A stretch of 60,413 nucleotides of DNA, taken from the NCBI GenBank assembly GCA_005799525.1, contig SYGN01000051.1:1-60413 (forward strand). Direction: 5' to 3'. The translations under genes were made by a program, and so were the position numbers. The stretch is from Opitutaceae bacterium (GTDB lineage Bacteria; Verrucomicrobiota; Verrucomicrobiia; Opitutales; Opitutaceae). Below are positions 1 to 60,413 of this stretch, piece after piece. How positions within the stretch are numbered: the first letter of the stretch is position 1; every line of letters starts with the position of its first letter. A model generated the notes under the pieces. It searched no databases. It had not been told where the DNA came from and saw nothing but the letters and a program-made list of their open reading frames with translations.

Positions 1-537
1 GCGTGGTCTATGGTCGTGCCGTGGGATGGATTTCAGCTGTCGAAATTCATCGCGCTCGCCAACCCGAAGTCCGAGGCGAAATTCGTCACCTTCACGACCT
101 TCCTCGACAAAAAGAGCTCCCCCGGCCAGCGCCAGGGCAACCTCCCCTACCCTTACGTCGAAGGCCTGCGCTTGGATGAGGCGATGAACGAACTGTCTTT
201 CATCGCGACCGGGATTTACGGCAAACCGATTCCCCATCAAAACGGCGCGCCGCTGCGACTCGTCGTGCCGTGGAAGTACGGTTTCAAATGCATCAAATCG
301 ATCGTGAAGATTGAGCTCACCGACAAACAACCGCTGAACACGTGGCAGGTGCTGCAAGCCCGCGAGTATGGTTTCTACGCCAACGTAAATCCCCAGGTGG
401 ATCACCCGCGCTGGACGCAGGCGAGCGAACGCGTCATCGGCGGCGGCCTCGGTCGCCAAAAAACGCTCATGTTTAATGGCTACGAACAGCAGGTCGCGTC
501 GCTCTACACGGGCATGGATTTGCGAAAAAATTATTGA
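1..537 (+). CDS. msrP: MsrP (YedY) catalytic subunit, C-terminal part; 5' end outside window
   Basis: The reading frame is open from base 1, so the gene starts upstream; 178 residues are visible. The sequence matches the C-terminal half of the periplasmic molybdopterin protein-methionine-sulfoxide reductase MsrP, with the conserved [17 protein letters not shown] and the [17 protein letters not shown] stretch. MsrP repairs oxidised methionines in envelope proteins using electrons from the quinol pool delivered by MsrQ. The next gene is MsrQ, as in the usual msrPQ pair. The N-terminal Tat signal and molybdopterin ligands are not visible here. Identification is from recalled family sequence. Confidence 0.9.
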
Positions 538-544
538 GCCGTGG

Positions 545-600
545 GAATGCGACCGCCCCGGTCGCATTCTTTCGGAGCGGCCGAGGGCGGCCGCGCTCCC
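545..600. repeat. Two adjacent palindromes (REP-like) between msrP and msrQ
   Basis: GAATGCGACCG at 545-555 pairs perfectly with CGGTCGCATTC at 559-569 around a three-base CCC loop. A second palindrome follows, GGAGCG at 574-579 against CGCTCC at 594-599, with partly paired GGCC-rich DNA between them. The pair fills the whole msrP-msrQ spacer and ends just before the msrQ ATG, leaving no Shine-Dalgarno sequence. It could be a REP-type repeat, or an mRNA structure affecting the msrP:msrQ ratio. Confidence 0.75.
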
Positions 601-1269
601 ATGCCCACTCTCGTCAAGCTCCTCCGCTCCAAGCGCGTCATCTGGACGCTGCTCGTGTTGCCCGGACTGTGGCCACTGTGGCCGATTTTTATCTCGCAGA
701 ACCCGAGCGTGACGGCCGATCCGTTCAAATACGTGCTGCACCATTTGGGCTTCGTCGCGTGCATCGTGCTGGCCGTCGTCCTCTCGTTTTCGCCGCTGCG
801 CGTGTTGTGGCCGAAGTGGGGTGTCGCCCAGGCACTCAATCGCCACCGCCGCCTCGTCGGCGTGGCTGCCTGCGTCTACGCGGCGCTGCATCTGAGCACG
901 CATCTCCTCTACGAGGGCGGCTTCGAAATTGCGGCGATTCCGACGACCCTCCAGACCGCGCTCGACAAACCTTTTCAACTCACGGGCCTCATCGCCTTCG
1001 CGATTCTGCTGTTGCTGGCGGTCACGAGCCCGAACTCCGCGATTCAGTGGCTCGGTGGCAAGCTGTGGAAAAACATTCACCGGCTCGCCTACGTCGCCGC
1101 CGGCCTCGCAGCGTATCACCAAGCTGCGGCGAGAAAACTTTTCCCACTGCAAGTCGTGTGGATCTTCGGCCCGTTGGTGATTCTGGAAATCGCACGGATG
1201 TGGAAACAGCGGCGCCCGAGACCGGCCGCCGCCGCGATCACCCCATCCGGTGCGGCACGAAGCGGCTGA
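601..1269 (+). CDS. msrQ: MsrQ (YedZ) heme b membrane subunit
   Basis: A 222-residue integral membrane protein of the ferric-reductase-like YedZ family that passes electrons from quinol to MsrP. About six hydrophobic helices are visible. Likely heme-ligand histidines lie in YAALHLSTHL and in HRLAYVAAGLAAYHQ. An ATG at 541 is in frame, but its extra 20 residues are encoded by the palindromes and lack family character, so ATG 601 (MPTLVKLLRSKRVIW) is preferred. The 3' end overlaps the convergent ligase gene by 32 bases. Confidence 0.9.
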   Translation: MPTLVKLLRSKRVIWTLLVLPGLWPLWPIFISQNPSVTADPFKYVLHHLGFVACIVLAVVLSFSPLRVLWPKWGVAQALNRHRRLVGVAACVYAALHLSTHLLYEGGFEIAAIPTTLQTALDKPFQLTGLIAFAILLLLAVTSPNSAIQWLGGKLWKNIHRLAYVAAGLAAYHQAAARKLFPLQVVWIFGPLVILEIARMWKQRRPRPAAAAITPSGAARSG

Positions 1270-2362
1270 GGTTGCCGGTGATGCGGCGCGTGTCTTCGCG
1301 GAGACCGAGGCCGCAGGCTTCGTGGTTCACCATCCACACCCCGAACACCGGACGATTGCCGGCGAAATTCGGGATCGCCGCACGCGCCTGGTAGACAAAG
1401 CCTTCGGCACCGTAGTCGCCGGCGTTTTCCTCGATGGTCACACCGCATTCGACCACGGTGAGATTGGCGCCTTCCCGGCTGAGCACCGGTTTGCGGACGT
1501 AGTTGCCGCCCAATGACGCATCCAGCGACGTGAATGCGGGCAGGAGATTCGGGTGGCCGGGATTGAGTTCCCACAGAATGGGGAGGAGTCCCTTATTGCT
1601 CAGGAGGAGTTTCCACGGCGGCTCGATGAAGAGGTTTTTCGCCGTCGGCAAACATTCGGCGAAGGGCTCACGCCACAGCCACTCCCACGGGTAGAGTTTG
1701 AAGAGCGCGTTCACCTCGGCGTCCTCGGCGTCGACAAAGCGAGCGTTGGCGTGATCCCAACCGAGTTGGTCGATCGCAGTCCAGCGCGTCTGAAAACCTG
1801 CCTGCAGACAGGTGTCCATAAGGTAGGTGATCGTCTGCGTGTCCTCGGGCAGATCGTTAACCGCGGTGAAATGCACGCGCTCGGCGCCAACATTGCGCCA
1901 GGCCTCAATCAGTTTTTCGTGAATCGAGTTGAACTGATCGGCGTCGGGGAAGCACTCCCGGAGCCAAGCCCACTGCACGACGGCGGCCTCAATGAGAGCG
2001 GTCGGAGTGTCGGCGTTGTACTCAAGGAGCTTGGGCGGTGACGCGCCGTCGTAGGCGAGATCGAAGCGTCCGAAGAGGCTGGGGTCGTCGCGATTCCACG
2101 AGGCGAGGATCGTGGGCACGGCCTTTTCCGGAATACCAACCCGCGACCACTCACCGCGATCGATCACGACTTGGGCGGCTGCGATGCACAGTGAGTGCAG
2201 CGTGTTGGCGGCCGCTTCGAGTTCGTCGATTTCACGCGAAGAAAATTCGTAGCACGCGCTCTCGTCCCAATACGGGCCCCGTTCGTGTGTGTGGTAGGTG
2301 AAGCCGAGGGCTTCGGCTTTCGCGCGCCAGTCGGGGCGGGGCGTGAGCGGGATGCGTTGCAT
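1238..2362 (-). CDS. Glutathionylspermidine synthase-like ATP-grasp ligase (YgiC/YjfC type)
   Basis: A 374-residue protein matching the YgiC/YjfC-type glutathionylspermidine synthase family, a C-N ligase of the ATP-grasp superfamily. Family-typical stretches are YWDESACYEFSSREIDELE near the N-terminus, LEYNADTPTALIEA, LFKLYPWEWLWREPFAE, and GGNYVRKPVLSREGAN (ATP-grasp lysine region). The start is placed at MQRIPLTPRPDW, where the family begins; the open frame extends further upstream but there encodes low-complexity sequence antisense to its neighbour. It follows the glycine-rich and DUF350 genes, the arrangement known from yjfL-yjfM-yjfC. The true substrate is unknown; homologues without the amidase domain may ligate other amines. 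Confidence 0.88.
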   Translation of the reverse strand: MQRIPLTPRPDWRAKAEALGFTYHTHERGPYWDESACYEFSSREIDELEAAANTLHSLCIAAAQVVIDRGEWSRVGIPEKAVPTILASWNRDDPSLFGRFDLAYDGASPPKLLEYNADTPTALIEAAVVQWAWLRECFPDADQFNSIHEKLIEAWRNVGAERVHFTAVNDLPEDTQTITYLMDTCLQAGFQTRWTAIDQLGWDHANARFVDAEDAEVNALFKLYPWEWLWREPFAECLPTAKNLFIEPPWKLLLSNKGLLPILWELNPGHPNLLPAFTSLDASLGGNYVRKPVLSREGANLTVVECGVTIEENAGDYGAEGFVYQARAAIPNFAGNRPVFGVWMVNHEACGLGLREDTRRITGNLSRFVPHRMG

Positions 2363-2384
2363 CACATAACTGGAGACGAGCGGC

Positions 2385-3050
2385 TCACGAACCCGCACTG
2401 CCGCCGCTGCTGTGGCCCGAGGAGCCGAAGCCGCCGCGTTGGATCGAAGGTTTTGACGCTGCGGGTGCCGGCGGCGGCACGGGGCGGGCGGACGGCGCGG
2501 TCGGTCCGGTGGCCGGTGTCGCGGTGGGCAGGTCGGTCGTCGCGGGTGAAGGGCGCGCTTGCGACGAGAATGACGAGCCGCCGAACGTCGCGCCGCTGGT
2601 GGGCGCGAAGCCGGCGGTGCCGGCGCGGGCGCTTGGCTCCAGCGTGCGGCGTTGTTGCGCGGCGAGCGCGCTGGCGACGGCATCGCCCGTGGGGCGCGAA
2701 CTCAACAGGCCGGCGGCAAACGGCGCCGCTTGCCAGAGCCCGCCGCCAAAGAAGCCGCGCGAGGGATCATGATGGTTGAAGGGAAAGGGAAACCACGAGC
2801 GATACGGGGCGTGATAGTAGCCCACGCCGGGAGTGAAGTCGTTGTTGGGGTAGTCACGGTCAGCGGCCAGCGGGGCCGCCGGGGCCTCGGGTTGCGTGAC
2901 GGTCGGGTTGTTTTCCAAACCGGCGCGTTGCCAAGCCTCCCACACGGCAGCGCCACCGACGACGCCCATCGTGCCGAGCAGCACGAGTGCGATTTGTTTG
3001 CTGCGCCGCTCGGCAGCGACCGGGGGCGGAGTCTGGTCGGATGCGCTCAT
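2385..3050 (-). CDS. Glycine/serine/proline-rich single-pass membrane protein (YgiB/YjfM-like position)
   Basis: A 221-residue protein with an N-terminal transmembrane segment (IALVLLGTMGVVGGAAVW), an aromatic YYHAPYRSWFPFPFNHHDPS centre, and a long low-complexity Ala/Pro/Ser tail ending in GGFGSSGHSSGGSAGS. It sits between DUF350 and the ATP-grasp ligase, where the DUF1190 protein YjfM/YgiB lies in Enterobacteria, and its composition and C-terminal glycine-rich end are compatible with that family. Its ATG overlaps the DUF350 stop (ATGA at 3047-3050), indicating translational coupling. Family assignment rests more on position than on motif; a structural, envelope-stress role is inferred only from the gene set. 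Confidence 0.65.
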   Translation of the reverse strand: MSASDQTPPPVAAERRSKQIALVLLGTMGVVGGAAVWEAWQRAGLENNPTVTQPEAPAAPLAADRDYPNNDFTPGVGYYHAPYRSWFPFPFNHHDPSRGFFGGGLWQAAPFAAGLLSSRPTGDAVASALAAQQRRTLEPSARAGTAGFAPTSGATFGGSSFSSQARPSPATTDLPTATPATGPTAPSARPVPPPAPAASKPSIQRGGFGSSGHSSGGSAGS

Positions 3051-3310
3051 CCCATGATAGCAGCGGCGACGACGATGCAGACGCCCAAAATGATGGAAGC
3101 CCCCAACACCGCGGCGGCGAGATTACGATTCTTAATGATCTCTTCGTGCAAGTCGCCGGGTGTGCACAGGTCGAAAATTTTGTAGCCAACAATGGCGAGG
3201 GCGGTACCGGCGAGAGAAAAGACGGCCGTGTAGAGGAGTGCTTGAACGAGGGTAGTCGGGTGCCAGTCACCGGCGGAGGCCTGAGCGAGCAGAGGTGCGA
3301 GAAGGTACAT
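3047..3310 (-). CDS. DUF350 (YjfL-like) small membrane protein
   Basis: An 87-residue protein with two hydrophobic helices: ALLYTAVFSLAGTALAIVGYKIFDL, then a short charged loop (HEEIIKNRNLA), then AVLGASIILGVCIVVAA. The GYKIFDLCTPGDLHEEIIK region is the DUF350 signature. The ATG at 3310 is preferred; the frame can extend to a TTG at 3490, adding one more hydrophobic stretch, so a longer form is possible. First gene of the DUF350, Gly-rich, ligase operon. In other bacteria this trio accompanies PspA-type envelope-stress genes; no PspA gene is seen here. Confidence 0.8.
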   Translation of the reverse strand: MYLLAPLLAQASAGDWHPTTLVQALLYTAVFSLAGTALAIVGYKIFDLCTPGDLHEEIIKNRNLAAAVLGASIILGVCIVVAAAIMG

Positions 3311-3583
3311 AAGGATAGGGGTTGGGAACGCAGTGAGTGTGCACGGGGCGCGGCGACCGTAAACTAAAACTTCAGGCCGTCGACCCGGTCGCGTGAAAAA
3401 ATCCGGCGCGAGGAATGCGCAGGCGAGGAAGAGCAGGGCCCCGCTGAGCATCGGAAGCATTACGGGTAAAATGCCCGCGGAGAGGCGCAAAAGGTGTAAT
3501 GGTTATGCAGCGACTGCGTTTCCCCACAACGCGGGCTTTCCTTTTCAAGGATTCTGGCGCCTCTTGGCGGGCACTTTTCTCCG

Positions 3584-4288
3584 ATGCGTCGCCTCGATCA
3601 ACTTCTCGCCAACCTAGGGTATTGCAGTCGCAGCGCAGCGCGCGACTGGGTGAAAGCGGGCGCGGTCACGGTGCGCGGCGAAGAGGCCGATGATTTTGGT
3701 GCGCGGGTGAACGAAGCCGAGGTGCTCGTGGACGGTCAGCCGCTGGACCACCCCGATGGCTTGCTGCTGTTGCTCAACAAACCACTCGGGCTCGTCTGTT
3801 CACATGAGGCCCGCGAAGGTCCGAATGTTTACTCGCTGCTGCCGGAGCGTTGGCGCCGACGAAATCCGCAGGTCACGAGTGTCGGCCGGCTCGACAAGGC
3901 TACGAGCGGGTTGTTGCTGCTGACGGATCTCGCACCGCTGGTGCACCGCCTCACGTCGCCGAAGCACAAAGTGCCGAAGGTCTATCGCGCGACCGTGGAC
4001 AGCGACCTGAAGACGGAGCTCGTGGCGCGCTTTGCGAGTGGGACGTTTCTCTTGGAAGGCGAAAAAGAGCCTTGTGCGCCAGCGGAGTTGACGCTCCTTT
4101 CGCCGCGCGAAGCCGAGCTCACGCTGACGGAGGGCCGCTTCCACCAAGTCCGGCGGATGTTTGCCGAAAGCGGGGCGACGGTGCTCACGCTGCACCGCGT
4201 GCGTTTTGGCGAACTGACGGTTGACGAGGTGGCTCCGGGCACGTGGCGCGAGCTGCCCCTGGACTTCTTCGGGAGCGTGGCGCGCTGA
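3584..4288 (+). CDS. rsuA: 16S rRNA pseudouridine synthase, RsuA/RluE family
   Basis: A 234-residue enzyme that isomerises a specific rRNA uridine to pseudouridine. An N-terminal S4 RNA-binding domain (residues 1-45, MRRLDQLLANLGYCSRSAAR) is followed by the catalytic domain with the family signature VGRLDKATSGLLLLTD, in which Asp104 is the nucleophile, and by the conserved HQVRRMF near the C-terminus. Length is typical for RsuA. It stands alone, divergent from the DUF350 operon, with about 270 bases between the starts. RsuA versus RluE/RluF cannot be fixed from motifs alone. Confidence 0.9.
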   Translation: MRRLDQLLANLGYCSRSAARDWVKAGAVTVRGEEADDFGARVNEAEVLVDGQPLDHPDGLLLLLNKPLGLVCSHEAREGPNVYSLLPERWRRRNPQVTSVGRLDKATSGLLLLTDLAPLVHRLTSPKHKVPKVYRATVDSDLKTELVARFASGTFLLEGEKEPCAPAELTLLSPREAELTLTEGRFHQVRRMFAESGATVLTLHRVRFGELTVDEVAPGTWRELPLDFFGSVAR

Positions 4289-4377
4289 CCCGCGGCAGGC
4301 AACGCACGCCCGGGAGTTCGCGGCCGCAGGGCCCGCCAACGCGCTAGGTCAAAAGTTCCCACCCCATTTGACCCCAT

Positions 4378-4506
4378 GCATTTCACAGAGGGCACGGAGC
4401 CCAGCCCACAGAAGTCACAGAGCGGACAACGTGTTTGGGTCGTTGACCTCGGTTCAGACCTCTGTGCGCTCCGTGAAAAAAGATTTTCTTTAGAAAAGTG
4501 TGATTG
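4378..4506 (+). repeat. Dispersed intergenic repeat, copy R1 (inverse of R2 at 27041-27169)
   Basis: 129 bases that are nearly the reverse complement of another 129-base stretch at 27041-27169. Both begin and end with complementary TTTCACAGA / TCYGTGAAA-type ends and contain CACAGAG-like words, so each copy can fold into a long hairpin. This copy lies downstream of rsuA in non-coding DNA. No reading frame is shared. It looks like a non-coding mobile or repeat-family sequence. Confidence 0.85.
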
Positions 4507-4516
4507 CTGCGGGCTA

Positions 4517-4558
4517 AACGGAGAGGGCACCGCAGAGAGGGGAGAATCCGCCGCAGAG
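4517..4558. repeat. 42-bp direct repeat, copy 1 (CGCAGAG-type)
   Basis: A 42-base segment starting AACGGAGAG and ending CCGCCGCAGAG is repeated at 4731-4772 with only two differing positions seen. Copies are in the same orientation, 214 bases apart. The first copy follows repeat R1 directly. The wording resembles the CACAGAG words of R1, suggesting related repeat families. Confidence 0.85.
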
Positions 4559-4730
4559 GAAGCGAGGAAGCCGAAGCGCCGCCAACGGGATCAGGAGTTG
4601 AACCGCTGATTTTCGCTCATGTTTCGGTCTCGGAAAATTCACCTGATCGGTGAATCAAAGAGAGCGACGAGGCTGGGTTTTCTCTACGTTCCGGTTTCGT
4701 CTCTGCGGTGCAAAAGGCTTGGAGCGAATA

Positions 4731-4772
4731 AACGGAGAGCGCACCGCAGAGACGGGAGAATCCGCCGCAGAG
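4731..4772. repeat. 42-bp direct repeat, copy 2, at the junction with a gene remnant
   Basis: Second copy of the 42-base direct repeat at 4517-4558. It ends about ten bases before recognisable SGNH/TPR coding sequence starts, so it marks the breakpoint at which the 5' part of that gene was lost. Confidence 0.85.
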
Positions 4773-4781
4773 ACAAACACA

Positions 4782-5276
4782 CCGCTCGTCGACGCCGCCC
4801 AGGTCATCGCTGCGCACAGTCCCGACGGCATCCCCGGCAACGATAGGTATGTCGACCACGTGTATCCCACCATCGGCGGCCACCAGCTGATTGCGCGCAC
4901 GATCGCTGCGCAGTTTCCCGCGCGCGGCTGGCTCCTCGGCGCCGCAGAGTGGCCGGAAGCGCAGCGCGCGAAAACTTATACGAGCCACCTCACCTCCCTC
5001 GGACCCGCGTATTTGGCCGACGGCAAGCGCCGCCTCGCGTGGCTCGAGGATTGGGCCAAACGCCCACGCCTGGCCGCCGAGAGCATTCCCAACGATGCCG
5101 CCGGGTTCGCCCGTCTCGCCTTCCGTCACCTCGACCTCGGCGACGAGGCCGTCGCGCGGGACGCGCTGCGAGAAGCGCTCGAGCGCTACACCGGCGTGGC
5201 CGACCTCGTCCGCACCCGCGCGCAAGCACTCACCGCCCAACGCCGCAGCGACGGCGCGGCTACGCTGTTGCGGTAG
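4782..5276 (+). pseudogene. 3' remnant of an SGNH/GDSL-like plus TPR protein
   Basis: The frame encodes TPLVDAAQVIAAHSPDGIPG, then DHVYPTIGGHQLIA, then an alpha-helical TPR-like tail (FARLAFRHLDLGDEAVARDALREALERY). The D-H-V-x-P-T-I-x-G-H segment corresponds to the C-terminal Asp-x-x-His catalytic block of SGNH hydrolases followed by TPR repeats. The N-terminal Gly-Asp-Ser part is missing; instead the frame runs upstream into repeat DNA with no homology. This is best read as a 5'-truncated gene broken at the 42-bp repeat. An ATG at 4650 is in frame but lies in repeat-derived sequence, so expression of a real protein is doubtful. Confidence 0.7.
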
Positions 5277-5332
5277 CTGAAGCAATATCGCGCAGCAAAA
5301 ATAACCGCGTCCTCGCCGCCCGCCGCCCGTAG

Positions 5333-5352
5333 CCCGCCTCGTGAGAGGCGGG
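5333..5352. terminator. Hairpin between convergent genes
   Basis: CCCGCCTC at 5333-5340 and GAGGCGGG at 5345-5352 form an 8-bp perfect stem with a GTGA loop. It lies between the SGNH remnant and the convergent TonB receptor gene. No clear T tract follows, so it could be a REP-type hairpin instead of an intrinsic terminator. Confidence 0.45.
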
Positions 5353-5373
5353 AGAAATCACCCTCCGCCTTTT

Positions 5374-5406
5374 CCCGACTATGTCCCGACTATGTCCCGA
5401 CTATTT
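5374..5406. repeat. 11-bp tandem repeat, three units
   Basis: CCCGACTATGT, CCCGACTATGT, CCCGACTATTT in tandem, followed by a degenerate fourth CCCGAATTCCC. It lies about 95 bases downstream of the stop of the convergent TonB receptor gene. Confidence 0.85.
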
Positions 5407-5499
5407 CCCGAATTCCCTGCTCTCACGAGCAGGGCGACGCCAACGGTTTTGCGCGCCATCCTTCGGCCTTTCCCCGCAGTCTTTTCCGGCACCGCCTCC

Positions 5500-8250
5500 T
5501 CAGAGCCGCGTCGTCACGCTCAAGCTCCATGTCGTCGGCTCGGTGTAGCGGTAGATGTAGTTCGGCTTGCGGAGCGTCGTGTTGAACGACGTGGCACCGG
5601 TGATACGGTAGCGGCTGTCGCCGTTCACGAGGTCGTAGATGTTCTGCACGCCGAGCCGAAACGTCGTGAAGTATTTATTGATCCGGCGATCGTAGAGCAC
5701 GTAGGCGTGGAGCGGAAATGACGCCGCGCCTTTATAACTCACACCGTCAAAAATCGCGACGTTGTAGTCAGGACCATAAATGCCGTTGCCGCCGAGGCGC
5801 AGGCCGCGCACCCACGGAACCTGGTAGTCCAACACAAAACTACCCGTATAAGGCGAACTGCGACGGCCCGCGATCTCGTCCGTGAGCGTGTTGGAGCCCA
5901 ACACGGTGCGCGCATTGGCGAGGACGGCGGGCAACTCCGCCATCGTGCGATCGCCGCCGACCGCGTTGGCCGCGACCGTGCGCGCTTCCGCCGCCGCGAG
6001 GTAGGCGCGAAATTGGGAAAAGTCCGGCTGCGACCGCACGTTCGTGGTGGAAAACGTGAAGCGGGTCTGCAGGCCCTTCCAACGCTGGCCCTGTAGCGTG
6101 AGTTCGACGCCGCGGGACTGCTCGTTGGAGTTCACCGTGCGGCGCTCGTTATTGAGCCCGCTCACAACCTCGACGTAGCGCGGGTCGGCGGGCAGGACGT
6201 TGTTCGGGTTGATCAGATCCTCGATCTGCGTGAGGTTGAGCACATCGGGCAACCAAGCATACGCCGCGTTCACCCGTTGGATGTCAAAGACGCCGAGGGT
6301 GTAGGTGAGCTTGCGCTGGAAGAGGTCGCCCTTCAGGCCGACTTCCTTCGTCTTGCCGCGCACCGGTCCGATGTCGGGACCGAAGAAAACCTGGCGCGAC
6401 TGCCAGTTAAACGACTCCGAGTTCACACCGTAGATGTTCACATTGAGCGCATCGCTGCGCCACAGGGCCACCGTCAGACCGGCCATCTTGCTCACGGCGG
6501 AGAGGTTGAAACGCGAGTCGTAGGTGTAGAGGTTCGGCTCTTCCCACGGCAAACCCGGATGCTTGAAGTAACCGCGGGCGTCGGTGGCATAGGCCGCCTC
6601 CGTGGGGATCTTGCGCGTCAGCCTGTTCCAACTCGCGCCGACGAGGGAATGCACGCGACCGCCGAAATATTCGCCGGAGAGTGAGGCCGTCTGCGTCTGC
6701 GCATAGCGGACGTCGACGAAGGGGCCGGTGATGGCCGTGCTCTCGTAGAGCACGGGCTTGAACGTCGGAGTGGACTTGAGGTTGGGCAGGAGAAACTGGT
6801 CCCAGAATGCGGTCGTGCCGAAATTCGGGTCGTCGAGGTAAGCGCGCAGCCGGATACCGTTATTGGCGATGAGGCCGGCACCGAGTTCGTTGGCGAGACC
6901 GGTGCGGCGCGAGAGTTTCACGTCGCGCTGTTTGAGCGCCGTGACGACTGCGAGCTGCTTGCCCCAGCGGCCGAAGTCGAAGGGATACACGGCCGCGATC
7001 CGGCCCGCTTTCACGACATTGCCGAACACCTTGAAGGCCGCGCCACCGATGGCCTCTTCGATATAAGGACGACCCGTGCTGTCGACGCTTACCACCGGCG
7101 GAGTCTGGCTCGTGCCGAACGAATTATCGTTCCGGTCCTCGTGCTGAAACTGCTGGTTGTAGGCCAGCTCGATCGCAAGTTTGCCGATGCGTTGCTCGAT
7201 CGTGGCGTTGGCGACGTTGAAGATGCGGTTGTTGTAATCGACCGTGCCGAGCATGTTCGTGTATTGGTCGAAGCCATTGAAAATCTTCTGCGTGCCATTG
7301 GGCAGGCGCACGGCCTGCGTCTGACCTTGCAAGAGCGAGACCTGGTTGCCCGAAGGCCCGCTGCGATCGATCGCGAGCGGAGGGAACGTCGTGGTGCGTT
7401 GGAAGATTTCGCCATCGGACGTGTAATACCAGTTGTTGTTGTTGAAGCCGCGACCCGCTGCCGCGACATCGTTGACCGCGAGCGCGCTGTCGGCCCGCAC
7501 GCGGTGCGTCGCGCCCCGCTCGAGCTCCACGCGGATCGACGTCGTCTTGAACGGTTCGTAGGTGAACGCCAGGTCGCCGGCGCGAAACACGTCGTTGGTG
7601 CCCTTGACGTAGGTCTTGTTGCGCCGGTTCACGAGATTCATCCGCATGAAAAGATTGTTCGTCACCTTGCGGTTCACATCGAGCTGCACGCGATAGGCCT
7701 CGTAGGAACCGTAGCTAGCGAAGAGCTCGGCCATGTTCCGCGACCGCGCGCGCTTCGTGTAGATCGTCGCCTGCCCGCCGGGATTCGAGTCGCCGAACAT
7801 CATCGAGTTCGAGCCTTTGTTGAAATCGAAGCGCTCGACATTGTAGGCGTCGGACGGGACGAACCAGGTGAAGAAATTCCGCGAGCTGCCGCTGCCGGCC
7901 AGGCCGCGGTAAGTGATGCGGTCGTCGTTGCGCGACTCGAGCCGCGGCGTGACGTTCACGCCCGAGACGTACTGCGCCGCGTCTTCCATGTTGAACGCCC
8001 CGAGGTCGCGCATGAATTCAGCGGTGATGACATCGACCGTGACCGGGAGCTTGGCCAGCTCCTGATTCGTCCGGCTGCCGATCAGCGTCGTCGTCGCCAG
8101 CCAAGATTTGTCGTCCGTGTCGGAGACCGTGAAGGGAGAAAGCGCAACGACCTCTTCGGACACGCGCGCGTTGGCTGGCTGGGCGCCCTGCGAGCGAGCG
8201 CCCACGGCGACGATAACGACAGACGCCAAGAAAATACGACGGAGACTCAT
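5500..8250 (-). CDS. TonB-dependent receptor
   Basis: A 916-residue outer-membrane receptor for TonB-powered uptake of a large or scarce ligand. A signal peptide (IFLASVVIVAVGARSQGAQP) is followed by the TonB-box-like EEVVALSPFTV, a plug domain (LPVTVDVITAEFMRDLGAFN; RITYRGLAG; VERFDFNKGSNSMMFGDSNP GG region), and a C-terminal barrel ending in LSVTTRL. The start is set at MSLRRIFLASVV; the open frame extends 64 codons upstream without family character. It is divergent from the esterase gene, with about 200 bases of shared upstream DNA. The substrate cannot be read from sequence; the sulfatase neighbourhood suggests an oligosaccharide. Confidence 0.92.
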   Translation of the reverse strand: MSLRRIFLASVVIVAVGARSQGAQPANARVSEEVVALSPFTVSDTDDKSWLATTTLIGSRTNQELAKLPVTVDVITAEFMRDLGAFNMEDAAQYVSGVNVTPRLESRNDDRITYRGLAGSGSSRNFFTWFVPSDAYNVERFDFNKGSNSMMFGDSNPGGQATIYTKRARSRNMAELFASYGSYEAYRVQLDVNRKVTNNLFMRMNLVNRRNKTYVKGTNDVFRAGDLAFTYEPFKTTSIRVELERGATHRVRADSALAVNDVAAAGRGFNNNNWYYTSDGEIFQRTTTFPPLAIDRSGPSGNQVSLLQGQTQAVRLPNGTQKIFNGFDQYTNMLGTVDYNNRIFNVANATIEQRIGKLAIELAYNQQFQHEDRNDNSFGTSQTPPVVSVDSTGRPYIEEAIGGAAFKVFGNVVKAGRIAAVYPFDFGRWGKQLAVVTALKQRDVKLSRRTGLANELGAGLIANNGIRLRAYLDDPNFGTTAFWDQFLLPNLKSTPTFKPVLYESTAITGPFVDVRYAQTQTASLSGEYFGGRVHSLVGASWNRLTRKIPTEAAYATDARGYFKHPGLPWEEPNLYTYDSRFNLSAVSKMAGLTVALWRSDALNVNIYGVNSESFNWQSRQVFFGPDIGPVRGKTKEVGLKGDLFQRKLTYTLGVFDIQRVNAAYAWLPDVLNLTQIEDLINPNNVLPADPRYVEVVSGLNNERRTVNSNEQSRGVELTLQGQRWKGLQTRFTFSTTNVRSQPDFSQFRAYLAAAEARTVAANAVGGDRTMAELPAVLANARTVLGSNTLTDEIAGRRSSPYTGSFVLDYQVPWVRGLRLGGNGIYGPDYNVAIFDGVSYKGAASFPLHAYVLYDRRINKYFTTFRLGVQNIYDLVNGDSRYRITGATSFNTTLRKPNYIYRYTEPTTWSLSVTTRL

Positions 8251-8453
8251 AGTCGGTGTGGATTGGGAATCGGGCGGGGGAGCGCGCGGCTGGGCGCTCG
8301 CGAAGGACGCACAAGATGGAAAAGCGCACGCGTTTGTCACGCGCTGCGTGAGCTCTCCCCAGACCGGTCGCGCGCTTCGTGGCCCGACCCTCGAAAAACA
8401 CGGGTGACGTCGCCGCGTTTTCCGTGCGACCTTGGTGCCCACTCACCCCAACC

Positions 8454-9350
8454 ATGATCTCTCCGCGCACCCTCCTCGCCCTGCTGTTCTCCCTCGCACC
8501 CTCCGCGCTCGTCGCCGCCCAAGCCTATCCTCCCTCCTTCACCGACGCCCGCGCCGAGGTCTACAAAACCGTCGGCGATACCCAGCTCTCGCTCTACATG
8601 TTCGAACCGCCCGCGGCCGTCGCCAAGACGAACCGCCCCGCGATCATCTTCTTCTTCGGCGGCGGCTGGACCAACGGTTCGCCCACGCAGTTTGAACAAC
8701 ACTGCCGCGCCCTCGCCGCGCGCGGGATGGTCGCCATTACCGCCGACTACCGCGTCGCCTCGCGTCACCAAATAAAACCTACGGACTGCGTCGCCGACGC
8801 CAAGTCCGCCGCTCGCTGGGTCCGCGCCAACGCCGTCCGCCTCGGCATCGATCCGCAACGCATCGCTGCGGGTGGTGGCTCGGCCGGCGGTCACCTCGCC
8901 GCTGCGATCGCCACCGTCCCCGGTTTCGAAAGCCCCGGTGAGGACACGAAGATCAGCTCGCTCCCCAATGCACTTGTGCTTTTCAATCCTGCCCTCGTCC
9001 TTGCCCCGCTCCCCGGCCTGGAACTCGCCAACGTCGGCGACCGCGTCCCCGCCGAACGCATGGGCACCGATCCTAAAAACATCTCGCCAGCGCACCACGT
9101 GAAAAAAGGTGCGCCGCCCACGATCATCTTCCACGGCAAAGCCGACACCACGGTCCCCTACGCGACCGCCGAAGCGTTTACGACCGTGATGAAAGCCGCC
9201 GGTAACCGCTGCGAACTCAACGGCGCCGAGGGCGAGAAACACGGCTACTTTAACTACGGCCGCGGAGACAACGCCGCCTACCGCGCCACCCTCGCCGCCA
9301 CCGACGCGTTTTTCGTTTCCCTCCGCTGGCTCAAACCAACCGCGAAATAA
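8454..9350 (+). CDS. Secreted alpha/beta hydrolase (acetyl xylan esterase/BD-FAE-like)
   Basis: A 298-residue exported esterase. A signal peptide (LLALLFSLAPSALVAAQA) precedes an alpha/beta-hydrolase fold with oxyanion region FFFGGGWTNG (residues 66-75), nucleophile Ser143 in GGGSAGGHLAA, Asp230 in HGKADTTVPY, and His262 in EGEKHGYFNYG. The family removes acyl groups from polysaccharides or small esters. Start ATG 8454 begins the signal peptide. Only nine bases separate it from the following sulfatase, so the two are probably co-transcribed and may act on the same substituted glycan. Confidence 0.88.
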   Translation: MISPRTLLALLFSLAPSALVAAQAYPPSFTDARAEVYKTVGDTQLSLYMFEPPAAVAKTNRPAIIFFFGGGWTNGSPTQFEQHCRALAARGMVAITADYRVASRHQIKPTDCVADAKSAARWVRANAVRLGIDPQRIAAGGGSAGGHLAAAIATVPGFESPGEDTKISSLPNALVLFNPALVLAPLPGLELANVGDRVPAERMGTDPKNISPAHHVKKGAPPTIIFHGKADTTVPYATAEAFTTVMKAAGNRCELNGAEGEKHGYFNYGRGDNAAYRATLAATDAFFVSLRWLKPTAK

Positions 9351-9359
9351 TCCGCCCGC

Positions 9360-10997
9360 GTGCGCACACGTTTCCGCCACTCCACCTTCGTGCACGCCTT
9401 CCGCCCTTTTCTCCCCCGCTCTCTTTCCCTCCTTCTCTCCTTCTCGGTCTTCGTCTCCCCGTCCGCCGCCGCGTCCGCCCCCGCCCGCCCCAATCTCCTC
9501 ATCATCCAGACCGATGAGCACAATTTCCGCACGCTCGGCTGCTACCGCGCCCTGCTCCCCGCCGACCAGGCGTTCATCTGGGGCGAGGGCATCAAGGTCG
9601 ACACGCCCCACCTCGACTGGATCGCCGCCCACGGCGCCATCGCCGACCGCTTCTACGCCACCTCGCCCGTCTGCACGCCGTCGCGCGCCGCCCTCCTCAC
9701 CGGCCGCTACCCGCAAAACACCGGCGCGATCCAAAACGATCTGCCCCTCCGCGACGACATGGTCACCTACGCCGAAGTCCTCCGTCGCGCCGGTTACGCG
9801 ACCGGCTACGCAGGCAAGTGGCACCTCGACGGCGACGCCCGCCCCGGTTTCGCGCCCGCGCGCAAATTCGGCTGGGAGGAAAACCGCTACATGTTCAACC
9901 GCGGTCACTACAAAAAACTGGTCGAAGATGAAAAGGGTCCGCGCGTCGGCCCCGTGAATGCGCAGGGCGTCCCCACCTACGCGCTCGACGGCGCCGACGC
10001 CACATCGTTCACCACCGATTTCCTCACCGACCGCACGATCGATTTCATCCGCCGCCACGCCGCCGCGCCGTTCTGTTGGCACGTGAGTTTTCCCGATCCC
10101 CACGGCCCCAACACCGTGCGCGCGCCCTACGACACGATGTTTTTCAATCTGGATTTCAAGCAGCCCCGCAGCGCGCAATCGCCCGGAAAAGATCTCCCCG
10201 CCTACGCCGCGACCCTCGCCGGCGCCTTCAACAAAAACCAAATGGCCCTCTATTTCGGCATGGTGAAATGCCTCGACGACAACGTCGGCCGCATCCTCGC
10301 CGCGCTCCGCGAGACCGGCCAGCTCGACCGCACCTTCATCGTCGTCACCTCCGACCACGGCGATCTCTGTGGCGAACACGGCCGCGACAACAAGGGCGTG
10401 CCCATGGAGGGCTCTTCGCGCATCCCGTTTCTCCTGCACGCCCCCGGCGTCGTCCCACCCGGCACCGTCGTCCGCCAGGCCCTCGGCAACGTCGACTTCA
10501 AGCCCACGATCCTCGCGCTCATGGGTATCGCCAATCCCACGACCGACGAAGGCCGCGACGCCTCCGCGCTCTTCCGCACCGGCCGCGCCCCCGCCGCCTG
10601 GACCGACCACGCCTTCATCCGTATCGGCGGCGGCCCGAAACGCGCCACCCCCGGCGAGGACGGCGGGTTCGCCGAAGGCGCCGGCTGGCTCGGCACCTTC
10701 AGCCGCGACTACAAATTCATCGTGGCCCCCGGCGCCGCCCCGAGTCTCTTCGACCTCGCCCACGACCCGCACGAACTCACCAACCTCTTCACGGCCCCCG
10801 CGCAGCGCGACACGGTCCGCCGCCTCGCCACCGCGCTCCACGACTACGCCACGCGTTTCCACGACCCCCTCCTCGCCGCCCCCCGCGTAAAATCCGACCT
10901 CGCCTGGGCCATGTCCGCCAGCGCCGACTACCCCGTCCCCGCCGACCCCGCGCCCGCGGCCACCGGAAAAGCCCGGCGGAAGAACCAGCAGAAATAG
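9360..10997 (+). CDS. Secreted sulfatase with basic C-terminal tail
   Basis: A 545-residue type I sulfatase starting with GTG. Signal peptide SLSLLLSFSVFVSPSAAAS. The modification site for formylglycine is Cys105 in SPVCTPSRAALLTGRYP; metal-site residues are in IQTDEHN (Asp52, Glu53) and VTSDHGDLCGEHG; GYAGKWHLDG is also conserved. The TDEHN form is typical of choline-sulfatase-like branches. The protein ends in an unusual basic tail (ADPAPAATGKARRKNQQK) that is also present, without the enzyme, in the scar at 17324-17455. It follows the esterase by nine bases. The target sulfate ester is not predictable by eye. Confidence 0.92.
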   Translation: MRTRFRHSTFVHAFRPFLPRSLSLLLSFSVFVSPSAAASAPARPNLLIIQTDEHNFRTLGCYRALLPADQAFIWGEGIKVDTPHLDWIAAHGAIADRFYATSPVCTPSRAALLTGRYPQNTGAIQNDLPLRDDMVTYAEVLRRAGYATGYAGKWHLDGDARPGFAPARKFGWEENRYMFNRGHYKKLVEDEKGPRVGPVNAQGVPTYALDGADATSFTTDFLTDRTIDFIRRHAAAPFCWHVSFPDPHGPNTVRAPYDTMFFNLDFKQPRSAQSPGKDLPAYAATLAGAFNKNQMALYFGMVKCLDDNVGRILAALRETGQLDRTFIVVTSDHGDLCGEHGRDNKGVPMEGSSRIPFLLHAPGVVPPGTVVRQALGNVDFKPTILALMGIANPTTDEGRDASALFRTGRAPAAWTDHAFIRIGGGPKRATPGEDGGFAEGAGWLGTFSRDYKFIVAPGAAPSLFDLAHDPHELTNLFTAPAQRDTVRRLATALHDYATRFHDPLLAAPRVKSDLAWAMSASADYPVPADPAPAATGKARRKNQQK

Positions 10998-11143
10998 CCC
11001 GCACGCCCCCCCGGAGATCCGACCGCGCTCCGGTTCAAACCACCTCATTCCATCGCCTCTGGTGGCCCCGCGCACTCTGGACTTTCGAGCGCAAGACCCC
11101 TTGCTGAACAACCCGCAGTCGCCCCACCATCAGCCCCGTCGCT

Positions 11144-12529
11144 ATGAAAACTCGCACCTTTGCCGCCCCGTCCTCCCGCCGGGAATTTCTGCAAACCTCC
11201 GCGCTCGCCGCAGGCTCGCTCCTCTTCACGCGCGGATCCGCTCAAGTCGCCGACCCCGCCAAACCCGTCAACGCGCGCCTCCAAATCGCGCTCCTCGGCG
11301 TGGGCGGTCGCGGCAAGGCCGCCCTCACCGCGCTTCAAGGCGAACAGATCGTGGCCTTTTGCGATGTCGACCACGTGCGCGGTCGCGAAGAACTTGCAGC
11401 CAATCGAATTTCTTCCGCCGCCCTCGCGCGTTTTCCTGAAGCGAAGTGGTTTCACGACTACCGCGTGATGTTCGAGGAGATGGCCGACCAGATCGACGCC
11501 GTCGCCGTGAGCGTGCCCGACTTCATGCACTACGCCATCGGCATGACGGTCCTGCGCCAGCGCAAACACCTCTTCATGGAGAAACCGCTGTGTCGCTGCA
11601 TCACCGAAGTCCGCGCCCTCCGCACCGCCGCGGCGTCCGCCGGTGTCGTCACGCAGATGGGCAACCAGGGTCGCGCCGCCGAGGGCATTCGCCTTGCCCG
11701 CGAATGGGTCCAGGCCGGTCTGATCGGCCGCGTCCACACCGTCCACGCGTGGAACAACACGGTCAGCAGTTCCTACTCGCTCGCGCTTGGACCCGACCCC
11801 GACGCCGCCGACGAAACCCCACCGCCCTCGCTCCGCTACGATCTCTGGCAGGGCGTCGCTCCCGAGCGCCCCTACCGCAAAATCCGCAGTCACGGTTCGT
11901 GGCGCGGCTACGTCGACTACGGCACCGGCCGCCTCGGGGACTGGGCCTGCCATCAACTCGACGCCGCCGTCTACGCCCTCGACCTCGGCGCCCCGCTCTC
12001 CGTCGAACCCGCCACGACCGCACTCCCGCCCGGCACGTTTCCGGTGTCATCAAGCCTCGACTACACCTTCGCTGCCCGCGGTGAAAATCCCCCCGTGCGC
12101 ATCCGCTGGTTCGACGGCGGCATCCTCCCGCCGCAACCCGTCCCCGGTTTTAAGTTCAACGATGCCGGCGGCAGTATTTTTTACGGAGACAAAGGCATCA
12201 TGACCGTCGGCTCCCACAGCGCCAATGCCCGCCTCCTGCCCGATGCCCGCATGGCCGAGCTACGCGCCTCCCTCCCGCCCAAGACCATTCCGCGCATCGT
12301 CGGCGGCCCGCACGTCGAATGGGTCAACGCCATCCGCGCTGGCACCCGCTGCGGCTCCGATTTTCAGAACGCCGCACCCCTCGCCGAGATCGCCCTCCTC
12401 GGGGTCGCCGCCATCCGCGCGCATTCCCGCCTCGAGTGGGACGCCGCCGCCGGCCGTGTCACGAATTCCCCGACCGCCCAACGCTTCATAGGCCCCGGCT
12501 ACGACTATCGCCCCGGCTGGGGCGTGTGA
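11144..12529 (+). CDS. Tat-exported Gfo/Idh/MocA family oxidoreductase
   Basis: A 461-residue NAD(P)-dependent sugar oxidoreductase-family protein. A twin-arginine signal (SRREFLQTSALAAG, residues 11-24) targets it across the inner membrane with cofactor bound. The Rossmann loop GVGGRGKAAL (53-62) and the catalytic-region FMEKPLCRCI (EKP at 147-149) are present. Family members oxidise or epimerise sugars; exported ones are common in Verrucomicrobiota and Planctomycetota and their substrates are largely unknown. It lies between two sulfatases on the same strand, 146 bases after the first and 51 bases before the second. Confidence 0.9.
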   Translation: MKTRTFAAPSSRREFLQTSALAAGSLLFTRGSAQVADPAKPVNARLQIALLGVGGRGKAALTALQGEQIVAFCDVDHVRGREELAANRISSAALARFPEAKWFHDYRVMFEEMADQIDAVAVSVPDFMHYAIGMTVLRQRKHLFMEKPLCRCITEVRALRTAAASAGVVTQMGNQGRAAEGIRLAREWVQAGLIGRVHTVHAWNNTVSSSYSLALGPDPDAADETPPPSLRYDLWQGVAPERPYRKIRSHGSWRGYVDYGTGRLGDWACHQLDAAVYALDLGAPLSVEPATTALPPGTFPVSSSLDYTFAARGENPPVRIRWFDGGILPPQPVPGFKFNDAGGSIFYGDKGIMTVGSHSANARLLPDARMAELRASLPPKTIPRIVGGPHVEWVNAIRAGTRCGSDFQNAAPLAEIALLGVAAIRAHSRLEWDAAAGRVTNSPTAQRFIGPGYDYRPGWGV

Positions 12530-12580
12530 AGTATTCCCTCTCCGGCGCTCTCCTTTTGCCGCACGCCACGCTCCCCACCC

Positions 12581-14095
12581 ATGATCCGCTTCCTTCTCCC
12601 TCTCTCTCTTTCCCTCCTGCTCTCCCTCTGCTCACCCGCCGCTTCCGCCGCGTCGGCCGCATCCGCAACCGAGCGCCCCAATATCGTCCTACTCATGGGC
12701 GATGACCACGGCTGGGATGAAACCGGCTACAACGGTCACCCCTATCTGAAGACGCCTGTGCTCGACGAGATGGCGCGCACCGGCCTGCGCCTCGATCGTT
12801 TCTACTCGGGCGGGGCGAGTTGCTCTCCCACCCGCGCGACCGTTATGACCGGCCGCCACCACCACCGCTCCGGCACCTTCGCCCCGGGCTGGTCCCTCCG
12901 GCCCAAGGAAATCACGGTCGCTCATTTGCTGCGCGAAGCCGGCTACGCCACCGGCCATTTCGGCAAATGGCATCTCGGCCCCGTCAACGTCTCGTCGCCC
13001 ACCAACCCCGGCGCCATGGGTTTCGATACCTGGGTCTCGCACGATAATTTCTTCGAGCTCGATCCGTCCCTCTCCCGGAACGGCGCCCCGCCGCAAGTCA
13101 TCAAGGGCGAGAGTTCTGAGATCATCATCGCCGAAGCCCTCCGTTACATCGATACCGCCCGTCGAGCCGGCAAACCCTTCTTTGTCGTCGTTTGGTTCGG
13201 TTCACCACACGAGCCCTACCAGGCGCTGCCCCAAGATCTCGCGCTTTACGATCATCTGCCGGCGACGTTCGGAAATCGTCAGGTCAAACTCACGTCCAAC
13301 ACCACCGGGCGCAACACCACCCGTCTCCAACGCGACGTGCTCCGGGAACGCTTTGCCGAAATCACCGCCATGGACCGTTCCATCGGCCAGCTCCGCAACC
13401 ACCTCGTAACCGCCGGCCTCCGCGCCAACACCCTGCTGTGGTATTGTGGTGACAACGGCACGCCCCAGGAAGCCGTCGCCACCGTGCCGTTCCGCGCTCA
13501 AAAGGGCAGTATTTACGAAGGCGGCATCCGCGTCCCTGGTCTGATCGAGTGGCCCGCGAAGATTTCCCGCCCGCGCACGAGCGACGTCAACGCCGTCACC
13601 AGCGACATCCTCCCCACGCTCTGCGACCTCGTCGGCCGCCCGCTCCCCCGCCGCCCGCTCGACGGGCTTTCGCTCCGCGCACTCCTCGACGGCACGATGA
13701 CCGAGCGCGCCGCACCGATTTGTTTCTGGGACGATCCGATCGCCCGCCACCCCGGCGCGAAACCCTACATCGATCCCGAGCTGCAAAAAGGCACGACCCC
13801 GCTGGTGAAACTCGGCCCCGACGGCACCGCCACGCGCAACTTCCAGAATTTTCAGCACAATGAAATTCTCCCGGCGGACTACGCCGGCGCCCGCGCCGTC
13901 GTGGGCCACCGTTACAAACTCGTGGTCGACGGCACGAAAGACAGTGGCCGCGAACTCTTCGATCTCCGCGCCGATCCCGCCGAGAAAAACAACCTCATCG
14001 CGACGCACCCCGCCGAAGCCGAGAAACTCGCTGCAGTCCTGCAATCCTGGCAGCGCTCCGTCCTCGAAAGCCTCACCGGCGCCGACTACCACTGA
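12581..14095 (+). CDS. Secreted sulfatase
   Basis: A 504-residue sulfatase. Its signal peptide (FLLPLSLSLLLSLCSPAASA) is encoded by a pyrimidine-rich tract shared with other sulfatase genes here. Formylglycine site Cys81 in ASCSPTRATVMTGR; metal residues in MGDDHGWDETG; GHFGKWHLGP; second site in CGDNGTPQEA; KGSIYEGGIRVPGLIEWP is typical of arylsulfatase A-like enzymes. The motif carries Thr in place of Ser (CSPTR), which the formylglycine-generating enzyme family tolerates. No such maturation enzyme is encoded in the window. Confidence 0.92.
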   Translation: MIRFLLPLSLSLLLSLCSPAASAASAASATERPNIVLLMGDDHGWDETGYNGHPYLKTPVLDEMARTGLRLDRFYSGGASCSPTRATVMTGRHHHRSGTFAPGWSLRPKEITVAHLLREAGYATGHFGKWHLGPVNVSSPTNPGAMGFDTWVSHDNFFELDPSLSRNGAPPQVIKGESSEIIIAEALRYIDTARRAGKPFFVVVWFGSPHEPYQALPQDLALYDHLPATFGNRQVKLTSNTTGRNTTRLQRDVLRERFAEITAMDRSIGQLRNHLVTAGLRANTLLWYCGDNGTPQEAVATVPFRAQKGSIYEGGIRVPGLIEWPAKISRPRTSDVNAVTSDILPTLCDLVGRPLPRRPLDGLSLRALLDGTMTERAAPICFWDDPIARHPGAKPYIDPELQKGTTPLVKLGPDGTATRNFQNFQHNEILPADYAGARAVVGHRYKLVVDGTKDSGRELFDLRADPAEKNNLIATHPAEAEKLAAVLQSWQRSVLESLTGADYH

Positions 14096-14104
14096 GGCGG
14101 CGGC

Positions 14105-14341
14105 CTATTTTTCGTCCCCTTGCACCGGCGGAACGTTCGGCGACGCCGCCAAGAAAGCTGCGTAGTCCTCGCCTTTACCTTGTGCGGCCCGCTGCCTGAG
14201 GTGGTCGACCGTCAGCGACGCGCTCAATTTCTCCCCCGCAGCCGCCGATAGCAATTGATCCATGGTCACGCCCCCGCTGGCCGCACACTCGCGGAGCTGC
14301 CGGGCTAGGCTGTCGGGCATCTGGATCGTGAGCGTGCTCAT
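14105..14341 (-). CDS. Ribbon-helix-helix type antitoxin-like protein
   Basis: A 78-residue protein starting MSTLTIQMPDSLARQLRECA, with a later helix VTMDQLLSAAAGEKL, which fits a CopG/HicB-like ribbon-helix-helix DNA-binding antitoxin. Its ATG overlaps the stop of the upstream PIN gene (ATGA at 14338-14341), giving the uncommon toxin-first order. It would neutralise the PIN RNase and autoregulate the pair; because the PIN gene is frameshifted, the antitoxin may now be solitary. The locus is inserted, on the opposite strand, between two plus-strand sulfatases. Confidence 0.7.
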   Translation of the reverse strand: MSTLTIQMPDSLARQLRECAASGGVTMDQLLSAAAGEKLSASLTVDHLRQRAAQGKGEDYAAFLAASPNVPPVQGDEK

Positions 14342-14756
14342 GACGATTGGGTGGGCTTCATGAAGAAGTCAGAAGGCGGCATCGCTGCAACTCCCCATTT
14401 CTCGATACCTCGGAAGTCCCGGAGATTGTGGGTCACGATAGTCTTTGCGCCCGCCGCAACGGCAAGTTCCAGCAACATATCATCGCCCGGATCAGATAGC
14501 ACCGGTCGCCACGTGTAGAAAATTTCCTGCAAGTGGCTCGCCGCTAAAAGAAATCCAAGAAACTCTCAGCCTGTGCCGCCGGTCGCCCAAGGAGATTTTC
14601 CTCTCGCAGGAGATTAGCCCGATATTCGAGAAACAACGGCACCGACACCGCCGGTGTAAAGCGCTCGTCGGGCAACCGAGAAAGCAGTGCATGCGACGCT
14701 CCGTTTCGCGAACGGGCAGCGGCCACCAAAACGTTGGTATCGAGCACCACTCTCAT
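14338..14756 (-). pseudogene. PIN-domain toxin with a one-base frameshift
   Basis: The N-terminal part (MRVVLDTNVLVAAARSRNG, with FLEYRANLLREENLL) runs from 14756 to a TAG at 14544-14546. The rest continues in another frame: LAASHLQEIFYTWRPV, then DDMLLELAVAAGAKTIVTHNLRDF to the stop at 14338. Slipping back one base at the TTCTTTTAG site joins the two into one complete PIN protein with all acidic residues. It is a decayed toxin, a homopolymer sequencing error, or a recoding site; decay or error is more likely. Confidence 0.8.
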
Positions 14757-14873
14757 GCCGCGAATTACTCCACGTCTTCACGCCATTTTCAAGTATCGCG
14801 ACCCACACAGTATTTTCGCCCTCACCCGCATACTCGACAAGTCACCAGTTTCTGAGTGCATCGGATCACCCAT

Positions 14874-16406
14874 ATGAACGCCCTCCGCGCCTTCTTCGTC
14901 GCCGTTCTCCGCCTCTCGCTTTCTCTCCTTCTCTCCGTCTCCGCTTTTTCCCTCTCTCTTTCCCTCCTTCTCTGCTTCTCAGCGGCCTCCGCCGCCACTC
15001 CGCCGCCCAACATCGTCTGGATCATCGCCGACGACATGTCGCCCGATACCGCCGCCTACGGCTTGCGCGACGTCAAAACCCCGCACCTCGAACGCCTCGC
15101 CGCCGAGGGCCGCCGCTACACGCGCGCCTACGCCACCGCTCCCGTCTGTAGCTCGTCGCGCTCCGCGTTTATCCTCGGCACCTCGCAAATCACCACCGGC
15201 CTCCACGCCCACGACGTCGAAAATCCCCAGCCGCTCGCCGCGCCCTACCGCCACCTCCCCGCGTTGCTCCGCGACGCCGGCTGGTTCGTCACCAACGCCG
15301 CCGCGCCCGGCACCATGCGCAGCGGCCGCCTCATCACGAAAGCCAAAACCCACTACAACTTCGCCCACGACCCCGCCCAGATGTTCGACGGCAACGACTG
15401 GCGGAAACGAAAATCCGGCCAGCCCTTCTTCGCCCAGTTCCAAATCACCGAGCCACACCGACCGTTTCCCATTCCCGCCACCTACGACCCCGCCAAACTC
15501 GCCGGTCTCACGCTTCCGCCCAACTACCCCGACCACCCGCTCATGCGTCGCGACTGGTATGCCTACCAACGCAGCGTCGAAACCGTCGACCAACGCGTCG
15601 GCGCCATCCTTGCCCAGCTCGAAGCCGCCGGCGTCCTTGAAAACACCCTCGTGTTTTTCTTTGCCGACCACGGCCGTCCCATGCCGTGGGGCAAACAATG
15701 GCTCACGGTCGAAGGCCTCCACGTGCCGCTCCTCGTGCGCGGCCCCGGCGTCACCGCCGGCAGCGTCGAGTCCCGTCTCGTCAGTCTGATCGACCTCGCG
15801 CCCACCGCCCTCGCCCAAGCCGCGCTGCCCGCACCCTCGTGGATGGACGGCCGCGCCCTCCTCGGCGCCACGGTCCCTGACCGCCCGCACGTCTTTGCCG
15901 CCCGCGACCGCTGCGGCGACGCCTACGACCGCATCCGCGCCGCGATCACGCCCACGCACGTGCTCGTGCAAAATTTCTTTCCCGACGTTCCGCGCTTCAA
16001 CTGGTCCGGCTACAAAGAAGCCAGCTACCCCGGCCTGCCGCTCCTCCGCGTCCTGCACGCCGCCGGCCAACTCGATCCCCTCCAAAACCTCTGGTGCCAG
16101 CCCACGCGCGCCGCCTTCGAACTCTACGATCTGCACCGCGATCCCGCCGGCCTGCACAACATCGCCACCGCACCCACGTCCGCCACGACCGTCGCCACCC
16201 TCCGCCGCGCCCTCGACGAGTGGGTCCGCTCCACCGGCGACCGCGGCGCCCTCCCCGATCCTGCCACCGAGCCGACGAAAGCCGAAATCCAAAAATCCAA
16301 ACGCGCCGACTACCAACGCACCTGGCAGGCCCGCCTCAAAAATCCCGAGCCCACCGACACCGAACGCCTCGCGTGGTGGGAGAAGTCCTACGGGCTCACC
16401 CCCTGA
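14874..16406 (+). CDS. Secreted sulfatase with variant CSSSR site
   Basis: A 510-residue sulfatase-family protein. A double-length hydrophobic leader (LSLSLLLSVSAFSLSLSLLLCFSAASA) looks like a duplicated signal-peptide core. The fold is supported by IVWIIADDMSPDTAAYG, FFADHGRPMPWGKQW and the C-terminal FELYDLHRDP. The modification site is Cys92 in APVCSSSRSAFIL, with Ser replacing the usual Pro/Ala of C-x-P/A-S/T-R. The Cys is retained, so modification may still occur, but activity is less certain. ATG 14874 is chosen over GTG 14856 because the leader begins there. It follows the PIN locus and precedes the DUF1080 gene by 144 bases. Confidence 0.88.
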   Translation: MNALRAFFVAVLRLSLSLLLSVSAFSLSLSLLLCFSAASAATPPPNIVWIIADDMSPDTAAYGLRDVKTPHLERLAAEGRRYTRAYATAPVCSSSRSAFILGTSQITTGLHAHDVENPQPLAAPYRHLPALLRDAGWFVTNAAAPGTMRSGRLITKAKTHYNFAHDPAQMFDGNDWRKRKSGQPFFAQFQITEPHRPFPIPATYDPAKLAGLTLPPNYPDHPLMRRDWYAYQRSVETVDQRVGAILAQLEAAGVLENTLVFFFADHGRPMPWGKQWLTVEGLHVPLLVRGPGVTAGSVESRLVSLIDLAPTALAQAALPAPSWMDGRALLGATVPDRPHVFAARDRCGDAYDRIRAAITPTHVLVQNFFPDVPRFNWSGYKEASYPGLPLLRVLHAAGQLDPLQNLWCQPTRAAFELYDLHRDPAGLHNIATAPTSATTVATLRRALDEWVRSTGDRGALPDPATEPTKAEIQKSKRADYQRTWQARLKNPEPTDTERLAWWEKSYGLTP

Positions 16407-16550
16407 TGCCCGGAGGACCGCTCTGGAAATCCCGCTGACCCACTGACGCCTCCCTGGATCTTCCCGCTTGTTCGCCTACCCGCCCGGCTCCAAATTGCGA
16501 CGCTCCGCGTTCGCGCTTCGTTTTTCTCCTCCCCCACAAACCAACTCCCC

Positions 16551-17240
16551 ATGCACCCGCCTCAATCCCTCATCCGCCCGCGCTCGCTCGCCCTTTGCCT
16601 CACCGCCCTCTGCGGGGCTCTTAGTGCAGCCCTGTTCGCCGCCCCGAAAGCCCACCCTGACACCACGGGCTGGCCCGCGTTGTTCGCCGCCGATTTTTCG
16701 GACTCGGTGACAAAGCCCGGCGACTGGGCCGTCGAAAACGGCATGCTCGTCGCGAAAAACAAAGAGACGCTTTGGACCAAAAAATCCTACACCAACTTCA
16801 TCCTCGATCTCGAATTCAAGGTCGCCAAGGAATCGAACAGCGGCGTGTTCCTGCGCTCGGGCGACACCAAGAGCGTCCTCGCCGCGCTCGAAATCCAGGT
16901 GCACGAAAATCAGGACAGCGCGCACTACGGCATGGTCGGCGCCATCTACAACGCCCAGCCTCCGTCCAAGCCCATGGCCAAGCCGGTCGGCGAATGGAAC
17001 CGCTACACCATCACCTGCCAGGACAGCCGCGTCTCGCTCGTCTTCAACGGCGAAGAGGTCTGGAACGTCGACCTCAACGACTGGAAAGAGCCCAGGAAAA
17101 ATCCCGACGGCACCCCCAACAAGTTCGCCAAGGCTCTGAAAGATTTCAGCCGCAACGGACCGCTCGGCCTGCAAGGCCTCCACGGCAAAGCCCAGGCGCC
17201 CGTGTGGTATCGCAACATCCGGATCAAGGAACTGAAGTAA
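16551..17240 (+). CDS. DUF1080 (3-keto-disaccharide hydrolase-like) secreted protein
   Basis: A 229-residue exported protein with signal peptide LALCLTALCGALSAALFAAP and a concanavalin-like DUF1080 domain: WAVENGMLVAKNKETLW, NFILDLEFKVAKESNSGVFL, WNRYTITCQDSRVSLVFNGE and GLQGLHGKAQAPVWYRNIRI near the end. Some members of this family cleave 3-keto-glycosides made by Gfo/Idh/MocA-type oxidases, and a Tat-exported member of that group lies 4 kb upstream in the same gene run, so the two could act in one pathway. That link is inferred from context. Confidence 0.88.
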   Translation: MHPPQSLIRPRSLALCLTALCGALSAALFAAPKAHPDTTGWPALFAADFSDSVTKPGDWAVENGMLVAKNKETLWTKKSYTNFILDLEFKVAKESNSGVFLRSGDTKSVLAALEIQVHENQDSAHYGMVGAIYNAQPPSKPMAKPVGEWNRYTITCQDSRVSLVFNGEEVWNVDLNDWKEPRKNPDGTPNKFAKALKDFSRNGPLGLQGLHGKAQAPVWYRNIRIKELK

Positions 17241-17323
17241 ACGTCAGTCTCGTCGCATTCCGGGAGCGGCGGGCGGAGCCACCCCGGGTTGTTCATGCCT
17301 CCGCCCCCTCTCGATCCACCGCC

Positions 17324-17455
17324 TTGCACCCATTCCGCCTCCTCCTCCCCCTCTCACTTTCCCTCTGGTTCTCCTTCTCCGCCTCCGCCGCTGGCGCACC
17401 CGCTGACCCCGCACCCGCCGCCGGCAAAGCCAAACGGAAGAACCAACCGAAGTAG
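17324..17455 (+). pseudogene. Sulfatase scar: signal peptide joined to C-terminal basic tail
   Basis: In one frame, FRLLLPLSLSLWFSFSASAA (signal-peptide core) runs straight into ADPAPAAGKAKRKNQPK and a stop. The core resembles the leader of the 9360 sulfatase, and the tail is nearly the same as that enzyme's last 18 residues, including the following TAGCCCGC bases; the roughly 500-residue enzyme body between is absent. This is best explained as an internal deletion, perhaps through short GC-rich homology around the alanine/proline codons. The only start seen is TTG at 17324, which would give a 43-residue secreted basic peptide. Confidence 0.75.
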
Positions 17456-17480
17456 CCCGCGAGCCTCCCGTCGCGATTCG

Positions 17481-17498
17481 CCGGGCCGAGCAGCCCGG
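17481..17498. terminator. Small hairpin after the sulfatase scar
   Basis: CCGGGC at 17481-17486 pairs with GCCCGG at 17493-17498 around a six-base loop. There is no T tract. It lies in the 287-base stretch between the scar and the sigma factor gene; nothing else recognisable is seen there apart from A/T-rich DNA just before the sigma gene that could carry its promoter. Confidence 0.3.
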
Positions 17499-17742
17499 TT
17501 CCCCCGAACGATACCTCCGCGGCAGCCGGCGTGTTGTCGTCGGCCGCTCGCCCGTTGTCACCACCCTGCCTCGCACCCGCTCCCGCTCTCCACCTCAACC
17601 GCGCTCGCCGCCAAGCGTCTACGCCTCCATGGCCGTCTGCAACTGTTACGACCTGCCACCCCGGCTCGCCCGAAAGAATCGTTTTTTACCGAAAGCGAAA
17701 AGCATCCTGTCAGATTTCGGCGCTTCCCGCTGATACTGCGAA

Positions 17743-18273
17743 ATGGCCGACATGACCCCCGAACAGATGAGCCAGTTCGTCGAGCGCCTCACTGCGGCGC
17801 AAAGCGCACTCTACGGGTTCATCCACACCTTGCTGGCGGGCTCCACGGATACGGCGGACGTGTTGCAGGAAGCCAATCGCGTGCTCTGGCGGAAAGCGGC
17901 GGCCTACGACGCCGCGCGGCCGTTTTTGCCGTGGGCGCTGACGGTGGCGCGCTTCGAAGTGATGGCGCATCGCAAGCGCCAATCCCGCGACCGCCTCGTC
18001 TTCGACGACGACTTGCTGGGCCAGATCGCGGTAGAATATGAGCGCCAATCCGCCCGCGGGAGCGCCCTGCATGCCCTGGAGCACTGCCTGCAAAAACTCC
18101 CGCCCGCCCAACGCGAGCTCGTTGACCAACGTTACCTGCACGGCGAATCGGTGAACGACATCGCCGCGCGCCAGGGCCGCGCCGCCAACGCGGTGTCCGC
18201 CCTGCTCTACCGCATCCGCACGCTCCTCGCGACCTGCGTCGACCACACCTTGGCCAGGGACGAACCCGCATGA
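17743..18273 (+). CDS. ECF-like sigma-70 factor (Rhodopirellula/Verrucomicrobium type)
   Basis: A 176-residue RNA polymerase sigma factor. Region 2 is visible as DTADVLQEANRVLWRKAAAYD with FLPWALTVARFEVMAHRKRQ, and region 4 as LQKLPPAQRELVDQRYLHGESVNDIAARQGRAANAV (helix-turn-helix). It directs transcription of a small gene set. The start is ATG 17743; a second ATG lies at 17752. Its stop overlaps the FecR gene (ATGA at 18270-18273), so the two are translationally coupled, and it leads a run of transport and hydrolase genes. Confidence 0.9.
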   Translation: MADMTPEQMSQFVERLTAAQSALYGFIHTLLAGSTDTADVLQEANRVLWRKAAAYDAARPFLPWALTVARFEVMAHRKRQSRDRLVFDDDLLGQIAVEYERQSARGSALHALEHCLQKLPPAQRELVDQRYLHGESVNDIAARQGRAANAVSALLYRIRTLLATCVDHTLARDEPA

Positions 18274-19595
18274 GTGCGTCGGACCCCTCATTTCCGCGGT
18301 TGGTGCAGGCCGTCCTCGATGGGACCGCAACGCCGGAGCAGCACGCGCAACTGGCGGACTTGCTCCGGGCCAACCCTGATTTGCGCTCCGCTTATGTTCA
18401 TCAGATGCGACTCGATGCCCTGCTGCACTTCAAGGGCGGCGTTGTCACCACGCCAACGGTTCCGGGACGCGACCCGATCCGGCGTTTTCGGCCCTCCACG
18501 CTCCCGCCCCGCGTTGCGCTCGCCGCTGCCGTCGTCGTGCTTCTCACCTTCGTCACGCTGTGGTGGTCCCGGCGCGGCGTGGACGTGGAGATCGTCCGCG
18601 CGGCCGGGATCGTGGCCAAGGATTGGCCGGCGGGCAGCACGGTCCGGCTCACTCACCTCTCGCTGCCGCAGGGCCGCGTAGAATTCCGGTTGCCCTCCGG
18701 CATCTGGCTCCAGGTCGTGGCGCCGGCCGAACTCCAATTCGTCAACGCTATGCACGTGCGCGTGTCGCTCGGACAGGTCACTGCGGACGTTGGCGACCGC
18801 GGCAAGGGCTTCGTCGTCGACACCGCGCAGACCAAAATCGTCGACCTCGGCACAAGGTTTGGCGTCGCCGTGCCCAACGCCAGCCACACAGACGTGGTGG
18901 TATTTCAAGGCGAGGTGGAGGTGTTCGACCGCAACTCCCCGCACGCCTCGGACGCGCCGTTGACCCGCCTCGTCGAGGGCGAAGCCGTCCGCGTCGACGC
19001 GCGCCGCCAAATGAGCCGCATCATGAACGTCACCTCCGGCCCGCGCGACGCGGCGTGGTCTACGCACGGTGGCGCGTCCGGGGCGGTCATCACCTCGGTG
19101 CACGACAACCTCCGCGATCCGACCGAGCTCTATTATTACCGCATTCTCGCCGGCGGCCTGCACGAAGACGCGCCCGCCTTCGTCGCCAAGCGCCACGAGT
19201 GGAACGGCCTCGATGCCGCCGGCATCCCCGCCGAACTCCTCGGCGCCGACTTGGTGCAGACCGTCCCGAGTGACCGCGACAACACCGCACTCGAGATCGT
19301 CGTCACCGTCGCGCGCCCCGCCGTGATCTACGTGCTCGCCGACAGCCGCACCGAGGCGCCCACCTGGCTCGTGCAAAACTTCTCCAACACCGGCGCCCTC
19401 ATCGGTCTCGAAAACGCCCCGCTGCTCGCAAGCGGCAAACCGGTCGGCCGCGGCCCCGGCGAGGGCAACATGGCCCCGTTTGCCGTGTGGAAACGCGCGC
19501 TCCCCAATGGCGGATCCGTCAGACTCGGCCCACCCGGCGTCGCCACCGGCGAGATCCGCCCGTGGATGTATGGCATCGCCGCCCAGGCGCTCTGA
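18270..19595 (+). CDS. FecR-domain inner-membrane protein
   Basis: A 441-residue regulator partner of the upstream sigma factor. A cytoplasmic N-terminal anti-sigma-like part (FPRLVQAVLDGTATPEQHAQLADLL, typical of this family) is followed by one transmembrane helix (VALAAAVVVLLTFVTLWW, about residues 85-102) and a periplasmic FecR domain (FVVDTAQTKIVDLGTRFGVAV; VVVFQGEVEVF; LVEGEAVRVD). The C-terminal 190 residues form a further extracytoplasmic domain I do not recognise. It probably relays an envelope signal to the sigma factor. The downstream FAD gene starts 35 bases later. Confidence 0.88.
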   Translation: MSASDPSFPRLVQAVLDGTATPEQHAQLADLLRANPDLRSAYVHQMRLDALLHFKGGVVTTPTVPGRDPIRRFRPSTLPPRVALAAAVVVLLTFVTLWWSRRGVDVEIVRAAGIVAKDWPAGSTVRLTHLSLPQGRVEFRLPSGIWLQVVAPAELQFVNAMHVRVSLGQVTADVGDRGKGFVVDTAQTKIVDLGTRFGVAVPNASHTDVVVFQGEVEVFDRNSPHASDAPLTRLVEGEAVRVDARRQMSRIMNVTSGPRDAAWSTHGGASGAVITSVHDNLRDPTELYYYRILAGGLHEDAPAFVAKRHEWNGLDAAGIPAELLGADLVQTVPSDRDNTALEIVVTVARPAVIYVLADSRTEAPTWLVQNFSNTGALIGLENAPLLASGKPVGRGPGEGNMAPFAVWKRALPNGGSVRLGPPGVATGEIRPWMYGIAAQAL

Positions 19596-19630
19596 TTTCT
19601 TCCAGCTCACGCACCTGCCTCCGTCCCCTC

Positions 19631-21877
19631 ATGCACAAATACCCCAAATCGTTTCTTCCGCTGCTCGTCGGCCTCGCGCTGGTTTTCGGTGCCGCCCGCG
19701 CCGCCACCGCTCCATCCCCAACCACCCTCTCCGAGGCAAACTCCGACATCCTCGTCTTCGGCGGCACGCCCGCCGGCATCATGTCCGCCGTCGCCGCCGG
19801 TCGCGCCGGCGCCCACGTCGTCCTGATCGAGCCCAGCTACCTCATCGGCGGCCTGATGAGCGGCGGCCTCCACAAGACCGACATCGGCAAACGCGAAACC
19901 ATCGGCGGACTCTCCGCGGAGTTTTTCCAACGCGTGATGGATTTCTACACGAAGACCTACGGCGCCAATTCCCCGCAGGTCAAAGCCCTCGACTACACGC
20001 AGGACCCGAAGACGCGCAGCGGTTACTATTTCGAACCGAAGATCGCGCTGCAGATTTTCCGCGAGATGCTCGCCGGGGCGCGCGTCACCGTGCGCACGAA
20101 GGAGGAACTGCAATCCGTCGACGCCGTCGCCGGCCAGGTCCGCAGCCTCGTCACGCGCCACACCGCGACCGGCGCCGCGACGCGTTTCACGGGCAAAATC
20201 TTCGTCGACGGCTCCTACGAGGGCGACCTCATGGCGCAGGCCGGCGTGCTCTACCGCGTCGGCCGCGAGGCGCGCGCCGAATACAACGAATCGCTCGCCG
20301 GCCTCACCGAAGGCCCCGCCGAGTATCTCGGCACGGGCGACCACCGCGTCCAATCCTACAACGTCCGCAGCACGATCACCGTCGATCCCGCCAACCGTGT
20401 GCCGATCCCGAAGCCGAAGCAGTATTTCCGCGACGCCCACGCACATCACATCGCGACGATCAACACCCACGGCCTCAAGCGCCTCGTCGAGCTCTACCCC
20501 GACCGCGACCGCTGGGCCGAGATCAACGGCAAGATGGACCCCAACAAAGCCGACTTCATCGGCATGAACCTCGGCTACAGCGAGGGCGACTACGAGCAGC
20601 GCGCCCGCATCACCGCCAAGGTCCAGGACTACTGGCTCAGCCTCTGGTGGATGCTCCAGAACGACCCCGAAATCCCCGAAGCCTTCAAGGCCGACGCCCG
20701 CACCTACGGCCTCCCGAAAGACGAATACCTTGAGAGCAACCACGTCACGCCGCAGATCTACGTGCGCGTCGCGCGCCGCCTGCAGGGCCGCTATTTTCTC
20801 ACGCAACACGACGTGCACCGCGACCGCTTCAAGCCCGACACCATCTGCCTGGGCAGCTACGGCACCGACTGCCACGGCATCCAGACGATCCAGACGGAGG
20901 CCGGCCTGAAACTCGAGGGCGACTTCAACGGCGCCGCCGACGCCTACGAGATTCCCTACCGCACCCTCACGCCCTACGGCGTGAAAAACCTCCTCGTCGT
21001 CGCCGCGATCTCCGCCTCGCACGTCGCCTACTCCAGCGTGCGCATGGAGCCCGTCTTCATGATGCTCGGCCACGCCGGCGGCCTCGCCGCCCAACTCGCT
21101 CTCGCCGGCCAAACCTCCGTGCAGGACATCTCCATCGCGAAACTCCAGGCCGGCCTCACCGCCTCCGGCATGCCGCTCAAAGCCCCCTACCGTCCGTGGG
21201 TCGAAATCCGCGCCGTGCAAAACGGCCCCTTCCAGCCCGGCACTTCCATCGACTTCGAAGTCGTCGAGCAAGACGTCCGCGCCCCGCTCACGCGTTTCGC
21301 GTGGTCGTTCGACGGCAGCGGCGCCGTGCAGGGCACGGGTAACAAAGCCCGTTTCACGTTTCCGCATCCGGGCAAATATTCCGTCATGCTCCTCGCGTGG
21401 GAAGGCGACAAACAATTCGCCCTGCCCGCCACGCTCGACGTCACCGTCGAGGGCGGCGCCTCGCTTAACCGTGAGGTCCACTACACGCACGCCACCACCG
21501 TCGGCCGCTGGACCCGCTCGCGCGGCCAGGAAATCGAATACCGCAACCGCGTCGGCCTCCTCGACGAAAACAAACGCGACGGCCAATCCCGCGCCGAGTT
21601 CACCACCACGCTCCCGAAGTCCGGCCGCTACCGCGTCGCCGTCGCTTACGCCACCGTCGGCAATCGCGCGACCAACACGCCCGTCCAAATCGCGCACGCC
21701 GACGGCACCGCGACCGTGAAGGTGAATCAGCGCAAAAAAGCATCGCCCTTCGCCTTTGTCCCCGTCGGTGACTATCGCTTCAAAGCCGGCGAGCCCGCGA
21801 CCGTCGTCCTCACCAACGCCGGCGTCGATGGCTATGTGCAGATCGACACCGTGCGCTGGCTCTGGCTCGGTGACTGA
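19631..21877 (+). CDS. Secreted FAD-dependent oxidoreductase with PKD-like and golvesin-like C-terminal domains
   Basis: A 748-residue exported protein. Signal peptide FLPLLVGLALVFGAARAA, then the FAD-binding fold of the FAD-dependent oxidoreductase family common in Verrucomicrobiota (DILVFGGTPAGIMSAVAAGR, residues 39-58; KIFVDGSYEGDLMAQAG; LVVAAISASHVAYSSVRMEP). Beyond about residue 530 there is a PKD-like beta domain (FAWSFDGSGAVQGTGNKARF) and a last 150-residue golvesin C-terminal-like domain (HADGTATVKVNQRKK; NAGVDGYVQIDTVRW) closely resembling the next gene. The redox substrate is unknown. The start is ATG 19631 because the leader begins there. Two bases separate it from the next gene. 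Confidence 0.85.
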   Translation: MHKYPKSFLPLLVGLALVFGAARAATAPSPTTLSEANSDILVFGGTPAGIMSAVAAGRAGAHVVLIEPSYLIGGLMSGGLHKTDIGKRETIGGLSAEFFQRVMDFYTKTYGANSPQVKALDYTQDPKTRSGYYFEPKIALQIFREMLAGARVTVRTKEELQSVDAVAGQVRSLVTRHTATGAATRFTGKIFVDGSYEGDLMAQAGVLYRVGREARAEYNESLAGLTEGPAEYLGTGDHRVQSYNVRSTITVDPANRVPIPKPKQYFRDAHAHHIATINTHGLKRLVELYPDRDRWAEINGKMDPNKADFIGMNLGYSEGDYEQRARITAKVQDYWLSLWWMLQNDPEIPEAFKADARTYGLPKDEYLESNHVTPQIYVRVARRLQGRYFLTQHDVHRDRFKPDTICLGSYGTDCHGIQTIQTEAGLKLEGDFNGAADAYEIPYRTLTPYGVKNLLVVAAISASHVAYSSVRMEPVFMMLGHAGGLAAQLALAGQTSVQDISIAKLQAGLTASGMPLKAPYRPWVEIRAVQNGPFQPGTSIDFEVVEQDVRAPLTRFAWSFDGSGAVQGTGNKARFTFPHPGKYSVMLLAWEGDKQFALPATLDVTVEGGASLNREVHYTHATTVGRWTRSRGQEIEYRNRVGLLDENKRDGQSRAEFTTTLPKSGRYRVAVAYATVGNRATNTPVQIAHADGTATVKVNQRKKASPFAFVPVGDYRFKAGEPATVVLTNAGVDGYVQIDTVRWLWLGD

Positions 21878-21879
21878 CG

Positions 21880-22500
21880 ATGAATCCCACGCGCCACCCC
21901 ACGCGGCCCGTCCTCCCGCTCCTCTGCGCTTTCGCGTGCGCGGTCATCGCCGCGCCCGCGCCCAAACTCGCGCCGCACCCCGACGCGTCTCCCAACACCC
22001 ACGCGCCCGGCGAAGTCGACCGCCTCGAACTCGTCCCCTTCATCGTCGCCGATCCCGCCATACTCCCCGGCATCGTCGTCGATGAAACGGCCGCGACCCT
22101 CGTCGGAAAATGGCAATACTCCATGCACACGCCGCCCTACGTCGGCCTCGGCTACCTCCACGATCTGCGCGCCGACAAAGGCGCCAAGTCCGCGACCTTC
22201 ACGCCCGAGTTCCCGCGCGCCGGCTGGTATGAAGTGCGCCTTGCGCACTGCTCCAACGTCCGCCGCACCACCACCGCGCCGATCACGATCCGCCACGCCG
22301 ACGGCGAGACCACCGTGCGCGTCAACCAGCGCGAGGAGCCGCCGCACGCGCGGCTCTGGCGCACGCTCGGCACCTTCCGGTTCGCCGCCGGCCGCACCGG
22401 ATTCGTCCGGATCGGCAATGCCGGCACCGCCGACGGCTACGTGATCGCCGACGCCGTGCAGTTCCTCCCCGTTTCCGCGCCTCCCACTTCCACCCCATGA
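21880..22500 (+). CDS. Secreted golvesin C-terminal-like domain protein
   Basis: A 206-residue exported single-domain protein. Signal peptide LPLLCAFACAVIAAPAP, then a beta-sandwich with WQYSMHTPPYVGLGYLHD, WYEVRLAHCSNVRRTTTAPI, HADGETTVRVNQRE and NAGTADGYVIADAVQFLP. These are the same elements as the last domain of the upstream FAD oxidoreductase. This domain is often attached to carbohydrate-active enzymes and may bind glycans; a binding role here is inferred. Its stop overlaps the TonB receptor ATG (ATGA, 22497-22500). Confidence 0.78.
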   Translation: MNPTRHPTRPVLPLLCAFACAVIAAPAPKLAPHPDASPNTHAPGEVDRLELVPFIVADPAILPGIVVDETAATLVGKWQYSMHTPPYVGLGYLHDLRADKGAKSATFTPEFPRAGWYEVRLAHCSNVRRTTTAPITIRHADGETTVRVNQREEPPHARLWRTLGTFRFAAGRTGFVRIGNAGTADGYVIADAVQFLPVSAPPTSTP

Positions 22501-24746
22501 CCCCGCACCCCACCCTCCCGACCCTGCGCTCAATCGCACTCATTCTCTTCTTCACTTCCTCTGCCTTCGCCCAAACCGCTTCTCCACCCTCACCATCACC
22601 CGCCGATCCCGAAGACGTCGTCACGCTCCGCGAGTTCGAAGTCTCCGCCGCGCGCGCCACCTCCGCCTACGTCGCCACGGAATCCACCGCCGGCACGCGC
22701 ACCGGCGCGAAACTCACCGAGACGCCCTACTCCGTGCAGGTGCTCACGAATGAGTTCATGAACGATTTCCAACTCTTCGAAATGGCCGACCAGCTCCGCT
22801 ACGTCGCCGGCGCGTTCTCCGGCGCCGAGGATACCGGCGCGAACAACGGCCGCACGCTCCGCGGCTTCACGCCGCCCGTGCTCCGCGACGGTTTCTCCCG
22901 CGCCAATCCGCCCAACCGCGCCACCGTCGATCGCGTCGAGGTCATCCGCGGACCCGTCTCCACGCTCTACGGACAGTCGAGTCCCGGCGGCTTGATCAAC
23001 TACGTCTCAAAACGCGCCAAGCGCACGCCGCGCTACTCGCTCTCCGCCACGCTCGGCGACTCCTACGGCTTTCAACGTTTCGCCGCCGACGCCACCGGCC
23101 CGCTCATGCAGGACAAACTCTACTACTACGCCGTCTACGCCCACGACTACACCGATAGCGACCTCCAGTATTACTATAACAAGAAGGACCTCTACGCCGC
23201 CGGCCTCACCTACGTCCTCTCGCCGCGCACCTCGATCACCGCCTCGTGGGAGCGCCAGTCCATCGAGTCCAATCAGGGCGACGCGATTCCCATTCTCCAA
23301 GTCGCCGCGCCCACGCGCTCCGTCGGCATCTACTGGGATCTCGCGACCTACAACATCATGGGACCGCACAACGTCCTCGATCGCGATTTCGAGAGCGGCA
23401 ACCTCCTCGTCGAGCACCGCTTCGCGCCGAACCTCCTCGCGCGCCTCAACCTCCAGACCTACGACAAAGATTTCACGGAGAACCAATATCGCTACGGCAG
23501 CGGCAACGCCCTCCTCGCCGGCGGCACGATGACCGCCGAGGCCTTTCGCCAAAACCAGGACGAGTCCGCCCACCTCGCGCAGGCCGATCTCCTCTGGACC
23601 GTGCAGACCGGCCGCGTGAAACACGCCCTGCTCCTCGCCGCCGACGCCAACCTCTACGCGCTGCGCAACATGACCTTCGTCGCGCCGCCCGTGCGCACGT
23701 CGCCCACGATCAACCGCCGCCCCACCTACGTCATCAATCCCTTCGCGCCCGTCTGGCCGCAAATCCCCGACGCCGATATTTCGCAGGTCTTCCAGGACAC
23801 CGACCGCGAGATCACCACCACCGGCGCGCTCGCCAGCCACCGCATGTTTCTCCTCGAGGGCCGCCTCGTCACGATGGCCGGCCTCCGCTATGATCGCGTG
23901 AAGAATCGCAAACTCTCCGCCCTCGCCGCCACCGCCGTCGTCGGCGCCAACAACCAGATTCCCGTCGCCACCGTCACCGATGGCAGCGGCTCCAGCGAAG
24001 ACGCGCTCAGCTACACCCTCGGCGCCAACTACAAACTCCGCGGCGACAGCCTCGTCTGGTTCGCCAACCACAGCACCGGCTTCGAGCCCACCGTCAGCAT
24101 CGACAATGGCACGCAAGCCGTCGTCCCCAACGAAACCTCCAGCGGCATCGAAACCGGCCTCAAAGGCTCGCTCTTCAACGACGAGCTTTCGTGGACCGCC
24201 TCGATTTTCACGCTCAAGAAAAACGACGTCGCCATCTCCAATCCCGTCTTCAACACCGCCGCCCTCCCCGGCACACCGCAGTTTATCCTCGGGGGCAAAG
24301 AGGAAGCGAAGGGCTACGAGCTCGACGCCCGCTGGAACGTGAACCCGAGTCTCTACGTCCAAGCCGGCGGCTCGTTCGTTGCCGCCGAAGTCACCGATCC
24401 CGTCGATGCCCGCGACCGCATCATCAAGGCCCCGCGCTACAGCGGCTACCTCGCCACGCGCTACGTGATTCGCACCGGCACGTGGAAAGGCCTCCGCTTC
24501 GGCGCGAGCACGAGCTACACCTCCGACTACCTCTTCAACCGCGGCACCGCGACGCGCTTCCGCCAGATCCATCCCGCCGTCGCCCTGCACAACGCCTTCA
24601 TCGGCTACACGTGGCGCACCCCTGGAAAACCCACCCACAACGTCGCGCTCAACGCTCAAAACCTCTTCGATAAATATTATCTGCAAGACACCTTCCGCCT
24701 CGCCCGCGGCCGCGAGCTGCGCGCGACCTACACCGTCACCTACTAA
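22497..24746 (+). CDS. TonB-dependent receptor (siderophore-receptor-like architecture)
   Basis: A 749-residue outer-membrane receptor, shorter than the others here. Signal peptide SIALILFFTSSAFAQT, TonB-box-like DVVTLREFEVSA, plug domain (LTETPYSVQVLTNEFMNDF; VDRVEVIRGPVSTLYGQSSP; GGLINYVSKRA), and a barrel ending in ELRATYTVTY. The plug wording is that of the TonB-siderophore receptor group, though in this setting the ligand could be a glycan fragment. Co-translated with the golvesin-domain protein and 11 bases upstream of the SGNH hydrolase, so part of the sigma/FecR-led operon. Confidence 0.92.
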   Translation: MTPHPTLPTLRSIALILFFTSSAFAQTASPPSPSPADPEDVVTLREFEVSAARATSAYVATESTAGTRTGAKLTETPYSVQVLTNEFMNDFQLFEMADQLRYVAGAFSGAEDTGANNGRTLRGFTPPVLRDGFSRANPPNRATVDRVEVIRGPVSTLYGQSSPGGLINYVSKRAKRTPRYSLSATLGDSYGFQRFAADATGPLMQDKLYYYAVYAHDYTDSDLQYYYNKKDLYAAGLTYVLSPRTSITASWERQSIESNQGDAIPILQVAAPTRSVGIYWDLATYNIMGPHNVLDRDFESGNLLVEHRFAPNLLARLNLQTYDKDFTENQYRYGSGNALLAGGTMTAEAFRQNQDESAHLAQADLLWTVQTGRVKHALLLAADANLYALRNMTFVAPPVRTSPTINRRPTYVINPFAPVWPQIPDADISQVFQDTDREITTTGALASHRMFLLEGRLVTMAGLRYDRVKNRKLSALAATAVVGANNQIPVATVTDGSGSSEDALSYTLGANYKLRGDSLVWFANHSTGFEPTVSIDNGTQAVVPNETSSGIETGLKGSLFNDELSWTASIFTLKKNDVAISNPVFNTAALPGTPQFILGGKEEAKGYELDARWNVNPSLYVQAGGSFVAAEVTDPVDARDRIIKAPRYSGYLATRYVIRTGTWKGLRFGASTSYTSDYLFNRGTATRFRQIHPAVALHNAFIGYTWRTPGKPTHNVALNAQNLFDKYYLQDTFRLARGRELRATYTVTY

Positions 24747-24757
24747 CGCCTCCCCCG

Positions 24758-25456
24758 ATGCGTCTTCTTTTCTCCATTCTCGCCTCCGCGCTCGTCATCT
24801 TCTCAACCGCGCTCGCTGCCGAACCGCCCGCCACGCCACGCTTCATCGCCGCCCTCCGCGCCGGTCGCGCGCAGCACATCGTCATTTACGGCACGAGCCT
24901 CAGCAAAGGCGGCGCGTGGGTCCCGCAACTCCAACAAACCCTCGACGCCCGCTTTCCCGGCCTCGTCAAACTCACCAATAGCGCGCGCGGCGGCCAGCAC
25001 TCCGGCTGGGGCGCCGCCCACGTCGACTCCGCCGTCGTCGCGCTCAAGCCCGACGTCGTCTTCATCGAGTTCGCGATCAATGACGCCGTCACGCGTTTCG
25101 ACCTCTCGCTCGACACCATCCGCCGCAACGTCGACACCATCCTCGACCGGATCGCCACCCTCCCCACCTGCGAAGTGATTCTCCAAATCATGAACCCCGC
25201 CTTCGGCAAAGCCGAGGGCGACTCCGCCCACCGTCGCCAGCAGGACGCGTATCAGCAAATTTACCGCGATGCCGCGAGCCGCCGCGGGCTTCTCCTCGTC
25301 GATCACGCCGCAGCGTGGAACCGCCTCCTTGCCGCCGAGGGTGAGGCCGCCGTGAAAAAACTCATCCCTGACGGGGTGCACCCCAACGTCGAAGGCTGGC
25401 GCCGCATCGTCACCCCGCCGCTTCACCGCGCCCTCGACATCGCACCACCCCCCTGA
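24758..25456 (+). CDS. Secreted SGNH/GDSL hydrolase
   Basis: A 232-residue exported esterase/lipase-fold enzyme. Signal peptide LLFSILASALVIFSTALAAE. Block I is the variant YGTSLSKGGAW (Ser in GTSLS instead of GDSL), block II SARGGQHSG, block III FAINDAVTRF, and block V DGVHPNVEGW with the catalytic Asp and His. Such enzymes remove acetyl or other acyl groups from carbohydrates. It lies between a TonB receptor and a sulfatase in the same orientation, which suggests de-esterification of the same imported glycan. Confidence 0.87.
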   Translation: MRLLFSILASALVIFSTALAAEPPATPRFIAALRAGRAQHIVIYGTSLSKGGAWVPQLQQTLDARFPGLVKLTNSARGGQHSGWGAAHVDSAVVALKPDVVFIEFAINDAVTRFDLSLDTIRRNVDTILDRIATLPTCEVILQIMNPAFGKAEGDSAHRRQQDAYQQIYRDAASRRGLLLVDHAAAWNRLLAAEGEAAVKKLIPDGVHPNVEGWRRIVTPPLHRALDIAPPP

Positions 25457-25560
25457 CGGGCTCGTTACACGCCATCAGGAACGGGCTCGTCGGCCTGCTT
25501 CCCCGCATTGCCGGTCCGTGATCTCGGCTCCGTTTCCATTCCCCTCTTCCCTCACATCCC

Positions 25561-27033
25561 ATGCGCCTCACCGCCATTGTCTCCGCCGCCCTCTTGCTCG
25601 CGATCTCCGCCGCTCACGCCGCCACGCCCGCGCGCCCCAACGTCGTCTTCATCCTCGCCGACGACCTCGGCTACATGGACATCGGCGCGAACAACCCGAA
25701 CACCTTCTACGAGACCCCGCACCTCGACGCGCTCGCGAAACGCGGCATGCGTTTCACGCAGGGCTACACCGCCTGCTGCGTCTGCTCGCCCACGCGCGGC
25801 AGCATCATGACCGGAAAATATCCGCCGCGCTTCGGCATCACGGATTTCATTCCCGGCATGCGCCCCGGCAAACTCCTCTCCGCCCCCAACGCCACCCATC
25901 TCCCGCTCGCAGAAACCACGCTCGCCGAAGCCTTCCGCGACGGCGGTTACGCGACCTTCTTCGCCGGCAAATGGCATCTCGGCGGCGGTGAATTCTCCCC
26001 CAACGCCCAAGGTTTTGGCCCCGGTCTCACCCCGGCCGAAGGCGCCAAGGGCACCACGCAGTTCTGGTATCCGCCCTCCGCGACGCCTCCGCCCGACTCC
26101 CGCGACGACCCCAAGACCACCGACCGGATCGCCGACGCCGCGGTCGCCTTCATCGCCTCTCACCGGGACAAACCGTTCTTCGCCTATCTGCCCTTCCTCG
26201 CCCCGCACACACCCATCGCGGCCCGCGCAGAGCTCATCGCGAAATACGAAAAGAAAAAGCTCTCCGCACCCCCCGACGCTTGGGGCCGCGAGCGCGCACG
26301 TGACGTGCGCCTCGTCCAAAACCACGCGCCCTACGCCGCGATGCTCGAGCAACTCGACACCGCCCTCGGCCGCGTGTTTGCCGCCCTCAAGAAAAACGGG
26401 CTCACGGACCGCACCATCGTCGTCTTCATGTCGGACAACGGCGGACTCTCCACCAGCGAAGGCCACCCGACATCGAATCTCCCCCTCCGCGCCGGCAAGG
26501 GCTGGCCCTACGAGGGCGGCACCCGCGTCGCCTGGCTCGTCTCCGCTCCCGGTATCACCAAACCCGGCACGACCTGCGACACGCCCGTCATCAGCACCGA
26601 CCACTACGCCACGCTCCTCGAACTCGCCGGCCTCCCCGCGCTCCCCGCCCAACACCGCGACAGCCTCAGTTTCGTCCCCGCCCTCCGCGGCCAACGCACG
26701 CCGCGCAGCCAGCCGCTCTACTGGCACTACCCGCACTACGGCAACCAGGGCGGCGCACCTCACGGCGCCATCCGCGACGGCGATTGGAAACTCATCGAGT
26801 GGTTCGAAGACAATTCCGTCGAACTCTATAACATCCCGCAGGACATCTCGGAAAAAACCAACCTCGCCACGCAGCACGCCGACAAAGTCGCCGCCCTCCG
26901 CGCGAAACTCGCCGCCTGGCGCCAAGAGGTCGGCGCCCTCATGCCGACACCCAACCCCGACTACGACCCCAACGCCAAGCCCGAGCCCGCCGCCGCGAAA
27001 AAGAACGCCAAGAAGGGCGCGCCGAAGAGCTAG
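25561..27033 (+). CDS. Secreted sulfatase with lysine-rich tail
   Basis: A 490-residue sulfatase. Signal peptide AIVSAALLLAISAAHAAT; metal residues in ILADDLGYMD; formylglycine site Cys75 in CCVCSPTRGSIMTGKYPP; FFAGKWHLGG; second metal site FMSDNGGLSTSEGHPTSN; C-terminal ELYNIPQDISEKTNL. Ends with the basic tail EPAAAKKNAKKGAPKS. Unlike the 9360, 12581 and 34242 enzymes, its leader lacks the pyrimidine-rich LSLSLLLSFS core. Last gene of the sigma/FecR-led run, 104 bases after the SGNH gene, followed by repeat R2. Confidence 0.92.
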   Translation: MRLTAIVSAALLLAISAAHAATPARPNVVFILADDLGYMDIGANNPNTFYETPHLDALAKRGMRFTQGYTACCVCSPTRGSIMTGKYPPRFGITDFIPGMRPGKLLSAPNATHLPLAETTLAEAFRDGGYATFFAGKWHLGGGEFSPNAQGFGPGLTPAEGAKGTTQFWYPPSATPPPDSRDDPKTTDRIADAAVAFIASHRDKPFFAYLPFLAPHTPIAARAELIAKYEKKKLSAPPDAWGRERARDVRLVQNHAPYAAMLEQLDTALGRVFAALKKNGLTDRTIVVFMSDNGGLSTSEGHPTSNLPLRAGKGWPYEGGTRVAWLVSAPGITKPGTTCDTPVISTDHYATLLELAGLPALPAQHRDSLSFVPALRGQRTPRSQPLYWHYPHYGNQGGAPHGAIRDGDWKLIEWFEDNSVELYNIPQDISEKTNLATQHADKVAALRAKLAAWRQEVGALMPTPNPDYDPNAKPEPAAAKKNAKKGAPKS

Positions 27034-27040
27034 CCCTCAT

Positions 27041-27169
27041 CAATCACGTTTTTCTGAAGGAATTCTTTTTTCACAGAGCGCAAAGAGGTCCGAACCGAGG
27101 TCACGGAACCAAACACCTTGTCCGCTCTGTGACCTCTGTGGGCTGGGCTCCGTGCCTTCTGTGAAATGC
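27041..27169 (-). repeat. Dispersed intergenic repeat, copy R2
   Basis: Inverse copy of R1 (4378-4506), same 129-base length, beginning eight bases after the sulfatase stop. Complementary ends around TTTTTTCACAGAG and CTGTGAAAT allow a long hairpin, which may also serve as a transcription end. The two copies are 22.5 kb apart in opposite orientation, so recombination between them would invert the intervening sulfatase/receptor block. Confidence 0.85.
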
Positions 27170-27200
27170 GTTTGGTCAAGTCGGATGGGAAATATCCGCG

Positions 27201-27787
27201 CTACGGGGTGGCTCGCTTCTGTAACGTCTCGGCGTCGACGCGGTCCTTGCCGCGACCGGTGGCGAGTTTGTTTTTGATCAGATCAACCAAGGAAATGAAC
27301 GGAACGGAGAGGCCGTTGACCTCGACCTCGATGCGCCGGACGTAGGCGTCGGCAAACGCCACACCCGTGATACTGGTCAGCACTTCCAGCCGGACCGGTT
27401 CGTGGCCGCTGAGCACCTTCAGTTTCAGAAATTGAGGTAGGAAAATTTTATTGGCAGGAAAATTCCCCTGAAAGCAACCCATTCTCCACGGGTTGATTTG
27501 GCTGTTCAGCCTCATCCGACGCACAGTGATCCGGGGCGGATGGGACGTGCAATGAGAACCCTTGATCGGAATTGTTTCCGTGGTTTGGGAAATTTTCCTG
27601 CCAATAAAATCTTCCTACCTTAACTCCGGCGACTTTCGAGTTGGGTAAAACCGGTCGGCGCCAACAGGTGCATGAACCTACGCAAGGATTTATAGGCCAC
27701 CGCATAGCCACCAACGACGATGTAACGAACATTACGTTCGTTGAGTAACCTCAAGAAATCCGCGAAGTCGTTGTGAAGCGTAAGCAT
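27201..27787 (-). pseudogene. Nucleotidyltransferase-family gene broken by an inverted-repeat element
   Basis: From ATG 27787 the frame gives DFLRLLNERNVRYIVVGGYA, the start of the MNT-type nucleotidyltransferase domain found in toxin-antitoxin-like pairs, then loses family resemblance and stops at 27620-27622 beside the element at 27436-27619. Beyond the element, the C-terminal part is recognisable in another open frame: LEVLTSITGVAFADAYVRR, VPFISLVDLIKNKLATGR. The middle of the gene is gone, so more than a simple insertion has occurred. It overlaps the 70-residue partner gene by 56 bases. Confidence 0.78.
27436..27619. mobile_element. 184-bp MITE-like element with 33-bp terminal inverted repeats
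   Basis: The left end at 27436-27468 (GGTAGGAAAATTTTATTGGC...) and the right end at 27587-27619 are inverted copies matching at 31 of 33 positions. Between lie about 118 bases with no convincing gene. It sits inside the nucleotidyltransferase gene. Extending one base outward keeps pairing (A/T), giving 34 bp. No clear target duplication was found in the flanks. The ends are A/T-rich compared with the surroundings. Confidence 0.85.
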
Positions 27788-27944
27788 CGGGATTGAAGGA
27801 TTTGCGCAGGAGTTCCAAGGCGGCGAGTCGGTGTTCGGCCGGTTGCGCGAGCCAATAATCCACTTGGCTGTCGTCGTCCTGCAATCGCCCGACGGAAAAC
27901 GCGGAGCGGTCGAGGGAAAATGTCGATTCGCGGGTGGCGGCCAT
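27732..27944 (-). CDS. Small partner protein of a nucleotidyltransferase pair
   Basis: A 70-residue protein starting MAATRESTFSLDRSAFSVGR, with DYWLAQPAEHRLAALELLRK. This is the small protein commonly encoded just upstream of MNT-type nucleotidyltransferases in genomic islands; LDRSAFSVG and YWL-x(n)-RL-ALELLR are the recurring words. Function is not established; an antitoxin-like or binding-partner role is inferred from gene pairing. Intact here, although its partner is destroyed. Confidence 0.65.
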   Translation of the reverse strand: MAATRESTFSLDRSAFSVGRLQDDDSQVDYWLAQPAEHRLAALELLRKSFNPDAYASQRLRGFLEVTQRT

Positions 27945-28042
27945 AGAAGAAAGCTAGTTGTCCCGCGAAATGCGGCAAGGCCTGTTTGCGCGGCTCGACG
28001 AATTCGGCGCTACGCGCTCTGTCCCAAAGGCAGGAGCAGCCG

Positions 28043-28464
28043 TCACACAAGCTGCACTGTATTCTTTCGTTTCAGCTCATGTTCCCAAATCCGCAGCACG
28101 CGCCAGCCGCGGGCGCGGACGGTGCGGGACACGAGGCGGTCGCGGGTGCGGTTGGCGGCAATCTTCTTTCTCCAAAAGGCGGCGTTGGTTTTCGGCTGCG
28201 TGGCGTGGACCGGCAGCCGTGCCAGAAGCAGCCGTCGACGACGACGGCGAGGCGGGGTGTGCGAAAAACGAAGTCCGGTTTCACGCGGAATTTTTTCCCT
28301 TTCAGGCCTTCACCTTTCCACTGGAGCGAAGCTCCTCGTCGCCAGCCGGTGATGCAATGCGCGCGGAAGACGGCAATGAGGCGCAGCTCCGTGGCCGCGT
28401 GGCCGTGCGAACGGATGGCCGACATCACGGCGGAGCGTTTTCGCTTCGTGAGGATGTCCGCCAT
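28043..28464 (-). pseudogene. vsr: Vsr mismatch endonuclease, copy 1, one-base deletion
   Basis: Starts MADILTKRKRSAVMSAIRSH and contains GWRRGASLQ, VKPDFVFRTPRLAVVVDGCF and FWHGC, the core of the very-short-patch-repair endonuclease that nicks at T:G mismatches beside methylated cytosines. After FWHGC the frame is wrong: compared with copy 2 (TGCCCGCTCC) one base is missing (TGCCGGTCC). Restoring it gives HATQPKTNAAFWRKKIAANR, then VRARGWRVLRIWEHELKRK to a stop at 28043. The Vsr N-terminus is intact in this copy only. Confidence 0.85.
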
Positions 28465-28508
28465 GGTCGTGGCAAGTCGGTGCGGTTCCGAGCGGAGCCC
28501 GCACGGAC

Positions 28509-28925
28509 TCAGGACTTCGCCGTCAGCCGTATGAACTCCTCCGGGGCCACGGCTTTCACCGGGGATTTGCGGAAGTCGGACAGGTTGCGGGTGACGATAT
28601 GGGTGGAACCGGCGCTTTCGGCCGCAGCAGCAATCAGCGCGTCCTCGAAGTCCGCCATGGACAGGGTCAGGGCGCGTTTCACCTCGATATTGTCCAGGCG
28701 CGCAACATCCATGCCCTCGATCAGATCGGCGATGAATTCACGGGCTTTGGCCGGCGAGGCCGCGCGTCCGACGAGATAAGAAAAGGTTGCCAACGAATGG
28801 ACGGACAGGAGACCTGCGCCGGGATGGTTGAGACACCACGCGACCGTCGCTCCGCTGGCCTCGTGCAAGCCCGGGCGGCGCAAAGCGACGTCAAGCAGCA
28901 CGTTGGTGTCCAGCAACGGCCGCAT
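28509..28925 (-). CDS. PIN-domain toxin (VapC-like)
   Basis: A 138-residue PIN ribonuclease-type toxin. MRPLLDTNVLLDVALRRPG holds the first acidic residue; the central KRALTLSMADFEDALIAAAA and final STHIVTRNLSDFRKS hold the remaining ones, so the active site looks complete. ATG 28925 is preferred; a TTG at 28931 is in frame. It begins two bases after the antitoxin stop, the normal antitoxin-first order. The pair lies between the two vsr copies. Confidence 0.88.
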   Translation of the reverse strand: MRPLLDTNVLLDVALRRPGLHEASGATVAWCLNHPGAGLLSVHSLATFSYLVGRAASPAKAREFIADLIEGMDVARLDNIEVKRALTLSMADFEDALIAAAAESAGSTHIVTRNLSDFRKSPVKAVAPEEFIRLTAKS

Positions 28926-28927
28926 GG

Positions 28928-29161
28928 TCAACGCACGTGCTTGGCGACGATCGCCGCGACCCGTTCATCCTTCAACGCGGTCGGGTCGAGTTTGAAGGCC
29001 CCTTGCCACTTGGCGAGAAAGCGCTCGCCAGCATCGGCGGACGTCAGGCGGTTCAAGTGAATTTCCACCACGCGGGAAAGCGGAACCTTGCGGCGGCGCG
29101 CCCAGAGTTTACCCCGCGCGACGGCGGCCTTGTCCACGTAAAGGGTGAGCTTGGTCTTCAT
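28928..29161 (-). CDS. DUF6364-type antitoxin
   Basis: A 77-residue protein, MKTKLTLYVDKAAVARGKLW then RRRKVPLSRVVEIHLNRL, with the short beta strand plus two helices of a ribbon-helix-helix antitoxin, the DUF6364 form that partners PIN toxins. It should neutralise the following toxin and repress the pair. The open frame continues 18 codons upstream, but the family starts at this ATG. Confidence 0.82.
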   Translation of the reverse strand: MKTKLTLYVDKAAVARGKLWARRRKVPLSRVVEIHLNRLTSADAGERFLAKWQGAFKLDPTALKDERVAAIVAKHVR

Positions 29162-29219
29162 ACGTAGAAAGCAGTGCCCTACGTGCGAAGAGTCAACGGG
29201 CTTTCCGACCGACACCGGT

Positions 29220-29399
29220 TCACGTGCGGGGGCGCAGGCCGGCGGCCATGTCCTGTTCGGAGCGCTCGATGCGGGCCAGAAACTCCGGGGTCATCTCCAA
29301 TTGATCCTCAATCTGCTGGTCGAGCCATTCGCGCACTCGGCGCATCTCGTCAGGCGAAAGGCGACTGATCGCGGATTCAATTTCCTGCACGGTGCTCAT
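29220..29399 (-). CDS. Orphan ParD/RelB-like antitoxin
   Basis: A 59-residue protein: MSTVQEIESAISRLSPDEMR, REWLDQQIEDQLEMTPEF, ERSEQDMAAGLRPRT. The SPDEMRRVREWL wording is typical of small helical antitoxins that precede ParE-family toxins. No ParE gene follows; the next gene, 58 bases on, is the DUF6364 antitoxin. It is either an orphan or a third component of the neighbouring pair. The 138 bases between it and vsr copy 2 hold nothing recognisable. Confidence 0.65.
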   Translation of the reverse strand: MSTVQEIESAISRLSPDEMRRVREWLDQQIEDQLEMTPEFLARIERSEQDMAAGLRPRT

Positions 29400-29536
29400 G
29401 TGCGAAACTCAGTCGGGAGACGGTAGGATTCAACTCAGGAGCTGGTTGAGCAGGGATCACCCACGTGCCGGACGAAAAGTGCCTGAAGCCGGAAAGAGAC
29501 GGGACGCTTCGTGAGCATAGTGGTGAAAACTTCGAT

Positions 29537-29992
29537 TTACGCCAAAGCCCGATTGAGCCGGGCGAGGAGGCGAGGCTCGTTTTTGCACGTGAGTTCGTGT
29601 TCCCAAATCCGCAGCACGCGCCAGCCGCGGGCGCGGACGGTGCGGGACACGAGGCGGTCGCGGGTGCGGTTGGCGGAAATCTTTTTGCGCCAGAAGGCGG
29701 CGTTGGTTTTCGGTTGCGTGGCGTGGAGCGGGCAACCGTGCCAGAAACAGCCGTCGACGAAAACGGCGAGGCGGTGCGTGCGGAAAACGAAGTCCGGTTT
29801 CACGCGGAATTTCTTCAACGTCAGGCCTTCAACTTTGCACTGAAGCGAAGCTCCTCGCCGCCAGCCGGTGATGCCGTCGGCACGCATGATCGTGATCAAC
29901 CGTAACTCCGTGTCGCGGTTGCCGCGCGAACGGATCAAACGGGGCGAGCCTCTTCGAAAAGAGAAGCGGGCATTGCGTGCTTCAATTCCCAC
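29537..29992 (-). CDS. vsr: Vsr mismatch endonuclease, copy 2, 5'-truncated and overlapping the helicase
   Basis: Up to 151 residues. From IRSRGNRDTELRLITIMRAD onward it is an intact Vsr core: KPDFVFRTHRLAVFVDGCFW, HGCPLHATQPKTNAAFWRKK, RARGWRVLRIWEHEL. The normal N-terminus (as in copy 1) is replaced by codons that overlap the last 58 bases of the helicase gene in another frame; the break falls just before ATCCGTTCGC, shared with copy 1. Over the shared region the two copies are clearly homologous at DNA level. ATG 29992 could express a chimeric N-terminus; activity is uncertain. Confidence 0.78.
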   Translation of the reverse strand: MGIEARNARFSFRRGSPRLIRSRGNRDTELRLITIMRADGITGWRRGASLQCKVEGLTLKKFRVKPDFVFRTHRLAVFVDGCFWHGCPLHATQPKTNAAFWRKKISANRTRDRLVSRTVRARGWRVLRIWEHELTCKNEPRLLARLNRALA

Positions 29993-32900
29993 GTAATGGC
30001 TACAGGGCGATCACCTTGGATATCGATTATTCTATTAGCGGGACCAAGAAAGATGAATGGGGCCGTTTCATCTTCTAGGCGTTTTTCTAACCTTGAAAAA
30101 AACAAGATGGTATAGCCTCGGGCGATGAAATGTTGGTAGTTCTGACCGGTTGCGCTGGCTCGAGTAGTGTTGGACTGACTTTCCCAGTGTAGTAATTGGC
30201 GGCTAATCGGGTAGTCGCGATACTGTGTCGTCGGTGAAAAATCTTCCTCCGATTTTCGAAAAGTAACCAGGTGGACGTAACATTTGACGTGCTCGGCATG
30301 GAGCACTCCAACGCCGGTGGGACCGGTTTTCTCCAAAGTGCAGAGTCCGAGGGCAGCCTTTATTTCCCCCGAGCCATAGGCTGCATGAAGCTGAAGATTG
30401 CAGGGGAAGGGCAAAGCCATCGGTGAGGTCGCGAATTCGTGTTGAGTGCGGCGCCAAGTGGCGATCTGAAGTAGGTCGTGACGGCAGGCGGAGTTGCGGC
30501 GCCATTTGGCGAACGACTCCTCTATGGTCGTGATTCCTACTTCCCCTGCTTTTTTGCCCCACAATAAATAATGTAAACGAAGGGCGTCGGATGCTTCGTA
30601 GGCGAGGGTCTTTCCCTCGGTGGAATCGGGTCCCGCGATCCTGATAAGTTGATCGAGGGTGTTCGGGTCCGTGCGAAGGAGCACTCGACGCAGTGTTTGT
30701 CTACATTCGTTGAGGTCAGGGTCTGCAGGAGCGGGTTTGTGTTGGGCTAGCGACAACCACTCGGACCAAGTTTTATTTCTAAGTAAGGTCAGCGGCGATA
30801 TGCCAGTAGCGCGGATAAAATTCGCAAAAGTAAGTGGAGAATCGTTGTCTTGTTCGAACGTCGCTACGCTTTCCCTAACGAGAGTTTCGAAGCTCCGAAG
30901 ACTTTCACGAATATTGGCTAGCACATGCTCACGGGCAACGCGCTCGAGTTGGATGTTACAGCCGGGAGGCAGATGGGGAAAATCCTTCTCCACCTCCCGA
31001 TCCATGCGTAAACGATCTCGATTGAGCAGGGCGGCAAACTTTCGGTCGAGCCGGTAGCGACGATGGCTTTGGCCTATGAAATCAAGAACCGTGAGACAGT
31101 CTTTGTCGGGATGATGTCGCAGTCCGCGGCCAAGTTGCTGGAGAAATACAGTGAGGCTTTCTGTCGGGCGGAGGAACATCACCAGATTGATTTCCGGGAC
31201 GTCAACTCCTTCGCTGAAAACATCGACGGTGAAAACAAATGGGACGCGTCCGGCACGAAAATCGCTCACCAGTTGAGCACGTTCGGCAGGAGGGGTATCA
31301 CCGACAATGACAGCAGACTTATGGCCTGCCTCCCGAAACGCGTCAGCCATGTAACGGGCGTGCTCCACGCTCGCGCAAAACCCGACGGCACGTGTGCGAG
31401 ATAGGTTGGGCTGGTAGCGAAGGAGGCTGTTTAGGATGACATCGAGTCGTTGGCGGGCACGAATATCGGAGCCGGTGTAAACCTCGGTCAGTGCTTTGAC
31501 GTCATATTTTCCGTTTCGCCAAAAACTTTGATCCGCGAGCGCTACAGGATCAGTAACTCCAAAATAGTGAAACGGACAGAGAAGTTTCTCTTCGAGAGCT
31601 TCGGGCAAACGGATTTCGGCGGCACACTCTCCACCAAAGTCAGGCAAGATCGAGCTGCCGTCCATTCGCTCCGGCGTGGCCGTGAGACCGAGCAAGATCG
31701 TTGGGCGATAGTTTTCGAAGATCGGCCGGTAGCTGATCGCAGTGCTATGATGGGCCTCGTCGATGACTATGAAGCGAAAATGCTCTGGAGAATGAGTCAG
31801 CCATGGTTGAGCGCCTACGAGGCTCTGCACGGAAGCAAAGACGTGCGTCCAGTTCGCTGGGCGTTCCCTATCTACGAGGAGTTCGCCAAAATTTCGATCG
31901 CGTAGAACAGAGCGGAAACAATCACGAGCCTGCTCGAGGATTTCCTTTCGATGTGCGACAAAGAGTAAGTTTGGTCGGTCCGCACCGATATTGCCCCTGG
32001 TTTCGAGAGCAGTAAAACGAGCAAAGTCCACTGCGGCGACGACCGTCTTTCCCGTTCCCGTTGCTGCAACGACAAGATTGCGGCTTTGGCCAGCGACGCG
32101 TGCGGCTGTTAGTGCTTCGAGGATGCGCTCTTGGAATGCATGGGGGCGTATGTCGGCGAAAAAACGGGGCCCTGAGATGTCGGAACTCGTTTTAGCGTGT
32201 GTGATCGCGTCCTTTAATCGACCAGCTTGCGACGCATCATATGTCTCAAAATCTGGGCTCGCCCAATAGGTCGAAAATTCCGCTGCGAAACGGTGTAAGA
32301 TATGGGGCAGGTCTACCTCCGTCACTTTGACCGTCCATTCCAGTCCGCTGGTCATGGCCGCGCTAGACATGTTCGCAGACCCGATGTAGCCGGTTGAAAA
32401 CCCGGTAAGGCGATGGAAATGATACGCCTTGGCATGCAGGCGCGTGCGTTCAGTATCGTAAGATACTTTTACACTAAAACCTGGTTGTGCAGCGAGCCAC
32501 CCGATGGCCTCTGGATCTGAGGCCCCCATGTAGGACGTGGTGACGATGCGAACTGGAACGCCGCGCGAGGAGAGATTCTTGAATGCAGGCTCCAACAGCC
32601 GAAGACCGGACCACTTTACGAACGAGATAAGAATATCCACCGTATCGGCGGTGGCCATTTCCTGGCGCAGCTCGTATTCGAGCTGAGGGTCGTAACGAGC
32701 GCCGGTTAACAAGCTGCTGGTGGCGAGTGAAGTTTTAGCCCGAGGAAGAGCGAGTGGTGGGTGGTCACCGGGCGCAGCTGCGTGCAACGACAATAGCACG
32801 GGATTTGGAGAGGCTATCAGTGTTCTCCGTTGTAAATAATCTAGTCCATCTGTTGCCGCGAGTAAGGCTACGAGGCGATTCACCAACGGAAGTCGTTCTT

Positions 32901-33156
32901 CGGGACTTCTGTCGCGGAGAGCCTGGCCGATGACTCGGAGCAGAAACTGACTGTAGACATGTGGAGATTCCTCGTCATCGAGTTTTCCGAGGATGGTCTT
33001 GATTTCGGGATGGGCGGCTAGCGCGGTCGAGAGCTCCTCGTCGATCAGACGTTCGTAAAGACCTGGGGTTAAAGCTCCAACTTGGGCTGGCATCGGCAGT
33101 GGATTGAACTCAGCCCTGAACTTTGGCGCTGAGCAAGCAGGCGGTTTGCCGTGCAT
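29935..33156 (-). CDS. PLD-nuclease/DEAH helicase/DUF3427 fusion protein
   Basis: A 1073-residue protein of the defence-island type. An N-terminal phospholipase-D-like domain has H241-A-K243 with GYIGSANMSSAAMTSGLEW downstream (HxK then N). The superfamily 2 helicase has Walker A ATGTGKT (365-371), DEAH (466-469), LLGLTATPERMDG, and FSEGVDVPEINLVMFLRPTE then QQLGRGLRHH. The C-terminal third matches DUF3427. ATG 33156 is given; a start at 33093 (MPAQVGALTPGLYERL) fits the family better. The gene is visibly more A/T-rich than the flanks. Its 3' end runs into vsr copy 2 and may be truncated there. The role in DNA processing or defence is inferred from domain content and neighbours. Confidence 0.88.
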   Translation of the reverse strand: MHGKPPACSAPKFRAEFNPLPMPAQVGALTPGLYERLIDEELSTALAAHPEIKTILGKLDDEESPHVYSQFLLRVIGQALRDRSPEERLPLVNRLVALLAATDGLDYLQRRTLIASPNPVLLSLHAAAPGDHPPLALPRAKTSLATSSLLTGARYDPQLEYELRQEMATADTVDILISFVKWSGLRLLEPAFKNLSSRGVPVRIVTTSYMGASDPEAIGWLAAQPGFSVKVSYDTERTRLHAKAYHFHRLTGFSTGYIGSANMSSAAMTSGLEWTVKVTEVDLPHILHRFAAEFSTYWASPDFETYDASQAGRLKDAITHAKTSSDISGPRFFADIRPHAFQERILEALTAARVAGQSRNLVVAATGTGKTVVAAVDFARFTALETRGNIGADRPNLLFVAHRKEILEQARDCFRSVLRDRNFGELLVDRERPANWTHVFASVQSLVGAQPWLTHSPEHFRFIVIDEAHHSTAISYRPIFENYRPTILLGLTATPERMDGSSILPDFGGECAAEIRLPEALEEKLLCPFHYFGVTDPVALADQSFWRNGKYDVKALTEVYTGSDIRARQRLDVILNSLLRYQPNLSRTRAVGFCASVEHARYMADAFREAGHKSAVIVGDTPPAERAQLVSDFRAGRVPFVFTVDVFSEGVDVPEINLVMFLRPTESLTVFLQQLGRGLRHHPDKDCLTVLDFIGQSHRRYRLDRKFAALLNRDRLRMDREVEKDFPHLPPGCNIQLERVAREHVLANIRESLRSFETLVRESVATFEQDNDSPLTFANFIRATGISPLTLLRNKTWSEWLSLAQHKPAPADPDLNECRQTLRRVLLRTDPNTLDQLIRIAGPDSTEGKTLAYEASDALRLHYLLWGKKAGEVGITTIEESFAKWRRNSACRHDLLQIATWRRTQHEFATSPMALPFPCNLQLHAAYGSGEIKAALGLCTLEKTGPTGVGVLHAEHVKCYVHLVTFRKSEEDFSPTTQYRDYPISRQLLHWESQSNTTRASATGQNYQHFIARGYTILFFSRLEKRLEDETAPFIFLGPANRIIDIQGDRPVAITWELKHAMPASLFEEARPV

Positions 33157-33184
33157 GGGCCAAAGATTTTAGTAAAATAGTTTT

Positions 33185-33403
33185 GTGAAGCCAAAGATTC
33201 TCAAGCGAATGCCGACGAAGGTGCAGCGGTTAGCGGCGATCGAAGCGTTGCGTGGAATCTTGCGACTTAAGGCAGGTGATGCTTCTGCCGAGGAGGCTCG
33301 GGCTAGGATGCGAGCGGAGGATCGGGCGATTGAGGAGAGACACGAGGCCTTGCTAGCCGGTATTGGCGCCAAGCGACGCCATCGAGCGAGCCGCGGGTGC
33401 TAA
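33185..33403 (+). CDS. Small charged protein, antitoxin-like, function unknown
   Basis: A 72-residue, helix-rich, highly charged protein (MPTKVQRLAAIEALRGILRL; SAEEARARMRAEDRAIEERH). It starts with GTG at 33185 or ATG at 33209. It is divergent from the helicase, with only 28 bases between their starts; the A/T-rich spacer and its surroundings carry GCCAAAGATT twice (33159 and 33190). The composition recalls C-terminal halves of VapB-like antitoxins, but no DNA-binding domain is evident. I do not recognise the family. Confidence 0.45.
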   Translation: MKPKILKRMPTKVQRLAAIEALRGILRLKAGDASAEEARARMRAEDRAIEERHEALLAGIGAKRRHRASRGC

Positions 33404-33699
33404 ATTTCCTGTCTGCCGAAGCGACGGCCGTCGTCGGTTTCGATGGTGCCGTCGGTATGCACTCGGACCGGGAGTATGAAATCGCCCGTGGTGCGGGCGT
33501 CGTCGAAGTCGCGGTGGCCGGCGAGGAATTGGCGGAGTTGATCCATCAGCATTTCGGCGATTTCAAGCTGGGCTTCGCGCTCGGTGGCGTAGGTGACGAT
33601 GATCCCATTTTCGTCGCGCTACGTGGGCATCAAACCTTGGAAAAGCGTGTCTTCGAAGATGGCGTAGGCGAAGCGGGTTCTAGGATTGGGGCTGTCCAT
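33400..33699 (-). pseudogene. Small conserved-type protein with an in-frame amber codon
   Basis: From ATG 33699 the frame reads MDSPNPRTRFAYAIFEDTLF, QGLMPT, then TAG, then continues in the same frame with RDENGIIVTYATEREAQLEI, AEMLMDQLRQFLAGHRDFDD, TGDFILPVRVHTDGTIETDD and a stop at 33400. The protein-like character on both sides of the TAG argues for a single 100-codon gene interrupted by a nonsense mutation (or deletion around it). It converges on the small plus-strand gene with four bases of overlap. Function unknown. Confidence 0.6.
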
Positions 33700-34241
33700 G
33701 GTTTTTGGTTCGGTGTGGTTACGAAGCATACCGTAACGGAAGCCGGCTGACCACGGACTATAAGTCTCATTTTGCGTAATTCAGTGATGAGCAAACCTCA
33801 TTTGGGCCATGGGCGTCGACGGACCGACTCGTACCGAACCGGAGATCTCTACGCATCCAAGCCCATCTTTGCATACCCCTGTGCTCGGCCTCCTCTCTCA
33901 TACCAACAGCCCCAAACATTCAGACGTTAACCTCAGATTGCACAGCTACGAACCGGATAGAAGATCGCGGGCTGTTGGCATCAATCATGCCCCCGTTTCG
34001 CCTGATCTGGTTTGGGCTTGGCGTGCTTTCACCTGCCTTCGCCGCCAGTGTGCCTCAACCTCCGCCCCCGCGGCCCGTGAGCTGCCGCACCAGCTCCCTC
34101 CTGCGCTGTTGAAACCGCCGCTGGCGCTCGGCGTTGGCCACCCACCGCCGCACCGGCGCGTGCATGGATTGAGCTCAGCCGACTCCCGTCCGCCCGTCGC
34201 GCTCGACATACCCACGCAATCTGAATCCATCAGGCTCCCCC
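33700..34241. other. 542-base stretch without a convincing gene
   Basis: Contains a possible short frame at 33989-34114 beginning with a signal-peptide-like MPPFRLIWFGLGVLSPAFAA and ending 22 residues later in proline-rich sequence; this may be the leader of a lost secreted-protein gene. The DNA from 33760 to 33960 is less G+C-rich than its surroundings and could hold the promoter of the following sulfatase. Confidence 0.4.
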
Positions 34242-35636
34242 ATGAACCCGCTCCGCTTTTTTCTCCCCCTCTCTCTTTCCCTCTTTCTCTCCTTCTCCGC
34301 TGGCGCCGCCGCGCCCCGCCCCAACATCATCGTCCTCCTCTGCGACGATCTCGGCTACGGCGATCTCGGGGCTTTTGGCCACCCGGAGATTCGCACCCCG
34401 CACCTCGACCAGCTCGCCCGCGACGGCGTCAAGTTCACCGATTGCTACTCCCCCTCGCCCGTCTGCTCGCCGTCCCGCGCCGGCCTCATGACCGGGCGCA
34501 ATCCCAACCGCCTCGGGATCCGCGATTGGATTCCGCCCAATAGCGGCATCTTCCTGCGCCCCGGCGAAATCACCGTGGCGCAGCTCTTGAAAAAAGCCGG
34601 CTACCGCACCCTCCACGCTGGCAAGTGGCACCTCAACAGCCGCACCGACGGCTCGGAGCGCACGCCCGGCGAAGCCGGCTTCGACCACTGGTTCTACACG
34701 CAAAACAACGCCGGCCCGGGTCACCTCAACCCCCGCAATTTCAACCGCAACGGTACCGCCGTCGGCTCGCTCACCGGCGCCTCGTCCCACCTCGTTGTCG
34801 CCGAAGCCACCGGCTGGCTCGACGCCTCGCGCACAGCGGCCGCCGCCCAACCCGCCGCACCGTTCTTCCTCAACCTGTGGTTTCACGAGACACACGAACC
34901 CGTCGCCAGCACGGAGGAATTTCTCGCGCAGTATCCCAACGAAACGAATCCCGACCGCCGTCAGTATCTCGCCAACGCCTCGCAAATGGACGCCGCCGTC
35001 GGCCAGCTCCTCCGCTACCTCGACGACCACGGTCTCCGCGAAAACACGTTCATTTTCTTTTCCAGCGACAACGGCCCCGAGACCCTCAACCGCTACCGCG
35101 GCGCCCAGCGCAGCCACGGCTCGCCCGGTCCCTTGCGTGGCATGAAACTCCACGTCACCGAAGCCGGCTACCGCGTGCCGGGCATCATTCGTTGGCCGGG
35201 CCACGCGAAACCCGGCACCGCCAGCGCCGAGCCGATCTGCGGTCTCGATTTTCTCCCCACTGCCTGCGCGCTCGCCGGCATCACCCCGCCCGCCGACCGA
35301 GCCCTCGACGGCGCCAATCTTCTCCCGCTTTTTGCCGGCCAACCCGTCGTGCGCCCGCATCCGCTCTACTGGCAATACGACTTCGCCCTCGGTGAACCCT
35401 GGACCCACGCCCTGCGCGACGGCCCGTGGAAACTCCTCGCCAACGCCTCGCTCGATCAAGTCGAGCTCTACAATCTCGCATCCGACGTCGGAGAAAAACG
35501 CAACCTCGCCACCAACCACCCCGACCGCGTGAAGTCCATGACGGCCACGATGCGCCGCCTGCACGCCGACATCGCCGCCGAGGGCGCCCGGTCCGGCAAC
35601 CCGCCCGCCCGGCAAAACGCCGCGAAGAAGGAGTAG
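34242..35636 (+). CDS. Secreted sulfatase
   Basis: A 464-residue sulfatase. Leader RFFLPLSLSLFLSFSAGAAA, encoded by the recurrent pyrimidine-rich tract; metal residues in LLCDDLGYGDLGAFG; formylglycine site Cys75 in SPVCSPSRAGLMTGRNPN; HAGKWHLNSR; second site FFSSDNGPETLNRYRG; C-terminal ELYNLASDVGEKRNLATNHP. Ends in a short basic tail (PARQNAAKKE). It stands alone, after the island and before hipBA, with no other glycan gene within 3 kb on either side. Confidence 0.92.
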   Translation: MNPLRFFLPLSLSLFLSFSAGAAAPRPNIIVLLCDDLGYGDLGAFGHPEIRTPHLDQLARDGVKFTDCYSPSPVCSPSRAGLMTGRNPNRLGIRDWIPPNSGIFLRPGEITVAQLLKKAGYRTLHAGKWHLNSRTDGSERTPGEAGFDHWFYTQNNAGPGHLNPRNFNRNGTAVGSLTGASSHLVVAEATGWLDASRTAAAAQPAAPFFLNLWFHETHEPVASTEEFLAQYPNETNPDRRQYLANASQMDAAVGQLLRYLDDHGLRENTFIFFSSDNGPETLNRYRGAQRSHGSPGPLRGMKLHVTEAGYRVPGIIRWPGHAKPGTASAEPICGLDFLPTACALAGITPPADRALDGANLLPLFAGQPVVRPHPLYWQYDFALGEPWTHALRDGPWKLLANASLDQVELYNLASDVGEKRNLATNHPDRVKSMTATMRRLHADIAAEGARSGNPPARQNAAKKE

Positions 35637-35701
35637 CTCGACCTCGCAAAATCCGGTTGTAGGCCCGGGCAGCGACCAGGCATTTTGTCCGCCTGTGTCC
35701 T

Positions 35702-35743
35702 CTATAGCTGACTTTCCTTGCATTTAGGTCTGCTATAACTGAC
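35702..35743. promoter_or_regulatory. Paired direct repeats upstream of hipB, candidate operator
   Basis: CTATAGCTGAC at 35702-35712 and CTATAACTGAC at 35733-35743 are 31 bases apart start to start, about three helical turns, ending ten bases before the hipB ATG. HipB-type regulators repress their own operon through repeated sites, so this is a likely autoregulatory operator; the sequence differs from the E. coli HipB site. Confidence 0.55.
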
Positions 35744-35753
35744 GCTGCGACCG

Positions 35754-36068
35754 ATGCCTGTTGCCTCTCCCCTTCCGCTGCCCGCCACCCATGCCCTCCG
35801 CAAGCTGGGGCGCGAGCTGGCCCTCGCCCGCCGCAAGCGCGGCATTTCCACGGCGGACATGGCGGCCCGGCTCATGGTGAGTCGCGATACCCTGTGGCGC
35901 CTCGAGCGCGGCGATGCCACGGTTGCGATCGGCACCTTGGCCACCGCGCTGTTCATTCTTCAACTGCACGACCGCCTGGCCAGCCTCGCGGCGCCAGCCA
36001 CCGACGCCCTCGCGCTCGCCCTCGACGAGCAACGTCTGCCACAACGCATCCGTCGGGCCGCGCCATGA
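35754..36068 (+). CDS. hipB: HipB-like HTH antitoxin/regulator
   Basis: A 104-residue protein with an XRE-type helix-turn-helix (LGRELALARRKRGISTADMA, then SRDTLWRLERGDATVAIGTL). It binds DNA and neutralises HipA. Its stop overlaps the HipA ATG (ATGA at 36065-36068), so the two are translationally coupled. Candidate operator repeats lie immediately upstream. Confidence 0.88.
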   Translation: MPVASPLPLPATHALRKLGRELALARRKRGISTADMAARLMVSRDTLWRLERGDATVAIGTLATALFILQLHDRLASLAAPATDALALALDEQRLPQRIRRAAP

Positions 36069-37288
36069 GCATCGAAGTCCACATCGATTGGGCGCGCGAA
36101 ACGCGATTCGTCGGTCTCCTGTATCCCGCTGCTCGCAGCGCGGCCGTCTCATTCGAGTATGCACCCGCGTGGTTGGCGCGCCCGGATACCTTTGCGATCG
36201 ATCCGACTTCGCTGCCGCTGCGATCCGGCCTGCACCACGCGCCGGCTCTTTTCGGTGCGATGCAAGACTGCGGGCCCGATCGTTGGGGCCGGCTGTTGAT
36301 CGAGCGTGCCGTTCGCCAGCACGTCCTCGACCGCAAGCCCTACCAAGACCTCGACTACGTCCTCGCGCTCGACGACGGCTCTCGCATCGGGGCGCTCCGT
36401 TTTCGCGCCACCGCTGACGGACCATTCTTGTCAGCCACCGTCGGCAAGCTACCACCCTTGGTTCAACTGAGTGCCCTCGTCCGCGCCGCCAACGCCGTGC
36501 ACGGTGCCACTGAAACCGCCGCCGATCTCCGCTTTTTGCTCGGGCAGGGTTCGCCGCTCGGCGGTGCGCGCCCCAAATCCGCCGTCGCCCTCGCCGACGG
36601 CCGCCTCGCCCTCGCAAAATTCCCGAAACCCGACGACGGGCGTGACATCGCGGCCGGCGAAATCCTCGCGCTCACGCTCGCGCACCAGGCCGGCATCACC
36701 GTCCCCGAAAATCGACTTGTCGCCGTCGGTGCAAAAAACGTCGCGGTCATCACGCGCTTTGACCGCGATGGCTCGCGGCGCATTCCGTTCCTCTCCGCTC
36801 ACAGCCTCCTCGGTCTGCCGCCCGGCGAACCCGGCGCCTACACCTTGCTCGCCGACGGCATCCGTCAATTCGGCCACGACACCGCCGCCGACCTCCGAGA
36901 GCTCTGGCGCCGCCTCGTCTTCTCACTCCTCGCGAGCAACACCGACGACCATCTCCGCAATCATGGCTTCCTCCAGCGCGCTCCCGGACGTTGGGCCCTC
37001 TCCCCCGCCTACGATCTAAACCCCGTGCCCGAAATCGACCGGGCACAGTTTCCCCAAACGCCCATCGCCGAAGACAACTCGGACTCGACCGTCGCCGCCG
37101 CCTTTGCAGCCGCCCCGCGTTTCGGCCTCAAACCGGCCGCCGCCAAAACCATCCTCCGCGAGGTCCTCGCCGTCATCGTCCAGTGGCGAAAAACCGGCCG
37201 ACAGCTTGGCCTGAAGTCTTCCACGCTCGACGCCTATGCCAGCGCCTTCGATCATCCGCTCGTGGCCGAAGCCAAGAAACTGACCTGA
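36065..37288 (+). CDS. hipA: HipA-like serine/threonine kinase toxin
   Basis: A 407-residue HipA-fold kinase. The N-terminal subdomain (HIDWARETRFVGLLYP) precedes the P-loop-like SPLGGARPKSAVALADG, the ATP-anchoring AKFPKPDDGRD, catalytic SNTDDHLRNHGFL and metal-binding LSPAYDLNPVP. All key kinase residues seem present, so it should be active. E. coli HipA phosphorylates glutamyl-tRNA synthetase and induces dormancy; the target here is unknown. The start is at MSIEVHIDWA within the hipB stop. Confidence 0.88.
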   Translation: MSIEVHIDWARETRFVGLLYPAARSAAVSFEYAPAWLARPDTFAIDPTSLPLRSGLHHAPALFGAMQDCGPDRWGRLLIERAVRQHVLDRKPYQDLDYVLALDDGSRIGALRFRATADGPFLSATVGKLPPLVQLSALVRAANAVHGATETAADLRFLLGQGSPLGGARPKSAVALADGRLALAKFPKPDDGRDIAAGEILALTLAHQAGITVPENRLVAVGAKNVAVITRFDRDGSRRIPFLSAHSLLGLPPGEPGAYTLLADGIRQFGHDTAADLRELWRRLVFSLLASNTDDHLRNHGFLQRAPGRWALSPAYDLNPVPEIDRAQFPQTPIAEDNSDSTVAAAFAAAPRFGLKPAAAKTILREVLAVIVQWRKTGRQLGLKSSTLDAYASAFDHPLVAEAKKLT

Positions 37289-37372
37289 CCCCTCGTCCGT
37301 TCCTCCTGCCTCGCGCCCTCCGTGGTGCCTAATACCATCGGCTGGCGGAGAAATGACTTTTGCGGGTGGCGT

Positions 37373-37435
37373 CGGGACCTCCGGGCCCGACGGTTTTCGT
37401 CCGCTGCTCACTCTTGGCCGGGCCCGGAGGTCCCG
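37373..37435. repeat. 17-bp perfect inverted repeat after hipA
   Basis: CGGGACCTCCGGGCCCG at 37373-37389 and CGGGCCCGGAGGTCCCG at 37419-37435 are exact inverted copies separated by 29 bases. It lies in the 274-base spacer between hipA and a convergent gene, where nothing else is seen. Possibly a bidirectional terminator or a REP-type repeat. Confidence 0.75.
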
Positions 37436-37562
37436 GCCCCACCTCGATCCGGCTAAAGTCCAAAAATCATGCAACGTTGGGATAATACATTTTGGCCTCC
37501 CGCCGCGACGGACGGCCGAGCACAGGACACCATCGGCCTGCAATCAGACGACGCCCGTCGTT

Positions 37563-38273
37563 TCAACTAATCAGTAGCAACCGGGCCGGATCGCCCGGAG
37601 CCGTCGCGGGCGCTCGGTGCACACAAGGCGGCACCGGACTCCCCGGCCAGTCCACCGCGATGCGCCAGAAATTTCCCTGTCCAAACGAAAACGGCCGCGC
37701 GCCCGACAGCGGTGCGTAGTGGAGGTCGTAGCAGTGTTCGTTCAAGTAGACGCGGAAATCGTCATCGTCCGCGCCACCGTGGAGCTTGAGGAGTTCGGCC
37801 CGCGTCGAGGGCAGGTCCACCTTTCGCAACGCCTCATCGTTGCGCAGCCCTTCACTCGCCGGTCCGTGGTAGGTGCACAAATACGTCGACGCCTCCACGG
37901 GCGCGCTGTCGGCGTGAAACGAAAACACATCCGTCACCACCGGGCCCGGCTCCTCGTCGCGCGGATAACCGTCGATGCAATTCAGCACCGGATCCAGTTC
38001 TTGCTCCTGCAGCAGCCGCAGATCAGCGAGCATCGCCTCCACCGCGACGCGTCCCGCCGCGCTCACCGGCAGCGCCCGCAATCGCGCTTCGTTGAGCGCA
38101 CGGATCCCCTCACCCGCGCCCAGCAGTTTAACGACCTCGCCGAAGTCTCCCGGCAGCGTCCGCTCCCAGCACAGCGCGTTGACGCCCTCCGCCAAGGGCG
38201 TGGCGACGAGTTCCCGAAAGCTCTGCACCCGTTTGGCACGGGCATAGTCGGAGGGCAGCGAAAAGGAAGTCAT
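37563..38273 (-). CDS. Hypothetical protein, possible 2-oxoglutarate-oxygenase-like or DUF1826-like fold
   Basis: A 236-residue soluble protein with no signal peptide. Motif-like features are FSFHADSAPVEASTYLCTYH (H-x-D spacing), GNFWRIAVDWPG and PPCVHRAPAT ending in a hydrophobic ARLLLIS; H-x-D plus a distal H-R resembles the metal site of cupin/Fe(II)-oxygenase folds. I do not firmly recognise the family. It is convergent with hipA and has no obvious partner. Confidence 0.6.
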   Translation of the reverse strand: MTSFSLPSDYARAKRVQSFRELVATPLAEGVNALCWERTLPGDFGEVVKLLGAGEGIRALNEARLRALPVSAAGRVAVEAMLADLRLLQEQELDPVLNCIDGYPRDEEPGPVVTDVFSFHADSAPVEASTYLCTYHGPASEGLRNDEALRKVDLPSTRAELLKLHGGADDDDFRVYLNEHCYDLHYAPLSGARPFSFGQGNFWRIAVDWPGSPVPPCVHRAPATAPGDPARLLLIS

Positions 38274-38815
38274 ACGCGCAAACTACGGCGCACGGCACTG
38301 GGGTTTGAGCAAGCTTCCGTAAACAGCATGACAGACGACCGGGCGACACGCCTGCCGCCGTGCGTGGGCGGCGGGAGCGCCCCCCTGCTGTCGACGGCCT
38401 ATCCACTCCGCCCGCCCAGAGGACGCCACGCCGGATAGACACTCCGCGCCGCCAGCACTCGCGGCACGCGGTCGTGATCCGGGGTCGTTGATTTCTCCCT
38501 CCGCAACGGTTGAAGCTGGAGCGAGGAACAAGGGAGTAATGCGGCAGAAAAATTATTCCCGCTGCACCGTGCTCGCTCCTCACCCATCATCATCACGCTG
38601 CGGATCGCATGCTGTGCCGCAGTGGGTACACTGTTCATTGCGAAGCGCGATATCCGCAAGTCGAGCGCGGGACCATCCCAGATCCGACCGAGAGCTCGGG
38701 CCTTTTTGTCGGCCGACGCGCCTCCTGATTCGCTGGCGCGGTGCCGATTCTCCGCAGAAATTTTTTTTAACGTTCGCATCCTCGCCCCGACCCTGCACGT
38801 ACTTCCGGTACTTAT
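38274..38815. other. 542-base spacer, no gene recognised
   Basis: Open frames here have no family character. An A-run/T-run near 38757-38770 and a small GTACTTCCGGTAC palindrome (about 38801-38813) just before the next ATG could be promoter or mRNA-leader features of the outer-membrane protein gene. Confidence 0.4.
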
Positions 38816-39763
38816 ATGACCCTACGTCTTCGCGTCCGCCTCTTCTCCATACTCACCGTCCTCGCCGGTTTCACCGCCCTCCCCGTCACGGCACAAAAAC
38901 CTGCGTCAGCCGCCCCGGTCCTCACCGCTCCCGGTCGCCCCGCCAACGCAGCCGTCACAGTCAAATTCGACACCGCCTACACTGGTGACACCCCGGTCGA
39001 AGCCCGCGACACCTCCGCTGGCAGTTTCTCCGTAGCTCAATTCGGAGCCGAAATTGTGGTCCCTCTTCCGCCTGTCGCCGGCAATCTCTTCCCGATCCTC
39101 AGCGTCCGCTATCGTCACTACGCCCTCGACCGTGCCCCCATCACGCCCCTGCCTGACCGCCTCAAATCCCTCAGTGGTGCCTTCACAGTTTTCAGCAAAC
39201 TCGACGCGGACTGGTCGCTCCTCGCGAGCGTGAGCCCCGGCGTCCACAACGCCGGCTCCGATTTCTCATCGAAAGGTTTCGGCGTGGGCGTCATCGCCAT
39301 CGCGAGTCGAAAATTCACTCCCGACTTCGGCGCGGGCTTCGGTTTTGTTTACAACTCCCTCTCGGAAGGCACCGGCCGCATGATGCCTGTCGCCACGTTC
39401 AACTGGACGCCAGCCCCCGCTTGGCGTGTCTCCCTCGGCTTCCCCCGTACCGGCGTGATCTATACCTTTACCCCCGAGCTCGACTTCGAGTTCACCGCCG
39501 AAGCCGACTTCGCCTCCTTCTACGTCACCGGCGACCCGCTGCCCGGTGGCCGCAACCAACCCGCCCTCAACCGCACGCGCCTCGAATACAAATCCCTGCG
39601 GGTGGGTCCTGCCATCGCGTGGCGCGCCTCGCCCACGTTTTCCGCCCGCGCCTCCATCGGTGCCGTCCCCATGCTCATCTCCGACTACCACCAGCGCAAC
39701 TACCGCGTGAAATCCGAGCGCACCGCCCCCTACGCCAGCGGCGCGCTCGAGTGGAAATTCTGA
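38816..39763 (+). CDS. DUF6268-type outer-membrane beta-barrel protein
   Basis: A 315-residue protein with signal peptide FSILTVLAGFTALPVTAQ and an alternating hydrophobic strand pattern ending ASGALEWKF, with the C-terminal phenylalanine typical of barrels assembled by Bam. Strand-like stretches include FPILSVRYRHYALDR, FTVFSKLDADWSLLASVSPG, GVGVIAIASRKFTPDFGAGF and AWRVSLGFPRTGVIYTFTPE. This fits the DUF6268 outer-membrane family. Ligand unknown. Confidence 0.72.
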   Translation: MTLRLRVRLFSILTVLAGFTALPVTAQKPASAAPVLTAPGRPANAAVTVKFDTAYTGDTPVEARDTSAGSFSVAQFGAEIVVPLPPVAGNLFPILSVRYRHYALDRAPITPLPDRLKSLSGAFTVFSKLDADWSLLASVSPGVHNAGSDFSSKGFGVGVIAIASRKFTPDFGAGFGFVYNSLSEGTGRMMPVATFNWTPAPAWRVSLGFPRTGVIYTFTPELDFEFTAEADFASFYVTGDPLPGGRNQPALNRTRLEYKSLRVGPAIAWRASPTFSARASIGAVPMLISDYHQRNYRVKSERTAPYASGALEWKF

Positions 39764-39878
39764 GCGGCTCTCGACCCATCGCGCGGTAGCGTGCATGCGC
39801 GTTCTACCGCTCGGCACCGTCGTTCCCACTCCGCCGCCGCAGCCGCCACCCCCGATCGCTCCAAGACTCGTAACGCCC

Positions 39879-40448
39879 ATGCCTTCCCTCACCCGTTGTC
39901 TTCTGATCTGCGTTCTGCTGATCACACCTGCCATGGCCACCGAACAGGCATTTCCACCGACCGCGCCCGGCGTCACCGAGGTAAAAATCCTGCCCGAGGG
40001 CGTACTCCTCAAGTCGGCAGGCCGGGGCAACTACTTTGAACAATCCGACGGTCTGTTCATGCCGCTTTTCCGCTACATTTCGCGGCACAATATCGAGATG
40101 ACCACACCGGTCGAGGCGCGGATCGACGATGCTGCGATGTATTTCTGGGTGGCGGAGAGCCAGCACGCCAAGGTCGCGGGCAACGAGGGAACGGTGGCGG
40201 TGGAGCGCATTCCCAAGCGGCGCGTCGCCAGCCTGGGAGCCAAGGGCAGCTACTCGCGCGGCAACTTCGAAAAAAACCGCGACACGCTGGTGGCATGGAT
40301 CGCGAAGCAGACAGACATCGAGGCGGCCGGGGAGCCGTATGGGGTTTTCTGGCACGGGCCCTTCACCCCGTGGTTTGCCAAACGTTTCGAGGTGCACGTG
40401 CCGGTACGTTCCAAACCGACGGCCACCACCCGGCCCAACGGGATCTAA
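39879..40448 (+). CDS. SOUL-family heme-binding protein, exported
   Basis: A 189-residue protein with signal peptide LTRCLLICVLLITPAMATEQ, then the SOUL/HBP fold: VTEVKILPEGVLLKSAGRGN, LFRYISRHNIEMTTPVEARI (the I-x-M-T-x-P-V signature), and YGVFWHGPFTPWFAKRFEVH near the C-terminus. Members bind heme or tetrapyrroles. The ATG at 39879 begins the signal peptide; an ATG at 39795 is in frame but adds proline-rich sequence. No heme-pathway neighbours. Confidence 0.85.
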   Translation: MPSLTRCLLICVLLITPAMATEQAFPPTAPGVTEVKILPEGVLLKSAGRGNYFEQSDGLFMPLFRYISRHNIEMTTPVEARIDDAAMYFWVAESQHAKVAGNEGTVAVERIPKRRVASLGAKGSYSRGNFEKNRDTLVAWIAKQTDIEAAGEPYGVFWHGPFTPWFAKRFEVHVPVRSKPTATTRPNGI

Positions 40449-40531
40449 TACCCACGTCTCGTGATATTGGGACGATCGTCAAAACACCCCTCGCTCATGC
40501 TCGCAGCGACCAGCAGTCAAAAATCCCCATG

Positions 40532-40562
40532 ACGTTGGTATCACTAGGGCGCATACCAACGT
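40532..40562. repeat. 10-bp inverted repeat downstream of the SOUL gene
   Basis: ACGTTGGTAT (40532-40541) and ATACCAACGT (40553-40562) form a perfect stem around an 11-base loop. Possible terminator or protein-binding palindrome. Confidence 0.5.
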
Positions 40563-40583
40563 CCTTTGCACTCTGGACTTTTC

Positions 40584-40642
40584 GGTAGCCGCGAGCGCCA
40601 GCGAGTAGCCGGATCACCACTCGCTGGAGCTCGCGGCTACCC
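40584..40642. repeat. 23-bp inverted repeat (REP-like hairpin)
   Basis: GGTAGCCGCGAGCGCCAGCG with AGT (40584-40606) pairs with 40620-40642 at all but one position, around a loop of about a dozen bases. It forms the 3' boundary of the sulfatase remnant at 40681-40846 and lies between convergent transcription units. Confidence 0.8.
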
Positions 40643-40680
40643 GACAAACAAAGTCTGAATGTTTTGGGCGATAGCTATGA

Positions 40681-40846
40681 TACGCGAACCCTTGGCCGCA
40701 CCGTTCGCCAGCGCCGAGGCCGTCGGCGACGATAGTGACGGCATTTGGCTTGCGCTCGGCCGCGGACAGCGCGGTGACCATAACGCCCACGGCGAAAAGG
40801 AGCAGCCGAAACGCCGGGAGTACACGGAGAAATTTCGTCAGAGAGA
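40681..40846 (-). pseudogene. 5' remnant of a sulfatase gene
   Basis: On the minus strand, 20 bases beyond the stop of the TonB receptor, one frame reads TKFLRVLPAFRLLLFAVGVM, then TALSAAERKPNAVTIVADGL, GAG. This is a sulfatase signal peptide plus the first strand (normally KPN-x-V-x-I-x-A-D-D-L-G), with the second metal aspartate changed to Gly. Homology ends at once, and the frame stops in the hairpin at 40584-40642. No good start codon remains. Confidence 0.68.
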
Positions 40847-40866
40847 CGGGCGTGTTATGCCTCCGC

Positions 40867-43800
40867 TCACAGGTCGAACGACGTGCTCACAATGAACTGG
40901 CGCGGGTCGATGATGCGGTAGGCGTAGGTGGAGCCGTCGGGGTTGATCGCGACTTTTTGCAGGCGACCGTTTTCGAGCACGTCGCGAACGTTGAGCTGCA
41001 CTTTGGCGCGCACGCGGTCTTTGAGGAGGCGGAAGCCGTAGCTCGTCGACAGATCCACGGCGAAGCGCGCGCGGTCGTAGACGGGCTTGTTGGCGTCGAG
41101 CAAGCGCACGACTCCGTCCGGGTCCGGCGCCGCGCCGAGGAAACCGATCGCGGCCTTGTCCTGCCAGCGCACCGCACCACCGAGGCCGAGTCCTTTGAGC
41201 TTTCCCTCGGAAAAGGTGTAATTCGTGAGCACGTTTGAACGCCACTCGCGCACTTGACTGCGGGGCTTGCCTTGATTCGCCACGGCGAGTTGGTAGGGCG
41301 CGAGGAGCTGCGTGAGGTAGTAGTCCTTCGCGTTGTTGACGCTGCCGGACAGGTTCGCCGTCGCCACGGAGGTCCACCAGAGTTGGCCGTTGTCGTCCTT
41401 GAGCGTCGACCAAACGGGCAGGCGCGCGGTCCAATAATTCACCTCGTCGGGCGCGATGTTCGAATCGATGGCCTGCTGTTGGGCGACGTTGAACTTGATG
41501 CGCCAGTTCCGCGTGGGGTTGTAGGTGACTTCGATTTCATAGCCGCGCGACGTGACGTCGGTCAGACCGTCGGTGCTGAGGCCGGTGATGTTGTCGCCGA
41601 GGCGGGCGAGCCACGACTCCGGCATGCCCATGATCGCGGCGGTGGCCGTGAGCACTTGGGCGGCGCTGGGTGAGGCGCTCCCCTGCTTGGCGAAGCGACT
41701 GCGCGCGAGGTTTTCCGCCCAGGGCCGGAGGGCGAAACCGAAGTTGGTGCCGTTGTTCACGCGCCCCTCGAGACGCAGGGTGCGCTGGCCGATCGTGCCC
41801 GCCTCGTTGCCGCGGGAGTTGAGGTCGTTCGCCTCGTAACGGTTGATTTTCACGCTGAGCGTGTTGTCGAGCGCGGTGAAACTGACCCCGTAGTCCTTGC
41901 CGGTGCCGCTGGGGTTGGGCAGCGGATCGCCGAAGAGGGTTTGCAGCGCCGGCGCCGGCGCGAAGCTGTCGGAGCGGTTGTAGAACACATTCAGCCAGCG
42001 CGTGGGTTTCGCGACGACGCCGAAGGTCTTGGTGTCGCCGCTCTGGTCGGTCCAGGGATTCCAGACGCTGAGGCCGGCGTTGGTGATGCGGCCGGCCGCG
42101 GGGTCAAACGCATTGGCATTCGACTCACGGGAGCGTTGGCGGTCGCGGCGGAAACCGTAGGTGGTGACGAGGCGGTCGTTGAGGAAAAAACTCTGCAGCG
42201 TCGCACTGAGCGTGCGAATCTCCACCCGCTTGCTGTTGGTGCCCGTAATGGGCAGGTCGGCCACGGTGACGCCCTCGTTGACCCACTGACCAGTGAGGTT
42301 GTTGAACCACGTCAGCGAGTGCTGGCCGGTGATGTCGTTGATGGGCGAGGGGCTGGTGTCGAAGTTCGTCCCCTGCGTGTCGCCGACATAGTAGCGCTGA
42401 AGGGAGGCGCGCGTCGCACCGACGCCCTGCAGGGTGACGGCGGCCCAGCCGGTCGGATTGAAAACGGTTTCGGCGTCGCGGAAATTGGTGATGTCGCTGC
42501 GGCGCGTCTCGCCATGGAGACCGAGGCGCTGCTGGCCGATCCACGCGAGCCACTTGGGTGCGTTTTTCGCCGTGAACTGATAGGCGAGATCGGCGTTCTG
42601 CGTGTCGCCGATTTCCGGCGTGATGCCGCGGAGCGGCGTGACGGCCTGGATATAGGGCCGCTGGAAATACGGGTTGGGCCGGCCGTCGAGGAGCTTCTCG
42701 TTCACATCGACGTAGAGGACGGAGTCGGTGTTATCGAGAAACTGAAACTGGGTGCGGGAAAACTCCTGGCGGAACCAGCCGGCGCGGGCGGCGATGAGGT
42801 GTTGCGGCGTTTTGAGGACGTCGTGTTCCACCTCGAAGCGGTACGTGTTCGCGGTATCGATGCTGTGGTTGGCGGCGGTGGCATTGATCGACGACCAGTC
42901 GTAGACCGATCGGTCCTTGATCGCGGGCGCGATGTAGAGCGGGAAGAGGCCGCCCTTGTTGCGAATCAGGAATGAGCCGCTCTCGAGGTAGCGCACCGCG
43001 CTGTTCTGGGTGAAGGGCGTGGGCGTGCCGGTGGTGATGCGGTTGCCGATCGCGTTTTGGGTGTAGAACTTCACCTGGCTGTCTTCGATCCACGCCGACA
43101 GTTTGCCGGTGAGATTGGTTGCGCCGCTCATAAGTCCGGCGGGCAAGTTGGCGTCCTGCGCGACGGGAAACGGGCCCGAGCGCACACCGTTGCGCGTGAC
43201 GATCTGCGTGGTCGGGTCCCACGACGGCTTGCCCGACGCGACCCATTCGGAGATCGCGTCGCGCGGCGTCAGGGAGTTGGGCCGGCGGGCGAAGTTGGTG
43301 TAGCGCTCGGCGCTGCCGGTGATCGTGGTGTTGGGGAACGGCCGGGCGAGAAATGAAATCTGGCCGCGGCGGATGCGTTCCGAGGACGGCTGGCGGGTGA
43401 AGCCCTTGCTTTCGTTCACCGCGGCCACCCGGAGGGCGAGTTTGTTCGCGACGAGCGGACGGTTGAGGTCGAGGCTCTCGCGGTGGCCGCCAAAACCATC
43501 GAGGCGAAAGGTGAACCCGGACACCGTGCGGGTCGGATTCGCCTGCGTGGGCACGAGGTTCACGGAGCCGGCGCTGTTGCCGATGCCGAAGAGGCTCGAG
43601 TTGGGACCGCGGTTGATTTCGACGGAGTCGATATTGTAAAGATCGAGGGGAACCTTGGCGTTGCTCGCGAAATTGCCGATGGCGGTGTTCGCACCGAAGG
43701 TGGAGTTGGTGTTCACGCCGGTGCCGGAAGCGCCGGCGCCGCCAATGCCGCGGATGCGATTGGCGGTCTGCGGATCGGCCGACACATTGTCCTGCACGCC

Positions 43801-44229
43801 GCCGGTGCGGTTGGTGTTGAATTGGGTGAAGTTGCCCGTGCCCTCGGTGTTGGCCTCGTAAAGGAACACGTCGTTGATATCGACCGCCGCCGTGTCGATG
43901 AGCTGTTGCTTGGTTACGACCGTGATCGAGGAGCCGAGGTCCTCGAGCTTGGAGTTGAGCCGTGTGCCGGAGAGCGTGTTGAACGCCTGGTAGCCGCGGT
44001 CGTCGGACACGACCTGGAATGGCGTGAGCACCACCGCCTCATCGGCGGTCTTGGCGGCCGGTTTTTCCGTAACGGGCGATGGCTTAGCCGGCGCGGCTTG
44101 GCCGAAGCCCGGGGACGACGAAATCCCCAGGAGCGTCGCCGCAGCGATCGCCAGCCGTGCAGAGGAAAAAACGACGTCAACTGACACGAGTAGACACCGA
44201 AACGGACGAAACAGTGATGATGGGGTCAT
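40867..44229 (-). CDS. TonB-dependent receptor, last intact gene of the glycan operon
   Basis: A 1120-residue receptor. Hydrophobic leader LAIAAATLLGISSSPGFGQA, TonB-box-like EAVVLTPFQVVSD, plug domain (LEDLGSSITVVTKQQLIDTA; NDVFLYEANTEGTGNFTQFN; NSSLFGIGNSAGSVN), and a large barrel ending FIVSTSFDL. The plug is strikingly similar to the receptor at 48582-52133, showing a duplication, but this copy lacks the N-terminal STN domain. The long N-terminus before the leader leaves the exact start open. 52 bases after the propeller gene. Confidence 0.92.
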   Translation of the reverse strand: MTPSSLFRPFRCLLVSVDVVFSSARLAIAAATLLGISSSPGFGQAAPAKPSPVTEKPAAKTADEAVVLTPFQVVSDDRGYQAFNTLSGTRLNSKLEDLGSSITVVTKQQLIDTAAVDINDVFLYEANTEGTGNFTQFNTNRTGGVQDNVSADPQTANRIRGIGGAGASGTGVNTNSTFGANTAIGNFASNAKVPLDLYNIDSVEINRGPNSSLFGIGNSAGSVNLVPTQANPTRTVSGFTFRLDGFGGHRESLDLNRPLVANKLALRVAAVNESKGFTRQPSSERIRRGQISFLARPFPNTTITGSAERYTNFARRPNSLTPRDAISEWVASGKPSWDPTTQIVTRNGVRSGPFPVAQDANLPAGLMSGATNLTGKLSAWIEDSQVKFYTQNAIGNRITTGTPTPFTQNSAVRYLESGSFLIRNKGGLFPLYIAPAIKDRSVYDWSSINATAANHSIDTANTYRFEVEHDVLKTPQHLIAARAGWFRQEFSRTQFQFLDNTDSVLYVDVNEKLLDGRPNPYFQRPYIQAVTPLRGITPEIGDTQNADLAYQFTAKNAPKWLAWIGQQRLGLHGETRRSDITNFRDAETVFNPTGWAAVTLQGVGATRASLQRYYVGDTQGTNFDTSPSPINDITGQHSLTWFNNLTGQWVNEGVTVADLPITGTNSKRVEIRTLSATLQSFFLNDRLVTTYGFRRDRQRSRESNANAFDPAAGRITNAGLSVWNPWTDQSGDTKTFGVVAKPTRWLNVFYNRSDSFAPAPALQTLFGDPLPNPSGTGKDYGVSFTALDNTLSVKINRYEANDLNSRGNEAGTIGQRTLRLEGRVNNGTNFGFALRPWAENLARSRFAKQGSASPSAAQVLTATAAIMGMPESWLARLGDNITGLSTDGLTDVTSRGYEIEVTYNPTRNWRIKFNVAQQQAIDSNIAPDEVNYWTARLPVWSTLKDDNGQLWWTSVATANLSGSVNNAKDYYLTQLLAPYQLAVANQGKPRSQVREWRSNVLTNYTFSEGKLKGLGLGGAVRWQDKAAIGFLGAAPDPDGVVRLLDANKPVYDRARFAVDLSTSYGFRLLKDRVRAKVQLNVRDVLENGRLQKVAINPDGSTYAYRIIDPRQFIVSTSFDL

Positions 44230-44281
44230 GGTGGGGAGGTTTGAGGAATTTGGGGAAGCGGAGGGTGAACCTGAACAAACG

Positions 44282-45589
44282 TCACGGCTGACCGAGCGTG
44301 AGGATGAACATCTGTCGTGTGCCGTCGGGGGCGATTGCGGGCACGACGATGGCGTCGCCAGTGCGATTCCAGCACGGGGCGGGATCGAGGCGGAGTTCGC
44401 CCTTGGCCCAATGCGACATGAAAATCGGCGGAGACTTCACCACGCGGCCGGTCTTTCGATTCAGAAAAGTGTAGTGATGGTGCTCGCCGTCGCGGTGACT
44501 GTTGACGAACCAACGGCCCGTCGGGCTGAGGGAAACATCGCCTTCGGGATTGGGAAACACGTCGGTGCCGCCCCACGACTCGACGATTTTTTTCTGCGCG
44601 GTGTCATACACGACCTGCTTTCCGTCATGCGAACCGATGAGGCGGCTGCCCCATTCCCAATCGGGATGCCCGCCAATATGAATCTCATGACGCGTAAGTC
44701 CGCTGCCGTCGGGGCGCACCGTGAAGGGCACGTTCACCTGTTCGGCGCGATTCTTGAAATCGGCGCGACAGAAAAAATAGATCAGATCGTTGTTCCGGTT
44801 GTTGAGCGTGTGATTGATGAACAGGTGTCGCTCATCGACGCGCGCCGTGGTGCCGCGCATCGCTTCGCGGAGTTGGGCAAAGGAAACGATGAGCCGCTTC
44901 TCGCCGGTGGCGATGTCGACGCGAAAAATGCCGTCGTCCGCCGGGGCCGCGACTTCGGTGGTCCAATCCGTGGCGCCGATGTAGCCGGTCACCGGCCGCA
45001 GCCGCGCCATGCGCGCATAGTTAATCGCCAGAAAGTAGCCGCCGTTTTGCGCGACGCCGCCGTTGGCGACGGGAGTCGCATCGAAGCGGTATTCGCGGAC
45101 GCGTTTTCCTTTTCCACCTTCGGCGGAGAGGTCGAACAGCACGGTGAACACCTTCCCGGTCTTTGGGTCGCGATCGTTGAAAAAAAACTGGGTCGCGGGG
45201 TGCGCCGGGTTCCAGTAGAACATGGTTCCCTGTTGCGGATTGTAGCCGCGCGACTGATCGACGACGCGCAGGGCGTAGTTTACCCGGGTGTCGATCAGGC
45301 AGACGTCGGCGGGATCGTCGGGCCCCGGCATCCGATCCTGAAAGGGAACCTGCAGCGCCAGGATGTAGCGGCCGTCCGCGCTCCACGGGATGGTGCGGCT
45401 CTGGCCGATGTAGCCGAAATAATGGTGGCTCGGGCCATGCGTGATCTGCGTGACGGTGACGGGTGCTTCGGCGGCGGCGAGCGGAGCCAACGCCGAGACG
45501 AAGCCAAGTCCGAGCAAGAGCGGAAGCACGCGGGTGAAGTGACGGCTACCGCGAGGGGCGATCTTCACCGGTGGACGCGCGCAGCTCAT
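44282..45589 (-). CDS. Secreted beta-propeller protein (PD40/oligogalacturonate-lyase-like)
   Basis: A 435-residue exported protein with leader FTRVLPLLLGLGFVSALAPL. Repeating propeller words are RTIPWSADGRYILALQVPFQ, GTMFYWNPAHPATQFFFNDR, HPDWEWGSRLIGSHDGKQVV, DVSLSPTGRWFVNSHRDGEH and APCWNRTGDAIVVPAIAPDG, fitting the PD40/TolB-type propeller also found in PL22 oligogalacturonate lyases. A lyase role on unsaturated uronides is plausible given the BNR-4 neighbour, but no catalytic set was verified. Its ATG overlaps the sulfatase stop (45586-45589). Confidence 0.7.
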   Translation of the reverse strand: MSCARPPVKIAPRGSRHFTRVLPLLLGLGFVSALAPLAAAEAPVTVTQITHGPSHHYFGYIGQSRTIPWSADGRYILALQVPFQDRMPGPDDPADVCLIDTRVNYALRVVDQSRGYNPQQGTMFYWNPAHPATQFFFNDRDPKTGKVFTVLFDLSAEGGKGKRVREYRFDATPVANGGVAQNGGYFLAINYARMARLRPVTGYIGATDWTTEVAAPADDGIFRVDIATGEKRLIVSFAQLREAMRGTTARVDERHLFINHTLNNRNNDLIYFFCRADFKNRAEQVNVPFTVRPDGSGLTRHEIHIGGHPDWEWGSRLIGSHDGKQVVYDTAQKKIVESWGGTDVFPNPEGDVSLSPTGRWFVNSHRDGEHHHYTFLNRKTGRVVKSPPIFMSHWAKGELRLDPAPCWNRTGDAIVVPAIAPDGTRQMFILTLGQP

Positions 45590-47052
45590 TTTCCCGCGTC
45601 GGGGCGCGTGAACCCGCGGTCGCGCGCGGCGGCGAGGAAACGTTTCATTTTCGCAACTTGGTCCCGGTGCGTGGCGGACAAGTCATTCATCTCGGAGGGA
45701 TCGTCCTTGAGGTTGAAGAGCTCGTCGTGCGTCGGGCCGGCATGGACCTTCTTGGCGGTCTTTGTGGTTGGACGGTGCTCGAACTTCGGGGCGCCGACGC
45801 GCTCGATGAGCTTCCAATCGCCGAGGCGAAGGGCGTAGGTGCCGTCGGCGGCTTGCGTGATAAAGTGGTCGCGCACGGGCGGGCCGGGGGTGGGCTCGGT
45901 GAATGCGCGGAGGACGTTGAAGCTGTCCTCGGCAGCGCCCTTGGGCAGCGGCGCTTTCAGCACAGCGGCAACGGTGGCGAGCACGTCGGGCAACGCGATG
46001 ACCTGGTCGCTCACGGTGTTGGCGGGAACCCGGCCAGGCCAGCGGACGAGGAACGGCTCGCGGAAGCCCCCTTCGTATTCGGTGTGCTTGCCGCCGCGCA
46101 GGTGACCGTTGATGGCGAGGCCGGCCTCCATGGCTTTGGCGGTGTTACCGTTGCCGGCGTCGACGATGCCACCGTTGTCACTGGTGAAAATAATGAGCGT
46201 GTTTTCGGCGAGCTTCAGCCGGTCGAGCGTGGCGAGAATCTGGCCGACGCTCCAGTCCAGCTCGTGAATGAAGTCGCCGTAGGCGCCGTAGGGGCTGCCG
46301 GTGAACCGCGGATTCGGCGCGATCGGGCCGTGCACGGCGTTGGGCGCGAAGTAGAGAAAGAAGGGCGCCGCGTGATTGGCTTCGAGCCAGCCAGTCGCCT
46401 TCGCCGTGAGGGTCTCCATGATGCGGTCGACGACACGTTGATCGCGGATGCCGGTCGTCGTGCCCTTCGCACCCGGGCTGGCGACGACGACTTTCTCGCC
46501 GGGGGTGCGGCCGACGACGTTTTCATTCTCGATGAACGCGTGAGGGCCGTTCCCGGGATTGCCGCCGAGGCCGTAGAAATAATCAAATCCCACGGCGCGC
46601 GGGCCGGGTTGCAGCGGTTGGTTCCAATCGACCTCAGTCGCGCCGGTTTGAAAACCCAGATGCCACTTGCCGAATGCGCCGGTGCGGTAGCCCTGCGATT
46701 GGCAGAGCGAGGCGAGCGTGACGCGGCTCGGTTCGATGTGGAGCGGAGCGGTCGGAGTGAGGACTTCGCCGTCTTTGATGGCCGTGCGCCAAAAATAGCG
46801 ACCGGTCATCAAGCCGTAGCGCGAGGGCGAGCACACCGAACTGGGCGCGTAGGCGTGGGTGAAACGGCGGCCCTCGCGGGCGAGGCGATCGAGGTTCGGC
46901 GTCTGGAGATTTTTGGCGCCGTAGGGCGTGGAACTGCCCCAACCGAAATCGTCGGCAAGGATGACGACGATATTGGGCTTGTGATTCTGCGCCGCCGCCG
47001 CGGCGGAGATCGCGATGAGGAAAAAGACGGTCCAAACGAAGCTAGTTTTCAC
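45586..47052 (-). CDS. Secreted sulfatase of the glycan operon
   Basis: A 488-residue sulfatase starting with GTG. Leader FVWTVFFLIAISAAAAAQ; metal residues ILADDFGWGSSTPYG; formylglycine site Cys74 in SSVCSPSRYGLMTGRYF; GAFGKWHLGFQTG; FTSDNGGIVDAGNGNTAK; LRGGKHTEYEGGFREPFLVR; C-terminal ELFNLKDDPSEMNDL. It is translationally coupled to the propeller gene and 45 bases after the BNR gene, so it most likely desulfates the same polysaccharide. Confidence 0.93.
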   Translation of the reverse strand: MKTSFVWTVFFLIAISAAAAAQNHKPNIVVILADDFGWGSSTPYGAKNLQTPNLDRLAREGRRFTHAYAPSSVCSPSRYGLMTGRYFWRTAIKDGEVLTPTAPLHIEPSRVTLASLCQSQGYRTGAFGKWHLGFQTGATEVDWNQPLQPGPRAVGFDYFYGLGGNPGNGPHAFIENENVVGRTPGEKVVVASPGAKGTTTGIRDQRVVDRIMETLTAKATGWLEANHAAPFFLYFAPNAVHGPIAPNPRFTGSPYGAYGDFIHELDWSVGQILATLDRLKLAENTLIIFTSDNGGIVDAGNGNTAKAMEAGLAINGHLRGGKHTEYEGGFREPFLVRWPGRVPANTVSDQVIALPDVLATVAAVLKAPLPKGAAEDSFNVLRAFTEPTPGPPVRDHFITQAADGTYALRLGDWKLIERVGAPKFEHRPTTKTAKKVHAGPTHDELFNLKDDPSEMNDLSATHRDQVAKMKRFLAAARDRGFTRPDAGK

Positions 47053-47097
47053 GGCGAAGAAAACGGCTGAGCCGGCGACACGCGATATCGGGTGCGC

Positions 47098-48561
47098 TCA
47101 GGGTTCGTCATTGGCCAGCCCTGCCCGTTTCTTCCGTTTGGCATCCCTCTTGGGCGAGCCTTTGGGCAAAGCTTTGATCAACTCGAGTCGGTCGCCCAGC
47201 TGGCTGGCCTCCGCAGCCGGGCGAGACAGCGGACCGCGGTCACCGATGAGATACATGCGATGGTAGAGGTGCTCCTGATTCGCGTTTTTTCCGGCCACCA
47301 ACATGCGCGCGTCCGGATGGGCGTTGCGCACGAGCGCGGTCGTTTCGAAACCGGTATCCGGCAGCGTGATCAGGTCCGGACCCCGGGTCCAAGTCCGCCC
47401 GCCGTCGGCGGTATTCCACCAGCCGACGGAGCCGACCCCGGCCTCATTCTTGTCCAAGAGCATTCGCACCCGCAGCGGTGAATCGATGAGAAAGTCCCCG
47501 TCATGCCCGCCGCCGCGAGCATCCGCGACCTTTGTCGGCGGGAGCCAGGCCTTACCGTCCCAGCGGAAGTAGCGCACTTCGCCGTGCGGAAAGCGGAAGA
47601 AGATGTGCGGCCGCCCCTCGGCATCGACGTGGCAGGTGCCATGGTTGGATTTCTCCTTGCCGGTGGCCTGAATCAGCGTGAGCCGGTCGGCCGCCTCCTT
47701 GGTCACGGGCAGGGCAAGCCGCTCTCCCTGCACATTCGTCCACGATCCATCGCGGCAATCCATCCGCATGTAGTAGGTGTTGTTCCGATGGGCGTTGTGA
47801 CCCGGGTTGGCGCAGGGGTGATAGACATACGACGCCGAGATGGTGTCGTCCCGACCATTCTCGAACCAGGCATACCACGTGTCATGGACCGTGAGTTTGT
47901 CGGCGCTCACCTTGTGCTTCAGCACCGATACCTGCGGCGCGAAGGTCCGGCCGTGGTCGGTCGACTTCTGGTAAACCCAGTCACTGCGGTGCGAGCCGTG
48001 CCGGTAGAACAGATACAGGTCGCCGTTGGCCAGCTTCACCCACTGGCTGTAGGTGCCGAAGGGCGAGACGTTATCCAACGTCTTCCACGCAGAGATGTCG
48101 CCGGGTTTTGCGGAGACGACGTGGATGAACCGGCCTTTCCCCGGCGTCCCAAATTTGTTCTGGCCCAGACCCGGGTCGCCGCCGTGCCCGCCGAAAACAA
48201 GGTGAATGTAGCCCTGCCGGTCCACGACCAGCGCGGGGCGGCCGTGGTTGTCGAGTTCGCCCGGGTCGATCTGGTCGGGTGACTTGCCCATCGGGTTGAC
48301 GCCCGCCTGCACGGGGCCGAGCCACTGACCCGTCGCGTGCACGTAGGCGGCGACATAGGGGTCCTCGTGCGGGCCGGAGTAAGCGACGTAGGTCACACCG
48401 TTGAAATGCTCGGCCGCCGGATGCTGCATCGTGCTGAGCGGATTGCCGTAGCCGTTGTCGGTGAAGTAGTCGACGTTGGCGGCGGCGCAGGCACCGTAGA
48501 GGCACAAGGCGCTGAGCAGCGCGAAGAACCGGCGAGCGGTGGATGCAGGGAGGATCGTCAT
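47098..48561 (-). CDS. Secreted BNR-4 propeller protein, candidate polysaccharide lyase
   Basis: A 487-residue exported protein, leader FFALLSALCLYGACAAANVD, with a BNR-4 type seven-blade propeller: AAEHFNGVTYVAYSGPHEDP, DNHGRPALVVDRQGYIHLVF then GGHGGDP, YSQWVKLANGDLYLFYRHGS, DWVYQKSTDHGRTFAPQVSV and VGWWNTADGGRTWTRGPDLI. BNR-4 proteins include PL24/PL25 ulvan lyases, in which a His in this propeller takes part in catalysis, so a lyase for a sulfated uronan is a reasonable hypothesis. It has a basic C-terminal segment (KGSPKRDAKRKKR). It sits 20 bases after the TonB receptor gene. Confidence 0.8.
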   Translation of the reverse strand: MTILPASTARRFFALLSALCLYGACAAANVDYFTDNGYGNPLSTMQHPAAEHFNGVTYVAYSGPHEDPYVAAYVHATGQWLGPVQAGVNPMGKSPDQIDPGELDNHGRPALVVDRQGYIHLVFGGHGGDPGLGQNKFGTPGKGRFIHVVSAKPGDISAWKTLDNVSPFGTYSQWVKLANGDLYLFYRHGSHRSDWVYQKSTDHGRTFAPQVSVLKHKVSADKLTVHDTWYAWFENGRDDTISASYVYHPCANPGHNAHRNNTYYMRMDCRDGSWTNVQGERLALPVTKEAADRLTLIQATGKEKSNHGTCHVDAEGRPHIFFRFPHGEVRYFRWDGKAWLPPTKVADARGGGHDGDFLIDSPLRVRMLLDKNEAGVGSVGWWNTADGGRTWTRGPDLITLPDTGFETTALVRNAHPDARMLVAGKNANQEHLYHRMYLIGDRGPLSRPAAEASQLGDRLELIKALPKGSPKRDAKRKKRAGLANDEP

Positions 48562-48581
48562 GGGACTGCGAGCGTGTTCAG

Positions 48582-51500
48582 TTATAGATCAAACGTCGTG
48601 CTCAGGATGAACTGGCGCGGGTCAACGATGCGATACGCGAAAGGCCGGCCGTCGGGATTGACGCCGACGGCCTGGAGGCTGCCGCTCTCCTGTACGTTGC
48701 GCACGTTCAGCTGAAATTTCGCGCGCACCCGGTCACCGAATAAACGCATCCGATAACTGGCCGAGAGATCGACCGCGAAGCGCGACTTGTCGTAGACGGG
48801 TTTGCCGGCGTCGAGCTCGCGCACCACGCCGTCGGAGTCGGGAGCCGCGGCGAGAAAGCCGATGCCGCCCTGGTCCTGCCAGCGCAGCGCGCCTCCGACC
48901 GAGAAATGCTTGAGCCGCCCCTCGGTGAAGTCGTAGTTCGTGACCGCGTTCCAACGCCACTCGCGGACTTGCGAACGGGGTTTCCCGTTGTTGGCGGTGG
49001 CGAGCTTGATCGGAGCGAGGATGGTGCCTTCGTAAGTTTGCTTGGGAGTGGCTCCCCCACCGATCGAGCGCGTCCACCACGCGACGCCGTTTTCATCCTT
49101 GGCCGTGGTCCAGATCGGCAGCCGGGCCGTGACGTAGCGCTGCAAGCCGTCGCCGATATTGCTGTCAATGGCCACCTGCTGGGCGGCGGTGAACTTGAGC
49201 CGCCAGTTGCGGAGGGGATTGTAGATCGCCTCAAACTCGTAGCCGCGCGACGTCACGTCGGCGGTGGTTCCCCGGTCCCACGTCTGGATTCCGGCGAGGA
49301 ATTCCTGGGTCAGGCCCATATACTGCGCGACCGCGGCATTCCGCTGCGCGGAGGTAGGCGTGATGCCCTGCTTCGCGAAACGCTGGTCGATGGTAACCTG
49401 GGAAAAAGTGAGGAAATCGGTCGCGGTGTCGGCGATGCCATTGGAGCCGCGGCCGTCCAGCGTCCAGGCGCGGGCGACGACGGTATCCAAGTCTCCGCCG
49501 CGGGCACCCACGTCGTTGGTCTCGTAGCGGTTGATTTTAAGGTGCAGGCGGTCGTTCAGAAGGGAAATGCCGACGCCGTAGTCCTTACCTTTGCCCTTCG
49601 GGTTCGGCAGGAGGTCGAGGAGCGCGTCGTAGGCGATGCCGGCCGGGGTAAAGCTGTCCGATTGATTGTAGAAAAGATTGAGCCAGCGGGTGGGCTTGAG
49701 GACGGCGCCCTGCGTCAGCGTTTTTCCTTCGTTGCTGATCCACGGCAGCTTGGTCTTGAGCGGCTCATTCTGAAACCAACCGGTGGCCGGATCGATCGCG
49801 GGCGGCAGAGACTCGCGCACGCGCTGGCGATCATTGCGCCAGCCAAAGGTCGTCACGAGGCGATCCTGGAAGAAATAATTCTGCACGGTGGCGTTGAGCG
49901 TGCGGACCTCCGTGCGGGAATTGGTGAAAACCCCGGCGTTGAAGAAATTCTCCCCGACGTCGACGGACTCGCTCACCCACTGGTTGGTGAGCGCGTTGAA
50001 CCAACGGAGCGTATGCTGGCCGTCGGTCGGCCGCGTGGCGGGTGCGTGGTCGATGTTCTGACCCTGGTTGTCGCCGACATAAAACTTGTCGTAAACCCAC
50101 ACGCCGGTGGCGCTCCGATTGGTTTTAACACTCCAAGGGTGATCGCTCTGAATCAGATCGCGCCGGCGAAAACTGGCGAAATCGATGCGGCTGGTCTCTC
50201 CGTGGAGCCCAAGTTTCTGCTGGCCGATCCAACCCAGCCCGCGCGGGAGTTTCGCGGGCGTCCAGTGATAAGCGAGATCGGCGCTCTGGATGTCGCGCTT
50301 TTCCGGCTGAAAGGTCGAGACCGGCGCGGACGATCCGAAATAGGGGCGCAGGAAGTAGGGGTTGGGTGAGCCGTCCAGCATTTTCTCGTTCACGTCGACC
50401 CGGAGAGTGGATTCGGTATTGTCGACCTTGTTGCGCCGGGCGCTCTGGAAATCCTGCCCGAACCAGGCGGCGCGCGCCGCAAGCAGGTGCTGCGGCGTTT
50501 TCACCACGATCTGCTCGGCCTCGACCGTAAACGTTTTCGCGCGGTCGGTGTAGGTGTTCGGCGACATGTAATTGACCTTCGACCAATCGTAGAGGGCCTT
50601 GTCGGTCGTCGTCGGAAGAATATAGAGCGGAAACAGCGCGCCGAATTCCCGCTCGAGCCGGGAGCTGCCCTCGAGAAAGCGGAGGTCGGTGTTCGAAATC
50701 GTCGGCGTGGGAATCCGGTTGGCCGGCAAGGTGCCGGTGCGATTGACCGACATCAGTTGCTCGGGCGACGCATAGTCGATGAAGACGCTGTTGCGGCTAT
50801 AGAATCCCCCTCCTTGGGAAATCAGCCCGAAAGGCAGCGAGCCATCCTGGTTGACGCGGAAGGGTCCGGACTTCGTGCCGTTGGCGAGGGTCACCGTTTG
50901 CGTGGTCGGATCCCAGGTCGGTTTGCCGGCGGCGGCCCAGCCGGTGACGGTCTCGCGCGGCGTGAGGGAATTCGTGCGGCGCGCGAAGTTGTCGTAGCGC
51001 TCGGCGCTGGCGCGGAGCGCCGTAGTGGCGAACGGCTTGAAGAGTACGAGGCCTTGCTGGCGGCTGATCTTTTCGGACGACGGTTTGCGCACGAAGCCCT
51101 TCGCCTCTTCCACGGCGGCGACGCGCAAGGCGAGTTTTTGGGCGATGAGGGGGCGGTTGAAATCGAAGGTGCCGCGCACCCCGCCGTAGCTGTCGGCGCG
51201 GAAAGTGACCTGCGAAACCGAGCGCGTGGCATTCGCCCGAATCGGAATGTAGTTCACGGTGCCGGCGCTGCCGCCAAGGCCGAAGATATTGGAGTTGGGG
51301 CCGCGGGAAATTTCCACGCCGTCGACGTTGTAGGTGTCGAGGGGGATGCGGGGGTTCACCGCGAAGCCGCCGACCGCGATGTTGGCCCGGCCGACACCGC
51401 GGATGCGGTTGGCCTGGGCCGGGCTGTTCTGGATGTTGTCGACCACGCCGCCGTTACGGTTGGTGGAAAAGTCGGTAAAATTGCCGGTGCCCTCGGTGTT

Positions 51501-52133
51501 GGCCTCGTAGAGAAACACGTCGTTGAGATCGAGCACGGCCGTGTCCTCCATCTGCTGCTTGGTCACCACGGTAATCGAGGAACCGAGGTCTTCGAGTTTG
51601 GTGTTGAGGCGCGTACCCGAGAGGGTGTTTAGCGCTTGGTAACCGCGGTCGGTCGAGGTGCCCACGACGAACGGCGAGAGTTCGATCACGCCGTCGCTGG
51701 TGGACGTGGATTTGGCAACGTCAGCGGGGCCGATCGGGCGAGCCGCCCGGCTCGGATCGGCCTCGACGTTTTTTGTCGCCGGCTCCGACACTCCCTTGCG
51801 CACGCTCAATGCGCCCGTCTTCTCGTCCTGGACCGCGACGAGTCCGCTCCCGGCCAGCATGAAATTGAGGGCCTCCCTCGGTGGAAGGTCGCCCAAGACA
51901 GATTTCGTGCGCACTCCGGAAACGAGCGCGGTCGGGAACAGCACCTCGAGACGCGCCTGCTCGGAGAAGACCTTGAGCGCCTTTTCGGCGTCGGCGGCCG
52001 GCACGTTGAAGGTGCGCTTCGCGGGTTCGGCCGCCGGCGCGAGTGACGCCAGCATGAGCCAAAAGGCGAGGGCGAGCGCACGGCCGCGATGGCGTTTATC
52101 AGCAAATCGGGGTGAGGAGATAGCGGGGTTCAT
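48582..52133 (-). CDS. TonB-dependent receptor with N-terminal STN signalling domain
   Basis: A 1183-residue receptor, first gene of the minus-strand glycan operon. Leader ALALAFWLMLASLAPAAEPA; an STN (secretin/TonB short N-terminal) domain (NVPAADAEKALKVFSEQARL, DLPPREALNFMLAGSGLVAV); TonB-box-like GVIELSPFVVGTSTD; plug LEDLGSSITVVTKQQMEDTA and NSNIFGLGGSAGTVN; barrel ending FILSTTFDL. STN domains usually signal to FecR/sigma pairs; such a pair occurs here at 17.7-19.6 kb, although a direct link is unproven. ATG 52133 is preferred over the TTG at 52136. Confidence 0.93.
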   Translation of the reverse strand: MNPAISSPRFADKRHRGRALALAFWLMLASLAPAAEPAKRTFNVPAADAEKALKVFSEQARLEVLFPTALVSGVRTKSVLGDLPPREALNFMLAGSGLVAVQDEKTGALSVRKGVSEPATKNVEADPSRAARPIGPADVAKSTSTSDGVIELSPFVVGTSTDRGYQALNTLSGTRLNTKLEDLGSSITVVTKQQMEDTAVLDLNDVFLYEANTEGTGNFTDFSTNRNGGVVDNIQNSPAQANRIRGVGRANIAVGGFAVNPRIPLDTYNVDGVEISRGPNSNIFGLGGSAGTVNYIPIRANATRSVSQVTFRADSYGGVRGTFDFNRPLIAQKLALRVAAVEEAKGFVRKPSSEKISRQQGLVLFKPFATTALRASAERYDNFARRTNSLTPRETVTGWAAAGKPTWDPTTQTVTLANGTKSGPFRVNQDGSLPFGLISQGGGFYSRNSVFIDYASPEQLMSVNRTGTLPANRIPTPTISNTDLRFLEGSSRLEREFGALFPLYILPTTTDKALYDWSKVNYMSPNTYTDRAKTFTVEAEQIVVKTPQHLLAARAAWFGQDFQSARRNKVDNTESTLRVDVNEKMLDGSPNPYFLRPYFGSSAPVSTFQPEKRDIQSADLAYHWTPAKLPRGLGWIGQQKLGLHGETSRIDFASFRRRDLIQSDHPWSVKTNRSATGVWVYDKFYVGDNQGQNIDHAPATRPTDGQHTLRWFNALTNQWVSESVDVGENFFNAGVFTNSRTEVRTLNATVQNYFFQDRLVTTFGWRNDRQRVRESLPPAIDPATGWFQNEPLKTKLPWISNEGKTLTQGAVLKPTRWLNLFYNQSDSFTPAGIAYDALLDLLPNPKGKGKDYGVGISLLNDRLHLKINRYETNDVGARGGDLDTVVARAWTLDGRGSNGIADTATDFLTFSQVTIDQRFAKQGITPTSAQRNAAVAQYMGLTQEFLAGIQTWDRGTTADVTSRGYEFEAIYNPLRNWRLKFTAAQQVAIDSNIGDGLQRYVTARLPIWTTAKDENGVAWWTRSIGGGATPKQTYEGTILAPIKLATANNGKPRSQVREWRWNAVTNYDFTEGRLKHFSVGGALRWQDQGGIGFLAAAPDSDGVVRELDAGKPVYDKSRFAVDLSASYRMRLFGDRVRAKFQLNVRNVQESGSLQAVGVNPDGRPFAYRIVDPRQFILSTTFDL

Positions 52134-52215
52134 CAAGAATAGGGACGAGGCAGCGGTGAAAATCTGTTACGAGCAGCGTAGCGTTTTTCCGCCCGGCAAC
52201 GAGAGGGCCGGCCAA

Positions 52216-52328
52216 CCGGGTCAGGGCGAAACACGTAACATATTTCGGCGGGCGTAGACGCGCAGGGTCGCTGGTTGTCCGGTGTTCAGAATTCTGGTAT
52301 GGCTGTTACGTGTTTCGCACTGACCCCG
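52216..52328. mobile_element. 113-bp inverted-repeat element E1 derived from a RAYT flank
   Basis: Ends at 52216-52240 and 52304-52328 are 25-base inverted copies differing at about two positions, sharing GCGAAACACGTAACA. The 63-base interior on the minus strand encodes LNTGQPATLRV, the end of the IS200-like transposase remnant in element E2. It is a minimal non-autonomous element lying 82 bases upstream of the receptor start and 20 bases past the ATPase stop. Confidence 0.85.
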
Positions 52329-52348
52329 TGCCCGTGTTGCACAACTGC

Positions 52349-53539
52349 CTACAGCCAGGCCCATGCGGGGACGACTTCCACCGGCAGGCCGTCCACTTTC
52401 AAGTTGTCGCGCTGGTCGAGTGTGACGACGACAGCTCGACGCTTGCCCGGCAGCGCGCACGCCTGCGTCAAGCCTGCGAGTTCGCGGTCGCGGTTGAAGG
52501 GCGTTAGTTCCGCGCAAACCTGGATGGCGTGATTGCCAGTGACAAAATCACACTCCCAGGAATTCTTCTCGCCCGCGTAAGAGGGCGCCGCGCCCCGCTG
52601 CCGGAGCGCAAGAAAGACCGCGTTTTCCAGTCGATGGCCTACGTCGGGGGTGAGGTTCGGCGAGTTCACGCGGCGCAGCCCGTTGTCGACGGCGTAGTAC
52701 TTCGCGGGCGCGACCACGCGCTGTTTGAACGACGGACTGAACTTTGGCACGGCAAAGAGCAGGTAGGCGTCCTGCAGGTATTCGACGTAGCGCGACGTTT
52801 GGCTGACCGTCGGTATGGCGAGCGCCTTGGTTAGGCTTTGCAGCGAGCTCGGCTGGCCCGTGTTGGCTAATAGGAACAGCGCAAGGTTGAGCACATGCCG
52901 CGACTCGCGCAGGTGGTGACGCTGGGCGATGTCGCGCTGCACGATGTCGCGCAGCAACTCCCGCAGGATCTGCGGGTCGCGCTCGGGCAGGTAGCCGGGA
53001 AAGCCCCCCTGGTCGAGGAACGCGGTCAGCGTGGCCGCACCGCGCTTGCCGCCCGCGTACGCCAGAAACTCCTGGTAGTTGAACGGGAAGACCTCGAACG
53101 AGCGATGGCGGCCGGTCAGTTTCGCCCCCAACTCCCGCCCGAGCAGGGACGCATTTGAACCAGTGGCACAGACCGCGAAGCCGCGATCCAGGAGCGCACG
53201 CACCAGCCGCTGCCACTCAGGCAGTTCCTGAACTTCGTCCAGATAGACCGTCTTGTGCACGGCGAGTTCTTCGATCACTTCAAGCAGCGTCGGGAAGTCC
53301 TGCGGCCCCAACCCGAACAGTCGCGTGTCCTCGATGTTCAAGTAGAACGCACGCGTGCCGCCCCGTATGAGCTGTGCCTGCAGGATGCTCTTGCCGCACC
53401 GCCGCACACCCGTCAGCACGAGTGCGTGCCGGGTCTGCACGGGCAGCGTCGCGGCGAGTTCGCGCCAGACTTCCGGTTTAGGCGCCACGGGTGGCCGCTG
53501 GTCCTGCAGGATGCCGAAAAGTGTATCTCGTAAAAACAC
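52349..53539 (-). CDS. AAA_14/DUF4143 ATPase
   Basis: A 396-residue ATP-binding protein. Walker A GVRRCGKS (44-51), Walker B VYLDEVQELPEW (98-109), sensor-like AVCATGSNASLLGRELGAKL, then FEVFPFNYQEFLAYAG, GGFPGYLPERDPQILRELLR (AAA_14), and a C-terminal DUF4143 nuclease-like domain (KYYAVDNGLRRVNSPNLTPD; LENAVFLALRQRGAAPSYAG; WECDFV). These standalone ATPases are widespread in mobile regions and their role is unresolved. The start is GTG 53539, lying inside a palindrome (53521-53564). The gene is flanked by RAYT-derived elements E1 and E2. Confidence 0.88.
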   Translation of the reverse strand: MFLRDTLFGILQDQRPPVAPKPEVWRELAATLPVQTRHALVLTGVRRCGKSILQAQLIRGGTRAFYLNIEDTRLFGLGPQDFPTLLEVIEELAVHKTVYLDEVQELPEWQRLVRALLDRGFAVCATGSNASLLGRELGAKLTGRHRSFEVFPFNYQEFLAYAGGKRGAATLTAFLDQGGFPGYLPERDPQILRELLRDIVQRDIAQRHHLRESRHVLNLALFLLANTGQPSSLQSLTKALAIPTVSQTSRYVEYLQDAYLLFAVPKFSPSFKQRVVAPAKYYAVDNGLRRVNSPNLTPDVGHRLENAVFLALRQRGAAPSYAGEKNSWECDFVTGNHAIQVCAELTPFNRDRELAGLTQACALPGKRRAVVVTLDQRDNLKVDGLPVEVVPAWAWL

Positions 53540-53564
53540 AGGTGTGTGCTATCACGAAATACAC
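53521..53564. promoter_or_regulatory. Palindrome over the start of the ATPase gene
   Basis: GTGTATCTCGT (53521-53531) and ACGAAATACAC (53554-53564) are inverted copies with one mismatch, 22 bases apart, and the GTG start (53537-53539) lies between them. This could be an operator for self-repression or an mRNA hairpin hiding the start. Confidence 0.5.
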
Positions 53565-53643
53565 CCGGCCCGTCAATCTCGTTGCCATCGCCCGGTTGCC
53601 ATCGCCCGGGGGTGCCTGGCGCATCCCGATAGTGCCAGCCAAC

Positions 53644-54163
53644 GGGGCGAGCAAAGGCGAAACACGTAACAAATGTCGGGGGACTTAGACGCGCAGGGTC
53701 GCTGGTTGCCCGGTGTTCAGAGCCTGGGCAAGCCATCGATCCGGGACCGCCGACTCGCGGCGAAGCCGGGTCGCGATTTCGATTTTCCAGGGAGCGCGAG
53801 GTGGCTCACGGATGAGATCGAAGAGAGCTTTTCCGTTTCCACCCAGCGCCACCGCGAGCGCATCGCGCCAGCGGGCCTCGTTCAATTCCCGAAGTTCGTC
53901 GCGGGCGGCACCGACATGTGTCCTGAGGTGCGCATGGTTCCAAACACGGCGCGCCGGTAATTACACCGGTTGATGACGTTGTAACCCCCCCTTGGTAGAC
54001 CAAGCGCAGTCGTCGTGCCATGGCACGGATCAGTTCGTCCCTTCCGTCGCCGAGAAACACCCCGGAGTTTGCATCCCACCATCCGCACGAATTTTCGGGC
54101 GGTCGCCAGCCCTCGCTATACCCAAGTTCTGCTATCGCTGTTACGTGTTCCGCTCTGACCCCG
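53644..54163. mobile_element. About 520-bp RAYT-derived element E2
   Basis: Left end GCGAAACACGTAACA at 53657-53671 and right end at 54139-54163 (starting TGTTACGTGTTCCGC) are inverted copies with one difference over 15 bases, and match the ends of E1. The interior carries a collapsed IS200-like transposase (53685-54021). Left boundary is approximate. Confidence 0.78.
53685..54021 (-). pseudogene. REP-associated tyrosine transposase (RAYT), internally deleted
   Basis: From ATG 54021: MARRLRLVYQGG, then after a frameshift GYNVINRCNYRRAVFGT, the typical start of Opitutaceae IS200-like RAYT proteins. The catalytic His-hydrophobic-His and Tyr part is missing; the frame that follows gives AARDELRELNEARWRDALAV, PWKIEIATRLRRESAVPDRW and LAQALNTGQPATLRV, the usual C-terminus with its helix-turn-helix-like end. 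It cannot be an active transposase. Confidence 0.75.
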
Positions 54164-54171
54164 TGCCCGTG

Positions 54172-54429
54172 CTCGAGCGACTGGCAGAGCCTCGCGCAGA
54201 TTCTCAAGATCTGGTCGGGCCAGGTGGGGGTCGACTGGCGCATTTCCCCCGGGACACCCTGTCCGCGAGTTTCCAATACCGCGAATCGGACAGCTACATC
54301 ACCCGCAGCATTTTCTTCGTGGCGTACGGCGCCGGCGCCACCGGTGGCCCGACCATCACCCAGGGGGCCACCACGGCCGTGGGCAACGTGTCCCAGGGCA
54401 ACGGAGCGAGCCAGGATCAGACCTCCTGA
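54172..54429 (+). pseudogene. Possible 3' fragment of an unidentified gene beside E2
   Basis: The frame ends RDTLSASFQYRESDSYITRS, IFFVAYGAGATGG, then a Thr/Gln/Gly-rich tail and stop at 54429. The beta-strand-like wording suggests the end of a secreted or surface protein. Upstream it runs directly into the E2 end, so the 5' part is lost or displaced. Family not recognised. Confidence 0.35.
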
Positions 54430-54777
54430 CCGGCACGTCTGCGCCGCCGCAACCCGATTTCTGAGGTATCCTATCCCACACAGAAAACTCAGACGCAAAC
54501 CAGCAGACGCGAAAGAACAGCCGCCCGATCCCTGTGTTTGAATGGAAACCAAGCTGCACCGACGACGAAACTGGCTGCGCTCCGCTGGGATGCGCCTATC
54601 AATCGAAGTGCCCTGAACGGAGGCAGTCCGTCGGCCGTGTTTGGTAGCATACCAAGGAATACGCATTGCACGGCTCCTTTCCGGGGCACAGAAACCGCCC
54701 CCAAGTCCACTTCTGAAGAACCCGATTGTCCCTGGCCCAATACCGTGCAGATCCTGCAACCCGTCTCAAGCCCCGCG
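54430..54777. promoter_or_regulatory. 348-base leader of the AroE-like gene, with a LacI-type palindrome
   Basis: TTGGTAGCATACCAA at 54641-54655 is a perfect palindrome (TTGGTA-GCA-TACCAA), 122 bases before the ATG. The same TAGCATACCA core occurs at 57028-57042 next to the LacI-family gene. The rest of the stretch shows no gene; an in-frame ATG at 54538 exists but gives sequence without family character. Confidence 0.65.
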
Positions 54778-55581
54778 ATGCCAGCGACCATCGACGGGCA
54801 AACCCGTCTCTACGGCATCGTCGGCGATCCCATCTTCCAGGTTAAGTCTCCCGGGGGCATCACGGCTCAATTTGCAGCTCGGGGCGCCAATGCCATCTTG
54901 GTGCCCATGCATGTCCGGCCAGGCGACTTCGATGCCTTCATGGCAGCGATGCGGGGGCTCCTTAATCTCGAGGGGCTCGTGCTGACCATTCCGCACAAGA
55001 TGTCGGTCGTAAAGCACCTCGACCAGATGACTGACCGGGTCCGCTTTTTGGGCGCTGCGAACGTCATCCGCCGAGTCGCTCCCGGAGGGGGGTGGACCGG
55101 CGACGTGACCGACGGCCTGGGCATGGTCAACGCCCTGCGCTCATCCGGTTTTTCCCTGCCCGGGAAACGCGCCCTCCTCGTCGGGGCTGGCGGCGCCGGT
55201 TCGGCGATCGCCTTGTCCCTCATCGAGGGAGGAATTGTCGAGCTGGCGATTCACGATGCCTTGTCGGCGCGGCGCGATCGCCTTGTCACCCGGCTCAAGG
55301 AACGAGGGGGCAACGTCCGCGTGGGCTCGCCCGATCCCAGCGGCTTTGATCTGGCGATCAATGCCACTCCCACCGGGGCCAAGGCGAATGACCTACTCCC
55401 GATTGAGGCGGAAAAACTGGCTTCCGGGACTTTTGCCGCAGATGTGATCACCGCGCCGGTGCGAACCCGCTTCCTGGAAGTGGCCGCGGCCCGCGGGTGC
55501 CGCACCCAGGTCGGCACAGCGATGTTTGCCGGACAGGTTGACCTCGTCGCGGAGTACTTGCTGGCGGCACCACGCGCGTGA
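54778..55581 (+). CDS. Shikimate dehydrogenase-like protein
   Basis: A 267-residue AroE-fold oxidoreductase. Catalytic lysine region LTIPHKMSVVKHLDQMTDRV (Lys74), AANVIRR, GDVTDGLGMVNALR (Asp112), NAD(P) loop LVGAGGAGSAIALSLIE (GAGGAGS, 136-142) and NATPTGAK. The substrate-binding S-x-S of true AroE is replaced by VKSPGGITAQF, so it is probably a catabolic or special-purpose homologue and not the biosynthetic enzyme. The start is at MPATIDGQTRLYGIVGDPIF, where the fold begins. It overlaps the MFS remnant start (GTGA at 55578-55581). Confidence 0.85.
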   Translation: MPATIDGQTRLYGIVGDPIFQVKSPGGITAQFAARGANAILVPMHVRPGDFDAFMAAMRGLLNLEGLVLTIPHKMSVVKHLDQMTDRVRFLGAANVIRRVAPGGGWTGDVTDGLGMVNALRSSGFSLPGKRALLVGAGGAGSAIALSLIEGGIVELAIHDALSARRDRLVTRLKERGGNVRVGSPDPSGFDLAINATPTGAKANDLLPIEAEKLASGTFAADVITAPVRTRFLEVAAARGCRTQVGTAMFAGQVDLVAEYLLAAPRA

Positions 55582-55911
55582 AACTGGCCGAGATCGCGCC
55601 TGCGGCCGGCACCGCCAGCCGCCACGCGGCGAGATTCGAGTGGAGCGTGTTCGGGAAACCAACCCTGTGGTGGCTGATGGCGATGTACCACGCCAATGCG
55701 TGGTGCGGCTTCTTCTATCTCTCGTGGATGCACACGTTTCTTGTCCGGGGCCGCGGGTTCACCCCCAATGAGCACCACGGTGTGTTTTGGCTATCTGGTC
55801 GCCGCCTTTGGCAGCTACTACAACGCGCCGCTCATCCCGATCGCGCTAATGTCCGCCTTTGGTGCTATGGCCTGGCTGCAAATCGACGCGACGCAGCGCG
55901 TGGCGGACTGA
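55578..55911 (+). pseudogene. MFS transporter remnant, internally deleted and frameshifted
   Basis: A GTG overlapping the AroE-like stop opens a frame with FGKPTLWWLMAMYHANAWCG then FFYLSWMHTFLVRGRGFTPN, which resembles an internal helix (and following loop) of hexuronate/galactonate-type MFS transporters. Shortly after, another frame gives CFGYLVAAFGSYYNAPLIPI and MAWLQIDATQRVAD, the last helix and C-terminus of such a protein. Most helices are missing, so no transporter can be made. The family suggests the locus once imported a sugar acid. Confidence 0.72.
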
Positions 55912-55917
55912 CCCGCC

Positions 55918-56967
55918 TCAGGGGGATCGAACAGTGGGTCCCTCGACCCAGGCGGGAGGGATCAGGATCTGGCGCGGAACTTCCGGCACCCCGCGCTCGT
56001 TCTGCATGAGTTGCGTCACAATCAGGTCGACCACTGCCGCCGCGACGTGAGGTCGCTGGTGGTAGATTCCGGCGAACTTCGCGTCCTCCGCGCGCCAGTC
56101 CTGCACGACGAGGCCGATGTCCTCGGGGATCCGCAGGCCGAGCCGGCGCGTGAGCCAGTCGGGGACGTAGGCGTCGAACGAGATCACGACGTCGGGCCGG
56201 TGCTGCTTTACCCACCGGCAGAAAATGGCGGCATTCTCCGCCACGTTGTTGGTGGGAAAGAGCAGCAACGGCACCCGTTCACGGGGTGGCAGGCTGCGCT
56301 GGAAATTCAGCATCGCGCCCGAGTTCGTCTGATCCGCGCGCACATCCATCCATTGCGTCAGCGCGAGCCCAATCCTCCGGTAGCCACGCGCCACCAGGAT
56401 CGCCACGGTCTGGAGAATCCCGCGGGTCATGTTTGTGCTGGCGCGATGCAACATCGGATGTTGAAGCCCGTAGCCGATCGTGGCGGCCGCAAAGTCCGTA
56501 TAGTCGATGCGGGCGCCAAAGTTCCTTGATGATTGGGGCGACAGGATGAGCCCCTCGATCCCGCGCGAGCGAAGGATCTGCACGAGACGCTCGGCCGTAA
56601 TCCCATCCCGACCGACAAAGAACTCCTCCGCCCGATAACCGTGCTTTTCGGCCCGGCGGCGAATGTCATCGAGAGCCACATATTGATAGGCCGAATCGTG
56701 CAGTTCGTCCGCCGGATTGTCGTCGCGCACCACGGCAATGACCGATGTGAGCCGGCGCTGCCGATAACTTCGTACCCGGGCCATCAGCCGGGTAATTTGC
56801 GGATCAGGCTGGTAGCCCAGCTTGCGCGCCGCCTGTTCCACCGCGCGTCGATTTTCGGGCAGGACGTTGGGATGCCGGTGAAAGACCCGCGACACCGTCA
56901 TGGGCGACACGCCCGCCGCACGAGCCACCGCCTGCAAACCACCCGTTGCTGTTTTCGGTTTCGCCAT
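55918..56967 (-). CDS. LacI-family transcriptional regulator
   Basis: A 349-residue repressor-type regulator. N-terminal helix-turn-helix LQAVARAAGVSPMTVSRVFH (residues 11-30) and hinge ENRRAVEQAARKLGYQPDP, followed by a periplasmic-binding-protein-like effector domain (RGIEGLILSPQSS; VARGYRRIGLAL; HRPDVVISFDAYVPDWL; DIGLVVQDWRAEDAKFAGIY HQR). It is divergent from the TonB receptor, and a palindrome in the shared spacer matches one before the AroE-like gene. It most likely senses a sugar or sugar acid and controls both units. Confidence 0.92.
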   Translation of the reverse strand: MAKPKTATGGLQAVARAAGVSPMTVSRVFHRHPNVLPENRRAVEQAARKLGYQPDPQITRLMARVRSYRQRRLTSVIAVVRDDNPADELHDSAYQYVALDDIRRRAEKHGYRAEEFFVGRDGITAERLVQILRSRGIEGLILSPQSSRNFGARIDYTDFAAATIGYGLQHPMLHRASTNMTRGILQTVAILVARGYRRIGLALTQWMDVRADQTNSGAMLNFQRSLPPRERVPLLLFPTNNVAENAAIFCRWVKQHRPDVVISFDAYVPDWLTRRLGLRIPEDIGLVVQDWRAEDAKFAGIYHQRPHVAAAVVDLIVTQLMQNERGVPEVPRQILIPPAWVEGPTVRSP

Positions 56968-57027
56968 GTCTCGGCATCATATCGTGCGGCTGATTTCGCC
57001 GAGGCAAGCAGGGATCTCCTTCCTCGT

Positions 57028-57042
57028 GTGATAGCATACCAC
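57028..57042. promoter_or_regulatory. Candidate LacI-family operator between regulator and TonB receptor
   Basis: GTGATAGCATACCAC is a palindrome with one mismatch (GTGATA-GCA-TACCAC) and shares TAGCATACCA with the perfect palindrome at 54641-54655. It lies 61 bases from the regulator ATG and 102 bases from the receptor ATG. Confidence 0.65.
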
Positions 57043-57143
57043 GGATTTTTAGTCGCGGCGCGCGGCATGCGCGCTAGGCCTTCGCCTGATCGCCACCGGC
57101 CGCCACGGATGCTTGTTTCCGGCGCGGCGGGTCCCCCAGCCCC

Positions 57144-60128
57144 ATGAAAACCTACTGCACCCTCGCATTCCTCGCCGGCGGGCTCGCCGCCGGTTTCGCG
57201 CAAGTCGCCCCGACAACCTCCGCACCCTCGAAACCGGCGTCCGCGGACGCCGAGACTATCACGCTCTCGCCCTTTCAGGTCGAGGCCGGCCGCGAGCAAG
57301 GCTACCTCGCCACGCAGACGCTCAACGGCACCCGGCTCAAGACCGACCTGAAGGACATCGGCTCCGCCCTCACGATTTTCACCGAGCAGCTGCTCGATGA
57401 CCTCGCGGCGCACAACATCAACGACGTGCTGATGTTCGCGCCGAACACGGACCCGTTCGTCAACCGCCTCTCGGAGTCGCGCGTCAACGGCAACGACCTC
57501 CTCAACAACCCGACGATCTACGTGACGCGCGGCGGCTCCACCACCGTCGTCAGCCAGGACTTTTTCACCAACAGCATCCCGCAGGACCGCTACAACTCCG
57601 AGGCGATCACCTTCACCCGCGGCCCCAACTCCATTCTCTTCGGCCTGGGCAATCCCGCCGGCGCGTTCGTCAGCTCGACCAAGCGCGCCAAGAACCAGAC
57701 CGCCACCGCCCTCGAGTTTTTCGGCGACGAGCGCGACAGCTATCGGGTCGCGGTCGACCACAATCAGGTCATCAGGAAAGATCTCCTATCCGTGCGCTAC
57801 AACGGCGTCTACGAGATGACCCGCTCGTATCGCTACCCGAGCAAGGGCAATCATCGCCGCCAATTCTTCACGGCCACGTTCACCCCCTTCAAGCGGACGT
57901 CCATCCGCCTCAACTACGAAGGCGGCTTCATCCGGCAGCCGGCGATCCGGCCCTGGCCGATTTTCGACGGTGTGTCTGCCTGGCTCGCGGCGGGGTCGCA
58001 GATGCTCTCAACTCCCACGCCCACGCCCTCCAAACCCGCCGGCACCAATATCGCCAACTATGGCTCTGCCGGTCCGGTCTCGTTGCAGTTTAGTCCGGGT
58101 GGAACGTTCGTTCCGATCCAAAAGCGCCAGAACGAAGGCCTGAGCGCGTTGCCCACCTACGCCACCGGCTTCCCGGTGACTTCCGGCGCCAACCTGCGCT
58201 CGCTCGTCAACCCCTCCCTCTATCCCACGCTGGCCAGCTCCCTGAGCGACACCTCCTACCGCCGGAACCACTATCGCATCTACTCGGCGTTCATCGAGCA
58301 GCAGATCACGAGGGACTTCTTTGTCGAAGGCGCGATCAACCGCCTCACCGACGACCGCCATGTGGTCGACGGCTTCATCGGCAACGCCGACATCCTCTAC
58401 GCCGACGTCAACCGCCAGTTGCCCAGTGGCGCGCCGAATCCCAACGCCGGCAAGTTCTACACCGAGTCCAACATGGGCCTCATCGTCAACCCGACCGAGA
58501 GCCTCGCGAAGCGCGCCATGGCGTCCTACGATCTCGATCTCACGCGGCAGGGCCCGGCCTGGCTCCGCCACTTCGGCCGCCATCGCGCGGCAGCGTTTGT
58601 CGAGCAGGTCGAGTCGAAGACCTTCAACAGCAACATGCGGGCGTGGGACATCACCAGCGCCGCGCGTTTCTCCACACCGAACGCGAAATACAACTGGCCG
58701 ACCTCCGACCTGATCGCGTTTCGCTACTACTACGATCCGGCGGCCGACAAGGTGGGCAACCCGGGCAGCCCGTTCGCCAATTTTCCCATCCTCTACGCCA
58801 ATTCGCCTCTTCCCCCGGCGGACCCCAGCGGCGTCACGATCGCCTACGTGAACACCAACGGTCCCTCCGCCAACCGCAGCGAGATCACCACGCGGGCATT
58901 TGCCCTGCAAAGCTCGTTCTGGCAGGGCCGGCTCATCCTCACCAACGGATTTCGCACCGATCGCTCCAGGGCCTGGTCCGGGACGGCCGCCAATTTCGAG
59001 CCCTTCCGGGACCAACGCGGCATCACCGCCGATCCCCGGGGATTCGATGTTCGCACGGCGTTTCCCGCGAGCCTGCGGGAGCGGGACGGTCACACCTCCA
59101 CTCGCGGCGCGGTGCTGCACGCGCTGCCGTGGCTGAGTTTCGCCTACAACACCTCCGACAACTTCCAGGTCAACGCCGCCACTCGCAACGTCTATGGCGA
59201 TCTCCTGCCCAACCCGAAGGGACGCGGCTCGGACTACGGCATCAAGCTCTTCCTCTTCGAGCAGAAGCTCGTCTTTGATCTCATGTATTACACGAACGAG
59301 ACCGTCGACAAGATCGACCCCGTCGCGATCACGACGGCCGGCAACTTCGTCGACAACGTGAACGTGGCGTGGGAGGCCATCGCTGGAATAACCGGGGACA
59401 ACAAGTATCGCAGTTCGCCCTATGACAGCCGGAGCGCCGGGGGCTGGTCCGACAGCACGTCGACCCGCTCTACGGGCTGGGAATTTTCCGCTACGGCCAA
59501 TCCCACCAAGCAGTGGCGCCTGACGATCAACGGCAGCAAGCGCAGCACGGCTTCGACGACTGCCCGCGGCGTGAACATCATCGCCTACCTCAACGAATAT
59601 CTGCCGATCCTGCGCAACCCCGCCTGGCAGTCGGCCACCACCCCCGGCAGCACCCTGACCGTGGCCGATCGGGTCGCGACGATTCAGACCACGCTGAACA
59701 ATTTCGTCGCGACGCGAAATCTGCCGGAGGACATCTACGCGCCCAGCTGGTCGGTGAACGTCGTCCAGACCTACACGTTCGCGCGCGAGTCGCGCCTCGC
59801 CGGTTTCTCCCTCGGCGGCAGCATGAACGCCCGCGGCAAATCGATCGCCGGTTTCGGCGAAACCAGGACCGACATTTTTGATCCGGACCTGCGTTACTAC
59901 GCGCCGGCCTTCGAGAATTTCGGCGCGTGGATCACCTACCAACGGAAACTCTTTTCGAACCGCGTCGACTGGCGGCTGCAGCTCAACGTCCGCAACGTCT
60001 TCGACGCCTACAAGATTTATCTGAACCGCGCTGTCGACGCCCGCGATGGCAGGAACACCCAGGCCAACGTCATCTACCGCCTGAACGAACCGCGCACGTT
60101 CGCGCTCACGAGCGCCTTCAAGTTCTGA
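57144..60128 (+). CDS. TonB-dependent receptor of the LacI-linked locus
   Basis: A 994-residue receptor. Signal peptide CTLAFLAGGLAAGFAQVAPT, TonB-box-like ETITLSPFQVEAG, plug domain (LKDIGSALTIFTEQLLDDLA; NDVLMFAPNTDPFVNRLSES; TFTRGPNSILFGLGNPAG), and a barrel ending RTFALTSAFKF with terminal Phe. The substrate probably matches the effector of the adjacent LacI regulator. It is followed 44 bases later by a sialidase-like gene in the same direction. Confidence 0.93.
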   Translation: MKTYCTLAFLAGGLAAGFAQVAPTTSAPSKPASADAETITLSPFQVEAGREQGYLATQTLNGTRLKTDLKDIGSALTIFTEQLLDDLAAHNINDVLMFAPNTDPFVNRLSESRVNGNDLLNNPTIYVTRGGSTTVVSQDFFTNSIPQDRYNSEAITFTRGPNSILFGLGNPAGAFVSSTKRAKNQTATALEFFGDERDSYRVAVDHNQVIRKDLLSVRYNGVYEMTRSYRYPSKGNHRRQFFTATFTPFKRTSIRLNYEGGFIRQPAIRPWPIFDGVSAWLAAGSQMLSTPTPTPSKPAGTNIANYGSAGPVSLQFSPGGTFVPIQKRQNEGLSALPTYATGFPVTSGANLRSLVNPSLYPTLASSLSDTSYRRNHYRIYSAFIEQQITRDFFVEGAINRLTDDRHVVDGFIGNADILYADVNRQLPSGAPNPNAGKFYTESNMGLIVNPTESLAKRAMASYDLDLTRQGPAWLRHFGRHRAAAFVEQVESKTFNSNMRAWDITSAARFSTPNAKYNWPTSDLIAFRYYYDPAADKVGNPGSPFANFPILYANSPLPPADPSGVTIAYVNTNGPSANRSEITTRAFALQSSFWQGRLILTNGFRTDRSRAWSGTAANFEPFRDQRGITADPRGFDVRTAFPASLRERDGHTSTRGAVLHALPWLSFAYNTSDNFQVNAATRNVYGDLLPNPKGRGSDYGIKLFLFEQKLVFDLMYYTNETVDKIDPVAITTAGNFVDNVNVAWEAIAGITGDNKYRSSPYDSRSAGGWSDSTSTRSTGWEFSATANPTKQWRLTINGSKRSTASTTARGVNIIAYLNEYLPILRNPAWQSATTPGSTLTVADRVATIQTTLNNFVATRNLPEDIYAPSWSVNVVQTYTFARESRLAGFSLGGSMNARGKSIAGFGETRTDIFDPDLRYYAPAFENFGAWITYQRKLFSNRVDWRLQLNVRNVFDAYKIYLNRAVDARDGRNTQANVIYRLNEPRTFALTSAFKF

Positions 60129-60172
60129 GCGGCCCGGACTCGGCAATTTTTCAACCCCACGCGCCCATTCCA

Positions 60173-60413
60173 ATGCCTCTTCGGAAACTCGAAAACACCA
60201 CAGCACCCCAGCCGGGGCGGAACCGATCCGCGCGCGTGCTCGCGACCATCGTCTGCCCGATTGCGCTGCTGCTCGCGACGCTCGAACGGGCCGGCGCGCA
60301 GGAGCCGGCGTTTCTCGCACCGCCGGCTCACGTCGGCCCGCCACTGGCGCTGCACGCGACGACCAACCGCGCCTTCCAGGGGATTCCCAGCCTGGCGGTG
60401 GCGCGCGAGGGAC
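60173..60413 (+). CDS. Start of a secreted sialidase/BNR-like protein; 3' end outside window
   Basis: 80 residues are visible. An N-terminal charged stretch is followed by a hydrophobic signal segment (VLATIVCPIALLLATLERAG) and, after an AQEPAFLAPPAHVGPPLALH linker, NRAFQGIPSLAVAREG, a start commonly seen in exo-alpha-sialidase/BNR-propeller proteins. It is probably co-transcribed with the TonB receptor. Assignment is tentative because the body of the protein lies beyond the window. Confidence 0.55.
   Translation, partial: MPLRKLENTTAPQPGRNRSARVLATIVCPIALLLATLERAGAQEPAFLAPPAHVGPPLALHATTNRAFQGIPSLAVAREG

What the first reader, a model, noticed from the sequence alone, without database searches (positions are those of the whole stretch)
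54641..57042. Two matching palindromes define a candidate LacI-type regulon
TTGGTAGCATACCAA (54641-54655, before the AroE-like gene) and GTGATAGCATACCAC (57028-57042, between the LacI-family gene and the TonB receptor) share a ten-base core and the same palindromic layout with a GCA centre. The regulator gene lies between the two sites. This suggests one repressor controls uptake (TonB receptor, sialidase-like gene) and metabolism (AroE-like gene, former MFS transporter).
Basis: partly seen in the sequence, partly recalled or inferred. Interest (0 to 1): 0.7.

Follow-up and report, generated by a model that had tools for sequence, protein, structure and literature searches.

The report
Sugar-acid repressor and its DNA sites
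Two matching DNA palindromes in an Opitutus-like bacterium are very probably the landing sites of the LacI-type repressor encoded between them, and many relatives of this repressor have the same unusually short site design, often beside genes for taking up or breaking down sugar acids.

Summary
TTGGTAGCATACCAA and GTGATAGCATACCAC bracket a LacI-family gene, and their shared ten-mer occurs nowhere else in the 4.71-Mb assembly, which is 84% complete. The only close relative of this locus among 252 family genomes (LacI 92%, AroE-like 84% identical) has the site before lacI and before the AroE-like gene. Of the 29 listed LacI proteins at 50% identity or more, 25 have G[GAT]TA-N3-TA[CAT]C within 150 nt upstream, against 0 of 77 other LacI genes and 0.42 expected (pattern written). 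SAM recognition helices go with TGTTA half-sites, the window's SPM with TGGTA. The core spans 11 bp, one less than the canonical LacI operator. In 21 of 25 the start codon follows 3-6 nt later. In six genomes chosen because two sites were already known there, the 13-mer occurs nowhere else. Neighbouring genes in relatives point to galactonate-type catabolism. The regulon is supported for the AroE-like gene, plausible for the TonB receptor, and not supported for the sialidase-like gene. Binding is untested.

The parts
54641..54655 (+). Operator-like palindrome 1, TTGGTAGCATACCAA; 11-bp core GGTAGCATACC at 54643-54653, 124 nt before the AroE-like ATG
   Evidence: matched in L033 at 4828-4838, 123 nt before the start position that aligns with the window's
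54778..55581 (+). AroE-like (shikimate dehydrogenase fold) gene, probable target
   Evidence: Pfam Shikimate_dh_N; all 17 NCBIfam matches below their cut-offs; a better aroE match lies on C95; 84% ortholog in 1 other of 252 family genomes searched, two more matches at 37-38%
55578..55910 (+). Remnant of an MFS sugar-acid-type transporter; about the first 200 residues are missing and the frame is damaged further on
   Evidence: 69% identity over 74 aa to residues 200-273 of the 420-aa gene of L033; end of the remnant judged by eye
55918..56967 (-). LacI-family regulator, recognition helix SPMTVSR, hinge PDPQITRLM
   Evidence: Pfam LacI; 29 listed places at 50% identity or more, the window included; tree
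56973..56983 (-). Probably decayed ancestral operator/-10 at the lacI start (GATATGATGCC)
   Evidence: ungapped 28 of 45 identity to L033, whose site GGTATGCTACC lies at the same place; no chance control was run for this
57028..57042 (+). Operator-like palindrome 2, GTGATAGCATACCAC; 60 nt before lacI and 101 nt before the TonB receptor gene
57144..60128 (+). TonB-dependent receptor, divergent from lacI, plausible target
   Evidence: Plug domain 23.3 bits, just below the Pfam cut-off of 23.9; divergent TonB gene beside lacI in 9 of 27 ortholog neighbourhoods

Best explanation
The two palindromes are operators of the LacI-family repressor encoded between them. The protein belongs to an Opitutaceae clade whose genes are preceded by an 11-bp G-N-T-A-N3-T-A-N-C core. 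The commonest form is TGTTATNATAACA, overlapping the -10 box of a probably leaderless lacI promoter (autorepression), with in 8 of 27 neighbourhoods a second copy just beyond the far end of lacI, mostly at the head of sugar-acid catabolic genes. In the window's lineage the recognition helix reads Pro-Met instead of Ala-Met, and the half-sites read TGGTA instead of TGTTA. Without the inducer (inferred: a sugar acid or its 2-keto-3-deoxy derivative) the dimer blocks the AroE-like gene and the lacI/TonB promoter region; with inducer it lets go. Shown by computation: the sites, their rarity, their conservation and the helix/half-site correlation. Inferred: binding, repression, inducer and the TonB target.
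For: The ten-mer occurs twice in the genome, both here. The two positions are kept in L033/G079 with the sequence upstream of each site largely diverged. 25 of 29 orthologs carry the motif within 150 nt, against 0 of 77 other LacI genes and a shuffle mean of 0.42, maximum 3 in 200 rounds. With spacing left free, 23 of 29 have GNNA/TNNC arms 3 nt apart (0.87 expected) and 0 of 29 have the canonical 4 nt. In six genomes where one search had shown two sites, TGTTATTRTAACA occurs exactly twice each, 12 of 12 beside lacI, reversed control 0. SAM proteins go with GTTA (22), SPM with GGTA or GATA (2), SPI with GGTA in 1 of 2, in line with the published link of AA-15/16 to NT-5/-4 (PMC2978694, sections 6, 9 and 10 read).
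Against: No binding data. 4 of 29 orthologs (L042, L045, L051, L053) lack the motif in the tested stretch, among them one of the two SPI proteins; L042 and L045 have a match elsewhere in the fetched stretch, L051 and L053 none. The motif pattern was written after seeing the upstream regions. The Ala-to-Pro switch rests on one clade of two sequences plus one SPI gene on a long branch. Site 2 is imperfect and lies 60 nt before lacI, not 5 nt as in L033. TonB is not the neighbour in L033. Orthologs share sites partly by descent. The TA...T of the -10 box is implied by the motif pattern, and the 19-nt promoter spacer is longer than usual (usual length recalled).
Confidence: 0.87

Rival explanations
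1. The sites are operators of this LacI protein, but the second site serves only lacI autoregulation and the TonB receptor is outside the regulon; the real regulon is lacI plus the AroE-like/MFS unit.
For: In L033 lacI faces an FAH hydrolase and a dehydrogenase gene, not a TonB gene; in 21 of 25 orthologs with a site it sits 3-6 nt before the lacI start codon.
Against: In the window the good site is 60 nt upstream of lacI, while the ancestral lacI position holds a decayed site, which fits a move towards the TonB promoter. Divergent TonB genes adjoin lacI in 9 of 27 neighbourhoods.
Confidence: 0.3
2. The palindromes belong to another DNA-binding protein, or are shared promoter elements, and their nearness to lacI is accidental.
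For: The operator contains a -10-like TA...T hexamer, and in 16 of 29 orthologs a TTGAC box stands at a fixed distance before it, so part of the conservation could be promoter conservation.
Against: Second copies lie at other genes, both arms of the dyad are kept, the motif is absent from 77 other LacI genes, and the half-site changes with the recognition helix.
Confidence: 0.06
3. Chance match of two short palindromes.
For: In the window alone, 9 of 100 shuffles give two or more matches with 1 mismatch allowed.
Against: Whole-genome rarity, both positions kept in a relative from another genus and clade-wide recurrence.
Confidence: 0.01

Closest known systems
Local, autoregulated LacI-family sugar regulons (Ravcheev et al. 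2014, PMC4052901; abstract and passages seen)
   Same: LacI-type HTH, local regulon, palindromic site before its own gene and before neighbouring genes; autoregulation reported there for 72% of factors
   Different: Odd palindrome without a central CG; that paper reports even palindromes for 1251 of 1303 factors and odd ones for 4% (e.g. LacR, GalR, EbgR). The word Verrucomicrob- does not occur in its main text
LacI recognition code of the TVSR group (Camas et al. 2010, PMC2978694; passages and sections 6, 9, 10 seen)
   Same: TVSR helix, G at NT-6, recognition residues AA-15/16 tied to NT-5/-4; the PM class is named in its Figure 4 legend, which says its predicted palindromes lack an experimental test
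   Different: Core one base pair shorter than the canonical CG-centred site; hinge residues differ from the conserved Ala (AA-51) by my own alignment to recalled LacI. Its Table S1 was not seen, so which bases it assigns to AM and PM is not known here
E. coli lac operator O1 (described in PMC2978694 section 10)
   Same: Natural LacI-family operator that is not an even palindrome
   Different: O1 has one intervening extra base; here the core is one base shorter than canonical
D-galactonate catabolism genes (DgoD/DgoK/DgoA type)
   Same: Relatives of this LacI sit beside galactonate dehydratase, 2-keto-3-deoxygalactonokinase-family and KDPG-type aldolase genes (one representative of each cluster was scanned)
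   Different: The window has an AroE-like gene and an MFS remnant; no galactonate dehydratase relative at E up to 1e-20 was found in its 84% complete assembly

Membership tests
LacI-family transcription factor | N-terminal LacI HTH domain | tested here: met
   PF00356, 53 bits against cut-off 27
LacI-family transcription factor | Periplasmic-binding-protein-like sensor domain | tested here: inconclusive
   PF13377 24.0 bits, cut-off 26.5
LacI-family transcription factor | Palindromic operator-like site near its own gene | tested here: met
Canonical CG-centred LacI operator | Even palindrome with GNNA/TNNC arms 4 nt apart (12-bp core) | tested here: not met
   0 of 29 orthologs with a 4-nt gap, 23 of 29 with a 3-nt gap; control: 18 other LacI genes with TVSR show the 4-nt gap in 4, but over all 77 others it is 5 against 2.34 expected, maximum 6, so no clear signal
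LacI recognition code (TVSR group) | TVSR helix with G at NT-6 and NT-5/-4 following AA-15/16 | tested here: met
   SAM with GTTA in 22 cases (one spelled SAMSVSR), SPM with GGTA/GATA in 2, SPI with GGTA in 1 of 2; the search pattern itself fixes G and allows only G, A or T next
DgoR-like D-galactonate regulon | Galactonate catabolic genes as targets | tested here: inconclusive
   By gene neighbourhood in relatives, not in the window
LacI-family repressor | Sequence-specific binding and inducer release | not testable with these tools
   needs gel shift or footprint

The most novel reading that the evidence does not exclude
A whole clade of LacI repressors has given up the CG-centred 12-bp operator for an 11-bp one, with matching changes in the hinge helix, and embeds it in the -10 box of a leaderless lacI promoter. 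Within the clade a natural Ala-to-Pro change in the recognition helix was matched by the same base change in the half-sites of both operators, a recorded natural re-wiring of repressor specificity.
Probability: 0.5. Interest if true: 0.55.

Novelty: new member of a known kind. Interest (0 to 1): 0.42.

Why it matters
It gives a predicted operator and regulon for a LacI clade in Opitutaceae; my searches of the held papers found no description of either (searches returned none; the 15 of 45 papers listed show no such title). The 11-bp core poses a clear structural question: where do the hinge helices insert if the central CG step is missing? The paired change of recognition helix and half-sites is a natural test of the published LacI recognition code. 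The site also helps to assign sugar-acid uptake genes.

Tried and rejected
The sialidase-like gene as a target: only 3-mismatch matches inside genes. Further sites in the genome: the 1-mismatch place on C38 lies inside an ORF. GGTAGCATATC in G079 (L034, L036) is at control frequency. AroE-like relatives at 37-38% identity (G200, G247): L175 has only a 26% LacI match and two loose pattern matches, L176 (8,775 bases held) has neither. A scan for perfect 6-bp arms in all 106 upstream regions gave only mild enrichment: gap 1, 13 against 4.45 expected; gap 3, 13 against 3.65, shuffle maximum 12; gaps 0 and 2 at chance. The clear signal is in the ortholog clade. I considered FadR-type GntR sites and dropped them because the spacing does not fit (recalled). 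A promoter for the AroE-like gene could not be placed. Papers on leaderless autoregulated LacI genes or leaderless genes with Verrucomicrobiota gave nothing directly relevant (listings; passages of PMC10783764).

Full report
What is there. The two 15-mers are at the stated places. Site 1 (54641-54655) is a perfect 6+3+6 palindrome; site 2 (57028-57042) pairs 5 of 6. Between them lie, in order, an AroE-like gene (+, 54778-55581), an MFS remnant (+) and a LacI-family gene (-, 55918-56967); a TonB-dependent receptor (+, from 57144) follows site 2. An open frame runs through site 1 (54538-55581), but homology of the AroE-like protein to its relative starts near 54769, so the site is probably noncoding. 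Site 2 lies in the divergent lacI/TonB space, 60 nt before lacI and 101 nt before TonB.

Is it more than chance? In the window alone the evidence is weak: 9 of 100 shuffles give two or more matches with one mismatch. In the whole assembly (4.71 Mb, 84% complete) the exact ten-mer is found only at these two places, control 1, and GRTAGCATAYC also only here, control 1.

The close relative. One other of the 252 family genomes searched (G079; apparently the same contig as L033, titled an Opitutus sp. GAS368 MAG) has the LacI at 92% and the AroE-like protein at 84%; it is placed in another genus. There the order is dehydrogenase and FAH hydrolase genes, lacI, a 420-aa MFS gene, the AroE-like gene. 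GGTATGCTACC occurs 5 nt before the lacI start and 123 nt before the AroE-like position that aligns with the window's start, where the window has 124 nt. The sequence upstream of each site is largely diverged; downstream of the AroE-side site some conservation continues, perhaps a promoter. The window also keeps, at the lacI start, a sequence that aligns without gaps to the relative's operator region (28 of 45 identical) but with a damaged core, GATATGATGCC. So the window's good lacI-side site probably replaces an ancestral one that has decayed (inference).

The clade. I took the 29 places listed at 50% identity or more (27 genomes, the window included; that search scored at most 8 candidates per genome, so some may be missing) and 77 other LacI upstream regions: 13 places fetched and 60, taken in the order with one skipped for lying at a contig end, plus LacI genes met in the fetched neighbourhoods. 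Of 108 HTH hits one was dropped near an end and one as a duplicate. 25 of 29 have G[GAT]TA-N3-TA[CAT]C within 150 nt; 200 shuffle rounds give a mean of 0.42 and a maximum of 3; the 77 give 0. The pattern was written. Of the four without it, L042 and L045 have a match farther off in the fetched stretch, L051 and L053 none. A test that leaves the spacing free finds perfect GNNA/TNNC arms 3 nt apart in 23 of 29 (0.87 expected) and 4 nt apart in 0 of 29. Among 18 other LacI genes with TVSR the canonical 4-nt gap is the commonest (4), but over all 77 others it is 5 against 2.34 expected, which is not clear. The published picture is an even palindrome for 1251 of 1303 LacI factors, mostly CG-centred, and odd ones for 4% (PMC4052901, passages).

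Specificity. The 22 SAM proteins with a nearby motif (one spelled SAMSVSR) have GTTA half-sites, the two SPM proteins GGTA or GATA, and one of two SPI proteins GGTA on one arm. The two SPM proteins form one clade (100/100) whose place among the SAM lineages is unresolved, so the switch is probably one event. This agrees with the published link between AA-15/16 and NT-5/-4 (PMC2978694); its table of classes was not seen. The hinge here reads PDPxxxRLM; the paper's conserved AA-51 Ala and AA-54 Leu are, and my placing of these on the window protein uses the recalled LacI sequence.

Promoter geometry. In 16 of 29 orthologs TTGACN stands 19 nt before the TA...T hexamer inside the operator, at no other spacing from 15 to 21, and in 0 of 77 others. 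In 21 of the 25 with a site, the first in-frame start codon after it is 3-6 nt beyond the 11-bp core; the others are 0, 38, 43 and 62 (window). Transcription from that -10 box would begin at or next to the start codon, so the mRNA is probably leaderless and the repressor would block its own -10 box (inference).

Regulon. In 8 of 27 fetched neighbourhoods (L040, L041, L046, L048, L049, L050, L052, L064) a second site lies just beyond the far end of lacI. Genes that follow there or commonly adjoin include a 2-hydroxyacid dehydrogenase, galactonate dehydratase (461 bits, cut-off 311, L046), a 2-keto-3-deoxygalactonokinase-family protein and, in L064, a KDPG-type aldolase and a PfkB kinase; one representative per cluster was scanned. 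A divergent TonB gene adjoins lacI in 9 of 27 by BLAST. In six genomes chosen because one search had shown two sites there, TGTTATTRTAACA occurs exactly twice per genome, 12 of 12 beside lacI, reversed control 0. The window's MFS remnant matches the L033 transporter, which is 66-76% identical to MFS genes in three relatives (L043, L060, L064). The window's assembly shows no galactonate dehydratase relative at E up to 1e-20, an FAH relative elsewhere (65%) and a better aroE match elsewhere (197 bits, cut-off 200), so the AroE-like enzyme probably serves another sugar-acid step (inference).

Verdict. It is a new regulon of a known kind with an uncommon operator geometry.

Noticed in passing
lacI orthologs, e.g. 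L049:9488, L056:9518, L063:9759: Operator overlaps a -10-like box and the start codon follows 3-6 nt later in 21 of 25, which suggests leaderless lacI mRNA.
   Followed up: partly
55578-55910: MFS transporter remnant; the gene is open over 420 aa in L033 (2544-3806).
   Followed up: partly
56973-56983: Probably decayed operator at the ancestral lacI position.
   Followed up: partly
45586-48561 and sulfatase-like matches at about 9.6, 12.7, 15.0, 25.6 and 34.3 kb: Several sulfatase-like genes, several TonB receptors and a BNR_4 protein with a weak match to an alpha-L-rhamnosidase model (31.6 bits, cut-off 700); possibly a sulfated-polysaccharide region.
   Followed up: no
52349-53539: AAA_14/DUF4143 ATPase gene between the two clusters.
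   Followed up: no
54654-54680 and the matching stretch of L033: Conservation continues downstream of the AroE-side site (GGAATACNCNTTGCAC), possibly promoter sequence.
   Followed up: no
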